Shown: positions 1-43,042 of the stretch, in pieces
Layout of the letters: the number at the start of each line of letters is the position of its first letter
Position numbering within the stretch: position 1 is the first letter of the stretch
IMG/VR virus record: IMGVR_UViG_3300031671_000549
Span: 1-43,042 of that record
From: a virus
Length of the DNA: 43,042 nt
Direction: 5' to 3' (one strand)
Made by a program: the position numbers and the translations under genes
Notes under the pieces: model-generated
Database searches by the model: none
What the model was told of the DNA's origin: nothing
The model's input: only the letters and a program-made list of their open reading frames with translations

Positions 1-1056
1 ATGCTCACCGTTTACCGAAGGCATCGCGAGAGCTGCAAGCACCGCTCGATGGGCCAGCGGAAATGCAACTGTCCAATCTGGGTGCATGGGAAGTTGAATG
101 GGAAGTTCATGCGCCAGTCATTGGGGACGCGGAACTTCGAGGCCGCTCACCGGATGGTGAGGGAGTGGGAGGAACAGGGAAAAGCGGTCGAGGGAATCAC
201 GGTCGCCGAGGCGTTCAAGCGTTTCATCGCGGACTGCAAGGCGCGAGGGCTGGGGTCCGCCCAGCTTGGAAAATACGAGCTGCTTGAAACCGAGCTGAAG
301 GACGAGTTTGGGCAGAGGCCGGTCGTCATCATCACGGCCGACGATCTCCGAGCCTTCCGCGAGAAGTGGAGTGTCGCGTCGGTCACCGCCTACAAAAAGC
401 TGGAGCGTCTGCGCACATTTTTCCGCTTCTGCCACGATTCGGGGTGGATTAGCAAGAACCCCGCGCGAGTGCTAAAGCCGCCGAAAGTGAAAATGAAGCC
501 TACGCTTCCCCTGAGCAAAGAACAGTTGGAAAAAATCACTTGGGCGTTTGAGGTCTATCCGGATCGTCCGAAGGGAAGACGCGAGCAAGTCCGGGCCTTC
601 ATCCTGCTCCTTCGGTATTCCGGCCTCCGTATCGGCGACGCGGTGAGCTTGACCGCCGACAAAATCCATGACGGGAAATTGATGCTCTATACCGGCAAAA
701 CGGGGACGCCGGTTTATTTGCCGTTGCCGGAAGAAGTGGAAAGTTGTTTGAAACATGTTGCGGACATCGACGGCCGTTTTTTCTGGTCGGGGAATGGGAT
801 TTTGAAATCCGCGGTTGCGGATTGGCAGCGGTCGCTCTCAAAGCTCTTCAAGCTCGCCGGCGTGAAGGCCCATGCCCATCAATTCCGGCATACGTTCGCG
901 GTGAACCTGTTGCAATCCGGCGTGTCGCTCGAAACGGTGTCCATCCTCCTCGGGCACTCCTCCCTCAAGATCACCGAGAAGCACTATGCCCCTTGGGTGA
1001 AGTCGCGGCAGATCGCGTTGGAAGCCGAGATCCAGAAGGCGTGGAATACCACTTGA
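1..1056 (+). CDS. int: Tyrosine recombinase / phage integrase
   Basis: Site-specific recombinase expected to integrate and excise the phage by a covalent 3'-phosphotyrosine mechanism. The 351-residue protein has a Cys-rich N-terminus (CKH...CNC, residues 12-24), then a SAM-like core-binding domain (about 65-160) and a C-terminal catalytic domain. The catalytic set is visible: Arg210 in YSGLRIGD, Lys233 in TGKTG, His293-x-x-Arg296 in HAHQFRHTF, His319 in LLGHS and nucleophile Tyr329 in EKHYAPW. The length is normal for the family. The ATG is base 1 of the window, so an upstream extension cannot be excluded, but the N-terminus resembles complete family members. It is the only plus-strand gene at this end and converges on a cluster of small minus-strand genes. 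No att core could be defined. Confidence 0.95.
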   Translation: MLTVYRRHRESCKHRSMGQRKCNCPIWVHGKLNGKFMRQSLGTRNFEAAHRMVREWEEQGKAVEGITVAEAFKRFIADCKARGLGSAQLGKYELLETELKDEFGQRPVVIITADDLRAFREKWSVASVTAYKKLERLRTFFRFCHDSGWISKNPARVLKPPKVKMKPTLPLSKEQLEKITWAFEVYPDRPKGRREQVRAFILLLRYSGLRIGDAVSLTADKIHDGKLMLYTGKTGTPVYLPLPEEVESCLKHVADIDGRFFWSGNGILKSAVADWQRSLSKLFKLAGVKAHAHQFRHTFAVNLLQSGVSLETVSILLGHSSLKITEKHYAPWVKSRQIALEAEIQKAWNTT

Positions 1057-1144
1057 ATGTGGTGGTGTGGACGGGGAAAAAGATGTGTTCCCCATGCGCC
1101 CATCGTTTCGTGAGTTCAGCGCGGGCGGCGAGTTTTTCGTCCAT
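971..1144 (-). CDS. Possible 57-aa protein overlapping the integrase 3' end
   Basis: An open frame starting with ATG at 1144, two bases after the TGA of the upstream small gene (stop 1146-1148). The first 30 residues (MDEKLAARAELTKRWAHGEH...) look like natural helical coding sequence. The rest runs antisense through the last 86 bases of the integrase and is Ser/Arg-rich, as a shadow frame would be. It may be the last cistron of the small-gene operon, or a gene whose original 3' end was replaced at this junction. No function can be assigned. Confidence 0.3.
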   Translation of the reverse strand: MDEKLAARAELTKRWAHGEHIFFPVHTTTFKWYSTPSGSRLPTRSAATSPKGHSASR

Positions 1145-1145
1145 A

Positions 1146-1451
1146 TCAGTCGTTGCCCTCTTTCGCTTTAAAATGAAATGGCGCCAGCGCGTCATGCAAG
1201 TCCTCGGTGCCTTCGCCGCTGACCGCTTTTTCAGCGGCGGCGACGAGTTTTTCAATTTGCCTCTTGAGCGTGGGCCAGTACGCCTTGATGTCGGTGATCT
1301 CCTCGTCGAGAAGCGGGACGATGTTCTTTTCCCATAGCTTTCCGCCGTGCTCATCCTGGCCCTTCAGATATTTCGGCCGGATGTCCTTTTTTGCCTCTTC
1401 TTCGAGGAAAGCGATATGCGCGTCGATCTCTTCTTTGGTGGGTTCGGTCAT
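1146..1451 (-). CDS. Small acidic phage protein, unknown function
   Basis: A 101-residue charged, mostly helical protein (MTEPTKEEIDAHIAFLEEEA..., Lys/Glu-rich, no Cys, no membrane segment). An in-frame ATG 15 bases upstream exists. Position 1451 is chosen because its ATG overlaps the TGA of the preceding 39-residue zinc-ribbon gene as ATGA (1448-1451), the coupling arrangement used throughout this phage. The tryptophan-containing segments KLWEKNIVPLLDEEI and DIKAYWPTLKRQIEKL suggest two amphipathic helices. The family is not recognised. It belongs to the small-gene cluster converging on the integrase, so regulatory or accessory functions are possible but not shown. Confidence 0.7.
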   Translation of the reverse strand: MTEPTKEEIDAHIAFLEEEAKKDIRPKYLKGQDEHGGKLWEKNIVPLLDEEITDIKAYWPTLKRQIEKLVAAAEKAVSGEGTEDLHDALAPFHFKAKEGND

Positions 1452-1567
1452 TTCTTTCTCTTGCAATTAAGGCACACGGGCCGACGGATTTTTGATTGCC
1501 GCTCGACGGATACCCCGCAACGGACGCACTTCATGGAATAGTTATGGATGGTGGCGCGAGGTTTCAT
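1448..1567 (-). CDS. 39-aa CxxC...CxxC zinc-ribbon protein
   Basis: A very short gene encoding a basic 39-residue protein with two knuckles, CVRC (residues 14-17) and CLNC (32-35), separated by 14 residues and ending KRKK. This is a minimal zinc ribbon. Such small phage proteins typically bind nucleic acid or protein partners, but no specific role is known to me. The start ATG (1567) directly follows the repeated sequence GCTAGGTTCACGAG (read on the other strand), and no Shine-Dalgarno motif is visible. Its TGA overlaps the next gene's ATG, which supports real translation. Confidence 0.65.
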   Translation of the reverse strand: MKPRATIHNYSMKCVRCGVSVERQSKIRRPVCLNCKRKK

Positions 1568-1581
1568 GCTAGGTTCACGAG
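1568..1581. repeat. 14-bp direct repeat, copy 1
   Basis: GCTAGGTTCACGAG, repeated exactly at 1980-1993. Both copies are followed by a similar GCGGGT stretch. On the minus strand this copy abuts the ATG of the 39-residue zinc-ribbon gene. It could be an operator, a duplicated leader or part of an attachment region. It is too short to decide. Confidence 0.5.
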
Positions 1582-1654
1582 AGCGGGTATGGGTAGGGTT
1601 AAGAGCCGTGTTGGGGGCTGTTTTTTAGCGGCTGCTTCCGTTTTTTCATTCGCG

Positions 1655-1670
1655 CTTTGAAAACTTGGGG
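1655..1670. repeat. 16-bp inverted repeat, arm 1
   Basis: CTTTGAAAACTTGGGG on the plus strand, matched by its perfect reverse complement at 1866-1881. The two arms enclose the 58-residue gene almost exactly: arm 1 lies 8 bases past its stop and arm 2 lies 10 bases before its start. A minus-strand transcript could close into a long-range stem around the whole reading frame. Confidence 0.7.
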
Positions 1671-1678
1671 TGGTTAAT

Positions 1679-1855
1679 TTATTGCTGTTCTTTGACGAGT
1701 AAGAGCGACCAGAGTTGGGCTTCCTGAAGCTTGGTGAGGATGAGCACTTTGACGCGTGGGTCGCAGAACTCGGACTCCCATGCCGTTAGATTCGAGATCA
1801 CTGAACCGATTGCACGATTGGTGTCGTTGATTGTGTATGTTTTTTCTTCTCCCAT
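1679..1855 (-). CDS. 58-aa protein resembling an Acb2/Tad1-type hairpin (anti-CBASS/Thoeris candidate)
   Basis: A 58-residue protein, MGEEKTYTINDTNRAIG..., with a C-terminal stretch DPRVKVLILTKLQEAQLWSL. That stretch (DPR-x5-(L/G)-(T/K)-x-LQ-x-(A/G)-x-x-W/x-L) recalls the C-terminal helix of the Acb2/Tad1 hairpin family, phage proteins that sequester cyclic-nucleotide signals of CBASS and Thoeris defences. I base this on remembered family sequences and could not align it. The protein is shorter than typical members, so the call is tentative. The start at 1855 is preferred over an upstream GTG (1990) because sequence beyond it looks non-coding. It sits inside the 16-bp inverted repeat, in the small-gene cluster by the integrase where anti-defence genes are often found. 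Confidence 0.5.
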   Translation of the reverse strand: MGEEKTYTINDTNRAIGSVISNLTAWESEFCDPRVKVLILTKLQEAQLWSLLLVKEQQ

Positions 1856-1865
1856 AGTGGTGTTG

Positions 1866-1881
1866 CCCCAAGTTTTCAAAG
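1866..1881. repeat. 16-bp inverted repeat, arm 2
   Basis: CCCCAAGTTTTCAAAG, the perfect reverse complement of 1655-1670. In the minus-strand transcript it lies in the leader of the 58-residue gene, just upstream of its ATG. Confidence 0.7.
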
Positions 1882-1979
1882 AACGAAATCGTCGGACCGC
1901 TTCACTTTCCGCTCTCCACCAAAGTTGCTTTCGCCAATGGGGGTTCGTCGTCCTCGCCGGAAAGGGACGGGGATCGCAC

Positions 1980-1993
1980 GCTAGGTTCACGAG
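1980..1993. repeat. 14-bp direct repeat, copy 2
   Basis: GCTAGGTTCACGAG, identical to 1568-1581. On the minus strand it is followed directly by a GTG that opens a 25-codon frame (MRSPSLSGEDDEPPL..., ending near 1903), so both copies precede a potential start codon. That 25-codon frame is not annotated because nothing else supports it. Confidence 0.5.
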
Positions 1994-2101
1994 TTGCGGG
2001 TGAGCCGAATCCTGTCGGTCACATCTGGTTACCTAGTCCGAGCTTTTAAGTGGCAACCGCCGGGAGGCAGCTCGGTCCGCCCACCTTCCCCGACAGAAAT
2101 G

Positions 2102-2160
2102 AAAAACTCTTTGGCGAGCGCGTGAGCTTTTTACAGCTCGCCACGCTTCCCAAAGAGTTC
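2102..2160 (-). terminator. Intrinsic terminator of the lysin transcript
   Basis: Long imperfect hairpin. The outer 10-bp stem pairs AACTCTTTGG (2105-2114) with CCAAAGAGTT (2150-2159). Inside are GCGTG/CACGC and AGCT/AGCT pairings around a TTTTAC loop. Read on the minus strand the stem ends in AGAGTTTTTCATTTC, giving the U-run of a Rho-independent terminator 80 bases past the lysin stop. Confidence 0.8.
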
Positions 2161-2239
2161 ATCTTATGAAACGTGGGGCTCGCCATTCCGTTACGGAACA
2201 TTTTCATGATAAATCCGTGAAAAACGGCGTCAAGCGGCC

Positions 2240-2740
2240 TTAATTGTGGATAACTTTTTCGATACGGGCACATGACCACAGGTCGGCATAGCCATGCTCA
2301 AACGCCCAGAGCGCCATCCGAACCGCGTCATTCTTCACCATCGGATCGCCGCCCAATCCTGAATCCTTCACGAAGCCGGCCCACGTGGAGCTTTGGATCT
2401 GCGCGATGCCGTAGCTGTAGTAGCCGTTGGAATCCACGATTTTGACGCTTTTATCCTCGCTCTCGCACGCGATGACGTAGGGCAGAGCGTAGATTGCCTG
2501 TTCCGGGGTCAAACGCTCGCCTGAAGCGAAAATTTGGCCGCTGTAAGGGGGTCTGGAGCCGTATTCGGCCACAAGCCGGTCGGTGGTCGTGAGGATGGAC
2601 GCAAGGAGGCAGTGTCCTGCCAAAATTTCGCTATTACACGCGTCCCGGGATGGCCGGACGGCCTCTATGCGGCTAGAGGCGAGAATTGGGGCAAATATGA
2701 GCGGAAAAGAGAGAATTACGAACCATTGGGATTTACGCAT
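2240..2740 (-). CDS. Secreted lysozyme/transglycosylase-like endolysin
   Basis: A 166-residue protein with an N-terminal hydrophobic signal or signal-anchor segment (residues 6-22, WFVILSFPLIFAPILA). It is followed by a lysozyme-like fold signature: CES with probable catalytic Glu93, then NGYYSYGIAQIQSSTW (105-120), the GxxQ-type motif of goose-lysozyme/SLT enzymes that cleave the glycan strand of peptidoglycan. The export signal suggests Sec-dependent release, so the enzyme would act from the periplasmic side. Four Cys residues could form disulfides there. It is transcribed alone, from a TTGACA promoter (2801-2828) to the terminator at 2102-2160, separated from the other lysis genes by the restriction-modification cassette. 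A virion or peptidoglycan-remodelling role is an alternative. Confidence 0.75.
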   Translation of the reverse strand: MRKSQWFVILSFPLIFAPILASSRIEAVRPSRDACNSEILAGHCLLASILTTTDRLVAEYGSRPPYSGQIFASGERLTPEQAIYALPYVIACESEDKSVKIVDSNGYYSYGIAQIQSSTWAGFVKDSGLGGDPMVKNDAVRMALWAFEHGYADLWSCARIEKVIHN

Positions 2741-2800
2741 TCAGCGGGAGTACGGACTTTGCAACCGTTTCGGACAACGCTTTCGGGACTCCCAGCTTTA

Positions 2801-2828
2801 AGGGTAGAAGGTCTGAGGGGGGTGTCAA
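2801..2828 (-). promoter_or_regulatory. Promoter for the lysin gene
   Basis: On the minus strand a perfect -35 TTGACA (2823-2828) is followed after 16 bases by TACCCT (2801-2806, 3 of 6 consensus). The start codon lies about 60 bases downstream. Confidence 0.5.
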
Positions 2829-2852
2829 ACGGGGGATGGGGATAGCGGGAAT

Positions 2853-2880
2853 GAACCAAAACGACCCCTGTCGGGGCCGT
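2853..2880 (-). terminator. Terminator downstream of the methyltransferase gene
   Basis: On the minus strand ACGGCCCC-GACA-GGGGTCGT forms an 8-bp stem with one G-U pair, followed by TTTGGTTC. It would end the restriction-modification transcript before the lysin promoter. Confidence 0.65.
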
Positions 2881-3096
2881 CTTGTCTGCACAGCGTCCAT
2901 ATGTCTTTTCGGTTTGTCTAGAAGGGAACCGTGTTCCCGAAAAGTGCACGACCCAAATTGTGGACTATGGGTTCAGGGTCTTGCTTGATCCATTGTTGGG
3001 GTACCCCGCACACGGGGACCAGACAGACACCTCACAAAAAGTAAAGCATACTGGCGGGATACTTCAAGCGAGGGGTGTGGATAGCAAGGAAAAGCG

Positions 3097-4041
3097 CTAT
3101 TGGAAGAGCGAGCGGATAGGGGGGATTGCGTGGCCATTGCTAGGTGGCCCGAGCTCCGCGGGGCGTTTAGCGATCTTGTCATTTGGGCCGGGCACGTAAA
3201 CCGGTTTGCCCAGTTCGCGCCTCGGCAGGGCGCCGTTGAGTGCGAGCTCGATTCGCTGACGAGCAATTTTCAGGTAGTCCCCCGAAAGATCGGAACCGGC
3301 AGCGCGGCGGTCATGGATAACGGCGGCGCATGCGGTGCTTCCAACTCCCATATATGGATCGATGACGAGGTCGTTCGGATTGGTGAGCGCCAGAACGAGC
3401 CTCTCCACGAGCTCGATCGGAAATTGGCAGGGATGGGCGGTCTTTTCGATGTGGTTGTGCTTCACGTTTGGGATGATCCAAACGTCTCCGGGGTTCTTGC
3501 CAAGCGGATTACAGGAATACTGTCCTGTTTTCGGGCCTTTGAAATACTTCTTGCCGGGATATTTCTGAGGCACTCGGATGGGGTCGAGATTGAAAACGTA
3601 GTGGTCGGATTTCGTGAACCACAAGATCGTCTCGTAACGGCCCGATAACCTTTTTTTTGAGTGAAGGCCGTGCTCGAATGCCCACACAATTCGATTGCGG
3701 AGCTTCAGTCCCAGCTTCTTGCAGATGCGGTAGATGTAGATGTCCAGAGGAAAAATTTCGCCGTCGCGCGCGATATGATTGCCGACCTGCCAGCAGAGGC
3801 TTCCGTTCTTGGCGAGGACACGATAGCACTCGGTAATCGTGGCTTCCTGCTGCTCAAGGTAGTGATCAAATTCGAGGCGTCTCTCGTATTTTTTCCCGAT
3901 GTTGTATGGCGGTGATGTGACGATGAGGCGCGCTTCGCCCGCGACTATTGACCTCAGGAGATCCAAGCGATCGCCGAGAAAGAGAGAAGCCCGCGCTTTC
4001 TGGTTGTAGTGGTCGCAGATTCCCGACACGGTGCGGTTCAC
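3097..4041 (-). CDS. DNA methyltransferase (N4-cytosine/N6-adenine, SPPY type) of a type II R-M system
   Basis: A 314-residue S-adenosylmethionine-dependent amino-methyltransferase. Motif IV is TSPPYN (residues 42-47) and the AdoMet-binding motif I, DPYMGVGST (228-236), lies near the C-terminus. This is the beta-class order seen in many type II N4-cytosine and N6-adenine enzymes. SPPY favours N4-cytosine, which fits the M.BglII-type partner of the neighbouring nuclease. Base specificity cannot be read from sequence. The start is GTG at 4041 with AAGG nine bases upstream. It lies 56 bases downstream of the nuclease gene in the same direction and is followed by a terminator. The enzyme should protect phage and host DNA from the companion nuclease. 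Confidence 0.85.
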   Translation of the reverse strand: MNRTVSGICDHYNQKARASLFLGDRLDLLRSIVAGEARLIVTSPPYNIGKKYERRLEFDHYLEQQEATITECYRVLAKNGSLCWQVGNHIARDGEIFPLDIYIYRICKKLGLKLRNRIVWAFEHGLHSKKRLSGRYETILWFTKSDHYVFNLDPIRVPQKYPGKKYFKGPKTGQYSCNPLGKNPGDVWIIPNVKHNHIEKTAHPCQFPIELVERLVLALTNPNDLVIDPYMGVGSTACAAVIHDRRAAGSDLSGDYLKIARQRIELALNGALPRRELGKPVYVPGPNDKIAKRPAELGPPSNGHAIPPIRSLFQ

Positions 4042-4097
4042 GATGCCTTGATTTTACTGGAAGGACGCCCGTGGTCAAGTCGGACTCTTTCGGCATT

Positions 4098-4622
4098 TCA
4101 GGGCTGGATTCCCAAAACCCAGATCGGGAGCGTAATGCTCATTTTGGCGTAGGGGAGTTCTCGGATGACGCGCTCGTAATAGGCGACGTTTTCGTCAATG
4201 GTAGCAGCAAAGGCCTGTATGGGGACGACGAGGACGCCTACGTCGATGAGGCCCAGGGAATAGGAGACCTGAAATTTGAAGACGTCCGTGTACCACCGGG
4301 CCATATTGCCGAACTGCACTTCGACCTGAACCTTGTCCTTCTTGTAATCGGCCTTGATTTTGGTCACTCCGTCATTGGTGACCAACGGCTGGCAATCCCA
4401 CCCCCGCTGTCCAAATTCATGATCGAGAAGCTTGTTCAGGGCCAACTGATCCGTGGTGAAGGTCATCTTCTTGCCGTTACGCTCTCTGGTTTTCGGCTGA
4501 TTGAGCTGAGGGATCGCGTCGATGCCTGCAAGAACCTCGATGATGTCGTGTTTCTTGTCACTAAACCCCTCGCTGTCAAGAACTTCCGAAGCGAAGCGGT
4601 AAGAATATGATGTGATTTGCAT
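4098..4622 (-). CDS. BglII/BstYI-family type II restriction endonuclease
   Basis: A 174-residue protein recognised as a BglII/BstYI-like endonuclease (expected recognition AGATCT or RGATCY, by family analogy only). Asp92, Glu101 and Gln103 in DYKKDKVQVEVQF reproduce the D-x8-E-x-Q active-site spacing of BglII (Asp84/Glu93/Gln95) and BstYI. The downstream segments LIDVGVLVVP and AYYERVIREL...PIWVLGI match the BstYI core as I remember it. The frame stays open upstream to a TTG at 4703, but that start would lie inside a terminator region. The ATG at 4622 gives an N-terminus (MQITSYSYRF) that parallels BstYI. The methyltransferase follows. No controller (C) protein is seen. An intact catalytic triad suggests an active enzyme. 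Confidence 0.85.
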   Translation of the reverse strand: MQITSYSYRFASEVLDSEGFSDKKHDIIEVLAGIDAIPQLNQPKTRERNGKKMTFTTDQLALNKLLDHEFGQRGWDCQPLVTNDGVTKIKADYKKDKVQVEVQFGNMARWYTDVFKFQVSYSLGLIDVGVLVVPIQAFAATIDENVAYYERVIRELPYAKMSITLPIWVLGIQP

Positions 4623-4701
4623 GACAGCCGCAATAATCTCTCCTGTGAGCGGTTCTGAGAAGGGCAATACGCGGTCTTGTTGTCGTTTTAATACCTCCAA
4701 C

Positions 4702-4729
4702 AAAAAGCCCCCGTTTTTCGGCAGGGGGC
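4702..4729 (-). terminator. Terminator upstream of the R-M cassette
   Basis: On the minus strand GCCCCC...GGGGGC (4724-4729 with 4707-4712) closes a short GC stem, with CCG-AAAAA-CGG as an alternative inner pairing. It is followed directly by TTTTT. It would end the leftward small-gene transcript before the restriction gene. Confidence 0.8.
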
Positions 4730-4736
4730 GAGCCGG

Positions 4737-4934
4737 TTATCGTGGAGACCACCATTCGCGCCGGAGGATCTCGACGCATTCATCGAAAGAATGAGCATTC
4801 GAGAACAGGAGGTGATATGCCTCGTGTTGGTTCCTCGGCTTGACGAGGATGAATTGGGGCTTGGTTTTGCTTTTCGGCGGGACGTGATGGCGGGTCGGTT
4901 CGTGCTTGTGGTTGGGAGGGAGGTTGGATTTCAC
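4737..4934 (-). CDS. Small basic protein, unknown
   Basis: A 65-residue protein with a His/Pro/Lys-rich disordered first half (residues 1-25) and a compact second half ending FDECVEILRREWWSPR. Translation starts at GTG 4934, which overlaps the TGA of the upstream gene as GTGA, so expression is probably coupled. The stop falls just before the terminator at 4702-4729, making it the last cistron of this leftward operon. The family is not recognised. The composition would suit a nucleic-acid-binding or adaptor role, but that is inference. Confidence 0.65.
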   Translation of the reverse strand: MKSNLPPNHKHEPTRHHVPPKSKTKPQFILVKPRNQHEAYHLLFSNAHSFDECVEILRREWWSPR

Positions 4935-5188
4935 TGCGGCCCTCCCATCTGCTTCTCGAAGGGTTCCATGACGCCGCTGAAGAAATCGGCTGTGAGGCAG
5001 TCATGGATGATGCCCCAGAAATGCCGGTAGAGGGTGTAGTCCCGATAGCACTTGGGACACGCGCAATAGAGGGCGATATAGCCGCCGGAATTGGCATGGA
5101 CTTCCATCACCATCAGCTTTGCGCCATCCTCCGTGCAGGTTGCGGTAACGGGATGGTAGGGTTTGTCTTTATGCAGTTCAGGTTGCAT
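4931..5188 (-). CDS. Small zinc-knuckle protein, unknown
   Basis: An 85-residue protein with a Cys cluster, CACPKC (residues 43-48), plus an earlier CTED. It may bind one zinc ion. The C-terminal half is aromatic and helical (YTLYRHFWGIIHDCLTADFF). The start ATG at 5188 has a good GAGG five bases upstream, located inside the end of the upstream gene, with which it overlaps by 11 bases. It lies in an operon of small proteins between the DUF932 gene and the restriction cassette. The family is not recognised. Confidence 0.7.
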   Translation of the reverse strand: MQPELHKDKPYHPVTATCTEDGAKLMVMEVHANSGGYIALYCACPKCYRDYTLYRHFWGIIHDCLTADFFSGVMEPFEKQMGGPQ

Positions 5189-5363
5189 CGGGAACCTCTT
5201 GCTGTTTCCGGCGTTTGAGCCAGTTGAGCAAGAACTCGTAATAGCAGTTCTTGCCTTTCGGATCGCGGTGAAACCAGATGGGCTGGCCCGTATAGGGGTG
5301 TTTGAACCTCACCCACGGTGTTCCTTCAGCCATTGATTCACTGCACCAAAAACATTCGTGCAT
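5178..5363 (-). CDS. Small protein with N-terminal CxxC, unknown
   Basis: A 61-residue protein beginning MHECFWCSESM, with CFWC at residues 4-7, then a segment resembling a short beta hairpin (TPWVRFKHPYTGQPIWFHRDPKG) and a basic C-terminus. Start ATG 5363 follows a near-perfect AAGGAGG spaced five bases. The Shine-Dalgarno overlaps the TAA of the upstream membrane-protein gene. It is probably a small metal-binding phage accessory protein. No family assignment is possible by eye. Confidence 0.7.
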   Translation of the reverse strand: MHECFWCSESMAEGTPWVRFKHPYTGQPIWFHRDPKGKNCYYEFLLNWLKRRKQQEVPDAT

Positions 5364-5372
5364 GGCTCCTCC

Positions 5373-5702
5373 TTACTTCGGCTCGACGTAGCCGATTCCC
5401 GCGATCAAGGCGTTGTTCACGAAGAGCACCGCTTTGTCGGTTGCGACGACGGTCATGCCGTCCCGTTGGGCGACGCATCCGAAGACGATCACGTAGCCAG
5501 GGAAGGTCTGCCAGTTGCGGTTGAGGTCGATGTCGGGATTCTCATAAAGGGATGGGGCGCGGTACACGAGAATCGCGTTGCGGCAGTGGGGCAAGCCCTT
5601 CAGCTTGGGATGGGGCCGAAGGATGAAGTAGAGGCACGGCGGCACGACGGTGAAAAACAGGATAAGGGTGATGTAGAAAGACACCTTGATCGCTCTATCC
5701 AT
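5373..5702 (-). CDS. Membrane-anchored protein, unknown
   Basis: A 109-residue protein with a single strong N-terminal transmembrane helix (residues 8-28, SFYITLILFFTVVPPCLYFIL), followed by a soluble domain of beta character (NAILVYRAP, GYVIVFGCVA, MTVVATDKAVLFVNNALIAGI). The topology suggests a membrane-tethered domain. Start ATG 5702 is preceded by AAGGAGG. It belongs to the leftward operon downstream of the DUF932 gene. A superinfection-exclusion or lysis-accessory role is conceivable from the topology alone. Confidence 0.7.
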   Translation of the reverse strand: MDRAIKVSFYITLILFFTVVPPCLYFILRPHPKLKGLPHCRNAILVYRAPSLYENPDIDLNRNWQTFPGYVIVFGCVAQRDGMTVVATDKAVLFVNNALIAGIGYVEPK

Positions 5703-5791
5703 AGCTCCTCCTTGAGATTGGTCCGGCGTTTTTCATGGGTCGGCGGAACGCCGGCAACCGTGAGGTCAGATAAGGCGGGAGGGACTGAAGC

Positions 5792-6505
5792 TCAGAAACG
5801 GGCAAAGAAATCGCCCAATTTTGCGGTGGCCTTGAACTGCGGGATTGGTTCGAGCTCCTTGAACGCCGAAGTGAAGGCGTTCTGCAAGCTCCAGACAGTC
5901 CGCGGGGCGAACTCCTGGTGTTGGGGTTCGAAATAGAGAGAGTGGACGGCTCGGGCCAAGTGTTTCGGAACGTCGAGATCCCCTTCGATGAACGCGCGGT
6001 AGATCGTGAGCTTCGCGTTCTCGTCGGTGAGCTGCGCTTCGCGCCATGCGAGCACTTGGGAACGCATCGGCTCGAAGTTCCGCTGCATCCGGTCGAGACC
6101 GACCGCGATGGCGTCCATGAGGTTGAAGTTCTTGGTGTGCTTGTGGAGGACGGGGGTGAAATCGCCCCAGAACGCCATGTTGTCGCACACGAAGACCCGA
6201 AACCCGACGGTCATCGCCAATCTCATTGATTTGTCGTTCGCGTTGCGGATGCCGAGGGAATACCTGGCTCCGTCAAAGCCCTGTTCGAGTTCGAGGATGC
6301 CGAAGAGCTTCATGCCGTCCTCGGAAACGGCGTACTCATCCTTCACGATGTTGATGTGCCGGTACGAAAGGCCGTCGAGGACGCTCTGCACGAGGTCGAT
6401 GTGAGAAATGGGCTTGAAGGTGTCGGTCGCTTCGGGTGCCGGAATGGTCGCAAGCTGCGACCGTGAAAGCAGTTCGGTGTTGTGGTGGGACAGCAATCCT
6501 TCCAT
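5792..6505 (-). CDS. DUF932 family phage/plasmid protein
   Basis: A 237-residue protein matching the DUF932 (phage/plasmid-like TIGR03299-type) family. The conserved core is visible as FGILELEQGFDGARYSLGIRNANDKSMRLAMTVG-type sequence followed by RVFVCDNMAFWGDF and KHTKNF (about residues 65-125). Family members occur on phages and plasmids. Their biochemical role is not established, and some are listed as anti-restriction-like without proof. Start ATG 6505 has AAAGGAG eight bases upstream. The gene follows a 94-base gap that contains a 12-bp hairpin (6555-6592). The function here is unknown. Proximity to a restriction cassette is suggestive only. Confidence 0.8.
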   Translation of the reverse strand: MEGLLSHHNTELLSRSQLATIPAPEATDTFKPISHIDLVQSVLDGLSYRHINIVKDEYAVSEDGMKLFGILELEQGFDGARYSLGIRNANDKSMRLAMTVGFRVFVCDNMAFWGDFTPVLHKHTKNFNLMDAIAVGLDRMQRNFEPMRSQVLAWREAQLTDENAKLTIYRAFIEGDLDVPKHLARAVHSLYFEPQHQEFAPRTVWSLQNAFTSAFKELEPIPQFKATAKLGDFFARF

Positions 6506-6554
6506 CGGTGGTCTCCTTTTCAGTTGGGAATGAACGGATGGGGTTTAGCGCCCC

Positions 6555-6592
6555 GATCTGTGCCGTAAAGGTCGAACAAAACGGCACAGATC
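6555..6592. promoter_or_regulatory. Perfect 12-bp hairpin between phosphoesterase and DUF932 genes
   Basis: GATCTGTGCCGT (6555-6566) pairs perfectly with ACGGCACAGATC (6581-6592) around a 14-base loop. On the minus strand a weaker GGGG/CCCC hairpin follows. There is no U-run, so it is more likely an RNA-processing, stability or protein-binding element than a terminator. Confidence 0.6.
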
Positions 6593-6599
6593 AGGACGT

Positions 6600-7778
6600 T
6601 CAACGTGGGTCGGGGAGGATTGGCGCAACGATGGTCTTCGCGCGCTTCTTGTCAATGAGGAATGACGCTTGCTGCGGTCGCTCGTATTCGGCCTTTATCG
6701 TCAAAGCGTACGAGTTGTAGCCGATGAGCGAGCCGTTCGAGACGAAGTTGCCGCCGTCGCGGAACTGGTGGAAGTGGCCGAAGATGTCGAGGTCCGCTTT
6801 CCTCGCCTTGTTCCACTGCGCGAGGGCCTTGTTCACGGGGATGTAGATCCCGCCCACTCCGCCGCCGTAGTTCATGGCGTGGCCGTGGTGGATGCGGACC
6901 GTCTGGCCGTACACGTCGAGGTAAATGTGGTAGCCGTCAGAGAGGATGAAATTGGTCCTCGGCTCGCCCTCGTAATGCTGGGCCAGCGTGCGGTACATGA
7001 ACGATTCGAGCGAGTTCCCTTCCTCGGTCGCATGGCGCTGGTCTTTGGTCATGCGGCCGTGGTTGCCGGATTTGCAGGGAAGGATGAGCTTCGCCTTCGT
7101 GTGGTTCAGGATGAAGTCGATGCCGGAGATGAGGATGTTCTGGGCTTTCCAGATGGCTTCGGCCGGCGCGAGTTGGGCCGTTTCCACCAATTCCTCGTGG
7201 ATATTGCTCGTGATGAAGTCGCCGAGGAGCGGGAGAACCCAGTTCTCGATCTTCACGTCCTGCGCGAACATGCGGTAGAGGCGCAATGCTTTTTGAAAGA
7301 ACTTTTCGGAACGCTTATAGGCGATTTCGAGGTTGTACTCGTTCAGGCCGTTCACTTCCTCCGCGCGGACGCGCTCCTCGATGTGCCAGTCGGAGGCGAC
7401 GGAGAAATACGTGGCTTCCGACGTGCCGGAGCCGTGGTGGGGCTTGATCTCGCTCACTTCCGGCGCTTGCTTCAGCCGGAGGATGGCCTCGCGCTCGCGC
7501 CGCATCTTGTCGATCTCGCGGAGCGCGTAGTCGTATTGCTTTTTGATGGTACTTTCTGACGCGTCGCCCTTCTGTTCAAGGATGTCCGCTTCAAGCGCCT
7601 CCTTCAGCTTGCGTCTCGGAGGCTCTTCGACAACCCGCTTGATGCCGTAGCGCATACGGACATTCGTGATCTGGTAGGTTTTCATGCCGAACGCGCGGGC
7701 TGCCTGCGCGTCGGTGTGGTCGGGATGAAGCGTGAAGTATTTGACGACATCCTCATCCCACGAAGGGCGAGGTTTCAT
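6600..7778 (-). CDS. Calcineurin-like metallophosphoesterase with helical N-terminus
   Basis: A 392-residue protein. Residues 1-50 look like a small helix-turn-helix (DAQAARAFGMKTYQITNVRMRYGI), 55-105 form a charged coiled coil, and 125-370 carry the metallophosphoesterase core: SDWHIE (129-134), LLGDF (185-189), GNHGR (238-242), then HHGHAMNYGG and GHFHQF near the C-terminus. These are the metal-ligand motifs of a two-metal phosphoesterase, and related phage proteins resemble DNA-processing phosphoesterases. A nuclease or phosphodiesterase activity on nucleic acid is inferred. The ATG lies three bases after the stop of the preceding tiny membrane protein and has no clear ribosome site, suggesting coupling. 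Confidence 0.85.
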   Translation of the reverse strand: MKPRPSWDEDVVKYFTLHPDHTDAQAARAFGMKTYQITNVRMRYGIKRVVEEPPRRKLKEALEADILEQKGDASESTIKKQYDYALREIDKMRREREAILRLKQAPEVSEIKPHHGSGTSEATYFSVASDWHIEERVRAEEVNGLNEYNLEIAYKRSEKFFQKALRLYRMFAQDVKIENWVLPLLGDFITSNIHEELVETAQLAPAEAIWKAQNILISGIDFILNHTKAKLILPCKSGNHGRMTKDQRHATEEGNSLESFMYRTLAQHYEGEPRTNFILSDGYHIYLDVYGQTVRIHHGHAMNYGGGVGGIYIPVNKALAQWNKARKADLDIFGHFHQFRDGGNFVSNGSLIGYNSYALTIKAEYERPQQASFLIDKKRAKTIVAPILPDPR

Positions 7779-7781
7779 TGA

Positions 7782-7955
7782 TCAGTGGTGGAGGTGAAAA
7801 GCGAACCACAAGATGACGCCGATAATCACAAAGCCGATAAGAACGGGATCGATCAGGAGGAGGACGATTCCGAGAATGACAATCGCGATATAGGGATTCG
7901 CCAATAGGAACGCGATGGCACTCCCGATAATTGCGTTGAGCTGGCTGATGTCCAT
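7782..7955 (-). CDS. 57-aa membrane protein, holin-like
   Basis: A 57-residue, very hydrophobic protein (MDISQLNAIIGSAIAFL...) with two probable transmembrane segments: residues 8-34, and 38-53 after a central IDPV turn. It ends HLHH. Two-helix proteins of this size next to other lysis-type genes fit a holin or holin modulator, but size and hydrophobicity are the only evidence. It starts nine bases after the stop of the next membrane protein (7964-8206) and ends three bases before the phosphoesterase ATG, so the three are probably co-translated. Confidence 0.65.
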   Translation of the reverse strand: MDISQLNAIIGSAIAFLLANPYIAIVILGIVLLLIDPVLIGFVIIGVILWFAFHLHH

Positions 7956-7963
7956 GGTGGTGG

Positions 7964-8206
7964 TTACTGGTCGGCCTTTGGAGGAACGGAGAGCTGCCCC
8001 GTCTGGATGAGGTGGACCGCGTAGTTGGGATTCTTGTAGGCGTAGACCACCTGGGCCACGTTAAACGCCAAGAACACGATTGCCACGATGGAAGCCGGAA
8101 GGAGCTTCGGGAGCGCCGCGATGATGAGTGAGTTGCCGCCGAGGCTCACGATGGCCTGCAACACGAGTTCCGCCTTTGCGCTGATTTGTTTGAACATTTC
8201 GAACAC
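7964..8206 (-). CDS. 80-aa two-helix membrane protein, putative holin
   Basis: An 80-residue protein with an amphipathic N-terminus (MFEMFKQISAKAELVLQ), two hydrophobic segments (about 17-34, AIVSLGGNSLIIAALPKL, and 37-56, PASIVAIVFLAFNVAQVVYA) and a polar tail. The pattern suits a class II holin. Start GTG 8206 is the longest option, and an ATG three codons later (8197) is possible. It follows the papain-like peptidase gene and precedes another small membrane protein. Together with the coiled-coil/TM protein at 9256-9531 this forms a likely lysis cluster. The pairing of holin with a particular lysin is unproven. Confidence 0.65.
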   Translation of the reverse strand: MFEMFKQISAKAELVLQAIVSLGGNSLIIAALPKLLPASIVAIVFLAFNVAQVVYAYKNPNYAVHLIQTGQLSVPPKADQ

Positions 8207-8222
8207 GATGTATTTGCGACCT

Positions 8223-9110
8223 TTAAATCTCCTTCTTCATGTCTTGAAGGATTTCCGCAATATCAGTGAGGATCTGCTGTGTGATGCTGATTTTCTGCTG
8301 CGGTGTGAGCTGCGGATGTGAGAGAACCTGTTTGATGCTCGGCGGGATGTCAACCGTCGTGCCCGCTTCCAGGAAGAATTGCGGCTGGATGTACTGCTTC
8401 GCGATTCGTTTGAGCGCGAACTGCTCGTCCGGCTCCGCGCTGTCCACGATGAGAAGCTCGCCCGTGTTGTCGTCCCAATCGTAGGCGAGGATGAAATGTC
8501 CGTACTTTGGAGTGGTGAACGTCGGGGTCGAAGTCCCCCAAAATCCCTCGTCGCACTTGATGAGAAGGATGACCGCCTTCCACTGATTGACCGCATCGGC
8601 AATCGAGTCGTAGGTCGGGCCGCCAGGCGTCTCGTCGAAGGCGTACGATTTGATGAGATTGTTCTTTGACTCGGCAAGCATCGCCGGCGTGAGAACGGAC
8701 GGGTCGAGGTACTGCGCGAGAGGCAAGAGGGTGTCGTTTTCGAGCGGCGCGAAAGTGTTCTGGCCCGCGACCGCCGCTTGGAAAAGATGCCGCATGTCCG
8801 TACCGGCATCCGGCGCGTAGCCGTCGTAGACGGGCGATCTCGGGTCTTTCATGCGGATGCCGGTGAAGCGCGGCGTGTAGCGCGGAGAGAGCGAAGGGAC
8901 CGATGCGTGGTCCTGAACGGCCTTGTCGTGGCTCAGGGCGTGCGGTCCGCATGTGGGGATCTGCGCCTGCCAGTTCCGCTTGAACCAGCTCATGTCGGCC
9001 CCGAGGGTGGAGGGCCGCTTTACCGGAACGTAGGTCGCGCCAAGCGGAAAATCGCGCTCATCTTTCGGACGCTCCAGTCCCCCTAGTTTTTCGTACGGGA
9101 TGTCTGGCAT
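8223..9110 (-). CDS. Papain-like (C1-type) cysteine peptidase
   Basis: A 295-residue protein with the layout of a C1A papain-fold enzyme: RDFPLGATY near the start, then QAQIPTCGPHALSHDKA with oxyanion Gln50 and nucleophile Cys54, then KYGHFILAYDWD with His205 and VDSAEPDE with Asp223 as third residue. The C-terminus (250-295) is an added helical tail (LTPQQKISITQQILTDIAEILQDMKKEI). Papain-like enzymes are occasionally found in phage genomes, but the substrate here is unknown. It could cut virion proteins, host proteins or peptidoglycan cross-bridges. No signal peptide is seen. It lies between the coiled-coil/TM protein and the holin-like genes, so a lysis-associated role is one inference. Confidence 0.7.
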   Translation of the reverse strand: MPDIPYEKLGGLERPKDERDFPLGATYVPVKRPSTLGADMSWFKRNWQAQIPTCGPHALSHDKAVQDHASVPSLSPRYTPRFTGIRMKDPRSPVYDGYAPDAGTDMRHLFQAAVAGQNTFAPLENDTLLPLAQYLDPSVLTPAMLAESKNNLIKSYAFDETPGGPTYDSIADAVNQWKAVILLIKCDEGFWGTSTPTFTTPKYGHFILAYDWDDNTGELLIVDSAEPDEQFALKRIAKQYIQPQFFLEAGTTVDIPPSIKQVLSHPQLTPQQKISITQQILTDIAEILQDMKKEI

Positions 9111-9171
9111 GCGGGGTTACTTTAATTGTGAAACATTTATGAAGTTTGTCGAGAGTGAGTTATGCACCTAT

Positions 9172-9244
9172 CCCCTCCCCTACCGCTGATGTCCCGTATT
9201 TCCTCGTTTTTTGCGAAGAGGGGAGTGGTCCGAAAGGGGAGGGG
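9172..9244. repeat. Structured intergenic region with 9-bp inverted repeat
   Basis: CCCCTCCCC (9172-9180) and GGGGAGGGG (9236-9244) are perfect complements 55 bases apart, with a smaller CTCG/CGAAGAG pairing between them. On the minus strand this lies between the coiled-coil/TM gene (stop 9256) and the peptidase gene (start 9110). It may terminate or attenuate the tail transcript, but no strong U-run follows. Confidence 0.45.
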
Positions 9245-9255
9245 ACAGGGAACGA

Positions 9256-9531
9256 TCAGTACCCCCTGAACTTGCTCCACGTCCAATTGATGATGAAAGA
9301 CACTGCCGCGCCGATGACGGCTCCGATGATGCCGATTTTCACGCGGATGGTCGAGAGATCCTTTTCATTTTCGGTAATCCGATTTTCGAAGTCTTTGATG
9401 ACGGGCGCGAGATTGTCGATGCTCTCCTTGACGCCGGACATCTGCCCTTCGAGCCTCCCCAGCGCAAGCATGATGTCGCCATTCATCTTGTCTTGCGCTA
9501 TTTCACGTGCGGTGGTTCGGTCGTCGTTCAT
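9256..9531 (-). CDS. XhlA-like coiled-coil/transmembrane lysis accessory protein
   Basis: A 91-residue protein with a long coiled coil (about residues 20-66, LGRLEGQMSGVKESIDNLAPVI... and FENRITENEKDLSTIR) and one C-terminal transmembrane helix (68-86, IGIIGAVIGAAVSFIINWT) ending in a short basic tail. This is the design of hemolysin XhlA-type phage proteins, which associate with the membrane and assist holin/endolysin lysis. It starts five bases after the fibre gene's stop. A tail-linked membrane protein remains an alternative. Confidence 0.7.
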   Translation of the reverse strand: MNDDRTTAREIAQDKMNGDIMLALGRLEGQMSGVKESIDNLAPVIKDFENRITENEKDLSTIRVKIGIIGAVIGAAVSFIINWTWSKFRGY

Positions 9532-9535
9532 GGGA

Positions 9536-10642
9536 TTAGTTAAGGGTAATCGTAAAGTTCGAGGTCGGGGGTGTTCCTAGATTAACGGCGCCGCTAGGCT
9601 GGAATCCAACCTGGTTTCCTCCGATGATGAGAATGAGGCCGTTTTGCGAGGTGACTTGGAAACTGTTGCACGACATCGCTGATGTGGCACCGCTTTGCAC
9701 CCAGAGATACAGGTCGAAATAGTCGTTCACGTTCGCATAGAACGTGCCGAATGTGTTCCGGTGATAGCTGGTGTCGGCGCCGTAGCTATACGTCGCCACT
9801 TGCACTCCATTCTGATACAGTGCCGCGTACCCGGAGTAGGTAGCGGCGAGGTCCGCCAAATTCGCATTGAACGTATAGAACCCGGCGACGTTGCAGGAAA
9901 GTGTCTTGACCTTGGTCGGGGTCGTGGTGTTGTTGCTCCGCACGGTTGTCGCATCCTGTAGTACGGTCCCCGAGCCCCCGACGGGTTGAAAGGCGTTGGG
10001 CAATCCGGCGGCCCATAAGGGATTTGCTCCCGGACCTTGAGTCTGGAGCATGTAGCCGGACGTTCCGGCCGGCAGCCGCGCCCACGCCGACCCGTTGAAA
10101 TAGATGATGTCGCCTTGAGCATCGCCGCCCGGATCGTGGATGAAACTGCTCACGAGGGCGGAATCGGGAACCACGGCACTCCCGAATTGCGACGTGCTTG
10201 AGATATAAGGCGGCGCGGCCAGTGGCCGCACGTCGTTCAGGATGTATCCCTGCCCGGCAATCTGGTTGTCGTTGTCGTAGAGCGCCGTTTCGCCGACGAC
10301 GTTGTAGACCTCGCAGATGACCATCTTGTTCGTGGGATAAGAGGGCGCGACGGGCGAAGCGTTTTCCGTGCCTTGGACGATGGCGAGCGTGCCGCTTGAA
10401 TCGGCCGTGAGAAGGTCGATGCGGGGGTTGGAGGTCGGCGCGGTGAAGCTCGGAGAATTCCCCCCAGTGAAAAGGACCCGAGTCGTGCCGATGTAATAGA
10501 CCCCCGGTTCGACGTAGAGCGTCATTCCCGGCGTAGTCTGCTCGTGCGCCAAGAGCATAGAGCTGCCGTAGGCGTCGTCCCGAAGATTGTCAGCCCATAG
10601 CGCTGTTCCCGCGTCGCCGGGTGAAACTTTGGAGGATCTCAT
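9536..10642 (-). CDS. Tail fibre / receptor-binding protein
   Basis: A 368-residue Gly/Ser/Thr/Asn-rich protein of repetitive beta character. The N-terminal ~130 residues (LYVEPGVYYIGTTRVLFTGG..., NPRIDLLTADSSGTLAIVQG) resemble the baseplate-attachment part of phage fibres. Residues 165-215 hold a GDIIYFNGSAWARLPAG-type motif common in fibres. The C-terminal ~140 residues (VAGFYTFNANLADLAATYSGYAAL..., NTFGTFYANVNDYFDLYLWVQSG) look like a C1q/TNF-like jelly roll, a usual receptor-binding head. It overlaps the upstream gene by ATGA. The head domain would decide host range. Confidence 0.75.
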   Translation of the reverse strand: MRSSKVSPGDAGTALWADNLRDDAYGSSMLLAHEQTTPGMTLYVEPGVYYIGTTRVLFTGGNSPSFTAPTSNPRIDLLTADSSGTLAIVQGTENASPVAPSYPTNKMVICEVYNVVGETALYDNDNQIAGQGYILNDVRPLAAPPYISSTSQFGSAVVPDSALVSSFIHDPGGDAQGDIIYFNGSAWARLPAGTSGYMLQTQGPGANPLWAAGLPNAFQPVGGSGTVLQDATTVRSNNTTTPTKVKTLSCNVAGFYTFNANLADLAATYSGYAALYQNGVQVATYSYGADTSYHRNTFGTFYANVNDYFDLYLWVQSGATSAMSCNSFQVTSQNGLILIIGGNQVGFQPSGAVNLGTPPTSNFTITLN

Positions 10643-11157
10643 TGCGATAATGTGAAATCGACTTCGACCGTTATGTCCACGCCCGAAACCTTTGCGTAGG
10701 GCGTTGTGAAGAGCGCGTGGTTGAACATCTGGCCGGTTCCGAGAGAGGATTGCCCGTCCACAAAGGTGCCGAATTCGTAGTAGGTCTGGTTCGGAAGCGT
10801 GCTATCCGGGAAGAAGAACTGGAGCACGGCAATCTGGTTCGCGTTGTCGGCCGAGTACGTCGTGGAAACGCGGGCGACGTCGTTGCCGAGCTGTGTATCC
10901 GAGAGCGCGGGCGTCGCCTGGCCGATGCCGATCTCGCCGTGCGTAATGTTCAAGGAATATGTGTTCGTGCCGACGAGCCGCTGGATCACGAGGTCGAGCC
11001 CGTAGCTCGGCGAATCCACGACGAGGTTGGGGGTAACGATTTCCTCGAGGAGCTCCTCCGTGTCTGCCTTGTAGGCGCGGAGAATGACCGTGCCCTTGAT
11101 TTTCAGGCCGCTCTCACTTATCCGTATTGTCTTGCCATTTTCTGAGGATGCCTCCAT
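10639..11157 (-). CDS. Tail/baseplate structural protein, unknown
   Basis: A 172-residue beta-rich protein with no Cys and no membrane segment. A segment NLVVDSPSYGLDLVIQRLVG followed by ITHGEIGIGQATPALSDTQLGNDVARVS is typical of phage tail-fibre-associated proteins, in which a short acidic or Gly-rich patch precedes beta strands. It lies between the LamG protein and the fibre gene, and its stop overlaps the fibre ATG. Tail tip or fibre-attachment function is inferred from position. Confidence 0.6.
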   Translation of the reverse strand: MEASSENGKTIRISESGLKIKGTVILRAYKADTEELLEEIVTPNLVVDSPSYGLDLVIQRLVGTNTYSLNITHGEIGIGQATPALSDTQLGNDVARVSTTYSADNANQIAVLQFFFPDSTLPNQTYYEFGTFVDGQSSLGTGQMFNHALFTTPYAKVSGVDITVEVDFTLSQ

Positions 11158-11203
11158 TGATTTAATCGTAGCATTCTGCTTTATGAAGGCCTGTGGATTG
11201 CGC

Positions 11204-12241
11204 TCAATCCCACGTAAAGAAGTTCCATCGGATCACGTTCGAAATCTTGATGATGAGGGTCTTCGTCGCCTTCGCGAATCTCGATGCAGAGTTCATCATG
11301 GAAACGGAAGCGGTCCTCGTCCAAACGATGACTTCGTGCCATGCGGCAGTGGCGTAGCGGGACGCGCTGTTCATCATGGAAACGGACGCGGAGCGGGACC
11401 AAGTAAGCGCGCGCTTGGCGGTAGCGAAGCGTGACGCCGCGTTCATCATGCTCACGGTGGCGCTTCTCGCGCGTCCCATGACGCGCTGAACGGTGGCATA
11501 GCGGGATGCCGCGTTCATCATCGTGACAGAGGCGTTGAGATTGAAGATGTATTTGAGCCACTTCGAGAAGCCGGTTGGCTTCTTCTTCGTCGCCCATGCG
11601 TAGTATTGGGCGATGAGGTCGTCGGGTATGTACTCCGAGAAGAACGCCATCTCGCCTGCATCGAATACCGCGCCATTCACAGTTCCGAAGTCCGATCCGA
11701 CCCAGAAGTTGCCTCCGACATTCACAGTCGCTCCCGATCCGGAATTGAGGAACTTCCCATCGTAGTTCGCGTCGACAGTCCCACCATTCACCCGCATCAC
11801 GAGGAGATGCCACTTTCCATCATTGAAGTTTGTGCCCGTGGAATAGAAATATGGACCGCCGCTTCCGTTATAGGTCTGCACATAAAGCTGCCCCGTCGTC
11901 CTCACTTGGAATCCGAGGTTCGTGTTGTTGTAGCTTGTCCAGTAGTATGCGCTAGGCGCGGATCGGGGGCGGTACCATATGAAGAGCGAGCAAGGATTAT
12001 AGGTCGATGGAAGCGCTCCGCTCGTCTGGCTCGACGCACCGTCATAGCTCGCGAATCTCTCCGTCGCAGCGGTCGGCCGCGATCCGCTTCCCTTGTATAT
12101 GACTGCCGTGTCCGACCCTCCAGCCGTTCCGCCAGTGTTGTCGCGCGAGCTGCCCTCCATCTGCCAGTACGCAACCATCGTCGGCCGGTTGCCGAAAAAT
12201 GTGCCGATGCGTCCCCTGCCCGCTTTGCCGAACCAAGCCAT
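11204..12241 (-). CDS. LamG/concanavalin-like tail protein with C-terminal MMN repeats
   Basis: A 345-residue protein. Residues 20-215 form a LamG/concanavalin-A-like lectin domain (MVAYWQMEGSSRDNTGG, FASYDGASSQ, SLFIWYRP, DGKWHLLVMRVNGG, DANYDGKFLNSG, VGSDFG, MAFFSEYIPDDLIAQYY), a fold that binds carbohydrate. Residues 230-330 carry four copies of a unit whose core is (S/T)MMN(A/S)ASR(Y/F)A, spaced 24-26 residues apart with basic linkers. The gene starts at an ATG overlapping the upstream stop by one base (TAATG). It probably decorates the tail tip and contacts host surface glycans. The purpose of the repeats is unknown. Confidence 0.75.
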   Translation of the reverse strand: MAWFGKAGRGRIGTFFGNRPTMVAYWQMEGSSRDNTGGTAGGSDTAVIYKGSGSRPTAATERFASYDGASSQTSGALPSTYNPCSLFIWYRPRSAPSAYYWTSYNNTNLGFQVRTTGQLYVQTYNGSGGPYFYSTGTNFNDGKWHLLVMRVNGGTVDANYDGKFLNSGSGATVNVGGNFWVGSDFGTVNGAVFDAGEMAFFSEYIPDDLIAQYYAWATKKKPTGFSKWLKYIFNLNASVTMMNAASRYATVQRVMGRARSATVSMMNAASRFATAKRALTWSRSASVSMMNSASRYATAAWHEVIVWTRTASVSMMNSASRFAKATKTLIIKISNVIRWNFFTWD

Positions 12242-12705
12242 TACGCCACCGTCAGATAGTCCGGAGCCACGATGAGCTTGAAGTTCGCCGCCGTACTATC
12301 GAAGGCCGCGCCCGTGTTGTTCACGACGCAGATGGAAAACTTTTTCGGGAGGCGGTCGAAGACCTTTGAGAGGCGTTCCGAGGCTAGAAAGCTTGAGGCG
12401 TTCACATATGCAGGGAAACTGAAAAGGAATGTAGAGCCAACAACGGGCGATAGTCCGCTGTCCGTTCCGCTGAAGCCATCGTCCCAGTTCGTGCCGTCGA
12501 GGGATTTCACGATATATACGTCCACGTGGCCCGTGGAAGAAACGCCCGTACCTCCTGTCTTGATTTGGAGAAAGACCACCGCATCAAGGTCGAGCGCCGA
12601 TGAGTTGTCAATGGCGGTACACGCTCTTGTGGCTCCGTTCGCAAGGCTAGCTAGCGTTATCGTCGGGGTCTGCGTCGATTCGTATGCGAGCTTTACTGAT
12701 GCCAT
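12241..12705 (-). CDS. Small tail protein, unknown
   Basis: A 154-residue beta-rich protein starting MASVKLAYESTQTPTITLASLANG and containing VDVYIVKSLDGTNWDDGFSG and FSICVVNNTGAAFD. The sequence rhythm matches small phage tail proteins of jelly-roll or Ig-like fold, often found between the hub and fibre genes. It has no Cys cluster or signal. It starts three bases after the stop of the upstream gene, and its stop overlaps the LamG gene start. Function is inferred from position only. Confidence 0.6.
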   Translation of the reverse strand: MASVKLAYESTQTPTITLASLANGATRACTAIDNSSALDLDAVVFLQIKTGGTGVSSTGHVDVYIVKSLDGTNWDDGFSGTDSGLSPVVGSTFLFSFPAYVNASSFLASERLSKVFDRLPKKFSICVVNNTGAAFDSTAANFKLIVAPDYLTVA

Positions 12706-12708
12706 GTC

Positions 12709-13386
12709 CTAAAAATTGACCGTCCACGTGACCTGAAGGATATCGTTCGTGCTCATCCCAGCCGACGTGGCAAAGTTCACTTCGGCAAACATATTTCCGC
12801 TCGAAGCAGCATCGAAGAGCGCCGTCGAAACCACCGTCGTTGCGGTGCCCGTGAGCGTGAAGGATTTGTAGATGTCGAACGAAGCGCCGCCGTCAAGCGA
12901 GCTTGGCGCGACGTAATTCTGCGCCGTGCCGAGCGCCCTACCGAGGCCGGCGACGGATGTTTCGCCGGAAAGGGTGGTGTCCGTCGCTGCCGGAGTGAGG
13001 GTAGAAGTCGAGAGCGCGATGTAGAGCGGAACGGCCGGGGAAGTCAAGCTGCCGAGATTCGAGCCGGAAAGCAAGTAAGCGGCGAGCTTCGCGCCGACGT
13101 TCACGCGGGAGTTGTAGTTGAAGCTGAGGCGGGGTTTGAGGTAGACGCGGGAAAGGCCGTCGTCGCTCTTGAGGACGATTTCCTTCCGGCGCAATTTCTC
13201 GCCGTGGTAATCGCGGAGATATTTGAAATGCGCGCTCTGGACGCGGTTGATGCCACGGAAGCCGAGCGTGAAGGCGAGGGCGAGGCCGATTTGCCTAAGG
13301 TGCGGATTGTGAAGCATCCGCTTGACGATGCCCCGGATCGTGCTGCCACCTTTGGTCTTTAGATTTGCGCGGGCGTCCTCCTGCAT
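12709..13386 (-). CDS. Tail-tip structural protein, unknown
   Basis: A 225-residue protein with a basic helical N-terminus (residues 1-75, rich in Arg/Lys: KTKGGSTIRGIVKRML, YLRDYHGEKLRRKEIV) and a beta-rich Ser/Thr/Ala C-terminal domain (100-225, VPLYIALSTSTLTPAATDTTL..., LQVTWTVNF). The C-terminal half resembles structural phage proteins that hold small decorations. It lies 27 bases downstream of the hub-like gene and upstream of two further tail genes. No family is recognised. Confidence 0.6.
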   Translation of the reverse strand: MQEDARANLKTKGGSTIRGIVKRMLHNPHLRQIGLALAFTLGFRGINRVQSAHFKYLRDYHGEKLRRKEIVLKSDDGLSRVYLKPRLSFNYNSRVNVGAKLAAYLLSGSNLGSLTSPAVPLYIALSTSTLTPAATDTTLSGETSVAGLGRALGTAQNYVAPSSLDGGASFDIYKSFTLTGTATTVVSTALFDAASSGNMFAEVNFATSAGMSTNDILQVTWTVNF

Positions 13387-13413
13387 TGGTTTAAGTGTAA
13401 CATATTGAATAAC

Positions 13414-14853
13414 TTAGCCCCATGTGTACGGCCAGGATTCGTGAGCCAAAGCCACCGTATCGTCCACCTTGACCGTTTCCGCGAGGGAAAGCAGCACCTC
13501 GAGCACCGTGCTGTCATCCACCGTCGTGTTTGCGTTCTCTTGCTGCAATAGTGTGCTGATGATGTCCACGAAGGTCACGTTGTCGGAGCCCAAGGCTTCA
13601 ATCTGGTATTCAAGCTGGCCCTGCGTGCCGGGAACGAAGACGCTCGCCTCGATGCGCTTGATGACGAGGTATTGGTTCGTGATGCCGAGCTTCGGCGAAT
13701 TGAGGATGATGGTCTGGCCGATCTTGCATCCCGAAGTCAGCGTGTTGAATTTCACGTCGTAAACGGCGTGTCCGAACTGGAGGATCTCCGCCTGCGCGCG
13801 CTGCTGCGCTTCCTGCACGCTGTAAATCTGGCGGTCGATGATGGAGTCCTGAAATTCGCCGTAGGTCGCGATGCCGACGGAGTCGGAGGCGTGCGCGAGG
13901 ATGGGGATGCGGGCTTTGCCGTAGACAAGGACGGTCTGGCCGCTTGAGGGTGCGCCCGCGGTGAAGCGGACGAAACGCTGGGCGTCGTTGTAAAGGACCT
14001 GGACCGTGCTCGGGTCGGTCTGCTGGTCCGTGCCTATCGATTGCGCGACACCATCTAATTCGACAACGAGCGTGCTTTTGTCATAGGCGTAGGCGAGCGA
14101 AAAGACCTGTTGCTGGCCGTTCGTGAGGTACACGTCCACCGCGTCCAAGGCGGTGAAGGTCTTGTCGTACAGCCCTCCGATGACGTAAACGCTGTTCTTC
14201 ATGTTCTGAAGGTTCACGTCGATATCAAGCGAATTCCATTCGATGTCGCCGGAGGTTTCGTCAATCGTGATCGGCGCCGCGCCGCCTTCGCCTATGCCGT
14301 TATCAACCGCTCCCAGGAAGAAATGCACGTCCTTGTCCGCGTCGATATACCAGTCCCAGCCGATGAGCTTGGCGAGCGCCTCAAGCGCTTTCGTTGGCTG
14401 CTCGTAGTTGAATTTAATGGACGGGACGAGGAAATTGCCGACCTGCACGTGGTTCGTGGTGAAGCCCTTCGCCGTGCCTCCCACCGTGCTCACGATGTCG
14501 AGGACGATGTCATGCGGGTCCATGCTCGCGTAGTTCTTGGCGATGAGGGTGCCGTCGAGCGTGTAGCTCCAGTCGGTACATGAGATCTGGTAGGTGAAAA
14601 GAAGGCCCGCGACGGTGACTTCGGTTTCCGTCACCGTACCGCCGAAAATGACCCCGCTCGAATCATACATTTTGATCACATCGCCCACCTTCGGCACGGT
14701 CTTCGCGGGCGTCGTTTGGCCTGCGCCGAGCTTGACGTTGAATTTGAGCGTGCTGACTTCCTTCGTGAGGACGGAAACGAGGTCAACGGTGCTCCAGTCG
14801 ATGGAATTCGAGATGTCGGTGCCGTTGTCGGTGATGTAAACGGGATTCGCCAT
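13414..14853 (-). CDS. Tail hub/baseplate protein
   Basis: A 479-residue protein directly after the tape measure gene, where siphophages encode the distal tail and hub proteins. The N-terminal half (VYITDNGTDISNSIDWSTVDLVSVLTKEV, KVGDVIKMYDSSGVIFGGTVTE) has the beta-barrel layout of gp27/gp44-like hub proteins. KALEALAKLIGWDWYIDADKDVHFF (about 133-157) is the matching signature of that fold. The C-terminal third includes RQIYSVQEAQQRAQAEILQ and TSGCKIGQTIILNSPKLGI. It is expected to form the ring at the tail tip that holds the fibre proteins. One base separates it from the tape measure stop. Confidence 0.7.
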   Translation of the reverse strand: MANPVYITDNGTDISNSIDWSTVDLVSVLTKEVSTLKFNVKLGAGQTTPAKTVPKVGDVIKMYDSSGVIFGGTVTETEVTVAGLLFTYQISCTDWSYTLDGTLIAKNYASMDPHDIVLDIVSTVGGTAKGFTTNHVQVGNFLVPSIKFNYEQPTKALEALAKLIGWDWYIDADKDVHFFLGAVDNGIGEGGAAPITIDETSGDIEWNSLDIDVNLQNMKNSVYVIGGLYDKTFTALDAVDVYLTNGQQQVFSLAYAYDKSTLVVELDGVAQSIGTDQQTDPSTVQVLYNDAQRFVRFTAGAPSSGQTVLVYGKARIPILAHASDSVGIATYGEFQDSIIDRQIYSVQEAQQRAQAEILQFGHAVYDVKFNTLTSGCKIGQTIILNSPKLGITNQYLVIKRIEASVFVPGTQGQLEYQIEALGSDNVTFVDIISTLLQQENANTTVDDSTVLEVLLSLAETVKVDDTVALAHESWPYTWG

Positions 14854-14854
14854 T

Positions 14855-16843
14855 TTACGAGTAGTTCTTGAGCTTCAGTTGGCGACCGATAAGCTTGGCG
14901 ATCTCGTTCCCGATGAGCGTGGCCGCCTGCCGGTCGAGATACATCCCGCCGTTCACGTTCACGACGATGTTGCCGCTGGCGCCGCCTCCGTAGCCGCGCG
15001 CGAGCGAACTGCCGCCGGAGAACGCGGAAAGAGGGATGACGGCTTCCGGTCCCGCTTCGCCGACGAGTGCAAGCGTGGGGCTTGACACGATGCCGCCGGA
15101 GGCGAGCTTGGGGATCACGGACGAGATTGCGCCTCCGACCGCTCCGCCGATCTTGCCGGCCGTTTGCGCGATGCCGGAGATGAAATTGCCTATGCCCTGG
15201 ATGGGCGCCATGATCTTGTTGGCAATCCCTCCGACGAAGCCGAAAAGATTGTTGAGTTGGCCCATGACGAAGCTGATGGCGCTTTCGAGCGCGGATTTGA
15301 TGCCGTCCCATACGCCGATGAAGAAACCGCTGATGCCGCCCCAGACGGCGTTCCATGTGGTTTGAATTGCCGTAAGGACGGCCGCAATCACGCCCTGCAA
15401 AATCTGCAAGGCCGCGTTGACGTTGTCCGTCACGTATTTCCACGCCTTCTCGGTTGCCTGCTGGATCTGCGTCCAGTGCGTGACGATGAGATAAACGACT
15501 GCTGCAACGATGACACCGATGAGGATGGGCCACACGCCCAAAGCCACGATGACCGCCCCAATGGCCGCGACAAGAGGCCCGATAACGGTGATGATGGTCC
15601 CGATGGCCGAGATGAGCGTTCCCACTACGACGAGAACCGGCCCAACGGCAGCTACGAAGACCCCGAAATAGATGATTGCCTTCTGCACGCCCGGTGAGAG
15701 GTTGTTCCACCAGTGAACGAGGTCTTGGAGCGCGTTGATGACGATGGGGAAAACCTGGTTCGCGATCTGAAGGAGGGACTTGCCTACCGTGTCGCGGAAG
15801 ATCTGAAAATTCGAGTTGAGGAGCGCGAGCTGTCCGTTCCACGTTTCGTTCTGGGCCTGCACGTCGCTCCCGAAGCTGTTAACCCCTGTTGCCAAGTCCG
15901 CGTATTTGGACTTCAGGCGGTCGGTCTCTTCGAGGAGCGTGAGAATGGCGCTCGAAGTCCGGCCGCCACCGAACGCTTTTGCGATGATGGCGTTCTGCTC
16001 GACCGCGGTCTTGCCGGAATCCTCAAGGTGCGTCTTGAGATCCATGATTGCATTGAGGAGACCGTTCGGCTGCCGCATGTCGGTCGCGAGTTCCGTAGAA
16101 GAGATGCCGACACTTTTCAGAGCTTTCTCCGCCGCAGTGGTCGGCGCGGACATGAGCGAGAAGGTCATCCGGAGCCGCGTTGCCGCGTCTTCGGCCGGGA
16201 TGCCGTTGTCGGTCATGGTGGCAAGGGCGGCTGATACGTCCTGTATGGAAAGGCCGGCGCTTTTCGCGGCCGGAAGGATGCCGGTGCCGAGCGCAGCGAC
16301 GAGGTCGGTCATTTTCATGTTTCCGGCGCCGACCGTGGCGTTCAAAACGGCCATCGTGCCCTGGTAATCGCTCGTTCCCTTGATGCCCGACGAAATCGCG
16401 CCGCCCAAAGCGGTCGCCACGTCCTCCAAGTTTGCCTGCCCGACCGCCGCACCCTCGGAAGCGGCCTTCAAGGCATTCATCGCGTCCTGTCCCTTCAACC
16501 CCAGCGAAACGATGTGGAAAAGGCCTTTGGCGAGTTCCGTAGGTCCCTGCTGGCTCGATTGAGCGAGAGCCATGACCTGCTGCGAAAGATTCTGGACATC
16601 GGCCGCCGAGCCTCCGGCCTGCGTCTGGATCATTGTCATCGCCTGCTGGAAGTCCATCGCGCCCTTCACCGCATAAGTGGCGAAGGCGACGAGCGGGAGC
16701 GTGATGTCCGTCGTCATGGTCTTCCCCACCGAGCTCATGCTCTGGCCGATGCTCTGCAAATTCGAACCAAGCCCCTGCATCGCGGCAGTGGCTTCGTCTT
16801 TGAGCTTTACGAGTATTTCGAGCGTGGTGGAAGACGTGGGCAT
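14855..16843 (-). CDS. Tape measure protein
   Basis: A 662-residue protein that sets tail length and is ejected with the DNA. Residues 35-330 are the TP901-type tape measure core (MDFQQAMTMIQTQAGGSAADVQNLS, MTDLVAALGTGILPAAKSAGLSIQDVSAALATMTDNGI, AFGGGRTSSAILTLLEE). Residues 390-480 carry several transmembrane-like segments (IIYFGVFVAAVGPVLVVVGTLI..., LVAAIGAVIVALGVWPILIGVIVAAVVYLIV), probably for membrane insertion. The C-terminus is Gly-rich. It is short for the family, so a tail near 100 nm is a rough inference. Its ATG overlaps by one base the stop of the frameshifted chaperone extension. Confidence 0.92.
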   Translation of the reverse strand: MPTSSTTLEILVKLKDEATAAMQGLGSNLQSIGQSMSSVGKTMTTDITLPLVAFATYAVKGAMDFQQAMTMIQTQAGGSAADVQNLSQQVMALAQSSQQGPTELAKGLFHIVSLGLKGQDAMNALKAASEGAAVGQANLEDVATALGGAISSGIKGTSDYQGTMAVLNATVGAGNMKMTDLVAALGTGILPAAKSAGLSIQDVSAALATMTDNGIPAEDAATRLRMTFSLMSAPTTAAEKALKSVGISSTELATDMRQPNGLLNAIMDLKTHLEDSGKTAVEQNAIIAKAFGGGRTSSAILTLLEETDRLKSKYADLATGVNSFGSDVQAQNETWNGQLALLNSNFQIFRDTVGKSLLQIANQVFPIVINALQDLVHWWNNLSPGVQKAIIYFGVFVAAVGPVLVVVGTLISAIGTIITVIGPLVAAIGAVIVALGVWPILIGVIVAAVVYLIVTHWTQIQQATEKAWKYVTDNVNAALQILQGVIAAVLTAIQTTWNAVWGGISGFFIGVWDGIKSALESAISFVMGQLNNLFGFVGGIANKIMAPIQGIGNFISGIAQTAGKIGGAVGGAISSVIPKLASGGIVSSPTLALVGEAGPEAVIPLSAFSGGSSLARGYGGGASGNIVVNVNGGMYLDRQAATLIGNEIAKLIGRQLKLKNYS

Positions 16844-17378
16844 TAGGATTGCTTTTGCTGGCGTTTGTAGTGCTCGCCCTCGGCTTGCATGAGGAGGATG
16901 AGCATCCTAACGAACCACACCGGCTGAGACAGGTATTCTTCCCACGTCCACTTCATCTCGCGGCAGAGGAGAACGGCGATCTGTTCGGGATATTCGATGC
17001 TGCCGTCAAGGGCGAAATAGCGGCTCCACGCCAGTTCTATTTCGCCGTCTGAAAATTTGACTTCGTGACCTTGTTCACTTCGGCCACGACGGCGTCGTAA
17101 TCTTCCGAACGGAGGTCAAGCAAGCGCTCGGCCACGTTCTCCTGATTCCCGTCGAGGCTGACGATGACGGTTTTGAGCGCTTCGCGCTCCTGTTCGAGGA
17201 GCGACGTGGCGGGGATGTCGTTGACCTCGGTCTTGCCGCTTGCGATGTCCGTCATGGACATTTTGATGCTCGCGTAGAGGACCTGCTTCAGGTGGTTCGC
17301 TTCCCGGGCGGTGAGGTAGGTCTTGAGGACCACTTCGTGTCCGCCCGGGGTTTTGAATGTCGTTGTTTCTCGTTCCAT
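16843..17378 (-). CDS. Tail assembly chaperone, -1 frameshift product (G-T type)
   Basis: Fusion product predicted from a -1 ribosomal frameshift at A AAT TTT (17052-17058). It shares residues 1-109 with the unshifted product and then continues in the -1 frame for 69 residues: SDGEIELAWSRYFALDG... through MKWTWEEYLSQPVWF to HYKRQQKQS. The total is 178 residues. The extension's TAA (16843-16845) overlaps the tape measure ATG. Position just upstream of the tape measure, an extension lacking its own start codon, and a canonical heptamer are the hallmarks of phage lambda gpG/gpGT-type chaperones. In lambda the long form binds the tape measure and recruits tail tube protein. Frameshift efficiency cannot be read from sequence. 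Confidence 0.8.
17037..17378 (-). CDS. Tail assembly chaperone, unshifted product (G type)
   Basis: A 113-residue protein (MERETTTFKTPGGHEVVLKTYLTAREANHLKQ...), mostly helical, of the size and position of phage tail chaperone gpG. It lies 19 bases downstream of the tail tube gene and overlaps the frame of the T-type extension. The stop TAG (17037-17039) lies four codons after the slippery heptamer, so short and long forms differ only after residue 109. The N-terminal TPGGHEVVLKTYLTARE motif is typical of the family as I know it. It is expected to coat the tape measure during tail assembly and not to stay in the virion. Confidence 0.8.
   Translation of the reverse strand: MERETTTFKTPGGHEVVLKTYLTAREANHLKQVLYASIKMSMTDIASGKTEVNDIPATSLLEQEREALKTVIVSLDGNQENVAERLLDLRSEDYDAVVAEVNKVTKSNFQTAK
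17052..17058 (-). promoter_or_regulatory. -1 programmed frameshift site (A AAT TTT)
   Basis: X-XXY-YYZ heptamer read on the minus strand in the frame of the chaperone gene (codons TCA AAT TTT). Slippage by one base gives AAA TTT and enters the downstream -1 frame. It lies four codons before the TAG stop. Confidence 0.8.
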
Positions 17379-17397
17379 GGTGAGGTTATGGCGAGGA

Positions 17398-18396
17398 CTA
17401 GTAGCTGGCGACTGTGTTCGTCACGACGATCTTGGCCATCTCGGAGTCCGTGACGGAATACGCCGCCACGAACTTGACCGTCTGGTAGACGAGGTCTTTG
17501 ACCTTGATCGGCCGCGAGTACTCGGTGAAGTACACCTTGTCAAGCGTGATCGCCACTTCGGGATTCGCCGCGGTGCCGATGGTGACATCCGTGTTCTTGA
17601 TGTCGATGGAGAGCGCCTGCGCGACGTTCGGGTCCGCGAGAGCGACCTGCTTGAAGTCGGTGTTGTTCTCGAAGATCGCTTCGAGCTGCCCCGTGATCTT
17701 GAATTCCTTGTTCAGGAAGTCAAGCGGCGAGTCCTGGCCGAGCACGTCGTCGTCTTCGATGCTCTCGTCGATGGAGAGCTTGATGGACTTCAACGCAATT
17801 GCGGTCGCGCTGGAAAGCCCGGACACCGTGGTCGCGTACTTGAACGTCAAGTGCTGCGGCAGGAAGCGGTTCTCTGCCACGATGGAAGGCGTGAACGAGG
17901 TTTGCGTCGCTCCTTTGAAGGCCTTGACGGAGAGCGAGAGGTCGATGAACTTCTTGAGTTCAGCCGTAAGCTCCAGCTTGTGGATCACGCCGTTCGCGTG
18001 CGAATAATCCTGCCCCGACAGCGGGTCGTGGATGAAAAGCGTGAGCGATTGGTGCTGGGCCGTTTCCCCCACGGTGAGCGTGTGGTCGTAGACCGTCGTT
18101 TCGCCTGAGTGCGTGGCGTCGGCGTTGTGGCCGAAGATGGAGTAAAGCAAGAGCGGCAAGCTCTGGTCGGTGAGAGGAACCTTGAGAGTTCCCTCCGCCC
18201 AGTTCTTTACCCTGAACTGCCCTACGGAATCCTCGATAATGCCATACGCCTCGTCCTGCGTGACGTTCTCGAACTTCTCGTCGATGCTGGCGTCGCTGAA
18301 GGGAATCCAGTACGTGGCCGACGTTTCCGCCGTGCCGCGCGCGGTCTCCTTCGCGATGCCGACGCTGAACAGTCGTCCTATTCCTTTTTGAGCCAT
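17398..18396 (-). CDS. Major tail tube protein
   Basis: A 332-residue protein directly upstream of the chaperone pair, the usual place for the tail tube subunit. The N-terminus GRLFSVGIAKETARGTAETSATYWIPFSDASIDEKFENV is typical of phage tube proteins. The rest is beta-rich with alternating strands (GTLKVPLTDQSLPLLLYSIFGH, VYDHTLTVGETAQHQSLTLFIHD) and a repeated Ig/jelly-like layout. It is expected to polymerise into stacked hexameric rings around the tape measure. At 332 residues it is somewhat longer than simple tube proteins, so an extra C-terminal domain is possible. Start ATG 18396. Confidence 0.78.
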   Translation of the reverse strand: MAQKGIGRLFSVGIAKETARGTAETSATYWIPFSDASIDEKFENVTQDEAYGIIEDSVGQFRVKNWAEGTLKVPLTDQSLPLLLYSIFGHNADATHSGETTVYDHTLTVGETAQHQSLTLFIHDPLSGQDYSHANGVIHKLELTAELKKFIDLSLSVKAFKGATQTSFTPSIVAENRFLPQHLTFKYATTVSGLSSATAIALKSIKLSIDESIEDDDVLGQDSPLDFLNKEFKITGQLEAIFENNTDFKQVALADPNVAQALSIDIKNTDVTIGTAANPEVAITLDKVYFTEYSRPIKVKDLVYQTVKFVAAYSVTDSEMAKIVVTNTVASY

Positions 18397-18398
18397 AG

Positions 18399-18647
18399 CT
18401 ATTCGTTATTGGTTTCTTTCGGTTCCTCGACCTTTTCCGGAATCACCGGCTTTCTCCGTTGCTTCCAAATGTGCGTCGCTTCCTCGATGGTCGTGGCAAC
18501 GACGGCAAGGGGCTGCCAGATGCCGCTTCCGGGGAAGTGGTATTCGTTCTTGATCTGGCTCACTGCGCGGATCGTGACCTTCTGCGGAACCTCGTCTTTC
18601 TGTTCGGACGCGGGGATATCCATCTTGTTCTTGTACTCTTCCATCAT
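18399..18647 (-). CDS. Small protein upstream of tail tube gene, unknown
   Basis: An 82-residue charged protein (MMEEYKNKMDIPASEQK...) with a middle stretch VSQIKNEYHFPGSGIWQPLAVVATTIEEATHIW that looks folded, and a disordered PKxxEEPKETNNE tail. The gene starts with two consecutive ATGs (18647 or 18644). It lies between the tail terminator-like and tail tube genes. The family is not recognised. Position suggests a tail assembly or minor tail component. Confidence 0.7.
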   Translation of the reverse strand: MMEEYKNKMDIPASEQKDEVPQKVTIRAVSQIKNEYHFPGSGIWQPLAVVATTIEEATHIWKQRRKPVIPEKVEEPKETNNE

Positions 18648-18679
18648 GTGGGTGGGTTTTCTTCAGTATAACATTTTGA

Positions 18680-19129
18680 TTATTGCGTCCCGGCCGTGAC
18701 GAGGGTGCGGGCCTTGAGGGTGATGTAGAAAACCACATAGGTGACGCTACCGGAGCTTACCGGGCCGGGCGGCTCGATGACGGCAGGCAACACCCCGCCA
18801 TCCGAAGCACCTTTGAGGGTTACGTCCTGGTCGAACACATTCAACACCGCGTCCATAACGCCTTCAAGGAAGGTGGAGCTTGTCAAGTCCTCGGGCCGCA
18901 TGACGACCATGACGAACCATGTATATTCGCGGAGGTTCGTCGCCGTGTCCTCGTATTCCGAAGTGCTCACGGTCGGAGGAATGACCAACGCGGCCGGAAA
19001 GCCGGGGAAATTGCGGTCAAGCGGATTGAGCTTCGAGAAATCGTCCGAAATGACGCAGTTCAAGGTCGCCGGAACAAGGGTGTTCAGGTCGGCGATGATC
19101 TGGGCTTTCATGTTCTGCGCGTAGGTCAT
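18680..19129 (-). CDS. Tail terminator/completion-type protein
   Basis: A 149-residue protein starting MTYAQNMKAQIIADLNTLVPATLN, with a folded core including AALVIPPTVSTSEYEDTATNLREYTWFVMVV and a C-terminal beta strand (SVTYVVFYITLKARTLV). The size, the N-terminal helix plus beta sheet order and the place between the gp10-like gene and the tail tube match phage tail terminator (gpU-like) proteins. Start 19129 is chosen because its ATG overlaps the TGA of the upstream gene as ATGA. A longer reading frame to 19309 only adds an Arg-rich shadow. It is expected to cap the tail tube at the head junction. Confidence 0.7.
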   Translation of the reverse strand: MTYAQNMKAQIIADLNTLVPATLNCVISDDFSKLNPLDRNFPGFPAALVIPPTVSTSEYEDTATNLREYTWFVMVVMRPEDLTSSTFLEGVMDAVLNVFDQDVTLKGASDGGVLPAVIEPPGPVSSGSVTYVVFYITLKARTLVTAGTQ

Positions 19130-19632
19130 AGGCTTGCTTGGCTCGCGATTGCGGCGGTGATTTTCTCGAGCGCCTTGCCGAACAGCGCGGTGATCTCGGG
19201 TTGGGACGCCTCCACGATTCGTTCCATGAAAGGATTTGCTTTGGTGCCGGGGTGATGGACGAGCTTGCCGAAAATCGCATAGCCGCTCTTGCTCACCGGC
19301 CCGGACCAATTCGCGCCAGGCTTACCGGCAAGGACGCTGCGGTTCTTGACCGCGATGTCGTGCGGCTGGGTGCCGAATTCGACGTAAGGGGCATAGGTGG
19401 CTCTGGGAGAGTAAGCTGCTTGGAGTGTCCCGACCCTGAAATCCCAATATGTCAAGAGGTAGCCTTGTCTGAAAGGAACGATGGGCCGGACCTTGTGCTT
19501 CGCAAGAATCGCTTGGGAGCCCATGATGGCCTTTTGCAGGATGGGAAGCGCGATTGCCGGATAGGCCTTGAGCGCCGCTTGGAGCTTGTCAAGGTTGGGG
19601 ATGCTGACTTCGAATTGTGAACTGGGATTCAT
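19126..19632 (-). CDS. HK97 gp10-like head-tail joining protein
   Basis: A 168-residue protein with the gp10-like pattern: an amphipathic N-terminal helix (LDKLQAALKAYPAIALPILQKAIMGS), a central beta region with YAPYVEFGTQPHDI (about 82-95), and PGTKANPFMERIVEAS before a final helix. YxxYVExGT followed by xANPFM is a signature of HK97 gp10/neck proteins. Start 19632 lies one base past the upstream stop. The 69 residues open upstream are an Arg-rich shadow of the connector gene and were discarded. It is expected to sit at the neck of the virion. Confidence 0.85.
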   Translation of the reverse strand: MNPSSQFEVSIPNLDKLQAALKAYPAIALPILQKAIMGSQAILAKHKVRPIVPFRQGYLLTYWDFRVGTLQAAYSPRATYAPYVEFGTQPHDIAVKNRSVLAGKPGANWSGPVSKSGYAIFGKLVHHPGTKANPFMERIVEASQPEITALFGKALEKITAAIASQASL

Positions 19633-19633
19633 G

Positions 19634-20503
19634 TTAAAAGACGTTTCCGAACCGTTTGTAATTCGCGATGACGTTGAGGTCGAGGGCGTCAAGCGCGTCG
19701 CGCCATGACACGGTCGCGCCCTGGATGTTCTCCGAGGCTTTGCCGTCAAGCTGGCGCCGCTTCCAGAGCCGCACGACGAGGTTTTCGCACGTGCCGGTGA
19801 GGTCGGCCGGAAGCTGGTGCGTGGAACCGTTGCCCGCATTTGCCCAATCCACCGGATACCCCGCCACGTAGGTCGCGCGGATCATGTTGTTGTAGAGGCC
19901 GGGAATTGAACCGTAGACGCGGATGATGCCCGAATGGCCCTGCTGGTCGAGCTCGAACTGGTCTTGGATGAATGAGGTCCAGTTCGGATTGCTCGGCGTT
20001 CCAGCGCGCCACTGGAAATTGATAAGGCCGCTGATTTCGAACGTGGCGCCCGTCTGGGTGGTGCTTGCGGGTTGGCTCATCGTAACGGTGCTTCCCGAAA
20101 CCGACGAAACGACCGTGTTCTGCGGAAAGAGTCCCTGAATGGCGTACAGCGGCATCCCTGCGACGATTCCCGTCGAGGGCGTGACGTTATTGACGGTTGC
20201 GGAGCCCTGCGTCAAGTCGCCCGTGACAATGAGATAGGTAACGGGCGCGTTGCGGAGGACGAGGCGTTGCTGCTTCCTGCCTTGGGCGGTGTAAACCTCG
20301 TTCGTGTACGTCTTCTGCGTGAAATGCCCGTCGTTCGGGTACATCTCAAGGCCGCTCTTGCCGCACTCCCGCTCGATGAAGTCGGTGGCCCCGTTTATGA
20401 GGCGCGTCAAAACCGAGTCGTAGGAAGTGGTGGTCTCTTGGAGCCGGTCCTTGACCCTTGCGAGCGACGTAAGCGCGTATGAATAGACTTGTTCTCCTGC
20501 CAT
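19634..20503 (-). CDS. Head-tail connector (gp6-like) with inserted domain
   Basis: A 289-residue protein whose N-terminus (MAGEQVYSYALTSLARVKDRLQETTTSYDSVLTRLINGATDFIERECG) is the helical start of HK97 gp6-like connector adaptors, and whose C-terminus (LPADLTGTCENLVVRLWKRRQLDGKASENIQG) fits the same family. Residues ~93-155 are a Gly/Thr/Val-rich beta insertion (IVTGDLTQGSATVNNVTPSTGIVAGMPLYAIQ) not expected in the simple family. It resembles a small Ig-like or decoration domain and makes the protein about twice the usual length. It probably forms the ring under the portal. Confidence 0.75.
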   Translation of the reverse strand: MAGEQVYSYALTSLARVKDRLQETTTSYDSVLTRLINGATDFIERECGKSGLEMYPNDGHFTQKTYTNEVYTAQGRKQQRLVLRNAPVTYLIVTGDLTQGSATVNNVTPSTGIVAGMPLYAIQGLFPQNTVVSSVSGSTVTMSQPASTTQTGATFEISGLINFQWRAGTPSNPNWTSFIQDQFELDQQGHSGIIRVYGSIPGLYNNMIRATYVAGYPVDWANAGNGSTHQLPADLTGTCENLVVRLWKRRQLDGKASENIQGATVSWRDALDALDLNVIANYKRFGNVF

Positions 20504-20529
20504 GTTGCCGAGGATTAGATCCTCGCTTC

Positions 20530-20560
20530 ATGGCGTCTCACCTCACCGGAGACGCCATGT
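20530..20560. promoter_or_regulatory. Perfect 11-bp hairpin between decoration and connector genes
   Basis: CATGGCGTCTC (20530-20540) and GAGACGCCATG (20550-20560) are perfect complements around a 9-base loop. No U-run follows on the minus strand, so an RNase-processing or stabilising hairpin separating head and tail messages is more likely than a terminator. Confidence 0.6.
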
Positions 20561-20575
20561 CAGCGAAGATTCGAA

Positions 20576-21028
20576 CTAGGTGTTCGAAACCGCCGTATCC
20601 ACCGGGAGCTGCGTGTTCGCGCCGAGAAGGATCTGGGCGTAGGCTTCGCTTGCCGGTGACGTGCCGCCCGTGAAAGCGGGCGTGATGACCGCCCGAAGGT
20701 ACCGCTTCCGATTAAGGTTGAGGCCTTCGATGCGGGCGACGTTCTCGGCCGCAGCGGACGTAACGGTCAGCGTGAAGCCGATAACGGCTCCCGTGTTGTC
20801 CTTCGCATCGGTGTACGTGCCGCCGCTCGTGTCGCACTCTTGGAGTGTGACCGTGAGCGTCGCCGCACTCGGCGAACCCGAGGCCGCTGCGCCGTAGGCG
20901 TAGATAGCCGCGCTCGCTGCGCCCTGCGTGTCCACGTCAGAGCCATCGACAGCGGTTGAGCCGCTGATTGACTGCGGGGCGACCGATGTGCCCCCGACGA
21001 CTTTCAGATTGTCATAGACAGTGTCCAT
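20576..21028 (-). CDS. Capsid decoration-type protein
   Basis: A 150-residue, Ala/Thr/Gly-rich beta protein (MDTVYDNLKVVGGTSVAPQSISGST..., CDTSGGTYTDAKDNTGAVIGFTLTV, NRKRYLRAVITPAFTGGTSPA). It lies immediately downstream of the major capsid gene, the usual place for head decoration or cement proteins, whose typical size it matches. No single catalytic or binding motif is visible. The leader contains a CTTTCC/GGAAAG hairpin (about 21048-21072) on the minus strand. It is expected to bind the outside of the capsid. Confidence 0.6.
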   Translation of the reverse strand: MDTVYDNLKVVGGTSVAPQSISGSTAVDGSDVDTQGAASAAIYAYGAAASGSPSAATLTVTLQECDTSGGTYTDAKDNTGAVIGFTLTVTSAAAENVARIEGLNLNRKRYLRAVITPAFTGGTSPASEAYAQILLGANTQLPVDTAVSNT

Positions 21029-21173
21029 GTAAGTGATGTGCTTGGCCCCTGCTTTCCTTCGACTTTATTCGGAAAGGACGAACATTGCTGTTCGACGGGC
21101 GGTTTATTTTGGATTCCTCGTCCGAGTCCGGCGCGAGCGAGGATCACTGAGCGCCGGAACCGGATCAATGGGC

Positions 21174-22391
21174 CTAAGCGTGCGTCTTGCAGACGACGAA
21201 GGCTTGAGGAAGAACGACTACGAACGCGTGGCGGTGCTTGTACACGATTCCGCGCTGGTCGGAGAGGGCGATCTCTTTTCCGCCGAAGCTGCCGGATTCG
21301 AACTGCGCAACCCGCATGTCGCCCTTGTCGCCGAAGGCGGCCGCTTTCATGTTCCCGAAGATCAGGAACGCGGTACCTGCCTGCGAAGAGGCGGTGTTGG
21401 TGGGAAGCCAGCGGTTCGTGTAGACCGGGAAGCCGAGGATCGAACCAGCCGGACGGATAGGACCGCCAGTCGGGTCGATGTCCAAGGTCGCCGGAGACGC
21501 GAGGCCGCCGAAGAGCAAGACGGGCAAGCCGTTCGAGCCTTCCTGCGTGCGGAGGGCAGCCCAGACGGTGCGGTGCATGTAGAATGCGGCACCTTCCAAG
21601 ATGGATTCCTCCAGTAAGCCGATCATCGCGGACGAGTCCTTGATGACGTCAAAGCTGGCGTAGGTCGTGCCACTGGCGAGCGTATAGGTCTGCGTGTTCG
21701 CCGCGTTCAAGATGCCGACGAAGGGACCGGGGGCCGTGGTTGCGGTTCCGCCGATGAACCCTTGCTGGTCGATCATGTTCGCGAGCGCTTCGCCGGCCAT
21801 TGCGAGGAGCCAGTCAGCGAGCTGCACGGAGGCGTCGGCCAAAAGGTCGTTGCCAACCGTGAATGCAAGCTGCCATTTCCGGGCAATGAGGACCGCTTGG
21901 CCGAAGGTCAAGCCGGTAACCGTTCCGGGAAGGTCAACGCCGACGTAGGAGCCGGTAAGGAACGAGCCGGTGTAGTTCGGGATGCCGAGCTCATCGGTTT
22001 TCATGGGCCATTTCTGGCACTGCTTCATGATCGTTCCAACGGATGCGGCGATACGGAGAATGGCGTCAGCCACTTCCGGCTCGACCAAGTATCCGCCGCG
22101 GTTGTCCTGTTCCTCGATGAGCGCTTCGTTGGCTTTCACCTTCAAAGCACCCTCGCGGAAGCCGCGATAGACCGCCTGCACCTGCTTGGCGAAGGCGATC
22201 TTCCGCTCGCTGTCCAAGGCGGACACGTCGCGTCCCTTGACGGAACGCTCGATGAGCATTTGCTCAACGACTTTGCGCGCGTTCTTTACGGAAACTTCCT
22301 CCATCGTGGGGATGAGGGACTTTTCCATAAAGTCGTTAAAGCCTTTCGAGACTGTTTCTTCAACAGCCTTAACAACTAATTCTTTGTCCAT
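21174..22391 (-). CDS. Major capsid protein, HK97 fold
   Basis: A 405-residue protein. The first ~100 residues are a charged helical delta/scaffold-like segment (VEETVSKGFNDFMEKSLIPTMEEVSV...). The mature HK97 fold starts near 105 (LIEEQDNRGGYLVEPEVADAILRIAASVGTI). Conserved features include TDELGIPNYTG, LADASVQLADWLLAMAGEALANMIDQQGF, and at the C-terminus ILGFPVYTNRWLP and DKGDMRVAQFESGSFGGKEIALSDQRGIVYKHRHAFVVV. The upstream protease would remove the N-terminal segment after assembly. The gene lies directly downstream of the protease gene in the head module. Confidence 0.93.
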   Translation of the reverse strand: MDKELVVKAVEETVSKGFNDFMEKSLIPTMEEVSVKNARKVVEQMLIERSVKGRDVSALDSERKIAFAKQVQAVYRGFREGALKVKANEALIEEQDNRGGYLVEPEVADAILRIAASVGTIMKQCQKWPMKTDELGIPNYTGSFLTGSYVGVDLPGTVTGLTFGQAVLIARKWQLAFTVGNDLLADASVQLADWLLAMAGEALANMIDQQGFIGGTATTAPGPFVGILNAANTQTYTLASGTTYASFDVIKDSSAMIGLLEESILEGAAFYMHRTVWAALRTQEGSNGLPVLLFGGLASPATLDIDPTGGPIRPAGSILGFPVYTNRWLPTNTASSQAGTAFLIFGNMKAAAFGDKGDMRVAQFESGSFGGKEIALSDQRGIVYKHRHAFVVVLPQAFVVCKTHA

Positions 22392-22414
22392 TTATTGAGT
22401 TATGGAGCGTGGTC

Positions 22415-24313
22415 TTATCGACGAGCGGGGAAGTGCTTCCGAAACTTTTGGTTGAGGTCTTCGAGAGCCTGCCCGACCGCCTTATCGACCGTCCGAAGCA
22501 CCTGGCGATTCACCATGAACGCCTCAAACGTGTCGCTGGTGGGCCGGATGTCTCTGACCTCGACCTTGGGTTTCGGGGCAGCGCCGGATTTTTCCGGCTT
22601 CTGTTCCTCCTCCTCGCTACCCGCATCGGGACCGATGAGGTCCTTTAGGGCCGCGATTTGCTTCTCGTGATGGGCTACCGCCGCGTCAATGATGGACTTG
22701 ATCTTCTCCTTGTTCTTGGCCGAGATTTCGCGTCCGCTCTTCCTGGCCAGTAATTCGAGGATCTTCTTGTCCTCATCATCGGCTTGGTCATTGTCGCCGT
22801 CGCCATCCGGGTCTTCGGGGCTCTCCGGCGCGGGCGTGTCAAGCGCCGCCTTCTTGTGCCGCGCAAGCTCCTTTTCCGCCTTCTCTTCGAACTCGTCGAT
22901 GGCTTTCTTGCCTTCCTCGCGGGTTTCCGGCTCGCTCGGATCGCCGTCCGGCCAGTCCTTCTTGAACTCGTCAATCGCTTTTTCAAACGTCTTGACGTGC
23001 TTCTCGTGCTCGTCCTTCATCGCTTTGCGGTACTCGTCGATGGATTTCTTCGGCGCCTGGTCTTCAAGCTGGTAATTCTCGTCAATCGCTTTGAGCGTCT
23101 TTTCGAGGTGGTCAGCGTGCTCGCCCTCCATCTTTTCCGTGAATTCGTCGATGGCTTTTTCGTGATCCTCCTTGCGGGCCGCTTTCTTTTCGTCGCCCAG
23201 CGCTTTCTCACGGAACTCGTCGATGCTCTTTACGATGGCTTTCGCGTGCCGCTCATGCTCCGACGTGAGGGCCTTGTGAAGCTCTTCGTGCTCGTCCTTG
23301 GCGGCTTTGTTGCCTTTGCCGTCCTCCTTGGGAACGCACACGAGCTTGCCCGGATTGTCGGAATCTTCGGCAAGCACGCCCAGCGAGCCGTCCGGCATTT
23401 CGCACGAATCGCCTACCTCCTCGGCTTTCACGGCTTTCTCGAACTCCGGCGGTTCCTTGTCGAATTCCTTGTAGTGTTTGGCGAGATGTGAATAAACGGC
23501 GTGCTTGTCCTTTTCCGGGATATCTGCGCCGCCGCGCGCGCCCTTAAGCGCGCCCATCGCGGCCCGAACGCCGTTCCAGACGGCCTTCAGGTCGGAAGCG
23601 CGGTGGTGCGGGAGCTTGTAGGACGATTTAACGTCGGGGTTCTCGGCGTCGTACCACGCGCAGATGTCCTTCAACTTTTTGAAATCTTCGCCGCACTCCT
23701 TCACTTCCGCCGGGCCGTCCCAAGCGGTATCGGGATCAGCTTTGCCGTGGTCCTTGTACGGAACCGCGCCTTTGGTCGTGAAACTGAATCCCTTCATGAC
23801 GAGCTGCGGAAGGTTCAAGCCCATCTTTTCCGCTTCGCGGACGGACAACGCCTGCGCGTTCGCGGGAACCGGAACAACGCTGATCTCCAAAAGCTCGTAC
23901 GAACCGTCGTCGTGCTCGATGTAGCCGACGGAGGTGGCGTTCAGATAGCCCTCTTGGACGAGCGCGGCGATTTGGGCGGCGAACGGATTGGCATCCGCCG
24001 GCGCGAACTTGACCGTGGCGACGGTTTGCTCGCCTTCCGTCTTGATGTCCGTGCAGATGCCGATGGGCGGTTCGCCGTAGTTGTGCGCCCAGAGGATGAC
24101 GGGGTTCTTCTTGAAGTTTGCGAAGTTCCACTTCGACTGGTCGAGCTCGTCGCCCTGCCGGTCTATCGCGGAGGTGGAAACGACGAACGTGAATTCCTGG
24201 CCTTCGGAATCAGCCTCGGTCTTGGCGATGACTTCATCGGTCTCCTGCTTTTCGAGAGCGGCTTTGAAGTCCTTGAGGAGCTCTGCTGAGAATTTCTTGA
24301 GTGTTTCGTTCAT
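22415..24313 (-). CDS. HK97-type prohead protease fused to linker and repeat scaffold
   Basis: A 632-residue protein, far longer than the usual ~200-residue U35 prohead protease. Residues 35-160 are the protease domain, with a likely catalytic triad His77 (LWAHNYG), Ser128 (NATSVGY) and Glu143 (LLEISVVPVPA). Residues 185-290 hold a second recognisable segment (DPDTAWDGPAEVKECGEDFKKLKDICAWYD..., MGALKGARGGADIPEKDKHAVYSHLAKHYKEFD). From ~360 to ~500 lie six copies of an (A/S)IDE(F/Y) helical unit, then an acidic stretch and a C-terminal helix. It probably combines maturation protease and scaffold. No clear ribosome site precedes ATG 24313. A small hairpin lies upstream. Confidence 0.85.
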   Translation of the reverse strand: MNETLKKFSAELLKDFKAALEKQETDEVIAKTEADSEGQEFTFVVSTSAIDRQGDELDQSKWNFANFKKNPVILWAHNYGEPPIGICTDIKTEGEQTVATVKFAPADANPFAAQIAALVQEGYLNATSVGYIEHDDGSYELLEISVVPVPANAQALSVREAEKMGLNLPQLVMKGFSFTTKGAVPYKDHGKADPDTAWDGPAEVKECGEDFKKLKDICAWYDAENPDVKSSYKLPHHRASDLKAVWNGVRAAMGALKGARGGADIPEKDKHAVYSHLAKHYKEFDKEPPEFEKAVKAEEVGDSCEMPDGSLGVLAEDSDNPGKLVCVPKEDGKGNKAAKDEHEELHKALTSEHERHAKAIVKSIDEFREKALGDEKKAARKEDHEKAIDEFTEKMEGEHADHLEKTLKAIDENYQLEDQAPKKSIDEYRKAMKDEHEKHVKTFEKAIDEFKKDWPDGDPSEPETREEGKKAIDEFEEKAEKELARHKKAALDTPAPESPEDPDGDGDNDQADDEDKKILELLARKSGREISAKNKEKIKSIIDAAVAHHEKQIAALKDLIGPDAGSEEEEQKPEKSGAAPKPKVEVRDIRPTSDTFEAFMVNRQVLRTVDKAVGQALEDLNQKFRKHFPARR

Positions 24314-24332
24314 GATCCCGGGAGAGGTGGGA

Positions 24333-24363
24333 GATCCTAGTGGTGAGGTAGGAACTAGGGATC
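24333..24363. promoter_or_regulatory. Imperfect hairpin upstream of the protease gene
   Basis: GATCCTAGT (24333-24341) pairs with ACTAGGGATC (24354-24363) with one bulged base around a 12-base loop, in the leader of the protease gene. No U-run follows. A role in translation or processing is possible. Confidence 0.4.
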
Positions 24364-24376
24364 GGTGGGTTTTTGC

Positions 24377-24991
24377 TTACTTGCTTTCAGTGTAGCAAAT
24401 CGGCTTTTTGATGCCCTGTGGATATCTCGGGAGGAGGTCGAGGCACGGCGAGAATTCCAGATCGCCGGGCGTGACGCGCGGGCACGGCACGAGCGGGTTC
24501 AGAAGCGGCAGGCGGCCGGCTTCGAAACCGGCCGCAATGAGGTCGGAGCAAAACCAGCTCTCATCCTGCCGCCAGTCGCCGATATCCAAGCCCCAATCGA
24601 ACACGCCGCGCCACCAGTAAGGTTTTCCGAGTTGCCTGAGAAGAAACCCCTGCAAGAGCCGGACGCGCCGCGCAGTCAATCCCGTTGCTGAGTAGCGCCG
24701 GATTGCGCTGTATTTCCAGAAATCGTGAATCCGCACGCCCTCGCTGATCGCGCCGATGAGGACCGGCCCTTTCTCGATCCGTTCCATGCTCACGGGATAC
24801 TTCCGGCTGATGGCCTTGTCCAAGAACTCCTTTTCGTTCTTGCCGGCGAAACGTCTCACGTCGGCCCGGAACGTCGGCCAACCGTTCGGGAAAAGGATGT
24901 CCACGTGGCTTGCCCACGAGCGGCTTTGCCAGCGGATGACGCGGGAGATGATGGAGTTGGTCGCGGAAAACTGGATGGTGACTTCAGACAT
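24377..24991 (-). CDS. YiiX/NlpC-P60-like permuted papain-fold hydrolase
   Basis: A 204-residue protein with the circularly permuted NlpC/P60 (YiiX/YebB-like) order: the His comes first in WASHVDI (His29) and the nucleophile later in SWFCSDLIAAGFEAG (Cys148). GKPYWW (122-127) precedes the Cys, as in the family. Such enzymes hydrolyse amide or acyl bonds, often in peptidoglycan or lipids. It sits between portal and protease genes in the head module. A virion-borne peptidoglycan hydrolase used at entry is one inference, and an intracellular amidase another. It starts three bases after the portal stop. Confidence 0.75.
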   Translation of the reverse strand: MSEVTIQFSATNSIISRVIRWQSRSWASHVDILFPNGWPTFRADVRRFAGKNEKEFLDKAISRKYPVSMERIEKGPVLIGAISEGVRIHDFWKYSAIRRYSATGLTARRVRLLQGFLLRQLGKPYWWRGVFDWGLDIGDWRQDESWFCSDLIAAGFEAGRLPLLNPLVPCPRVTPGDLEFSPCLDLLPRYPQGIKKPICYTESK

Positions 24992-24994
24992 GCC

Positions 24995-27319
24995 TTAATC
25001 GAGCGAAATATCCTCGGGCAAAACAGTGCATTGGCAGTTCGGATGAAGCGGAGGAGCGCCCACGCCGGAATAGTCGATGTTCATGGTCTGGTCGCCAACG
25101 GTGAGCGAATCGCCTTGGTCGAGGAAGTTCTTGTCGATGGACACCGTGGAGCCGTTCAGCGATTCGCAGAACTCGCACGGCTTATTTCCGGCGGTGTACC
25201 ACGTAAGCGAATGGACGACGCCGCTCTGGCGCCATGCTTCCCTTTGCGCGTAGTTCGCGGCCCGGAATGATTCCGTCCGCGCAACCCGCTCCGCGCGCCA
25301 GGTGTCGCTCCACTCGTAAATCTGCTTCACGTTGTCGCGGATCTCCGAAAGCGGTGCGCCCGCCGAAAGCCCTTCGTTGATTTTGCTTTCAAGCGTCGCG
25401 AGCGTCGTTTCGTTGTAGCTCTTCGCCATTCTTTGCACCGATTCGTGCAACGCCTTCTGTGCGGCCGGTTCCGTGAGAGGATTGAGGTTCGGCTTGCCCA
25501 CTTTCGAAGCCGCGATCAATCCTTCCGCCTCAAACAGCTTTTCGAGCGTGGGCGTCAAGGCGTCCACCGTGAGCGAGATCCATTTCTCGATGTCGAATAG
25601 CTTGGCGGGATTGACGGCTTTTTCGATGGCCTTGTCAAGGTTTGCCAGGACTTCCTTTTGCTGCTCCTCGTTCAGCTTGTGGACCGTTTCGACGATCTCT
25701 TTCTCCGCGTTCCGGGTGCGTTCGTCGAATTCCTTCCAGAGCGCAAGCTTCTTCTCGGGATCGGTTTCGAACTTCTTCGTTCCGAGCTTCTTCTTCAATT
25801 CCTCGGCAACCTTCTCGGCAAGGCTCTTTGCCATTTCGCTCCGCTGCTTCGCCCTGCTCTGCAATTTCGCGCGCGGAGGGCGGAACGCAACGCGCTCGCC
25901 GTTCGCTGCTTTCACGATCTTGGCCTTGACCGCCGTGTCATGGATGTCTTTCGCGCTTCCCTTGTCTGCTTCCGGCGTTACGTCACCTTCGCTGGTCGGT
26001 TCTCCGACCGGCCCCATCGTGGTCGGGGACATGAGCACGTCGCCGCCCTCCACAGGGCCGAGGCCCATGAATTCCTCGCGCGCTTCGTTCACGGTGAGCA
26101 CGGGCTGGTTGTCCACTACCGCCTGCATTTCCTGCGTCCGGAACTGCCGGTCTTCGGGGACGGGGTCGATGAAGGTGATGTAGAGATTGTCGCCGTAGCG
26201 CGGGACGAGCTTCTCGTTGAGGAAGCTGCAAATGAGCTGCATGCGCGGCCGGATAACGCGCTTCGAGAAGACGTAGTCGGCCGTCTCCGCGGTGGCGCGG
26301 TTCGTGTCTGATTCGGCCGTGCCGAGGATCGTCTTTGAAACCCGGAATCCTGCGAGGATGCGGTCGCGCACGTCCTCCGAGAGGTTCTTGAAGTCCATGT
26401 CCTTCGGGCTGGAACCGGCCGTTTTCCACGTGACGCCCTTGGGCAGCACGGCGATGCGGTTCATGTTGTCGATGCCGCCATGCACGTCCATAAAGCCGAT
26501 TTTCAAGGACTCGATCTGCGTTTCTGCGACGGCTCCGCTTTCCAAGAATCCGGCCGGCCGCGCGCCGTTCACGAAGAACTTGCGGTTGAATTCCATCGCG
26601 TAGTTGTCGAGGTCGATCCATGAGGCGATGCTCTGGACCGTCCCGACGCCCAAAAACGCGTTGCTCGGGTCGGGGTCGCGCAAATGGAGGATCTCGTAAG
26701 GCTTGAATGTGCGGTGCGAATTGCCGATCTTGATCTTGTAGCCGAGGAGCTGGTACGGGAACGTCGTGCGGTCGATGAGAACGCTCACGTCGCTCGGGTT
26801 CAGCGGATAGATGCCTTTGGGCTTGTCAAGGTCGTTCTTCACGCCTTCGAGATACCAGTAAGCGTTGCCGGCAAGGTCGAGATGGGCCGAGGTGAGGAAT
26901 TTCAATTCCGGCCCGGTCATGAACTCGTTCACGCCGTCGAGCAAGTCCAAAAGGTCGTGGTCTTCCTGCTCCTTGTGGTTCTTGCCGTTCACCTGGAACA
27001 GCCGGAACTCGATGTTCATGACTTCGTGGCCGATGGCTTTCACGGCCGCGTAAACGTAGCCGGTGTTATTCGCGAGCGCCTTCCCCGCGTCGATCTGCTG
27101 TCCGGCCGAAGGACGGTAGATCGCCATTGAATCGTCGGTATCGATCTCGGCGAATTTCCCTCCGGCTGATTTGCTCATGCCGTAGCGGTTGAATGTGAAG
27201 TTGCGCTCCTGCTCGTAGATCTCGGGTTCGATGCGGAAGACCTTGCGAAGCGTGCGGATCGGCCAGGACGGGCGGTTCTTTGCGGTGAGGGTGGTGGGTT
27301 GTTTCTCGGACTGCGCCAT
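24995..27319 (-). CDS. Portal protein fused to MuF-like head morphogenesis domain
   Basis: A 774-residue protein. Residues ~85-400 are a HK97-type portal (VYAAVKAIGHEVMNIEFRLFQ, LAGNAYWYLEG, FKPYEILHLRDPDPSN..., FNRKFFVNGARPAGFLE, SKTILGTAESDTNRATAETADYVFSKRVIRPRMQLI). Residues ~480-680 are long charged helices. The C-terminal ~110 residues carry the Mu gpF/SPP1 gp7 signature: RVARTESFRAANYAQREAW, LTWYTAGNKPCEFCESLNG and APPLHPNCQCTVLP. The portal forms the DNA-entry ring. The MuF part is a minor head protein and is normally a separate gene. The fusion is continuous, with no internal stop. Confidence 0.88.
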   Translation of the reverse strand: MAQSEKQPTTLTAKNRPSWPIRTLRKVFRIEPEIYEQERNFTFNRYGMSKSAGGKFAEIDTDDSMAIYRPSAGQQIDAGKALANNTGYVYAAVKAIGHEVMNIEFRLFQVNGKNHKEQEDHDLLDLLDGVNEFMTGPELKFLTSAHLDLAGNAYWYLEGVKNDLDKPKGIYPLNPSDVSVLIDRTTFPYQLLGYKIKIGNSHRTFKPYEILHLRDPDPSNAFLGVGTVQSIASWIDLDNYAMEFNRKFFVNGARPAGFLESGAVAETQIESLKIGFMDVHGGIDNMNRIAVLPKGVTWKTAGSSPKDMDFKNLSEDVRDRILAGFRVSKTILGTAESDTNRATAETADYVFSKRVIRPRMQLICSFLNEKLVPRYGDNLYITFIDPVPEDRQFRTQEMQAVVDNQPVLTVNEAREEFMGLGPVEGGDVLMSPTTMGPVGEPTSEGDVTPEADKGSAKDIHDTAVKAKIVKAANGERVAFRPPRAKLQSRAKQRSEMAKSLAEKVAEELKKKLGTKKFETDPEKKLALWKEFDERTRNAEKEIVETVHKLNEEQQKEVLANLDKAIEKAVNPAKLFDIEKWISLTVDALTPTLEKLFEAEGLIAASKVGKPNLNPLTEPAAQKALHESVQRMAKSYNETTLATLESKINEGLSAGAPLSEIRDNVKQIYEWSDTWRAERVARTESFRAANYAQREAWRQSGVVHSLTWYTAGNKPCEFCESLNGSTVSIDKNFLDQGDSLTVGDQTMNIDYSGVGAPPLHPNCQCTVLPEDISLD

Positions 27320-27322
27320 GCG

Positions 27323-27730
27323 TTATACGGCGATGATTTTCCCCTCCTTGACCTGGAAGGCGATGGATTTGCCGTCCGGCTTGGCGGCGATGCCCTGTGA
27401 GCGTTCGTAGCTGCACGCGATGGGCGTCTCGATGGTGAGCGGGTCGAGCGAGACGATCTTGTGCTGCGGCGTCGTCGCGAGCGGCATGTTGCAGTTCGGG
27501 CAGTTCAGGATCACCGCGTCGTATTCGGGCCAGAGAAGCTCGACGATTTGCTTCACTTCGTACTTCTTGCCGAACACTTGCCAGAGGAGGTTGCGGAAAT
27601 AGCCCTTGGGCGCTTCAAGGGGGATGCGCTCGAACTTCCGCACCGGCTCGCGCTTCGGGACGAACGTGAAATCGCCGGGGCTTGACAGGTCGGCGGAACT
27701 TTGAACACGGCGGACTTCGATGGCTTGCAT
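27323..27730 (-). CDS. Small protein upstream of portal, unknown
   Basis: A 135-residue protein with a single CPNC knuckle (NCPNCNMPLATTPQHKIV, about residues 75-92), a basic amphipathic middle (GYFRNLLWQVFGKKYEVKQIVELLWPEYD) and a C-terminal beta strand pair (GKSIAFQVKEGKIIAV). It is between the terminase and portal genes, three bases from the portal ATG. A role in head assembly or DNA packaging is inferred from position. The zinc knuckle may be structural. Family not recognised. Confidence 0.65.
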   Translation of the reverse strand: MQAIEVRRVQSSADLSSPGDFTFVPKREPVRKFERIPLEAPKGYFRNLLWQVFGKKYEVKQIVELLWPEYDAVILNCPNCNMPLATTPQHKIVSLDPLTIETPIACSYERSQGIAAKPDGKSIAFQVKEGKIIAV

Positions 27731-27818
27731 GGAGGGATTAGCTTCAGTTTAACGTTTCGGCGCAAAAAGACCATGTGCATAAGAGTCGTGCTAGAATGGG
27801 CCGATTCGGAGGTTCGCG

Positions 27819-28010
27819 ATGAGCCAGAAGAAGAGATTTGCCGTCGGCGCAAAGGTTCGCGTGAAGATGCCTGGCGTAAACGGTATCGTCAAGACCGTTT
27901 CCGACGAGATAGGTGCGTTGGGCGAATACTGGCACACAATTGAAACAGAACACGGGGAACGCCAGGAACCCGGCTCAAATCTTGAACTGATTCCGAAAGC
28001 ACAAAGTTAG
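27819..28010 (+). CDS. 63-aa KOW/SH3-like protein, plus-strand gene inside the late operon
   Basis: A 63-residue protein, MSQKKRFAVGAKVRVKMPGVNG..., that reads as a small beta-barrel of KOW/SH3 type, with VGAKVRVKMPGVNGIV and a second half ALGEYWHTIETEHGERQEPGSNLELIP. I recall close relatives in bacteria, without known function. It has its own plus-strand signals: TAGAAT as a possible -10 (27792-27797), with only a weak -35, and GGAGG ten bases before the ATG. It is transcribed against the late operon and converges on the terminase stop (28015) with four bases between. It is likely an accessory insertion. Confidence 0.75.
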   Translation: MSQKKRFAVGAKVRVKMPGVNGIVKTVSDEIGALGEYWHTIETEHGERQEPGSNLELIPKAQS

Positions 28011-28014
28011 CGTC

Positions 28015-29457
28015 TCACGCCTCAATCCACCTAATCTTCGGCAGTTCCAACCCCTGCTCGACAAGTCCCTGCACGAGCCACACGAGGGCGTCGGCCAAGT
28101 CGTCATGCGACTCCACGCCGAGATTGAAAAGCTGCCCGAGCAATTCCTCGCACCCGTTCCGGGGAAAGAGCACCGTCCCGTTCTTGATGTACGGCGCAAT
28201 GACCTGCAATCTTGACCGCTTGTCCGTGGTCGGCTTCATTGGCACGACCGGCAGCATCGCGCGCTCCATCTCCTGTATCGCGGCTTTCTGGTAGCCCACG
28301 TCCTCCACGAAAAAGAGATTTGCGCCTTTCAGTTCGCCGGGGATGTTCCGCACGTGCTGCAAGAAGTCATGGAAAACGACGTGCTTGTTGAAGGGATTGG
28401 GACGCACGAAAATCTTCGGTGCGTCCTCCACGTAAAACACTTCGCCGGAAACGATGCTCGTATAGTCCGCGCTCTCGGCTTGTGAGATGGCGAGGTCGAT
28501 GCCGTGCCCCTTGAGCGAAGCAGCCGATTTCGGCTTTTCGTCGTAGTAATGAATATCCTCCGGCTTGATGATCTGGTCTTCCTCGGCGACGATCTTGAGC
28601 AACATTTCCCGCTGCCACGCGACCGCGCCCATGTCGCGCTCTTTGTCCTTCAAGCTCTGTTCGGTCGGGTACATCGCCGGCCACGTGCATTTGCCGTCCT
28701 TATCGATCAGCGGGAATTCGAGAACGTTGAAACCCGTGTCGGGAGCCTTGAGGCGCGAAAGCAGCGCGTCCATGTGGAGCAGGTTGCCGATGACGACGAG
28801 CTTGCCTTTGCGCGCATCGATGCCCGGCATGATCTCGGAATGGAGCCAGCGGTCGGTCTTGTCGCGGTTTTCCTTCGTCCTCACCCATTCGCCGTCCTCC
28901 GGGTCGTCGATGACGACGAGCTTCGGGCGGTATTGGAGATGCCGCAGTCCCCGCACCTTCTGGCCGCGCGAACGGGCAAGGATTCGGACGCCGTTCGAGA
29001 GGACGATGTTCTGCTTCTGCCATTCCTCGCCTTCGCCCTTCAAAGCGAAGTCCTCGATGACGTTGCCCTTGATCTCGCCGTAGTCCTGCTTGATGAGGGT
29101 GTTCGTTTCGAGCTCGTGCTTTATCGCAGAGATGTTGAGCGTGGCCTGCCTGCTCGAATCGGCGACGAGGATGATGAAGGGAAATTTATCGGGATGTTCG
29201 AGCGCGGCCCACAAAGGCAACGCCAAGCTGCCGAACGTGCTTTTGCCGGAGCCGCGGAAGCCGATGATGAGCAACCGGCGGTCATCGTCGCTTTCTAACG
29301 CATGGATGAGCTCGGGATGGAATGAGGCGGGAGGGTCGGTGAAATAGCCGGTGAGGTAGACAAGCGAAAAGCCGAGGAGCGTCTTTGCGCTTGCCCGGCG
29401 CGCATCGTGCGTATCGAAAAGCGAATCAACCGGCTGGATTGCTGTTTGTTCCGGCAT
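28015..29457 (-). CDS. terL: Terminase large subunit
   Basis: A 480-residue packaging motor. The ATPase has Walker A GFRGSGKS (residues 66-73) and Walker B VVIDDPED (181-188), with an R-rich loop RSRGQKVRGLRH before it. The C-terminal nuclease domain shows GIDLAIS (Asp321), FFVEDVGYQK (Glu385/Asp386) and ESHDDLADALVWL near 450-463, the three acidic clusters of the RNase-H-fold headful/cos nuclease. Length is normal. It overlaps the small terminase by 32 bases. It docks on the portal, cuts concatemers and pumps DNA into the prohead. Confidence 0.93.
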   Translation of the reverse strand: MPEQTAIQPVDSLFDTHDARRASAKTLLGFSLVYLTGYFTDPPASFHPELIHALESDDDRRLLIIGFRGSGKSTFGSLALPLWAALEHPDKFPFIILVADSSRQATLNISAIKHELETNTLIKQDYGEIKGNVIEDFALKGEGEEWQKQNIVLSNGVRILARSRGQKVRGLRHLQYRPKLVVIDDPEDGEWVRTKENRDKTDRWLHSEIMPGIDARKGKLVVIGNLLHMDALLSRLKAPDTGFNVLEFPLIDKDGKCTWPAMYPTEQSLKDKERDMGAVAWQREMLLKIVAEEDQIIKPEDIHYYDEKPKSAASLKGHGIDLAISQAESADYTSIVSGEVFYVEDAPKIFVRPNPFNKHVVFHDFLQHVRNIPGELKGANLFFVEDVGYQKAAIQEMERAMLPVVPMKPTTDKRSRLQVIAPYIKNGTVLFPRNGCEELLGQLFNLGVESHDDLADALVWLVQGLVEQGLELPKIRWIEA

Positions 29458-29944
29458 CCTCCTTCGGGGCTTCTAACAATCCCCAGTTCTCAAAAACGGA
29501 GCGAATCGCCTGCTTGCGCTCTTCGTGAAGCGGCGTGTTGCGGATCATGAGGTCGATGCTTCCGCGCTTGCGCTCAAACACGCCCGCGTCAAAGAGCTTT
29601 TCGAAAACCACGCTGTACGCCTCGCGCACCTCGCGCATGGCAAGTGCCTTGTCCATGTTTCGGGCCATCGGGTCGTTGATGATCTCCCATCCCGCGCGGG
29701 CGATCTCGGCCATGGCGTCCTGGAACGCGGCAAGGGCCGTGTTCAGCGTCCATGTGTCGGCGCGCTTGATCCGTTCCGTGTACACGCTTTTCAAAAGCTG
29801 GCCTAAGTATTTGCGGTCGAGCCGGATGCCATCCTGCTCAAGCCGCATCTGAAGCTCGCGCTGGGTGATCTGCGGGTTCTGCGAAAGCACGCCGCGGATT
29901 TTCGACTTGTAGAGCTGCTTGTGTTCGGCTGATATGCGCGGCAT
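29426..29944 (-). CDS. Terminase small subunit-like DNA-binding protein
   Basis: A 172-residue protein directly upstream of the large terminase, overlapping it. The N-terminal ~60 residues contain a helix-turn-helix-like segment (QITQRELQMRLEQDGIRLDRKYLGQLLKSVYTERI), followed by long helices (TLNTALAAFQDAMAEIARAGWEIINDP, MREVREAYSVVFEKLFDAGVF) suited to oligomerisation. This is the usual arrangement of small terminase subunits that recognise the packaging site. A small acidic tail ends the protein. Start ATG 29944 lies 24 bases downstream of a good -10, with no visible Shine-Dalgarno. Confidence 0.75.
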   Translation of the reverse strand: MPRISAEHKQLYKSKIRGVLSQNPQITQRELQMRLEQDGIRLDRKYLGQLLKSVYTERIKRADTWTLNTALAAFQDAMAEIARAGWEIINDPMARNMDKALAMREVREAYSVVFEKLFDAGVFERKRGSIDLMIRNTPLHEERKQAIRSVFENWGLLEAPKEDAGTNSNPAG

Positions 29945-29968
29945 GAGGTGATTGGAGGGATTGCTTTC

Positions 29969-29996
29969 ATCATAGCTGGATGGCGCCCTCGTGCAA
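29969..29996 (-). promoter_or_regulatory. Probable promoter of the late (terminase-head-tail) operon
   Basis: On the minus strand a TATGAT -10 (29969-29974, 5 of 6) with 16 bases to TTGCAC (29991-29996, 3 of 6). It is the only promoter-like sequence found just before the terminase genes and is followed within 25 bases by the small terminase ATG. Confidence 0.45.
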
Positions 29997-29997
29997 G

Positions 29998-30723
29998 TCA
30001 GACGCGGATGCCGGACTTGTGCAAGAGTTCCGACACGAGCGCCCGGAACGGAGTGATCTCTTCCCTGATGTATTCTCTGCGGCAGATATACTCGATCTTG
30101 TGTGCGGAGAAGTTCCCGAGCGTTCGGAATACGTCCACCGTCTTCTTGCTATTGCGGGACAGATTGAGCATCGTGTTGTTTCTCGCATCGCTGATAATGC
30201 CGTCGAGCAGGAAATAGTTCCCGCTGCTGTCCTTTATCGCGGCGTCGATGCCGAGTTTCTGGTAGGAGAGGATCAGTAGGATTTCCACGAGGCGGCGCAT
30301 GAGCACCGCGCAGCCGTCGAATATGTTGTGCTCATAGGCGGCGTTGATTTGCTTCGCCAGAGATTCGATGTAGCCGCGTGTCTTTTGATAATCGGCGGCG
30401 GGGAGTATTGTGCCGGTGTCTATCACTTCCTGCGACTTCTCCGCAACATCCGGGAACCGTGCGTCGAGCTCGCCGATGAACTTCAGGCTGAGACGAAAAC
30501 CCCGTCCGCTCTTGATTGTGCTTTGGGAACTGCGGAGGCGCTCGGTGAGGCGGCTACGATTTGGCTTGGCCGAACCTGCTTTCACCAGCCATTGCTCCAC
30601 CTCGACGACGGTGAACTCTTCTTTTTTTTCCTTGCGAAGATAGAAAAAAGCGAGGTAACACGCTTTATCGACTTCGGCGAGCGACGTGAGATCGCACGCA
30701 GCGACAAATTGTTCGAGGGTCAC
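29998..30723 (-). CDS. Two-gene cassette, protein B: DUF4145/HEPN-like helical protein
   Basis: A 241-residue protein starting at GTG 30723, two bases after the stop of protein A. Residues 1-90 form an N-terminal DNA-binding-like region (VDKACYLAFFYLRKEKKEEFTVVEVEQWLVKAG..., SRLTERLRSSQSTIKSGRGFRLS). Residues 120-240 form an all-helical domain (AYEHNIFDGCAVLMRRLVEILLILSYQKLG..., KKTVDVFRTLGNFSAHKIEY). The RTLGNFSAHK signature recalls DUF4145/HEPN-type domains, many of which occur in toxin-antitoxin and abortive-infection systems. I remember similar gene pairs in other bacterial mobile regions. Function is not established. It is read leftward from a shared promoter at 31348-31356. Confidence 0.7.
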   Translation of the reverse strand: MTLEQFVAACDLTSLAEVDKACYLAFFYLRKEKKEEFTVVEVEQWLVKAGSAKPNRSRLTERLRSSQSTIKSGRGFRLSLKFIGELDARFPDVAEKSQEVIDTGTILPAADYQKTRGYIESLAKQINAAYEHNIFDGCAVLMRRLVEILLILSYQKLGIDAAIKDSSGNYFLLDGIISDARNNTMLNLSRNSKKTVDVFRTLGNFSAHKIEYICRREYIREEITPFRALVSELLHKSGIRV

Positions 30724-30725
30724 CG

Positions 30726-31298
30726 CTAGCCGCCGAGCGACTTCGCCACGAGTTCCTTTGCCTGACGCTCACCTTCGTCCGTGAGATACCACTGCCCCTT
30801 GTCCTCGCCGACCGGCGCCGGGGCGAGCACTTTGGCTTTCGCGAGCTCACGGCTCAAGAGCGGGGGATGGAGCTTGCCCGCGGCCTTAAAATTCTCATTG
30901 AACGTCGCGACGAGTTGAGCGGCGGAGTATTCCTTCACGCCGGTGATCTCCCGGAGGACGTAGAGCAGCCAAATGCACCGCTCCGTCACGCTCCAGCCCT
31001 GGACGGGACCGCCGAACTTCGCCGAGTCGTGGCGGAATTCGACCGGGGCCGCGGTTTCCCCGCCAGAACGGCTTGTGCTGCGGCGTCGGCTCCGGCGACT
31101 CGTGCTGTCCGTCTCAGCGTTGCCGGACGCGCGCGAGCCGTTGCCGATCTGCTTACCTTCCGCGAGGACATCGATCGGCTCAACGATGGACGACAGCTCC
31201 TTCGCGACTGCCGCGGTGATGAGGGGAATGTCCTGCCGCTCGCCATCCACTTCCAGCTCTAAACCCTGCAATTTCAGCCGCATCTTGAACTTTGCCAT
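30726..31298 (-). CDS. Two-gene cassette, protein A: basic-linker protein with winged-helix-like C-terminus
   Basis: A 190-residue protein. The N-terminal ~45 residues (MAKFKMRLKLQGLELEVDGERQDIPLITAAVAKEL) look like a compact beta-alpha domain. A Ser/Arg-rich disordered linker (about 60-85, SRRSRRRSTSRSGG) follows. A C-terminal domain (105-190, WSVTERCIWLLYVLREITGVKEYSAAQLVATFNENFK..., GQWYLTDEGERQAKELVAK) resembles a winged helix with the LTDEG wing. Start 31298 is chosen because GGGAGT lies upstream, and the longer TTG start has none. It is co-transcribed with protein B and likely acts with it. Confidence 0.72.
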   Translation of the reverse strand: MAKFKMRLKLQGLELEVDGERQDIPLITAAVAKELSSIVEPIDVLAEGKQIGNGSRASGNAETDSTSRRSRRRSTSRSGGETAAPVEFRHDSAKFGGPVQGWSVTERCIWLLYVLREITGVKEYSAAQLVATFNENFKAAGKLHPPLLSRELAKAKVLAPAPVGEDKGQWYLTDEGERQAKELVAKSLGG

Positions 31299-31347
31299 CT
31301 GAATTACTCCCAACCCTACACGAAAATTACGAGAATCTAATCAGGCA

Positions 31348-31356
31348 AGTATAGCA
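31348..31356 (-). promoter_or_regulatory. Extended -10 promoter of the two-gene cassette
   Basis: On the minus strand TGC-TATACT (31348-31356), an extended -10 element, with TTGGAT or GATTAT as weak -35 candidates 17-20 bases upstream. It lies about 50 bases before the ATG of protein A and gives the cassette its own transcription independent of the flanking operons. Confidence 0.6.
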
Positions 31357-31429
31357 CCTTCTACTCAAGGATAATCCAATATCTGGGCCTGTCACTTCAC
31401 CCCCTGATGCAGGTGCAAACTTACTTCCT

Positions 31430-31627
31430 TTATTTCTTCGATAGCTCCTTCAGCAATTCCCCGATCTTCTTCAGGTCGGCCGGCTCGCATAAAAGGTCAA
31501 TCCGGGCCTTCATCTGGTGGAGCTTGGCGAGCTGGCCTTCGTCGAAGCCGTTGCCTTCGTTGAAGTGCTTCATGAGGTCCTTGTGGCTCACGGCCGGGGT
31601 GAATTTTAGTGTGTAGCGTTCGATCAT
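31430..31627 (-). CDS. Small early protein, unknown
   Basis: A 65-residue helical protein (MIERYTLKFTPAVSHKDLMKHFNEGNGFDEGQLAKLHQMKAR...) with a Lys-rich end. Start ATG 31627 overlaps the TGA of the upstream gene (ATGA). A longer open frame to 31738 has no start evidence. It is the last cistron of an early operon running left toward the cassette. Family not recognised. Confidence 0.65.
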   Translation of the reverse strand: MIERYTLKFTPAVSHKDLMKHFNEGNGFDEGQLAKLHQMKARIDLLCEPADLKKIGELLKELSKK

Positions 31628-31980
31628 GGATTTTGTTTTCGGGCGACGTATCGGAACCAGAACCAATGCACAGGCTGTCCCTGCTTCAGCTTGCCCAGCC
31701 ATCCGTGCCGGTAGAGAACGACGGCCGGATAGAACCACGCGTTCTTAATGCGGCGGCCTGCGACGAGGAACAACGCGACGGGCGCGAGGACCATCCAACT
31801 ATCCAGCGTCCATGGATTCCAGTATTTCAGATGAACGTATACCCACCCGAACGGCCGCTTGCGAAACTCCCGCACGTAATCCAGAGGGCAGCGGAAAATA
31901 ATCCACTCGTGCCATTTCTCGGGATGGTAGGTGATCCAAACGCGGCCCGTCTTTGAGTCTGTGTGTGTTTGACAAATCAT
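31624..31980 (-). CDS. Protein with central hydrophobic segment, unknown
   Basis: A 118-residue protein rich in Trp/Tyr (WHEWIIFRCPLDYVREF, PFGWVYVHLKYWNPWTLDSWM), with one hydrophobic segment at about residues 62-75 (WMVLAPVALFLVAG) that could cross the membrane. The rest is basic and aromatic. Start ATG 31980 has no clear ribosome site. The frame is open upstream but has no start codon. A membrane or peripheral-membrane protein is likely. No family is recognised. Confidence 0.6.
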   Translation of the reverse strand: MICQTHTDSKTGRVWITYHPEKWHEWIIFRCPLDYVREFRKRPFGWVYVHLKYWNPWTLDSWMVLAPVALFLVAGRRIKNAWFYPAVVLYRHGWLGKLKQGQPVHWFWFRYVARKQNP

Positions 31981-32137
31981 TTTTTGTAATTCGTGATGTT
32001 TCTGTTTTGAATCGGCCGGGAAGCCCCTTTGCCCGACGGCGGGGCGGTTGCGGAGCTGGATGGGAAAATGCCGTCCGGATCGGTTCCGCCTATTTGTACT
32101 CCCAGGGCGTTGCCGCTTGCTGTTCCCGGCCGTTTGA

Positions 32138-32314
32138 CTACTCGCCTTCGTTCTCTTCCTCTGCCGGCGCTTCTGACTCGCTCGCGGATTCCTCCGTTGC
32201 GGGCTGCTCGGCCGGTGTCTCTACCGCCGCTTCCGGCTGTGCCGGCGCTTCCGTCGCGGGAGCCGCGGGCGCGGCCTCTCTCGGCACCGTCGAAAAGTTC
32301 TGATCTTCTGACAT
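32138..32314 (-). CDS. 58-aa acidic Ala/Pro/Glu-rich disordered protein
   Basis: A very short gene encoding an acidic, low-complexity peptide (MSEDQNFSTVPREAAPAAPA..., ending EEENEGE) with runs of TEAPAQPEAA-type repeats. It would be unfolded. Proteins of this type in phages can act as tails, chaperone-binding peptides or DNA mimics. None is proven here. Start ATG 32314. The stop TAG is followed by a further 15 open codons (SNGREQQAATPWEYK) before another stop, so a readthrough product is conceivable but unsupported. Confidence 0.55.
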   Translation of the reverse strand: MSEDQNFSTVPREAAPAAPATEAPAQPEAAVETPAEQPATEESASESEAPAEEENEGE

Positions 32315-32373
32315 TGTTGTGATTTAGTGGTTTTCCTGCGGCGCGACCTTGATGTTCACCGCATGGTTTAAGA

Positions 32374-32895
32374 TTACAATTTTCTCAACCTGTCCGCGAA
32401 TGCGCGGCTCTGCGCGGCCTGGCGTTGGAAGTGGCTGGCCGTCGTTTCGTGCTGCTTGATCTCCTCCGGCAACTGCTTCTCGGCGTAGTCACGCTTGGAT
32501 TGGAGTACTTTCTCTGCCTCATTGCGCTCCTTGTCCGATTCGTACTGCTCCTGGCCAGTCATCTCGGAACGCTTGACGAATTTAAGCGTGGCTCCGCACT
32601 TCTCGCACTGTTTGGGATCAGCAGGCGGATGCCCGCTTACGATGCGCACATCCTTGCTGCCGTTAGACTCATGGCCGTTCTCGCACAGCCAAAAGCCCTT
32701 TTCTTCCTTCTTCACAAGCTCAGCGATGCGAGCCTCGATGGCGTCGGCTTCCTTCGAAACCTGGGCCATGAGGTCGCGCTTGTCCTTCGCCTGCGAGAGC
32801 GCGGCTTTGGCGTTCAATTCGTGCACAGCCGCTTCAAACTCCTCTTTCCACACGTAGCGGCGCTTGGCCCACCATTTTGCGAATAATCTAAGCAT
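32374..32895 (-). CDS. Coiled-coil protein with central zinc ribbon
   Basis: A 173-residue protein. A basic N-terminus (MLRLFAKWWAKRRYVWKEEF) and helix (AKAALSQAKDKRDLMAQVSKEADAIEARIAELVKK) lead to a zinc ribbon CENGHE...CEKCGA (about residues 70-100), then a second long helix (about 112-173) with SDKERNEAEKVLQSKRDYAEKQLPEEI. Two coiled coils flanking a metal-binding element suggest an elongated dimer. It overlaps the RusA gene stop by eight bases. Early-operon position suggests a role near DNA replication or recombination. No exact family is recognised. Confidence 0.65.
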   Translation of the reverse strand: MLRLFAKWWAKRRYVWKEEFEAAVHELNAKAALSQAKDKRDLMAQVSKEADAIEARIAELVKKEEKGFWLCENGHESNGSKDVRIVSGHPPADPKQCEKCGATLKFVKRSEMTGQEQYESDKERNEAEKVLQSKRDYAEKQLPEEIKQHETTASHFQRQAAQSRAFADRLRKL

Positions 32896-33307
32896 CGTTG
32901 TTTTCGTTTATCGTTATCGCTACTTCGACCTTTCCTTTCCGGTCCTTCGCGTGGGTGTAGCGGATTTCCCCCGCGAGATGTTTATCGTTTGAGAAAATCG
33001 CATCGGCTATTGAACCGAAGACGGATTCGCTGTCAGCGTGTTTCTCATTCGCCCAATAAATCATGATTTCCATCTTTGCGTCCGGCGTTCCGTCGATCGG
33101 CTTCCCTTTCTGGAGAAGGTTCTTCTTGAAGGGCAAAGCAAGGACCTCCGGCATCTGGTCGATGAGCGTCCATGCGACGTAATCCTTCCAGGCCGCATAA
33201 CGCTGGGCCGCCGGCGTCCACTGCTGGCGGAACGTCTTCTTGATCTTCGGGATCGGGTTGCCATTCGGGTCGTCCTGATTGCCGGGGATGATGAAGTGGA
33301 TGGTCAT
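32888..33307 (-). CDS. RusA-like Holliday-junction resolvase
   Basis: A 139-residue protein with the RusA layout: an N-terminal beta strand (MTIHFIIPG), PIPKIKKTFRQQWTPAAQRYAAWKDYVAW with conserved Lys/Arg, a beta strand KMEIMIYWANEKHADSESV, then FGSIADAIFSNDKHLAGEI. In RusA the acidic residues of the DxDN-type and DxxxxD-type segments bind metal. Here SESVFGSIADAIFSND carries the acidic positions but with Ser/Glu in place of the usual first Asp pair, so the active site may be changed. It should cut four-way junctions made by the annealing proteins at 39-40 kb. Overlaps neighbours on both sides. Confidence 0.75.
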   Translation of the reverse strand: MTIHFIIPGNQDDPNGNPIPKIKKTFRQQWTPAAQRYAAWKDYVAWTLIDQMPEVLALPFKKNLLQKGKPIDGTPDAKMEIMIYWANEKHADSESVFGSIADAIFSNDKHLAGEIRYTHAKDRKGKVEVAITINENNDA

Positions 33308-33555
33308 GTGAGCGTTTCGAAGAATGATTCCGCGCTTTTGCCTTCCGCGAGGTGGTCGATAAAATCGTGCCAGCGGCTAATCCATTCGTTGCGGTGCGCC
33401 GTATCATTTTCACCCCACCCCAGCGCCTTACCGAGCGATTGCCAGAAGGAGGGGTCGAGGAAAACGTCAGAGCCATGCCTATTTTCTGGGTCTAAGTCCC
33501 ATTTATCTTTCCATCCTCCCTCTATCGCTTTTTTAATTGCTTGTTCTATGGTCAT
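33304..33555 (-). CDS. Small conserved-looking phage protein
   Basis: An 83-residue protein starting MTIEQAIKKAIEGGWKDKWDL, an amphipathic helix followed by DPSFWQSLGKALGW and a C-terminal helix (EWISRWHDFIDHLAEGKSAESFFETLT). The opening MTIEQAIKKAIEGGW pattern is common to many phage early genes that sit near RusA-type resolvases. The exact function is unknown. Start 33555 is chosen because its ATG overlaps the upstream TGA (ATGA) and the stop overlaps the RusA start. Confidence 0.7.
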   Translation of the reverse strand: MTIEQAIKKAIEGGWKDKWDLDPENRHGSDVFLDPSFWQSLGKALGWGENDTAHRNEWISRWHDFIDHLAEGKSAESFFETLT

Positions 33556-33857
33556 GTTTGTGGAGCTTTGAATTGGGCCTCGAATAACAAATTGCAATCT
33601 TCCCACTCCGTGATGATCTGGGCGAGCAAGTTCCGCATCATCATCGGCCGCATCGGTTCGGGAATCATCGGAAGCGCCCCGAGCACGCCTTCCGCGTAGT
33701 GCGACACGAACGTGTGGAGCGACGGGTCGCTTTTCATTCTGAGCTGCAATCTCGCTTCGGCCGCCCGCGCTTCCTTCATGATTGCCGCGGTGTCGTAGGC
33801 GAGCCGCGCTTTCTGTTCTATGTGCTCCTGCACGATCTGGGGAAGAGTGCGGATCAT
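33552..33857 (-). CDS. Small helical protein, unknown
   Basis: A 101-residue protein made largely of helices (LPQIVQEHIEQKARLAYDTAAIMKEARAAEARLQLRMKSD..., RPMMMRNLLAQIITEWEDCNLLFEAQFK), Met-rich. No signal, metal cluster or known motif is visible. Start ATG 33857 overlaps the TGA of the 37-residue membrane peptide gene. It is part of the early operon between RusA-like and CAP-domain genes. Confidence 0.65.
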   Translation of the reverse strand: MIRTLPQIVQEHIEQKARLAYDTAAIMKEARAAEARLQLRMKSDPSLHTFVSHYAEGVLGALPMIPEPMRPMMMRNLLAQIITEWEDCNLLFEAQFKAPQT

Positions 33858-33967
33858 TTCAGCGAAAGGAAAAAGTCGGCAAGCCCGATGATGAGGGCGG
33901 TTTCGAGAACAAGCAGGAACAGGACCTTGAGGATTCTGACGATGGATTTGTAGGTGCGTTCGGTCAT
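33854..33967 (-). CDS. 37-aa single-helix membrane peptide
   Basis: A tiny protein, MTERTYKSIVRILKVLFLLV..., with a basic N-terminus and one transmembrane helix over residues 12-35. It ends SLK. Its stop overlaps the next gene (ATGA) and its ATG is just past the upstream TAA, so it sits tightly in the operon, which is the main support for translation. Such peptides can be antiholins, exclusion or toxin-like proteins, but no evidence distinguishes these. Confidence 0.55.
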   Translation of the reverse strand: MTERTYKSIVRILKVLFLLVLETALIIGLADFFLSLK

Positions 33968-34129
33968 TTAATCTTCAATAAGGTTGGGGTCGCGGTAGGT
34001 AACGGTGCGCGTTTCGGGCAGGTTCTCCTCTTCCGGCTTTTCGAGCGCGGCGAGAAGCCCTTTTTTGAACCCGGCCGCGTAGCCCGCTTGGTAGCCTTCG
34101 TCGTAGGCATATTGCTCGGAGGGCGTCAT
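33968..34129 (-). CDS. 53-aa protein with GYxxGYxxGF repeat
   Basis: A small protein MTPSEQYAYDEGYQAGYAAG... in which EGYQAGYAAGFKKGLLAALE forms an amphipathic helix with aromatic residues spaced every four (GYxxGYxxGF). This pattern is frequent in phage small proteins of unknown role. A Glu/Pro-rich tail follows. The TAA is directly followed by the ATG of the membrane peptide gene. It starts two bases after the CAP gene stop. Confidence 0.6.
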   Translation of the reverse strand: MTPSEQYAYDEGYQAGYAAGFKKGLLAALEKPEEENLPETRTVTYRDPNLIED

Positions 34130-34130
34130 G

Positions 34131-34565
34131 TCAGTTTTTCGCTTCACGAATCGACCAACAGGTGAGGTTCGTACCGCACGCGTTGCGGATGCTCTGTTCG
34201 GAGATCGTGGGTTTGTTCCGGTAGCCGAACTCCACCGCGACGACGTTTTTGTAGACCCCTATCCCGACATCTTTCCATGAGGGGTTGAGGAGATTCTGGC
34301 GGTGTTCTGGCGAATTGAGGAAGGCATCGTCGATGAGGACGGCGCGGAAAAGGGTGCTTGAGACGTTGAATCCCTCGGCGAGATTCTCTCCGACGTGGCC
34401 GTAATAGCCGGTCTGGTCGAAGGGTTGGGCGAAGCCGTCATGCGAGAAATTGAGATATGCCTGTGCCGCGCGGATCTGGGCGACTTCGGTGAGCGTCGGC
34501 GAAATCCTCAACGGTGTTGAGCGGTTCAGGTTGATGAGAAGGGCTAATGCGGTGATGAGGGTCAT
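34131..34565 (-). CDS. Secreted CAP-domain (SCP/PR1-like) protein
   Basis: A 144-residue protein with an N-terminal signal-like segment (MTLITALALLINLNRS) and a CAP superfamily core: EVAQIRAAQAYLNFSHDGF, GYYGHVGENLAEGF (the conserved xGENL helix) and NSPEHRQNLLNPSWKDVGIGVYKNVVAVEFG (H-R/N-xxLL and GIGV). Bacterial CAP proteins are usually extracytoplasmic. Some bind sterols or ions and several have protease-like residues, and their roles are poorly known. Two C-terminal Cys (CGTNLTC) may form a disulfide. Start 34565 overlaps the upstream TGA (ATGA), and the 14 residues open upstream were dropped. An exported CAP protein in a phage early operon is unusual. Confidence 0.75.
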   Translation of the reverse strand: MTLITALALLINLNRSTPLRISPTLTEVAQIRAAQAYLNFSHDGFAQPFDQTGYYGHVGENLAEGFNVSSTLFRAVLIDDAFLNSPEHRQNLLNPSWKDVGIGVYKNVVAVEFGYRNKPTISEQSIRNACGTNLTCWSIREAKN

Positions 34566-35065
34566 GCGAATAATGATTGCGGTTTTGCGGCCTTTTCCTC
34601 GCTCCAAGTGGTGTGGGTGTGCTTCCAGTCAAATGTGCAACCTGGGCGCGGGCATTTCCATTCGGGAGGCGTAGGAAGGTGTGCCTCTATCGCGTCGTCA
34701 ACCGGGGAACCGACGATAGTGCCGATGTAGTTCTCGGCCGGAATGACCTTCATCCGATACCAGTAAAGTTTTGGATTCTCCGGATCGTGCCAGCCTTTCA
34801 AATCGCCCTTACTGATTCCGAGAAGATTGCCGTGAATATCGATGAACTGACACCTTGTCTTTCCTGACCATCGTCCCTCCGCAAGGTCATTTATCCTGCC
34901 GCCGACGCGAGCCAAGCTCTTGAAGTCGCCGCGGCCACAGTGGAAACAGATATTGGAGGATGGGTAGACGGCCTTCACGATCTCGTCCGTCCGGTGAGGT
35001 CGGCCGTCTTTCAAAAGCTCGTAGAGACGCGCCGTTTGTGAGATTGGGGCGTTGTGGGTGGTCAT
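34562..35065 (-). CDS. Winged-helix/zinc-knuckle early protein
   Basis: A 167-residue protein. Residues 8-60 read as a winged helix (QTARLYELLKDGRPHRTDEIVKAVYP, ARVGGRINDL) interrupted by a CFHC (ICFHCGRGDF) knuckle. The C-terminus has a second CPRPGC (WKCPRPGCTFDWKHTHTTW). DNA-binding regulation or replication-initiation accessory functions fit, but no exact family is known. Its ATG (35063-35065) overlaps the 6-bp target duplication of the adjacent transposon, so the element lies directly at its 5' end. The native leader is now ~2.5 kb away at 37588 onward. No ribosome site is visible. It heads the early operon reading left. Confidence 0.7.
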   Translation of the reverse strand: MTTHNAPISQTARLYELLKDGRPHRTDEIVKAVYPSSNICFHCGRGDFKSLARVGGRINDLAEGRWSGKTRCQFIDIHGNLLGISKGDLKGWHDPENPKLYWYRMKVIPAENYIGTIVGSPVDDAIEAHLPTPPEWKCPRPGCTFDWKHTHTTWSEEKAAKPQSLFA

Positions 35066-35090
35066 TTCTGGGTACTGGGTCAGTTTGAAT
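35064..35090. repeat. Left end: target duplication plus terminal inverted repeat
   Basis: ATTTCT (35064-35069) is the target duplication and shares the AT of the adjacent start codon. 35070-35090 is the 21-bp terminal inverted repeat, beginning GGGTACTGGGTC, identical to the reverse complement of 37561-37581. Confidence 0.85.
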
Positions 35091-35236
35091 CTTCCCGACT
35101 CTAAGGGCTCAAGCGCTTGGCATCATAATTGCCTGGCGGCGCGGGGTGTGCTTTGATTCCACCTCTCAAGCCGCGCGCATTCGGCTTTCGACCGTTTCCT
35201 TGTCCGAATCCGGGGCGGCTTCCGAAACGAGGCTGC

Positions 35237-36043
35237 ATGACGATTGCAATCGGAATGTTGTGCCACGGAGGGGCCATTCTGGCCGTGGACGGCCGGGCCA
35301 CCGATCTCGACGGTACGGTTACGCGCGGCAGAAAACTTTGCGTAGTCAATAATGCTCAGGGAATTTCTTTCGGAATTGCAACGGCTGCCGATAACTTAAA
35401 TGCAGCAGAGACGGTTGTACGCGAAATTTCTACGAGGATCATCGGGAAAGCGAAAACGATTAAGAAATGGGCACAAGTAGAACGCTGCATCAAAGAAAAA
35501 ATGACAGAGTGGGCGCGAGCTTATGGACAGAATCCTTTCCCCCGAACTAATCTAATTGCCGGAATAACAATCGCGGGGCAAGGCACGCGGCTGTATTTCT
35601 GCGAGCCTCCGAACACAGTTCTTCCTAATAAAGACGGCTATATAGCGGTAGGAACCGGAGCGGCAGTCACTGACCCTCTTTTTACCGCGTTTTTCACTCC
35701 TCTTTTTGCGAGTTCGGGGCCGCAATATGTTTGCCGTGGACTCTGTTACCTGATGTACCGTGCAAAGAAAGACAATATGTATTGCGGGGGACCGACAGAT
35801 GCGGTTTATTTGGATACTCACAAAGCATCAGCAATCTGGCTCAATGGAAATGACTTCAGGGATGCAGAAAGCGCTTCTTTCCAGCTAGATTTAATCCTTC
35901 AGGCAACCACAACAGCCGCTTTGACCGACGCAGGGCCATTCTTAAAGAACAATGCTTCAGGAATCGAAAATTTGATTGTCCAATGTGAAAGGCTCAGGGA
36001 AACGGTATTCCGCGCTGCCGGCGGAAAGGCAATCGGGAAATAA
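35237..36043 (+). CDS. Proteasome/HslV-like Ntn hydrolase (passenger of the transposon)
   Basis: A 268-residue protein with the N-terminal-nucleophile layout of a proteasome beta/HslV subunit. After removal of Met the nucleophile would be Thr1 (MTIAIGMLCHGGAILAVDG). Asp17 (AVDGRAT) matches HslV Asp17, and Lys32 (TVTRGRKLCVV) fits the HslV Lys33 position. GISFGIATAADNLNAAETVVREI (about residues 42-64) resembles the helix after the first strands. The rest is longer than HslV (about 175 residues) and divergent. It has no HslU/AAA partner here. ATG 35237 has GAGG upstream, and the frame upstream lacks features. Codons are less GC-rich than in the phage genes. Whether it assembles or cuts proteins is unknown. 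Confidence 0.78.
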   Translation: MTIAIGMLCHGGAILAVDGRATDLDGTVTRGRKLCVVNNAQGISFGIATAADNLNAAETVVREISTRIIGKAKTIKKWAQVERCIKEKMTEWARAYGQNPFPRTNLIAGITIAGQGTRLYFCEPPNTVLPNKDGYIAVGTGAAVTDPLFTAFFTPLFASSGPQYVCRGLCYLMYRAKKDNMYCGGPTDAVYLDTHKASAIWLNGNDFRDAESASFQLDLILQATTTAALTDAGPFLKNNASGIENLIVQCERLRETVFRAAGGKAIGK

Positions 36044-36060
36044 ATACTCAGATGAAACCA

Positions 36061-36894
36061 TCATTCCCTGCTATCGAGCAGCGAAATCATTTCCTCGATA
36101 GACCAAACATGGTCCGCGATTCCCGCTTCCATCGCGGGAGTCACGCGGAGCGTTTCGTGGACTCGGCAGAAATTGTAATGCATGTAGTGAATCGCAATCG
36201 ACGCGATGTGATTCTCGACTTTCTTCGAGTGGGCGTTGGTCAGTCGCGTGAATCGGCGCATGTGCATCCGCATGGTGAGGTTTTGCCTCTCGACGAAACT
36301 GGTAGAGACGTGCCGGGAATCGGGCTTTCCAGAAATCGCCACCTCGCGGCAGCCGATGCACTCTGCCGGGCTGTACCGCGTGTCATTCGACCCATCGTTA
36401 CCGTAGAGCTTGACCAGCATCGCGTAATCGATCTCGCTTCCAAAGCTATCTTCCACAGCATTCAGATATGGGCGATGGCCGTCCGTTGTCAGTTGCACGC
36501 GATTCGCAAGCCGCTTTGCCAAGTCCTGCATAAAACCGTAGGCGCTTCCAGCGTCGCGTCCGGCAACGAGCCAAGAAACGATCAGTTTGCTGTCGGCATC
36601 CATTCCAACCCACGTCCACACGTCGCCATAGCCAAACTTGCCGCGAAGCTCTCCCCGAAGGTTTTTCTCTTTGGCATAGCAGAAAGACCAAATTTCGTCG
36701 CACTGAATGCGCTTGCTGTTCAAATTAATCAGGGCCTTGTCGAGGTATTCAGAGCAGGCCGCACCAAGTTCAACGAGCAACTTCGCAATCGTGTTCTTGG
36801 AGACGCCCGTCATGCGCACGGTCGCCCGGATGCCGTTACCTTCGACAAGGGCCGCAACCACTTGACGCCGCTTCTCTGTGCTCAGCTTGTTCAT
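36061..36894 (-). CDS. IS1-like DDE transposase
   Basis: A 277-residue transposase with a helix-turn-helix N-terminus (QVVAALVEGNGIRATVRMTGVSKNTIAKLLVELG) and a DDE catalytic core: Asp66 in RIQCDEIWSF, Asp138 in TTDGHRPY and Glu202 in SFVERQNLTMRMHMRRF, with HxMHYNFCRVHETLRVTPAMEAG near the C-terminus. It is annotated as IS1-like by overall pattern. A start 10 codons upstream (36924) was rejected because a strong promoter (-10 TACAAT at 36904-36909) puts the transcript start near 36897, so ATG 36894 is the likely start. It cuts and joins the 21-bp ends of the surrounding element. Confidence 0.88.
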   Translation of the reverse strand: MNKLSTEKRRQVVAALVEGNGIRATVRMTGVSKNTIAKLLVELGAACSEYLDKALINLNSKRIQCDEIWSFCYAKEKNLRGELRGKFGYGDVWTWVGMDADSKLIVSWLVAGRDAGSAYGFMQDLAKRLANRVQLTTDGHRPYLNAVEDSFGSEIDYAMLVKLYGNDGSNDTRYSPAECIGCREVAISGKPDSRHVSTSFVERQNLTMRMHMRRFTRLTNAHSKKVENHIASIAIHYMHYNFCRVHETLRVTPAMEAGIADHVWSIEEMISLLDSRE

Positions 36895-36903
36895 AATGGA
36901 CAC

Positions 36904-36932
36904 ATTGTATAAGCGGTCAAGCATAAAGTCAA
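36904..36932 (-). promoter_or_regulatory. Strong promoter of the transposase gene
   Basis: On the minus strand TTGACT (36927-36932), a 17-base spacer and TACAAT (36904-36909), both 5 of 6 to consensus. The transcript would begin a few bases before the ATG at 36894, giving an almost leaderless message. Confidence 0.65.
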
Positions 36933-37061
36933 GTAGAAAATGAGGCAGTAAATATGCATGAAGGAGAAGGATTACATACTGTAACTCTTGGGTTTCAAGC
37001 TGACTGGTTAAAGGAGATGCTAGGAGAAGTACTTTTATTGCGGGATTCTGATGCTGATGGT

Positions 37062-37259
37062 CTACTTCCTGCGGAACTTCTCCAAAGTTTTCTCGACTTC
37101 CAAGAGGCCCCTTCGGAACTTTTCAGCTTCGACTTTAAAAGAGAAGTTGCAGGCGGGGCAGACGAGTATCGGATTATTCTCAAGCCTAGCGATAGATTCT
37201 TGAATTTTGTGCTGGCACTTCGGGCATGGGATCGGAATCGTCACGTTGCGGTTTAGCAT
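37062..37259 (-). CDS. Small zinc-ribbon protein (transposon passenger)
   Basis: A 65-residue protein with two zinc-binding knuckles, CPKC (residues 12-15) and CPAC (34-37), a classic small zinc ribbon, followed by a basic C-terminal helix (FKVEAEKFRRGLLEVEKTLEKFRRK). It lies 4 bases downstream of the 83-residue gene, so it is translated from the same leftward message. Possible roles include DNA or RNA binding within the element. No family is recognised. Confidence 0.65.
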   Translation of the reverse strand: MLNRNVTIPIPCPKCQHKIQESIARLENNPILVCPACNFSFKVEAEKFRRGLLEVEKTLEKFRRK

Positions 37260-37263
37260 GATT

Positions 37264-37515
37264 CTATTTCTTTCTCCATCGCGCCTTAGCTGCCTTTGCC
37301 GCGATCTGGGATCGTTTCCTCTTGCTCAAGGCTGCGGCACGGGCATGGCCTCCCTTGAGGCCGCCCAAGCGCCCCAGAGAGACCGCAGCGGGATTTTTGG
37401 GGCGCTCGGCGGGGGGCTCAAACTTTGGAACTTGGCCGGTGGATTCGAGCATGATCTGATAGGCAAGCTGGTTCGGATCACGCGGGCGGGCTTGCTTCTT
37501 TGACCGCTCAGGCAT
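37264..37515 (-). CDS. 83-aa basic AlaArg/histone-like protein (transposon passenger)
   Basis: An 83-residue protein with a disordered N-terminus and a C-terminal basic segment (SLGRLGGLKGGHARAAAL..., RSQIAAKAAKARWRKK). The GxLGGLKGGxARAAxL and KAAKARWRKK elements recur in small bacterial proteins often found beside mobile elements. Nucleic-acid binding is inferred. A TTG-started longer form (37566) runs into the terminal repeat and is not used, because a good promoter (37522-37550) would start the transcript near the ATG at 37515. Confidence 0.65.
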   Translation of the reverse strand: MPERSKKQARPRDPNQLAYQIMLESTGQVPKFEPPAERPKNPAAVSLGRLGGLKGGHARAAALSKRKRSQIAAKAAKARWRKK

Positions 37516-37521
37516 GTACTG

Positions 37522-37550
37522 ATGGTAGGGCCGAAAGAAAACGGAGTCAA
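37522..37550 (-). promoter_or_regulatory. Promoter inside the right end of the element
   Basis: On the minus strand TTGACT (37545-37550), 17 bases, TACCAT (37522-37527, 4 of 6). The transcript would begin within a few bases of the ATG at 37513-37515. It shares the -35 and spacer length of the transposase promoter. Confidence 0.5.
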
Positions 37551-37560
37551 ACGAATGAAA

Positions 37561-37587
37561 ATTCAAACTGACCCAGTACCCATTTCT
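37561..37587. repeat. Right end: terminal inverted repeat plus target duplication
   Basis: 37561-37581 is the 21-bp inverted repeat matching 35070-35090. ATTTCT (37582-37587) is the second copy of the target duplication. Confidence 0.85.
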
Positions 37588-37595
37588 GAGTTTGA

Positions 37596-37624
37596 TTGTC
37601 TTGCCATTTTCCGAAGCGTATAAT
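37596..37624 (+). promoter_or_regulatory. Near-consensus plus-strand promoter
   Basis: TTGTCT (37596-37601), a 17-base spacer and a perfect TATAAT (37619-37624). The predicted start (~37631) precedes an AGAGGT ribosome site and a 31-codon frame. Before the transposon arrived this promoter stood divergent to the gene now ending at 35065. Confidence 0.65.
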
Positions 37625-37643
37625 GCTGGCCCAGAGGTGGTTT

Positions 37644-37739
37644 ATGCCTACTTCACTGCTCGATGGTCGGCAAGACCCAGGCAAGCCGGGACCGCATCCG
37701 CCGTCTCCTAGGCCCGGCCCTACGAAGCCTCCGCTCTAG
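37644..37739 (+). CDS. 31-aa Pro-rich peptide with own promoter
   Basis: A short frame, MPTSLLDGRQDPGKPGPHPP..., preceded by AGAGGTGG spaced a few bases from ATG 37644 and by the near-consensus promoter at 37596-37624. The peptide is very Pro/Gly-rich and would be unfolded. It ends TAG 37737-37739, 14 bases before the SSB stop on the other strand. Good promoter and ribosome site argue for transcription, but the peptide's meaning, or the alternative of a small regulatory RNA from the same promoter, cannot be told from sequence. Confidence 0.5.
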   Translation: MPTSLLDGRQDPGKPGPHPPSPRPGPTKPPL

Positions 37740-37753
37740 CCGATCACAAGCCG

Positions 37754-38197
37754 TTAGAACGGTATATCTTCGGTTTTTATTTTCTCCTCGCCCGGCCACG
37801 CGGGGAACGCTTCATCCCCTGCGGGTTCTTCTGTTGAAGGCTGAGCTTGGGGCTTTTCGGTCTTTCCCTCCGGCTTCGGCCCCAGCTCGATGTGCTCCGC
37901 CACGATCTCCGTGGTGCGGCGCGTTTGTCCGTCCTTGTCCGTCCAGCTCCGCGTCTGGAGCCGCCCTTCAATGAGGACGAGCGACCCTTTCCGGAGGAAA
38001 TTCGAAGCGATCTCCGCCTGTTTGCCCCACAAGACGACGTTGTGGAACTCGACCTCCTCCTGTTTCTGGCCGTTCTTGTCCGTCCAGGTGCGGTTGGTGG
38101 CGACGCCCATGCTCGTTACCGACTGGCCCCCCGGCGTGGTCCGCAATTGCGGATCGGCGGTCACCCTGCCGAGGATGATTGCTTTGTTGAGGTTCAT
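37754..38197 (-). CDS. ssb: Single-stranded DNA-binding protein
   Basis: A 147-residue SSB with an OB-fold N-terminal domain (MNLNKAIILGRVTADPQLRTTPGG, VATNRTWTDKNGQKQEEVEFHNVVLWGKQAEIASNFLRKGSLVLIEGRLQTRSW), a disordered Gln/Pro/Glu linker and the conserved acidic tail ending DIPF, which recruits replication partners. It forms tetramers on ssDNA. It lies 14 bases after the coiled-coil gene and belongs to the recombination module with exonuclease and RecT. Confidence 0.95.
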   Translation of the reverse strand: MNLNKAIILGRVTADPQLRTTPGGQSVTSMGVATNRTWTDKNGQKQEEVEFHNVVLWGKQAEIASNFLRKGSLVLIEGRLQTRSWTDKDGQTRRTTEIVAEHIELGPKPEGKTEKPQAQPSTEEPAGDEAFPAWPGEEKIKTEDIPF

Positions 38198-38211
38198 GAT
38201 GATGGTTGTGG

Positions 38212-39042
38212 TTATTTGATCTTCAGTACTCCAGTGAGTTTATAGAGCCTCACTTCTGACTCCGACCTTTCGATATGGAATGTGTCCTTCGTATCTTCGG
38301 TGTAGCCGTGCTCCTTGAGGAATGATTGGTATCGCTCCTCTCTTTCGAGCCGTTCCCTTTCTTCCCGCTTTTTGTGCTCGTTTTCCTCTTTCTCACGCTG
38401 TGCGCGCGCCTCGGCTTCCTTCTTCTCGCGCTCAAGCCGTTCCTCTTTTTCTTTCTGCTCCCGTGCGAGCCGTTCGCGCTCTTCTTGCCGTGCCTTTTCT
38501 TCGCGCTCGCGCATCTCCTTTTCCCGTTGCTGCCTCGTCTCTTCTTCTCTGATAGCGGCCTCACGCGCTTCCAGTGCCCGACGGTCGGCCTCGTTCTTGT
38601 CCGCGAGCCGTTTGTTGATGTATCCCTCGAAAGCCGGGCCGTCCATATCGAGAAGGGCGTCATCGGAAACCTCTAAGCCGTCGCCTACCGCCGCAAGCCG
38701 CTCCCTTCGGTGCGGCAGAAGCTCCACGCGCGCCTTGCGCTCCACGGCGATTGCGGCGGTATCCTCAAGCCCGGCAAGACGGTTCTCCTCCGGCTCGATG
38801 ATGGCGACGAGTTCTTTCTCCTTCGCAATTACCGCCTTTTGAAACTTCAGCGCATCTTCCCGCAGCGCCTTCCCGGTCTTCGTGATGGCCACTCGGGCGT
38901 CGCGGATGTTAAGACGAGCATCTTTTACTTTTCGGAGCTGCGCCTGGTCGAACGGATCGGGCAAGTCGAGGGCTTTCGATTCCTCTACCAGCTTCGTAAG
39001 CTCGGCTTTTGTGGGACTGAACTTCTCAATTGCTAAGTCCAT
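38212..39042 (-). CDS. Coiled-coil phage protein (DUF1351-like N-terminus), unknown role
   Basis: A 276-residue protein. Residues 1-105 form helices with an N-terminal pattern (MDLAIEKFSPTKAELTKLVEESKALDLPDPFDQAQLRKVKDARLNIRDARV) seen in phage proteins placed beside annealing proteins and exonucleases. About 155-240 is a long Glu/Lys/Arg coiled coil (EREEKARQEERERLAREQKEKEERLEREKKEAEA). A short C-terminal beta region (HIERSESEVRLYKLTGVLKIK) ends it. It lies between SSB and the exonuclease. A structural or tethering role in recombination is inferred. Confidence 0.6.
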   Translation of the reverse strand: MDLAIEKFSPTKAELTKLVEESKALDLPDPFDQAQLRKVKDARLNIRDARVAITKTGKALREDALKFQKAVIAKEKELVAIIEPEENRLAGLEDTAAIAVERKARVELLPHRRERLAAVGDGLEVSDDALLDMDGPAFEGYINKRLADKNEADRRALEAREAAIREEETRQQREKEMREREEKARQEERERLAREQKEKEERLEREKKEAEARAQREKEENEHKKREERERLEREERYQSFLKEHGYTEDTKDTFHIERSESEVRLYKLTGVLKIK

Positions 39043-39045
39043 CTT

Positions 39046-39687
39046 TTAGAATGTTAATTTGTTTACGATCTCGTTCACCTCGGCGATGACCTCTCGCTCG
39101 TAGGTGAGCATGTCGTCTATCTGTGACTGCACCTCTGCACGCGTGACCGGAATCTCGAAGTAGTCGATCTTGGCTCGCTTCCCCGTAGGGTCCGAGAACA
39201 TCGCAAAACGCGGATCGAAGAAGATGAAATGCAATAGCTCCAGCTTGTCATTCACGATGAAGTATTGGAGGGCTTGCATCTCGTATTCCGCTGGAATCTT
39301 CTTTGTGAGGAACGCCTCGATGTGCCGAGCGGATGAGAGGCATTTCGCTTCTACGGCTTCGGTCTCGGAGATCACTCCGTCCGGCGATATGGCGATGTTC
39401 TCGTTGTCGTCGCGCGCCCATATGATGAGGGAAGTATCAACATCTTTTCCGGCTTCCTCCTTGAAACGCTCTATGGCGTCCTTCTCAAGCCTGGCACCGC
39501 GCTCCATCGCGTTCTCGTCGTTGTCCGGTGGAAGGCCAAGCTTTTCAGCGATCAGCTCATAGAAGCCGATCTTCTTGCCGTTGCCGCGCTTCACCACAAT
39601 GTCCTTGAGGCGTGAGCCGGTTATCTTCCCACGGCGCGTATAGAGCCATTCCTCGCGCTCAGTTGGCTGAAAGGTCAGGGTCTTCAT
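39046..39687 (-). CDS. YqaJ/lambda-type recombination exonuclease
   Basis: A 213-residue protein of the PD-(D/E)xK YqaJ/lambda-exonuclease family. ARGARLEKDAIERF (about 63-75), NIAISPDGVI (Asp in the DGVI segment) and AVEAKCLSS (ExK) give the metal-binding motif, followed by PAEYEMQALQYFIVNDKL, typical of the family. It should digest one strand of dsDNA ends 5' to 3', feeding ssDNA to the neighbouring RecT protein. Start ATG 39687 lies inside the recT gene (overlap of 29 bases). Confidence 0.88.
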   Translation of the reverse strand: MKTLTFQPTEREEWLYTRRGKITGSRLKDIVVKRGNGKKIGFYELIAEKLGLPPDNDENAMERGARLEKDAIERFKEEAGKDVDTSLIIWARDDNENIAISPDGVISETEAVEAKCLSSARHIEAFLTKKIPAEYEMQALQYFIVNDKLELLHFIFFDPRFAMFSDPTGKRAKIDYFEIPVTRAEVQSQIDDMLTYEREVIAEVNEIVNKLTF

Positions 39688-40393
39688 TGACGTTGGGCAA
39701 TTCGTTTTCGAATTTCTTTTTGAGCGACTCTTTGAGGTCCGCCAATTCCTTCTTCGCCTCTGCCGGCAGCGCCGCCCAGGCGTTCTTCAGTTCGTCCAGT
39801 GTTGTTGCCGCCTCTAGTTTTGCTTTATATTCCGTGATGTCGGGAACGACCGTCGCTGGCTTGCTCTCCCGCTCGATTTCCTCCTCCGTATACGCCTGCG
39901 CCAGTTCTTCGGGACATGCCATGCGAAGCGCGTGCATCTCGGCGACCTTCGCTATCATCGTGCGGGGCTTCGTCACCCACAGATTCTTTCCGGTGCTGTA
40001 TTCGTCGAAATACACCTTTGAGACGAACTCACCGATGTCGCTGCCTACGCGGCGCTTGATGGTGATGCTGCACGAGAACAGCTTGCCTTCTTTTTCCTCG
40101 AATATGGGTTCCGACTTCCCCACAACGCCGGATTTCATTCCGATCTTCCGGGCGTGGTCGATTGAGGTCACGAGGCTGTAATTGCTTCCGTACGGAATCG
40201 CGTACACGTTCCGCTCGCGAAAATCCTTGAACGTGAAGCCACGTATCATCCCGTCTACGATGGCCAGCTTCATATTGTCTTTCGTGAGGCCCTTGAACGT
40301 AGTGACAAGAAGCGCATTGAACATCTCGGGGTTCGAGAGCTCCCTAGTCACTTCCTCCTGAATGGCTACTAACTCCGACTTGTTGTGTTGCAT
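39659..40393 (-). CDS. recT: RecT-family single-strand annealing protein
   Basis: A 244-residue protein of the RecT annealing family: a C-terminally disordered protein with a conserved core NVYAIPYGSNYSLVTSIDHARKIG (about 62-85), FSCSITIKRRVGSDIGEFVSKVYFDEYSTGKNLWVTKPRTMIAKVAEMHALRMACPEELAQAYTEEE (about 105-170). It binds the ssDNA made by the adjacent exonuclease and anneals it to homologous DNA. The C-terminal ~60 residues (acidic and Lys-rich) are a linker. The two genes overlap and are translated together. Confidence 0.85.
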   Translation of the reverse strand: MQHNKSELVAIQEEVTRELSNPEMFNALLVTTFKGLTKDNMKLAIVDGMIRGFTFKDFRERNVYAIPYGSNYSLVTSIDHARKIGMKSGVVGKSEPIFEEKEGKLFSCSITIKRRVGSDIGEFVSKVYFDEYSTGKNLWVTKPRTMIAKVAEMHALRMACPEELAQAYTEEEIERESKPATVVPDITEYKAKLEAATTLDELKNAWAALPAEAKKELADLKESLKKKFENELPNVNEDPDLSAN

Positions 40394-40423
40394 TGGTTTA
40401 GTACTAGATTTCTCTTTGATTTG

Positions 40424-40618
40424 TTATTCTGCTTTTTCGGCCGTGAGCACGTCGGACGACTTGTAGACCTTGATGGTCATTTCCACCGTGCGGCTTCCCT
40501 TGAACTTCTTCTTCCACTCGCGGATTGCGCGGCTCACCGCCGTTCCCCATCCGGACGCCGATACGGTGTAGTCCGTTGGGTATTTGTCCGCGAGGATTGT
40601 GACTCGATACAACTTCAT
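40424..40618 (-). CDS. Small basic early protein, unknown
   Basis: A 64-residue protein, MKLYRVTILADKYPTDYTVSASGWGTAVSRAIREWKKKFKG..., with a beta strand then a basic helix (SRAIREWKKKFKG) that recalls small phage proteins with a ribbon-helix or stand-alone fold. An upstream TTG start (40642) is possible. The ATG 40618 is used because it gives the cleaner N-terminus. Not recognised. Lies upstream of RecT in the early operon. Confidence 0.65.
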   Translation of the reverse strand: MKLYRVTILADKYPTDYTVSASGWGTAVSRAIREWKKKFKGSRTVEMTIKVYKSSDVLTAEKAE

Positions 40619-40701
40619 TTGATTGGATTCGTTGGCGGGCAAAAGGCAATCGTCTTATACCCGCCAGCGAATGATTGTCTTTATTTCGACCTTAGATGTG
40701 T

Positions 40702-40872
40702 TTACCTGAGGAAATGCGGAAAGTACGAAGGAACGACGACGAAGAGAAGATAGAAGAACGTGACGAGGGCCGCGACACCGAGGATGTCCTCGATCATGTC
40801 GCTTGCCTTTTCCTCGCGGGTGCTCCAGTCATGCTCGATCTCGTTACCGAGAAGCTCTGTTTCAATGTCCAT
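40702..40872 (-). CDS. 56-aa tail-anchored membrane protein
   Basis: A 56-residue protein, MDIETELLGNEIEHDWSTRE..., with an acidic helical N-terminus and one C-terminal transmembrane segment (LGVAALVTFFYLLFVVVPSYF, residues 31-51). The topology is N-in with a short external tail. It lies between two small early genes. An exclusion or membrane-stress role is conceivable, but nothing in the sequence decides it. Confidence 0.6.
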   Translation of the reverse strand: MDIETELLGNEIEHDWSTREEKASDMIEDILGVAALVTFFYLLFVVVPSYFPHFLR

Positions 40873-40878
40873 GTGATT

Positions 40879-41001
40879 TTATTGCTTGGTTTGTTCGACC
40901 TTTTTCTTGTCCAGTATCTTTTTGAGGCGCACCGCCCAGCTTTTCTTCTGTAACTTACGGAAGTGTTCGCTAACTGCGGGGTCTACTTTCTTTCTTGGCA
41001 T
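40879..41001 (-). CDS. 40-aa basic peptide at the head of the recombination operon
   Basis: A 40-residue Lys/Arg-rich peptide, MPRKKVDPAVSEHFRKLQKK..., ending DKKKVEQTKQ, mostly helical. It is the first frame of the leftward operon after the divergent region. Its ATG lies about ten bases past a TATGTTATTG stretch that could be a -10 element, which would make the message almost leaderless. DNA binding is a reasonable inference from charge only. Confidence 0.55.
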   Translation of the reverse strand: MPRKKVDPAVSEHFRKLQKKSWAVRLKKILDKKKVEQTKQ

Positions 41002-41166
41002 AGTTTCACAATAACATACGAGCGAGCGAGCGCAAGCCCTTAACTGTGGATAGCCGGAGCCGCCCTATAAGCCCGATAAAACCTCACCTTTTGAGCGATT
41101 TGAGCGATTGTTCTTCCCCTTACGCGGGAATTGACTTCATGGGATTCTGGCCCTGAAAGGAGGCAT
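41002..41166. promoter_or_regulatory. Divergent control region between recombination and primase operons
   Basis: 165 bases separating the leftward recombination operon from the rightward primase operon. It contains a perfect tandem 9-bp repeat TGAGCGATT TGAGCGATT (41092-41109), a plausible operator, and a possible minus-strand -10 TATGTT (near 41013-41020). No -10/-35 pair in either direction was clear. This is the best place for a lytic switch. Confidence 0.45.
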
Positions 41167-41340
41167 ATGAAACGGTTACGGGATAACCCGAAGTACCGAA
41201 ACCTCACCTATCCGAAACGGTGGAATCTCCAACAAGCGGAGGATGGCAAGCGGAACGCCGCCGACCGGCAGAAAGGATGGAAGATGGTGCAAGGCAGACC
41301 CCGGCCGGCAAGTGAACGTCCTCGCGGCTTCTTCACCTAA
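41167..41340 (+). CDS. 57-aa basic protein upstream of primase
   Basis: A 57-residue basic protein, MKRLRDNPKYRNLTYPKRWN..., rich in Arg/Lys/Asn/Gln, with no metal cluster. A perfect AAAGGAGG lies three bases before ATG 41167. The frame to an upstream ATG (41131) is ignored because the ribosome site decides the start. It is followed by a strong terminator (41347-41378), so it may be expressed mostly by itself. Not recognised. Confidence 0.7.
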   Translation: MKRLRDNPKYRNLTYPKRWNLQQAEDGKRNAADRQKGWKMVQGRPRPASERPRGFFT

Positions 41341-41346
41341 CCCCAC

Positions 41347-41378
41347 GGCCCCGGTGCACAGCCGGGGCCTTTCCTTTT
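41347..41378 (+). terminator. Intrinsic terminator after the small basic protein
   Basis: GGCCCCGG (41347-41354) pairs with CCGGGGCC (41362-41369) around TGCACAG, followed by TTTCCTTTT. It should end or attenuate the message before the primase. Confidence 0.85.
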
Positions 41379-41425
41379 CCTGTGGATGCTCTACGGTGAA
41401 GTCAGACCCTTGAAAGGAGGATCTC

Positions 41426-42403
41426 ATGGGCGAACAGGTCAAAGTAGATTTCAAGCGATTGAAGTGCGTCCCGCTCGATTCCGTGCTCCAAAGGTACGGC
41501 GTGCAAACCCGCAACTCGACGAACAACCAGCTTGTCGCCAACTGCCCGTTGCCCACTCACACCTCGAAGGACAAAGGTTCGTTCAAGGTCAATTCCGTGA
41601 AGAACGTCTGGTGCTGTATGTCCGAATCGTGCGTGAAGGCATCCGGCAAAAAGGGAGGCGACGCGCTCGACTTCGTTTCGCTCATGGAGAAATGTTCTAT
41701 CCTTGACGCGGCGAAGAAGATGCTCGAATGGTTCCCCGAAACGGGGCAGCCGAAGATTGAAACGGCGTTGCAAAAGCCAACCGCTTCCGAAAAGGAACAA
41801 GCTCGTGCAAAAAATGCACCGCCTGTCAACAAGCCCCTCGGCTTCACACTTCAGGGCATTTCCTACCATCCCTACCTCGAATCGCGCGGCATCTCCGAAG
41901 AAACCGCGAAACATTTTGGCGTAGGATTCTTTCCCGGAAAAGGAAGCATGGCGGGAAGAATCGTCATCCCGATCCACAACGAACACGGGGAGCTCGTGGC
42001 CTATGCCGGACGGTCAATCGACGGCTCGGAACCGAAATACAAACTGCCGCTCGGTTTCCAAAAATCGCTCGTCCTGCACAACCTGCACCGCGTGGGCGAA
42101 ATGGCTCACTCGGTCATCGTCGTCGAAGGATTCTTCGGGGCGATGTGGGTCTACCAGTGCGGCTATGCGAACGTGGTCGCCTTGATGGGACATTCCATTT
42201 CCGACGAACAGTTGAAGCTCCTTACCTTCCGGCGCATCATCCTGATGCTCGATTCATGGGAAGATGGCGCGGATGTCCGGCAGAAAACAATCCTCCGCAT
42301 CGCCTCGCAATCGTTCGTCCATTCCGTCGAACTGCCGAAGGGCAAGCAACCCGACGGCCTCACGCAAGAAGAACTGAAAACCATCCTCGGTCCCCTGATC
42401 TAA
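41426..42403 (+). CDS. DnaG-type primase (CHC2 zinc finger and Toprim)
   Basis: A 325-residue primase. Residues 10-90 are the CHC2 zinc-finger domain (VANCPLPTHTSKDKGSFKVNS..., CCMSESCVKASGKKGGDALDFV) with Cys40, His45, Cys63/64 and Cys69 as ligands. About 140-300 is the Toprim fold: ESRGISEETAKHFGVGFFP, GRIVIPIHNEHGELVAYAGRSI, KSLVLHNL, then VIVVEGFFGAMW with Glu234, and LMLDSWEDG. The usual DxD of the second Toprim motif is D276-S-W here, so one Asp is missing (Asp280 follows). A perfect AAAGGAGG five bases before ATG 41426 fixes the start. The gene ends inside the hairpin at 42389-42413. Confidence 0.85.
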   Translation: MGEQVKVDFKRLKCVPLDSVLQRYGVQTRNSTNNQLVANCPLPTHTSKDKGSFKVNSVKNVWCCMSESCVKASGKKGGDALDFVSLMEKCSILDAAKKMLEWFPETGQPKIETALQKPTASEKEQARAKNAPPVNKPLGFTLQGISYHPYLESRGISEETAKHFGVGFFPGKGSMAGRIVIPIHNEHGELVAYAGRSIDGSEPKYKLPLGFQKSLVLHNLHRVGEMAHSVIVVEGFFGAMWVYQCGYANVVALMGHSISDEQLKLLTFRRIILMLDSWEDGADVRQKTILRIASQSFVHSVELPKGKQPDGLTQEELKTILGPLI

Positions 42404-42413
42404 TCAGGGGACC
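42389..42413. terminator. Convergent-stop hairpin between primase and membrane-protein genes
   Basis: GGTCCCCTGAT (42389-42399) pairs perfectly with ATCAGGGGACC (42403-42413) around a 3-base loop. The primase TAA (42401-42403) and the opposing gene's TGA (42404-42406) both fall inside. A/T-rich bases on each side are short, so it is a possible two-way terminator. Confidence 0.6.
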
Positions 42414-43042
42414 ATTTCTATCGGCACGGTGATGGAGAAATCTATCGGCTGGACGTTGTTCGGGTAGGGCGACGCGAATATCTGCTGATGCGGCTGGAGA
42501 TGGAAATTGAGGACGACGGCTTGGGCTGAAGGCAGGATGCCGTCCACCATGAGGGCAAGCTCTTCCGATTGCTTCCCTGAAAGCTCCACGCGGCAGCCGT
42601 AGGTGAACTCGCACGCCGAACCCCCTATCTTCACGCTCTGCGGGACGTACTCGTTCCCTGATTCGTCCTTCACGCCGGAGAGAAGCAATCCCTCCGTTAC
42701 GCTCTGGTCGTAGGTGTTCGTGATGTTCCCCACGCACTTCACCGCCGCCGCGTACCGCCGGCAGTCCCAGAAGGCGACATGGAGCACGTCCGCGTCCGCC
42801 GCGACCGCCAAAGGGCCGGCGTCGATGGGAAGGGGCTTTGCCTCGACGGGAGCGGGTTCCGCGCTTTGCGGCGGGGAATAGTTTTGCGGAGGGTTAACGG
42901 GAGCGGGTCGCCCGTATTGGAACACGAGCGAAAGACCCAGCACGCCTATCATGCCGCCGATCCCCATGAAGACGAGCGCCTTGAAAAAGCCGTTGCTCGT
43001 TTGAGGCGGTCCTGGCGGCCCAACCTTTCCGACGATTGGCAT
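42404..43042 (-). CDS. Membrane-anchored protein with Pro-rich spacer, unknown
   Basis: A 212-residue protein with one N-terminal transmembrane helix (residues 21-42, KALVFMGIGGMIGVLGLSLVFQ), a Pro/Ala-rich spacer (45-75) and a C-terminal extracytoplasmic-type domain with three Cys (WDCRRY, VKCVGN, SACEFTYGC) of beta character. The ATG is the last base of the window, so it may start further out, but the N-terminal residues before the helix look complete. It meets the primase stop with no gap. No family is recognised. Surface or superinfection-related roles are conceivable. Confidence 0.65.
   Translation of the reverse strand: MPIVGKVGPPGPPQTSNGFFKALVFMGIGGMIGVLGLSLVFQYGRPAPVNPPQNYSPPQSAEPAPVEAKPLPIDAGPLAVAADADVLHVAFWDCRRYAAAVKCVGNITNTYDQSVTEGLLLSGVKDESGNEYVPQSVKIGGSACEFTYGCRVELSGKQSEELALMVDGILPSAQAVVLNFHLQPHQQIFASPYPNNVQPIDFSITVPIEMVP

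Follow-up and report, generated by a model that had tools for sequence, protein, structure and literature searches.

The window, by which we mean the whole 43,042-base stretch of virus record IMGVR_UViG_3300031671_000549, is a temperate tailed phage, judging from its integrase, RecE/RecT/SSB-like, RusA, TerL and portal genes. A tyrosine integrase occupies its left end (1-1056; phrog_1, 1.8e-48). Genes A and B (Table 1) are co-directional on the minus strand and exactly 2 bases apart, and the two-gene unit described in an earlier note on this DNA is therefore present. On the 5' side of A are RusA, conserved small genes and the early recombination genes (RecE/RecT/SSB), and on the 3' side of B are TerS and then TerL, all on the strand of A and B, which agrees with the location between early operon and terminase genes given in that note. 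Both are real genes by sequence criteria, since B has clear homologues and A scores against a profile from which it was excluded; for A, a TTG at 31313 is an alternative start that would yield 195 aa. The same note assigned the pair its own promoter. The extended -10 element is indeed there, and its pattern, TGNTATAMT, has 2 matches in the window where shuffles would give 0.34, but the -35 is weak, with no good candidate, and a generic sigma-70 scan gave matches no more often than chance; the putative promoter is based on this single extended -10 box. Elsewhere on the minus strand of the window lie a DNA methyltransferase gene near the integrase end (3097-4041; phrog_67, 4e-54) with no obvious restriction partner, a transposase-like ORF in the early region (36061-36924; sub-threshold DDE/IS1 matches, HTH), possibly an insertion or remnant, and an ORF (34131-34607) that by eye resembles a CAP/SCP-type secreted protein, unusual for a phage early region.

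Table 1. Features of the A-B locus and its flanks, in window positions.
Feature	Position	Strand	Description and basis
Variable cargo slot	29945..31429	.	Between U102 and TerS; 1485 bases in the window
U102	31430-31738	-	Conserved 102-aa gene; flank of slot
TerS	29426-29944	-	Gene at TerS position; flank of slot
Extended -10 promoter-like element	31348..31356	-	TGCTATACT; 50 bases upstream of A
Ribosome-binding site of A	31307..31311	-	GGGAG, 8 bases before ATG; from sequence
Gene A	30726..31298	-	ORF, ATG start, 190 aa
A residues 1-45	31164..31298	-	Strand-strand-helix N-terminus (MAKFKMRLKLQGLELEVDGE...); pattern common to A homologues
A residues 100-187	30738..31001	-	Winged-helix-like domain; alignment and AlphaFold pattern
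Gene B	29998..30723	-	ORF, GTG start, 241 aa
B residues 12-90	30454..30690	-	Winged-helix-like domain; AlphaFold model, Foldseek and alignment to L055B
B residues 113-241	30001..30387	-	HEPN-fold domain, DUF4145 type; AlphaFold model, Foldseek and homologue profile match
RTLGNFSAH	30100..30126	-	Family motif [RK]xxG[NDH]xSAH; Gly at the Arg place of canonical HEPN RX4-6H

Relatives of the window phage were recovered through TerL as 47 viral loci, most of which keep the order U173, U102, TerS, TerL, and none of which (0/47) carries A or B. Among the 29 of these loci that span it, the interval between U102 and TerS varies from 44 to 1682 bases and contains mostly unrelated genes in either orientation. 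By this sequence comparison the interval is a hypervariable cargo slot, as the earlier description of the site as a cargo position had anticipated. The slot of one relative (L023:1069-2621) holds a GmrSD_N protein (PADLOC NsnA, 8e-68; PD-T4-2_A, 1e-52) and a HEPN_RiboL-PSP protein (6e-16), which on these profile matches are a defence-type pair in a position equivalent to that of A-B. Other relatives carry a DUF4231/SLATT-like protein (L007) or a DUF7019 protein (L046), and most of the slot cargo, which includes membrane proteins, is unassigned.

Homologues of B, collected stepwise in successive searches, occur in 9 loci at 25-46% identity (BLASTP, E 1e-19 to 1e-50), one of them with 36.7% identity over 240 aa (E 1.6e-50), and the homologue of locus L055 (L055B) aligns with B over its full length. 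As modelled, B is a winged-helix-like N-terminus joined to a DUF4145-type HEPN C-terminus, the winged helix being a low-confidence model. This winged-helix-like start, a point absent from the earlier note, is predicted by AlphaFold (AF2) as helix-helix-helix-hairpin-helix with pLDDT 57-72, and Foldseek places it with forkhead and other winged helices at non-significant E values. The C-terminal part is modelled better, most blocks between residues 121 and 240 having pLDDT 81-94, with a poor loop at 205-212, and in this model shows the four-to-five-helix fold of HEPN domains. Its best PDB match in Foldseek is the HEPN protein 2hsb (probability 1.00, TM 0.68 by target, E 0.06); further matches, at E 0.06 or above, include Csm6 and HepT (5yep, 7bxo), and a structural search of viral structure models returned no significant match to B. 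Against Pfam DUF4145 (PF13643), window B scores 14.8 bits, under the gathering cut-off of 23.1, and its match to DUF5677 is likewise sub-threshold. The homologue L068B', to which window B is related with a BLASTP E of 1.5e-29, exceeds the DUF4145 cut-off with 26.7 bits and a second, L069B'', reaches 23.1; through L068B', B is taken to be of the DUF4145 type. The helical end that had been called DUF4145/HEPN-like from the letters alone is thus recovered both as a fold and through this homologue.

The peptide RTLGNFSAHK, which the earlier note had singled out, is found at residues 200-209 of B. Within the family motif the G, S, A and H are invariant in all 12 members (window B and 11 homologues), and the L090 homologue has N at the [RK] place. 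None of the 12 has the canonical RX4-6H, Gly standing for Arg. The same Gly form, IQKVGNQAVH, occurs in the DUF4145 domain of a type I R-subunit-like protein (L064); a further protein (L060) has GNDARH yet retains R-x6-H, and three others (L059, L061 and L062) have RN...H. Because RX4-6H is absent in the B family, an HEPN RNase mechanism is not established for B.

By sequence profile, protein A belongs, distantly but significantly, to the family of B partners. An HMM was built from six proteins whose genes neighbour B homologues, with A left out; A scores 24.3 bits against it (E 9.5e-7), compared with 3.6 bits for the highest-scoring of 3000 shuffled versions. Pairwise searches and a two-sequence HMM left the homology undetected and the six-sequence HMM was needed; two collinear local alignments of A with A homologues have z>5. 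The family architecture begins with a short N-terminus with K-x-K-[IL]-G-[EN]-[IV]-E, followed by a linker and then by one winged helix or two, and A itself is laid out as an N-terminal beta segment, a Ser/Arg-rich linker and a C-terminal winged-helix-like domain. The N-terminus of A aligns with that of L057A (SW z=5.1) and is modelled by AF2, at low confidence, with strands at 3-10 and 13-20, and an HMM of the N-terminus only did not separate A from shuffles; the apparent kinship of this segment draws on the shared pattern and one pairwise score. The C-terminal domain aligns with residues 90-200 of L055A (SW z=5.3) and its AF2 model runs H-H-H-strand-H at pLDDT about 60, within a whole-protein model that is poor (pLDDT 45). 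For the winged-helix-like end that had been proposed for A, then, the family alignment is supportive and the model fits weakly. Pfam, PADLOC and NCBIfam profiles gave no match for A. Alignment did not support homology of A with the small winged-helix proteins of L056 and L068 or with DUF5343, nor a paralogous relation between the winged helices of A and B.

Across 391 clostridial genomes B occurs in 7 and A in 6, all 6 among the 7 and with the genes adjacent, and no genome of this set has A without B. It is the absence of A-only genomes that is informative, because some loci of the same set went into the A profile. An earlier sample of 349 genomes had A and B in the same two genomes. The order is A-B in the window, L082 and L083, and B-A in L055, L057, L078 and L080. 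Other B homologues have other neighbours: those of L056 and L068 are paired with a different small winged-helix protein (the two are 55% identical to each other), that of L069 overlaps a DUF5343-type gene (Pfam), with the same layout by eye in L090 and L093, and in L081/G566 no partner gene was detected beside B. Across these arrangements the partner of B varies, being of the A type, a small winged-helix protein or a DUF5343 protein. Searches by tblastn found no match for window B in phages or for window A and B in plasmids, nor for L050B in plasmids or L055B in either set. In viral contigs, scans with single sequences and with the first profiles also yielded no relatives; these surfaced only with broader alignments.

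Restriction-modification (R-M) systems of type II or III adjoin 5 of 13 related loci, and most of the others adjoin integrases or prophage ends. R-M genes make up about a percent of a typical genome, and the proportion of 5/13 is therefore far above chance, as judged against this general figure and not a matched background. Type II endonuclease (NF052465, 314.6 bits against a cut-off of 290), methyltransferase, B and A follow one another in G198/L055, with a TnpV gene nearby. G643/L079 has a methyltransferase, called from an NPPY motif and position and with no PDB match, and an SdaI-like endonuclease (1e-46), then B and A; in this genome both are broken by frame changes (L079:9259-10971), a decaying copy. 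In G705/L080, B and A are followed by type III Mod (2e-24) and Res, in G566/L081 Mod (6e-47) and Res precede B, and in L090 the order is DUF5343 protein, B, endonuclease and TaqI-like methyltransferase, this endonuclease being called only by its position beside the methyltransferase, with no PDB match. The homologue-neighbour search that the earlier note had suggested for defence linkage thus finds R-M systems immediately adjacent at these five loci. The presence of the pair in other mobile regions, to which that note pointed, is likewise borne out by integrases, a serine recombinase and prophage ends beside homologues: a tyrosine integrase lies alongside the L068 and L069 pairs, L093 is by appearance a prophage end, the prophage pair of G710/L082 is flanked by lysis-type genes on one side and a large serine recombinase on the other, and in G720/L083 an integrase is, by appearance, about 2 kb away. 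In G001/L056 an integron integrase lies 219 bases from the pair; since the pair lies 3' of the integrase, with no attC shown, adjacency alone is claimed and not an integron cassette. The element of L069 that bears the integrase also carries a PARIS AriAB homologue (L069:9434-10387; 4.5e-41), 4 kb from the DUF5343-B pair. Homologues scattered singly among housekeeping genes, which would have spoken against the defence reading, are not the pattern observed: A occurs only with B and most loci have R-M, integrase or prophage neighbours. Two clostridial copies, L057 and L078, do sit among housekeeping genes. DpnI (2e-76) is 3.4 kb from the pair in G693/L078, no defence gene was seen near the G002/L057 pair, and the window pair has no R-M neighbour.

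No PADLOC profile matches A or B even at E 10, and no NCBIfam or Pfam model reaches threshold for either. In the portion of the literature on related HEPN/DUF4145 systems that was covered, no published description of the pair was found, nor, in keeping with the earlier note, a published function for it, and nothing was found on DUF5343. Anantharaman et al. 2013 (PMC3710099) place DUF4145 among the recognised HEPN groups, note its occurrence with R-M genes and give about 80% as the share that keeps the motif. The R-M-linked proteins of this type share with the A-B family the HEPN fold, R-M operon linkage, fused N-terminal domains and mobile context, but DUF4145 mostly bears the motif, whereas the B family has Gly for Arg throughout; the winged-helix N-terminus and the A partner were not found described in the text covered. 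PD-lambda-5, described by Vassallo et al. (PMC9519451) as a prophage system of RM plus Abi, resembles A-B in being prophage-borne and in its RM plus possible Abi logic. It has a methyltransferase fused to a HEPN-like region, whereas in the A-B family R, M, B and A are separate or R-M is absent. The 315-409 part of the PADLOC profile PD-Lambda-5_A weakly matches the HEPN domains of L056 (3.8e-4), L069 (0.006) and L068 (0.04) and does not match window B, which has no methyltransferase domain. The computational PADLOC candidate PDC-M34 has a DUF5343 protein, and the L069 partner matches PDC-M34A (2e-13), L090 and L093 having the same two-gene layout by eye; neither PADLOC nor Pfam gave a DUF5343/PDC-M34A match for window A, and there is no PDC-M34B match for B. 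Tha is a prophage HEPN anti-phage system that protects the lysogen (PMC11087260). Like the proposed A-B it has a prophage-encoded HEPN effector, in a different genomic position, but it has R265/H270 (RX4H) and an inhibitor, Ith (PMC11087260), whereas the B family is without RX4-6H. BxaP, an experimentally supported, BREX-associated defence protein (PMC10799925), likewise has a DUF4145 domain beside a defence system, but at the N-terminus of a single-gene product with a HEAT-like C-terminus, whereas A-B is a pair with the HEPN domain at the C-terminus of B. As regards HEPN/MNT toxin-antitoxin systems, no minimal nucleotidyltransferase is adjacent and partner A is winged-helix-type, with no Pfam match. 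Within the literature covered, HEPN-linked defence modules are known as a kind, and the A-B pair and its Gly-type family, which have no PADLOC or NCBIfam profile, appear to be new.

We propose that A and B together make up a single mobile module, most probably anti-phage, carried as cargo by a temperate phage to the benefit of the lysogen. A defence function we regard as likely, and HEPN ribonuclease action as its means has rather less than an even chance. The R-M and integrase or prophage neighbours of related loci support a mobile defence module; against it count the missing RX4-6H, the lack of an R-M neighbour in the window, the two clostridial copies among housekeeping genes, the failure of the window proteins to reach any profile threshold and the low confidence of the winged-helix models. 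Gene order suggests that A and B would form a complex, whose winged helices may recognise infecting phage nucleic acid or a restriction-related state, and as effector the dimeric HEPN domain of B would halt the infection. RNA might be cut or bound there by the invariant His together with the [RK] located eight residues N-terminal to it. The earlier note remarked that HEPN-type domains are frequent in abortive infection; that A-B acts in this way through cleavage of RNA did not gain from the comparison, RX4-6H being absent in every member, and can be offered as conjecture only. Next to an R-M system the module might act as a partner or second line; the window copy stands alone. More tentatively, the family may be one of modular defence systems, in which a DUF4145 HEPN protein of the Gly type, itself bearing a winged helix, combines with one of several DNA-binding-like partners that can replace each other (A type, small winged helix or DUF5343), serving both as stand-alone temperate-phage cargo and as a partner of type II/III restriction, with an effector chemistry unlike that of canonical HEPN RNases.

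The main rival to a defence effector is a purely nucleic-acid-binding or regulatory role, which is tenable for B because the arginine is missing. The pair would then assist or regulate mobile elements of the R-M type and would not be an abortive-infection effector: the winged helices would control expression or activity by binding DNA, and dimerisation or nucleic-acid binding would be all that the Gly-type HEPN domain does, as in the DUF4145-bearing subunits of type I restriction systems. We consider this unlikely: it would accommodate the missing RX4-6H, the Gly form shared with the R-subunit-like L064 and the five adjacent R-M systems of different types, yet many copies, that of the window included, keep the invariant SAH with no R-M nearby, and the very difference in R-M types makes a specific regulator less likely. 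The small size of the two genes, their overlap or abutment, the exchange of small partners and the mobile settings would also fit an addiction module of the toxin-antitoxin kind, with B as toxin, A (or the winged-helix or DUF5343 proteins) as antitoxin, element stability as the chief benefit and defence as a secondary one. The HEPN/MNT precedent and the HepT structures among the Foldseek matches lend this some appeal, but B has no detected partner in G566, the catalytic motif is absent and addiction is of less use to a resident phage that itself encodes an integrase, and we hold it to be quite improbable. The position directly upstream of TerS, on the strand of the terminase genes, might instead reflect a function in phage biology such as packaging or lysogeny control; given that none of the 47 relatives, the majority of which have the same flanking genes, carries the pair, and that chromosomal homologues in bacteria lie beside R-M genes, there is very little likelihood of this.

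If the proposed anti-phage role of A-B is correct, the pair would be a two-gene module linking R-M systems and prophage-borne defence, and B a test case for whether HEPN domains can still act as effectors when the catalytic arginine is missing. The equivalents of the slot in the relatives (L002-L048) are a possible source of further defence genes. Three of these relatives show a second match to the C-terminal part of TerL, several hundred bases downstream of the main one (L024:6120-6437, L025:9550-9660 and L027:10350-10460), which suggests, from sequence matches, a terminase gene with an intron- or insertion-like interruption.

Follow-up and report, generated by a model that had tools for sequence, protein, structure and literature searches.

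Members of the IS1 family are marked by GGnnnTG-type ends, an 8-9-bp target duplication and an ERxNLxxR-like region in the transposase. The closest known system to the element described here is presumably the long-element group of that family (the ISMhu11 group), with which our elements share GGnnnTG-type ends, 8-9-bp duplications and a single-frame DDE transposase, and from which they differ in two respects, a regular extra gene coding for a small basic protein and recurrent defence-like or protease cargo. IS derivatives that carry passenger genes within one end pair, alongside one transposase, are described as transporter IS (tIS; PMC9330008); our family has the same organization, and in it passengers are the rule, with an ORF of at least 110 aa besides the transposase in 89 of 92 elements. 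Toxin-antitoxin gene pairs lie beside the transposition genes of Tn3-family transposons, where they were gained several times (PMC7157771); our family likewise places protective or addictive gene pairs next to transposition genes, but its transposase belongs to another family and its cargo, not confined to toxin-antitoxin pairs, includes proteases and defence genes. As to proteasome relatives, Fuchs et al. 2021 (PMC8665760) present 22 new homologues and state that no genomic context pointing to a specific function was found. A search of open-licence PMC literature found nothing on the present element family or on such passenger-carrying IS1 elements.

The window, by which we mean the whole stretch of 43,042 nucleotides that was analysed (IMG/VR record IMGVR_UViG_3300031671_000549), has genes for terminase, portal, major capsid protein and SSB, as in a tailed phage, and the element (Table 1) is located near the SSB gene. 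Phage genes, family-type ends and target duplications together bear out the view of an earlier note on this DNA that an IS1-type transposon with passengers has been inserted in a phage; by its organization the element counts as a tIS within the IS1 family.

Table 1. Features of the transposon and its flanks, in window coordinates
Feature	Position	Strand	Remarks
Target duplication CATTTCTG, first copy	35063..35070	.	Overlaps ATG of phage gene 34562-35065 (-)
IS1-type transposon, 2510 bp	35071..37580	- (transposase strand; left end hence at 37580)	Terminal repeats 20/20; duplication of 8 bp; register shared by family
Right terminal inverted repeat GGTACTGGGTCAGTTTGAAT	35071..35090	+	
Predicted proteasome-fold N-terminal-threonine hydrolase; 268 aa if started at the ATG preceding Thr	35237..36043	+	PF00227, PDB profile match, model
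IS1-type DDE transposase	36061..36894	-	Longest ORF from 36924; alignment favours Met at 36894
YnfU-family zinc-ribbon protein, 65 aa, passenger	37062..37259	-	Pfam PF23499, NCBIfam NF038384, both above cut-off
Small basic backbone protein, 83 aa, nicknamed KARW here	37264..37515	-	Conserved in 81/92 elements
Left terminal inverted repeat	37561..37580	-	Perfect 20/20 match to right end
Target duplication CATTTCTG, second copy	37581..37588	.	

Boundaries and movement of the element

The repeats and the duplicated target are present as the earlier note had proposed, but its register (21-bp ends, a 6-bp duplication ATTTCT and a 2512-bp unit at 35070-37581) is one base out at either end; the start GGTAnTG common to relatives rules it out and gives 2510 bp, with 20-bp ends and an 8-bp duplication, CATTTCTG. 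The window ends begin GGTACTG, which is of the GGnnnTG type. A pattern search allowing up to three mismatches found exactly two copies of the terminal repeat across the 43,042 bases, and its reversed control gave no match.

We collected 157 loci with a related transposase (the phylum search gave 66 places, of which regions of 40 were taken in) and recognized an end pair in 108, yielding 92 non-redundant elements of 1.3-5.3 kb; the end analysis did not take in loci L003-L013 or the short duplicates L131-L161. The 49 loci without a recognized pair are likely explained by contig edges or degenerate ends. Ends had to begin GGTAnTG to be counted, and beyond the required positions of the consensus GGTA(g)TG there was strong conservation at position 12 (A, 95%) and positions 14-16 (T, 96%, 90% and 94%). 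An exact 8-bp duplication abutted the ends of 68 of the 92 elements and a 9-bp one those of three more (71/92 together), while each of six shifted control positions gave 0/92.

Empty sites were found for two family elements: four plasmid records without the insertion have the 8-bp target once, intact in two of them and with one substitution in the other two, and therefore the whole unit moves, passengers included. For the window's own insertion, no related phage gene was found at the insertion site and hence no empty site; the check that the note had suggested thus succeeded for family members and not for the window copy, whose mobility is read from its ends and duplication. The same plasmid comparison removed one cargo candidate, a RES-Xre pair beside one element (L128), which is annotated at the empty sites and so belongs to the host plasmid.

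The two-gene backbone

With GGnnnTG-type ends, an 8-bp duplication and DDE residues accompanied by an ERxNLxxR-like region, the window element fits the IS1 family. Residues D76, D148, E212, R213 and N215 (numbered in the 287-aa ORF) are invariant in 13 of 13 transposases, and plasmid homologues with 58-60% identity are annotated as IS1 family transposases. The profile scores were 20.2 bits for Pfam DDE_Tnp_IS1 (cut-off 24.1), 20.3 for DDE_Tnp_IS240, and 52.9 for the top NCBIfam match, transpos_IS1, below its cut-off of 100.

The backbone consists of two genes, the single-frame transposase and the small basic protein KARW; the two shortest elements, of 1323 and 1365 bp, contain these and nothing more. 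In line with the earlier note, which saw no repeat pair closer to the transposase, none of the 92 elements was a shorter unit holding just the transposase. The four genes that it assigned to the unit are all there, but of the two small ones that next to the left end is backbone rather than cargo. Ends of the same type enclose a related transposase in all 92 elements, while the exact four-gene set that it proposed to search for was not found elsewhere.

KARW was detected inside 81 of the 92 elements, mostly near the left end, against one match in the flanks, and in 297 genomes of the Acidobacteria phylum the transposase accompanied it in 27 of the 31 KARW genomes, compared with 38 of the 297 overall. 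It had no Pfam, NCBIfam or PADLOC match, one weak PHROG match of unknown function and no PDB match (best E 0.87); its predicted model is helical, with pTM 0.38. KARW is thus a previously undescribed protein and, by its conservation, a regular partner of the transposase.

Exchangeable cargo

Four cargo groups were counted among the 92 elements: PD-Lambda-2-like operons (16 elements, both clustered genes being present in 13), helix-turn-helix (HTH) proteins (11), proteasome-fold hydrolases (13) and SDH proteases (3). No element fell into two of these groups and 49 fell into none. The HTH group is linked by its HTH domain and should not be read as 11 HTH-IrrE pairs: HTH with IrrE was confirmed in five (L018, L110, L120, L129 and L192), L117 is a similar-looking candidate, and the other five have short HTH ORFs only. 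Panacea and trypsin-like proteins were also seen, with single cases of an Abi-like (L037) and a DUF3800 (L033) gene; these last two occupy the slot that elsewhere holds the hydrolase.

Cargo ORFs were taken by a longest-ORF rule, so that some are spurious. Of 165 with at least 130 aa, 146 were scanned with PADLOC, ten hydrolase ORFs being deliberately omitted along with nine others (the hydrolase ORFs of L025, L043 and L097 lay outside the 165). PD-Lambda-2_B was matched by 15 of the 146, whereas among 146 flank ORFs no family was matched by more than one of them. The tally of families matched, which is not a count per ORF, was 92 for cargo and 77 for flanks; because these tallies differ little, the enrichment of cargo rests on the recurrence of a few families. 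Judged by family matches, the recurrent cargo appears to be largely of cell-protecting or replicon-stabilizing kinds. A compact vehicle with exact ends and 8-bp duplications is a place to seek further defence genes, and is worth mining because 49 of the 92 elements lie outside the four counted groups.

A predicted proteasome-fold hydrolase

The hydrolase scored 22.1 bits against PF00227 (E 1e-4), just under the cut-off of 22.4. Its AlphaFold2 model (pLDDT 87) matched Anbu with a Foldseek E of 1e-13, a TM score of about 0.70 over the query and a VIA Z of 23, and the mycobacterial beta subunit with a VIA Z of 24. The protein is thus predicted to have the Anbu/20S-beta fold with the threonine kept, and it shows the putative marks of a T1-type Ntn hydrolase, namely the proteasome beta fold and equivalents of Thr, Asp17 and Lys33. 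In the alignment the Thr is invariant (17/17), Asp18 is kept in at least 90%, and Lys is the majority residue at the Lys33-equivalent column. Fold, Thr after the start codon and Asp18 are shared with Anbu, 20S beta subunits and the homologues of Fuchs et al. 2021; what sets the window-type proteins apart from Anbu and 20S beta is their location in a transposon, a Pro/Arg-rich stretch that is open upstream of the gene in transposon copies, and an identity to solved chains of 11-19% among the matches listed (Anbu 15-19%, 20S 11-18%). With the latter range, 20S subunits were rejected as close kin. To Anbu proper, which is marked by clustering with Anbu sequences and by its customary gene neighbours, the link is one of fold.

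The Thr lies directly after the start codon, because among residues preceding Thr/Ser all eight Val are encoded by GTG and the sole Leu by TTG; this comparison covered 26 of 27 leaders (L229 omitted) and allowed M, V, L, Y or K at that position. Upstream of the window ATG the Pro/Arg-rich stretch is open and in frame, and a TTG in it, at 35153, aligns by eye with the start of the extension in some relatives. The open-leader test was made on 17 leaders, 16 from elements (complete or not) and that of the stand-alone gene L045, over a length of 23 codons that was picked after the leader comparison and matches the shortest open run in the set; the stand-alone genes L223, L225, L231 and L233, outside it, would fail. 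An RNA hairpin in the leader, suggested by an AAGCCGC/GCGGCTT repeat, was considered and rejected, with a mean folding z of -0.28 (range -2.63 to 1.67; 17 sequences, mononucleotide shuffles).

Possible roles of the hydrolase

Overall we think it probable that this is a compact autonomous IS1-type transposon with a small-protein partner and exchangeable cargo. Ends, duplications and the empty sites of relatives show that the transposase works on GGTAnTG-type ends, carries the entire 2.5-kb unit along and duplicates 8 bp of target, presumably by the chemistry of its family; KARW is its regular partner, perhaps in DNA binding or transposase regulation; and slots between or beside the two genes take exchangeable cargo, in the window copy the hydrolase with its N-terminal threonine and the zinc ribbon. 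The hydrolase may act as a stand-alone protease (or ligase) from which host and prophage would benefit through defence or addiction, the transposon riding on that gain. That it is a defence or addiction gene we propose tentatively; it had no PADLOC defence model match at E 0.01.

The hydrolase might instead be neutral or metabolic cargo acquired by chance, its recurrence reflecting descent of a few element lineages, which we consider somewhat unlikely. Hydrolase carriers do cluster on the transposase tree, where the label needs at least seven changes, compared with 16.1 on average after shuffling (none of 500 shuffles was as low), and homologues occur in chromosomes without the element. Yet the seven or more changes also stand against this reading. 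The nearest transposase relative of the window copy (L164, 72%) is without a hydrolase, so that the gene comes and goes, a point that weighs against our main reading too. The catalytic Thr is retained throughout even though 14 of the 16 other aligned hydrolases are only 13-19% identical to the window protein, and the flanks gave no hydrolase match in 687 kb, against 288 kb searched inside the elements; both observations argue against indifferent cargo.

We regard as improbable that the hydrolase serves the element itself rather than the host, controlling transposition by degrading the transposase or KARW and so limiting copy number. Such a role would fit its single placement, since in each of the 13 complete elements that have it the gene sits on the right and runs antiparallel to the transposase gene, on which it converges, and would fit the clustering on the tree as well; but 79 of the 92 elements have no hydrolase match, the slot holds the DUF3800 or Abi-like gene elsewhere, and some homologues lie in stretches where a transposase of this kind was not seen. 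There is next to no chance that the four genes are ordinary genes of what is, after all, a phage, and the repeat pair a chance or unrelated trace, given the ends, duplications and empty sites, the transposase and small-protein layout in most of the 92 elements, and the PHROG search, in which hydrolase and transposase had no match and the small protein a weak one.

Returning to the reading as a benefit gene, bacterial proteasome relatives often lack an assigned role, and recurrence as cargo of a mobile element supplies a genomic context; with defence and toxin-antitoxin-like families recognized among the rest of the recurrent cargo, the role of an orphan proteasome homologue becomes testable at the bench. 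More speculatively, and we are rather doubtful of it as a whole, this previously unrecognized IS1-type family may ferry defence or addiction modules, one at a time, between phages, plasmids and chromosomes, with the hydrolases a new effector class that perhaps exists in latent forms, where the Pro/Arg-rich extension blocks the threonine, and active forms that start just before it.

Hydrolase relatives were absent from viral contigs (searched with short patterns) and from plasmids (E 0.001), while distant ones were found inside elements. Counting against our main reading, in 396 genomes of the phylum the profile gave 17 matches, 14 of them without such a transposase in the stretch seen, which for L217 was 3.6 kb and for L226 5.5 kb. 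Several of these stand-alone loci resemble ordinary Anbu loci, and one (L231) has Ser in place of Thr. In its favour, some stand-alone relatives adjoin genes for a QatA-like/KAP NTPase, type I methyltransferases or Vsr.

Features of the element and adjoining phage DNA
Feature	Coordinates	Strand	Remark
CAP-domain (PF00188) protein gene	34131-34607	-	near the insertion, within the phage
Phage gene	34562-35065	-	start codon overlapped by the target duplication
Target duplication CATTTCTG	35063-35070 and 37581-37588		flanks the element
Element ends GGTACTGGGTCAGTTTGAAT	35071-35090 and 37561-37580		register from comparison with relatives
Open Pro/Arg-rich frame	35153-35239		upstream of the hydrolase Thr
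Hydrolase gene	35237-36043	+	convergent with transposase
Transposase	36061-36894	-	third gene from left end
YnfU-type zinc ribbon	37062-37259	-	exceeds Pfam and NCBIfam cut-offs
Small basic protein	37264-37515	-	first gene from left end (37580)
SSB gene	37754-38197		other side of the element from gene 34562-35065 (-)

An IS1-type transposon in a tailed phage

The window carries an IS1-type transposon whose ends are exact and which combines a two-gene backbone with exchangeable cargo. An earlier note had marked out a 2512-bp unit with 21-bp repeats and a 6-bp duplication (ATTTCT); the repeats held, as the sole such pair in the record, and the boundary moved by one base upon comparison with relatives, giving an element of 2510 bp. 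Its transposase is read from one frame and shares D76, D148 and E212 with all 13 aligned relatives; IS1 models match it at scores below their cut-offs. Outside the element the record has matches to terminase, portal, major capsid and exonuclease, which identify it as a tailed phage; no empty version of the window's own insertion site was found. The 321-kb Brevundimonas phage vB_BpoS-Gurke also encodes a transposase relative, 33% identical and lacking annotation (ON529850.1, 174791-175672).

The element family and its movement

Two viral-contig scans, plasmids and 297 genomes from the same phylum as an Acidobacteria MAG (transposase-positive in 38 at E 1e-40, with 40 of the 66 places fetched) supplied most of 157 transposase loci, given L-numbers here. 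An end pair was recognized in 108, which reduce to 92 non-redundant elements with lengths of 1323-5253 bp and a median of 3083; the remaining 49 loci were excluded from every element count. Exact target duplications of 8 bp flanked 68 of the 92 elements and 9-bp duplications another three, vs. none at each of six shifted control positions. Two plasmids related to the Mesorhizobium plasmid that bears L127 lack the element and have one copy of the 8-bp target with one substitution; for an Acidiphilium element (L128) two other plasmids likewise have one copy, here exact. Units of this family thus move whole. Three near-identical elements (L017, L040, L058) share a left flank, while the right flank of L040 differs, as if the DNA adjoining that end had been lost or rearranged.

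The second backbone gene encodes a small basic protein (KARW) with consensus KRPRDxNQLAKxIVxxATGE...GRLGGLKGGxARAxxL...R.EIAxKAAxARW. It was matched inside 81 of the 92 elements and once across all flanks, and among the 297 genomes, 27 of the 31 with KARW also had the transposase (Fisher p 2e-25). It had no match in Pfam, NCBIfam or PADLOC, none significant in PDB, and one weak match to a PHROG of unknown function; its predicted structure is three helices (pTM 0.38). Two of the 64 elements individually listed (L074, L076) have only KARW and transposase genes, with no other ORF of at least 60 aa, and so represent the minimal form. In L105 and L113, where the usual KARW was unmatched, a different zinc-ribbon and basic protein (92 and 127 aa) lies at the opposite end, a possible replacement. 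Cargo proteins of 320-377 aa in L090, L096, L104 and L164 begin with a stretch resembling the C-terminal half of KARW.

Cargo

All-against-all comparison of the 92 elements gave four cargo groups that together cover 43 elements, none belonging to two: PD-Lambda-2-like operons in 16 elements (both clustered genes being present in 13), hydrolases (13), a helix-turn-helix (HTH) group (11) and SDH proteases (3). Upon rechecking, the HTH group is held together by the HTH domain, which accompanies an IrrE peptidase in L018, L110, L120, L129 and L192; L117 appears to resemble these, and the other five are short HTH ORFs. The PD-Lambda-2-like member in L112 is divergent.

PADLOC assigned PD-Lambda-2_B to 15 of 146 scanned cargo ORFs, whereas in a control of 146 flank ORFs every family matched at most one member. 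The numbers of different families matched were similar (92 in cargo vs. 77 in flanks); the enrichment is therefore of recurrence, and is not demonstrated for defence genes overall. Pfam domains among the cargo ORFs, which were called by length and include some spurious entries, were Peptidase_M78 (11), P63C (5), SDH (4), Panacea (3), and trypsin-like, NYN and STAND (2 each); Abi-like and DUF3800 proteins are carried by single elements. L186 carries a SecB-like protein; some toxin-antitoxin systems are accompanied by SecB-like chaperones.

The hydrolase

An iterated profile collected 18 distinct hydrolase sequences. Thirteen of these are inside complete elements, where the gene always sits to the right of the transposase gene and on the opposite strand; 687 kb of flank contained none. 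The profile matched proteasome beta subunits and Anbu in PDB. The model of the window hydrolase (pLDDT 87) had Anbu as its top Foldseek matches (TM 0.66-0.71, E about 1e-13 to 1e-11), and VIA scored it at Z 24.4 against mycobacterial 20S beta and 23.2 against Anbu. All 17 aligned hydrolases have Thr directly following the start codon, and Asp18 is nearly invariant, with identity to the window hydrolase only 13-19% for 14 of the 16 others; from sequences and model, these proteins thus appear to keep a proteasome-type fold and putative nucleophile across wide divergence. L231, a more distant stand-alone homologue, has Ser in place of Thr.

The codon preceding Thr (or Ser) was a start codon in all 26 parsed sequences (17 ATG, 8 GTG, 1 TTG), although parsing admitted no residue but M, V, L, Y or K there, so that the weight of this result rests on every Val being GTG. 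Direct initiation and Met removal would predict such an arrangement. In all 17 sequences tested, the 23 codons upstream are nonetheless open in the same frame, against 6 and 9 sequences for the other frames; this length, chosen post hoc, is the shortest open stretch among them. The open frame, found in the window and in the leaders of 16 related loci, encodes a Pro/Arg-rich stretch, several with a similar MISP/KPRP-like start; in the stand-alone homologues L223 and L225 a stop closes the frame one codon upstream. Dual initiation, giving latent and active forms, could hypothetically explain both start codon and open leader.

Mapped onto a 127-transposase tree, the hydrolase label required 7 changes vs. 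16.1 for shuffles, so the hydrolase stays in lineages, yet has been repeatedly gained or lost; the closest relative of the window transposase is without it. The profile found 17 places in 16 of 396 phylum genomes, three adjoining this transposase and 14 showing none within the stretch seen, some of the latter resembling ordinary Anbu loci, judging by their neighbours. Stand-alone hydrolases adjoin a QatA-like/KAP NTPase (L225) and Vsr with an overlapping 129-aa ORF (L045), and type I methyltransferase matches in 2 of 52 scanned neighbours were two ORFs of L231, assigned by sequence. These neighbourhoods, few in number, are no more than suggestive.

Possible roles and known systems

We tentatively favor the recurrent cargo serving defence or addiction, the hydrolase being one such gene, and hold this slightly less firmly after the HTH recount and the similar PADLOC family totals. 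That the hydrolase is neutral cargo seems somewhat less likely, and that it regulates transposition less likely still. A survey of proteasome homologues reports no genomic context pointing to a specific function, and "transpos" occurs 0 times in its main text (PMC8665760).

ISfinder includes a long IS1 group (ISMhu11), reaching about 4.6 kb. The transporter IS is already an established concept (PMC9330008), and toxin-antitoxin pairs within Tn3 elements (PMC7157771) parallel these IS1-type cargo carriers. Hence the window transposon is best seen as a transporter IS of the IS1 family.

What the first reader, a model, noticed from the sequence alone, without database searches (positions are those of the whole stretch)
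35237..36043. Stand-alone proteasome/HslV-like peptidase as transposon cargo
Thr1, Asp17 and Lys32 fit the HslV active-site spacing, but there is no ATPase partner and the protein is about 90 residues longer than HslV. A self-acting Ntn hydrolase moved by an IS1-like element in a phage is not something I know described.
Basis: partly seen in the sequence, partly recalled or inferred. Interest (0 to 1): 0.65.

Follow-up and report, generated by a model that had tools for sequence, protein, structure and literature searches.

The report
Proteasome-like enzyme carried by small transposon
A small jumping DNA element inserted in a bacterial virus carries a lone, distant relative of the cell's protein-shredding proteasome with its catalytic residues intact; related elements in many bacteria carry such enzymes or known virus-defence genes, which gives these unexplained proteasome relatives a genomic setting and a testable role.

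Summary
ORF 35237-36043 (268 aa) is a proteasome-beta-fold protein (profile vs PDB 4e-13; AlphaFold pTM 0.75; Foldseek top hit Anbu, then 20S beta; VIA Z 23.8 with model residue 2 on Thr1). Over 30 relatives, some 13-20% identical, the nucleophile is Thr 28/Ser 2, Asp17 is kept in 29, and Lys33 in all (one after a shift). The codon before Thr is always a start codon. The gene is cargo of an exactly delimited 2,510-bp element (35071-37580): 20/20 terminal repeats, 8-bp target duplication, an IS1-like transposase and a small basic 'KGG' protein. I delimited 90 such elements in many phyla (74 with matching duplications; KGG in 85). Cargo varies: proteasome-like proteins, ImmA/IrrE, SDH and trypsin-like peptidases, PD-lambda-2/RosmerTA-like, CapP, BstA, Fic. 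Relatives also sit beside IS1595 transposases. No unfoldase gene was seen in the window. Best reading: an ATPase-independent threonine hydrolase spread by transporter insertion sequences, probably as a defence or toxin-type effector. That role is inferred only from shared cargo. Stand-alone proteasome homologs, some in phages, were known (Fuchs 2021), but without an informative context; the recurrent transposon context appears new. HslV membership is not supported.

The parts
35071..37580 (.). 2,510-bp transposon (transporter-IS type element)
   Evidence: perfect 20-bp terminal inverted repeats and 8-bp target duplication
35063..35070 (.). target site duplication, left copy CATTTCTG; contains the start codon (as CAT) of phage ORF 34562-35065(-)
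   Evidence: direct read; ORF list
37581..37588 (.). target site duplication, right copy CATTTCTG
   Evidence: direct read
35071..35090 (+). terminal inverted repeat GGTACTGGGTCAGTTTGAAT next to the cargo
37561..37580 (-). terminal inverted repeat GGTACTGGGTCAGTTTGAAT next to the KGG gene
35237..36043 (+). proteasome-beta-like Ntn hydrolase, 268 aa; mature Thr1, Asp17, Lys32
35229..35232 (+). Shine-Dalgarno-like GAGG, 4 nt before the ATG
   Evidence: direct read
35153..35236 (+). in-frame open leader rich in Pro/Arg/Lys upstream of the ATG (possible TTG start); function unknown
   Evidence: in-frame Pro 21% against 10% and 7% in the other two frames over 18 relatives
36061..36924 (-). IS1-like DDE transposase, 287 aa, convergent with the cargo
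   Evidence: NCBIfam IS1 4e-14 but below cut-off; Pfam DDE_Tnp_IS1 8e-4; relatives 52-69% identical
37264..37566 (-). small basic KGG-type protein (probable start ATG at 37515), found in nearly all elements of the family
   Evidence: 85 of 90 elements; window hit E=3e-31
36954..37256 (+). 100-codon ORF between transposase and KGG gene, unassigned, may be spurious
   Evidence: no Pfam or NCBIfam match

Best explanation
The gene encodes a proteasome-beta-fold N-terminal-nucleophile hydrolase. Translation starts at the ATG before Thr (inferred from conserved start codons); methionine aminopeptidase would remove the Met and leave Thr1 as nucleophile, with Asp17 and Lys32 completing the proteasome-type centre (residues shown conserved; activity inferred). 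It works without a dedicated ATPase, probably as a homo-oligomer using Anbu-like C-terminal helices, on unfolded or specific substrates (inferred). It is cargo of a transporter insertion sequence with an IS1-like transposase and a KGG protein (shown). The element family mobilises mostly small defence, toxin-antitoxin and peptidase genes, so the most likely role is host- or prophage-protective: an abortive-infection or toxin-type protease (inferred from shared cargo only).
For: Fold and ancestry. Active site over 30 divergent relatives. Initiation directly before Thr: the codon is ATG, GTG or TTG in every case, and several relatives have a stop just upstream. Mobility. Recurrent capture: 17 of 120 transposase lineages carry such a gene, with at least 10 label changes on the tree; on the protein tree, transposon-borne and other copies are interleaved, at least 8 changes forced by supported branches; 4 of 12 other Acidobacteriota loci have an IS1595 transposase adjacent and convergent. 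Defence context: cargo of sister elements matches PD-lambda-2 (12), RosmerTA RmrA (5), CapP (5), BstA, SoFic and AriA and Pfam M78, SDH protease, trypsin, PIN, Fic, DUF3800; a control set of flanking ORFs has no PD-lambda-2, RmrA or CapP among its top families.
Against: No protein of this family matches a defence model convincingly. There is no biochemical or phage-challenge evidence. Position 47 (oxyanion Gly) appears to be Ala in the window protein. No constant partner gene was found beside it. About 8 of 14 independently found Acidobacteriota relatives are beside neither kind of transposase, so the family is not tied to transposons. PADLOC models of HTH plus ImmA-type proteins also match ordinary regulators.
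Confidence: 0.5

Rival explanations
1. Active proteasome-like hydrolase with a quality-control or regulatory role (for example clearing unfolded proteins, or specific cleavage or ligation as in connectase) that gives the host a general benefit and rides on transposons by chance of capture.
For: Fuchs et al. 2021 (PMC8665760) favour ATP-independent functions; many relatives are chromosomal without adjacent transposase.
Against: Repeated independent association with two kinds of cargo-bearing transposons and company of defence and toxin-antitoxin cargo.
Confidence: 0.3
2. Phage-serving gene: an anti-defence or virion-processing protease acquired by the phage through the transposon.
For: Proteasome-like cargo is commoner in elements from viral contigs (8/31) than from genomes (5/80), Fisher p=0.0075; proteasome homologs in phages are known (PPH, AAH; PMC8665760).
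Against: The element is a self-contained insertion with its own ends, not a phage module; most members lie in bacterial genomes; the viral/genome contrast is confounded by transposase relatedness and by prophages.
Confidence: 0.12
3. Transposition accessory: the protease regulates transposase or the KGG protein.
For: Convergent neighbour of the transposase in both IS1-like and IS1595 elements.
Against: Present in only about one element in seven to eight; sister elements with the same ends and transposase lack it.
Confidence: 0.05
4. Catalytically dead structural relative (alpha-subunit-like).
For: Gly47 is Ala in the window protein; Asp17 is Asn in L031.
Against: Thr/Ser1, Asp17 and Lys33 are among the few positions kept over 13-20% identity.
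Confidence: 0.05

Closest known systems
Prokaryotic proteasome-like homologs (22 families incl. PMI-1..6, PHI, WPH, PPH, AAH; Fuchs, Alva and Lupas 2021, PMC8665760)
   Same: proteasome-beta fold, Thr1/Asp17/Lys33, no AAA+ partner, some in phages; [quoted passage not shown]
   Different: that paper reports no informative genomic context and never mentions transposons; whether the window protein falls in one of its clusters could not be tested (sequences not at hand)
Anbu
   Same: best Foldseek match over most of the length (E 4e-12, TM 0.66/0.76), long C-terminal helix
   Different: ~15-19% identity; no Anbu-type neighbours in the element; quaternary form unknown
20S proteasome beta subunit
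   Same: profile and fold match, Thr1 superposes (VIA Z 23.8)
   Different: no alpha subunit or ATPase seen; about 60 residues longer C-terminally
HslV (and BPH)
   Same: Thr1/Asp17/Lys33 spacing; phage family 'peptidase HslV' (phrog_1040) matches weakly
   Different: no HslV model match, no HslU, C-terminal extension absent from HslV and BPH
Transporter insertion sequences (tIS) of the IS1595/IS1 group
   Same: single transposase, short TIRs, 8-bp duplication, passenger genes
   Different: transposase scores below the IS1 family cut-off; a conserved second KGG gene; consistent peptidase and defence cargo
Tn7-like transposons with defence cargo (PMC8649781)
   Same: transposons loaded with diverse defence genes
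   Different: unrelated, far smaller element (2-7 kb) with one transposase and one or few cargo genes

Membership tests
Proteasome-like (PF00227) superfamily | sequence match to the family | tested here: met
   alone 22.1 bits against cut-off 22.4; 10/13 relatives at E<=0.1; 16-sequence profile E 4e-13 to PDB beta subunits
Proteasome-like (PF00227) superfamily | four-layer alpha-beta-beta-alpha Ntn fold | tested here: met
   AlphaFold pLDDT 77, pTM 0.75; Foldseek and VIA top hits Anbu and 20S beta
Proteasome-like (PF00227) superfamily | Thr/Ser1, Asp17, Lys33 | tested here: met
   30/30, 29/30, and 30/30 with one shifted
Proteasome-like (PF00227) superfamily | oxyanion Gly47 | tested here: inconclusive
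   Gly in most relatives, Ala or Ser in the window protein and a few others
Proteasome-like (PF00227) superfamily | hydrolytic activity | not testable with these tools
   needs purified protein
HslV | match to HslV family models | tested here: not met
   NCBIfam at E<=1 gives only archaeal proteasome alpha/beta models
HslV | HslU-type AAA+ partner encoded nearby | tested here: not met
   no unfoldase in element or window; only TerL has a credible Walker A; a host-encoded partner is not excluded
Anbu | fold with long C-terminal helix H5 | tested here: met
   helices 204-229 and 240-260, Anbu as top Foldseek hits; the last helix has low confidence
Anbu | orthology and split-ring assembly | not testable with these tools
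   15-19% identity only; assembly needs EM
Fuchs 2021 clusters (PMI, PHI, WPH and others) | cluster membership at P<1e-10 | not tested
   their sequences are not in the tools
Transporter insertion sequence (tIS) | one transposase, TIRs, TSD and passenger gene within the same ends | tested here: met
IS1 family (strict) | score above family cut-off | tested here: not met
   NF033558 52.9 bits against 100; PF03400 20.2 against 24.1: IS1-like, not strict IS1
Known anti-phage defence protein | match to a PADLOC model | tested here: not met
   no match for the window protein; two marginal hits among five relatives
Known anti-phage defence protein | protects against phage | not testable with these tools
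   needs plaque assays

The most novel reading that the evidence does not exclude
Proteasome-fold threonine hydrolases form a widespread, ATPase-independent class of anti-phage or abortive-infection effectors dispersed by a KGG/IS1-like and IS1595 transporter-IS system specialised in single-gene defence cargo, which would give the uncharacterised proteasome homologs of bacteria a function.
Probability: 0.3. Interest if true: 0.85.

Novelty: new variant of a known kind. Interest (0 to 1): 0.62.

Why it matters
The 2021 survey of 22 new proteasome-homolog families ended with no genomic context that hints at function. Finding that a divergent branch is repeatedly cargo of two kinds of small transposons, beside well-known defence and toxin-antitoxin genes and three other peptidase folds, turns an open question into a simple test: does the Thr1-intact protein, and not T1A, protect against phage or kill cells? 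It also points to a compact family of cargo transposons with sharp ends and an unexplained second core gene (KGG), whose 90 delimited examples can serve as a discovery set for new defence genes.

Tried and rejected
Close relatives of the window protein: none in viral contigs, plasmids or phages; a 13-sequence alignment was too divergent to seed a pattern scan. Empty-site relatives of the phage: none from the disrupted neighbour ORF. Idea that the family is always transposon cargo: rejected, 12 of 14 new Acidobacteriota loci lack the IS1-like element. Idea that the remaining loci are plain chromosomal: partly rejected, 4 of 12 adjoin IS1595 transposases. Idea of a Panacea antitoxin beside the L245 homolog: rejected by Pfam. 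Idea of a cleaved propeptide as the only start: weakened, since the codon before Thr is always ATG, GTG or TTG and some relatives have a stop just upstream; but the in-frame Pro/Lys/Arg-rich leader is statistically real and unexplained. Idea that the leader comes from the transposon end: not supported, as non-proteasome right-slot cargo lacks it. Literature searches for this combination found nothing; subscription papers and preprints were not searchable. VIA rows show no HslV or connectase, which excludes nothing.

Full report
Observation. The ORF at 35237-36043 (+) encodes 268 aa. Without the initiator Met it reads Thr1-Ile-Ala-Ile-Gly, Asp17 and Lys32. A Shine-Dalgarno-like GAGG lies 4 nt upstream of the ATG. 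Pfam Proteasome matches at E=1.3e-4, 22.1 bits against a cut-off of 22.4. NCBIfam gives only archaeal proteasome alpha and beta models, no HslV. PHROGs gives a weak 'peptidase HslV family' match, E=0.0014, and 3e-10 for relative L067.

The element. Perfect 20-bp inverted repeats GGTACTGGGTCAGTTTGAAT bound 35071-37580 (2,510 bp), flanked by the 8-bp duplication CATTTCTG at 35063-35070 and 37581-37588. The left copy holds the start codon of the phage ORF 34562-35065(-), so the insertion separated that gene from its native upstream sequence (direct read). Inside are the proteasome-like gene, a convergent IS1-like transposase 36061-36924(-), and a small basic KGG-type gene at the far end, 37264-37566(-). 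The host replicon is an IMG/VR virus record of a tailed phage with terminase, portal, head, tape-measure, SSB, RecT, RecE-like exonuclease and primase genes. The only credible Walker A in the window is in the terminase, so no unfoldase partner is encoded here; a host-encoded one is not excluded.

A family of cargo transposons. Transposase relatives were taken from viral contigs (31 loci) and named genomes (80 loci kept, at least 587 matches; Acidobacteria, Verrucomicrobia, Planctomycetes, Nitrospira, Deltaproteobacteria, Chloroflexi, Bdellovibrionota and others). Of 111 transposase loci including the window, 90 could be delimited by repeats of the type GGTAGTGGGTCAGTTTGAAA, and 74 of these have at least 7 of 8 matching duplication bases. 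A profile of the KGG protein hits 85 of 90 elements, 78 of them within 300 bp of the end, so it is a core component. A scan for the terminal repeat also found elements with 8-bp duplications but no transposase, including KGG plus cargo (L139, L168, L207) and MITE-sized ones of 186-359 bp.

Cargo. Among 140 cargo ORFs, Pfam finds HTH_3 (22), ImmA/IrrE peptidase M78 (10), SDH-type serine protease (5), PIN (3), and Trypsin_2, DUF3800, Panacea, Fic, NYN and BstA-like P63C (2 each). PADLOC finds PD-lambda-2 (12), RosmerTA RmrA (5), CapP (5), BstA, SoFic and AriA (2 each) among 243 families. A control of 140 ORFs directly flanking the elements matched 69 families, led by mad2 (6) and methyltransferases, with none of the first three in the listed top 25. 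Only tallies per family were returned, so I give no per-element rate. Several HTH/M78 models also match ordinary regulators.

Proteasome-like cargo is recurrent. Profile searching found it in L004, L005, L007, L013, L014, L027 and L031 (viral), in L039, L060, L067, L076 and L103 (genomes), and, from the terminal-repeat scan, in L149, L193, L204 (two tandem copies) and partly L216. On a transposase tree of 120 rows, 17 carry it, with 10 label changes (shuffled mean 16.1; 0 of 500 as low): clustered, but gained or lost several times. It is commoner in viral (8/31) than genomic elements (5/80), p=0.0075, though transposase relatedness confounds this.

Search from the protein side. The profile hit 13 of 396 Acidobacteriota genomes and, of 288 Verrucomicrobiota genomes, only the seed. 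Of 14 new Acidobacteriota loci, 2 (L124/L131 and L130) lie in the IS1-like element. Four of the other 12 (L234, L238, L244, L247) have an IS1595-family transposase adjacent and convergent (PF12762, E=4e-31 for L234). In the protein tree, transposon-borne and other copies interleave: 10 changes, at least 8 forced by supported branches, with six supported sister pairs of the two kinds. The family is thus not confined to transposons but is repeatedly captured by two kinds.

Fold and active site. A 16-sequence profile hits proteasome beta subunits in PDB at 4e-13, with the query Thr aligned on Thr1. AlphaFold gives pLDDT 77/pTM 0.75 for the window protein and 84/0.79 for L149. Foldseek ranks Anbu first (E 4e-12, TM 0.66/0.76), then 20S beta; VIA-align gives Z 23.8 to Mycobacterium tuberculosis 20S beta with model residue 2 on Thr1. 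The extra length is C-terminal helices 204-260, reminiscent of Anbu H5. [quoted passage not shown] Across 30 sequences position 1 is Thr 28/Ser 2, Asp17 29/30, Lys33 30/30 allowing one shift. The oxyanion Gly47 looks like Ala in the window protein; the backbone NH could still serve (inference).

How Thr1 is exposed. The codon before Thr is ATG, GTG or TTG in all 30, never another codon, and some relatives have a stop just upstream. Removal of Met before Thr by methionine aminopeptidase is standard (own knowledge), so no propeptide is needed. Yet the upstream stretch is open in frame and rich in Pro, Arg and Lys: Pro 21% in frame against 10% and 7% (p=8e-11), stops 2 against 9 and 15. It is not set by the transposon end, because the distance to the repeat varies in all three phases and other right-slot cargo lacks it. 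A leader or second, longer isoform is possible; I leave it unexplained.

Mechanism and verdict. Shown: proteasome-beta ancestry and predicted fold, conserved catalytic residues, no unfoldase in the window, carriage by a delimited transposon, recurrence. Inferred: Thr1 activation by Met removal, hydrolysis, oligomerisation. Inferred more weakly, from shared cargo only: a defence or toxin-type role. Fuchs et al. 2021 described 22 families of such homologs and found no context suggestive of function; their text has no word beginning 'transpos'. Whether the window protein belongs to one of their clusters is untested. I therefore file it as a proteasome-like superfamily member, not as HslV, Anbu or a known defence protein, carried by a tIS-type element.

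Noticed in passing
window 37264-37566 (-) and 85 of 90 elements: A small basic KGG protein (GRLGGLKGGKARAxxLSxxxRxxIAxKAAxARW) is encoded just inside one transposon end in nearly all elements, even some without transposase; no Pfam or NCBIfam match for the window copy, possibly a transposition accessory.
   Followed up: partly
window 35153-35236 and the same place in about 18 relatives: In-frame Pro/Arg/Lys-rich leader upstream of the Met-Thr start, significantly enriched in frame 0; function unknown.
   Followed up: partly
L139, L141, L148, L168, L200, L206, L207, L218: Elements with the same ends and 8-bp duplications but no transposase: MITE-sized, or carrying KGG plus cargo.
   Followed up: partly
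L002, L006, L011, L019, L020, L022: Other cargo of the same transposons is rich in peptidases of unrelated folds (ImmA/IrrE, SDH/ClpP-like, trypsin-like).
   Followed up: partly
L204:3765-4568 and 4893-5699 (-): Two divergent proteasome-like genes in tandem beside one terminal repeat in a viral contig; could be a two-subunit system.
   Followed up: no
L234, L238, L244, L247: Proteasome-like genes convergent with IS1595-family transposases in Acidobacteriota, two of them in one genome.
   Followed up: partly
L060:4858-5631 and L119: Relatives with Ser instead of Thr at position 1; the L060 reading frame is also broken.
   Followed up: no
L043 (Haloferula luteola), L075 (Formosimonas limnophila): Elements of this family in named cultured strains, useful as natural hosts for transposition tests.
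   Followed up: no
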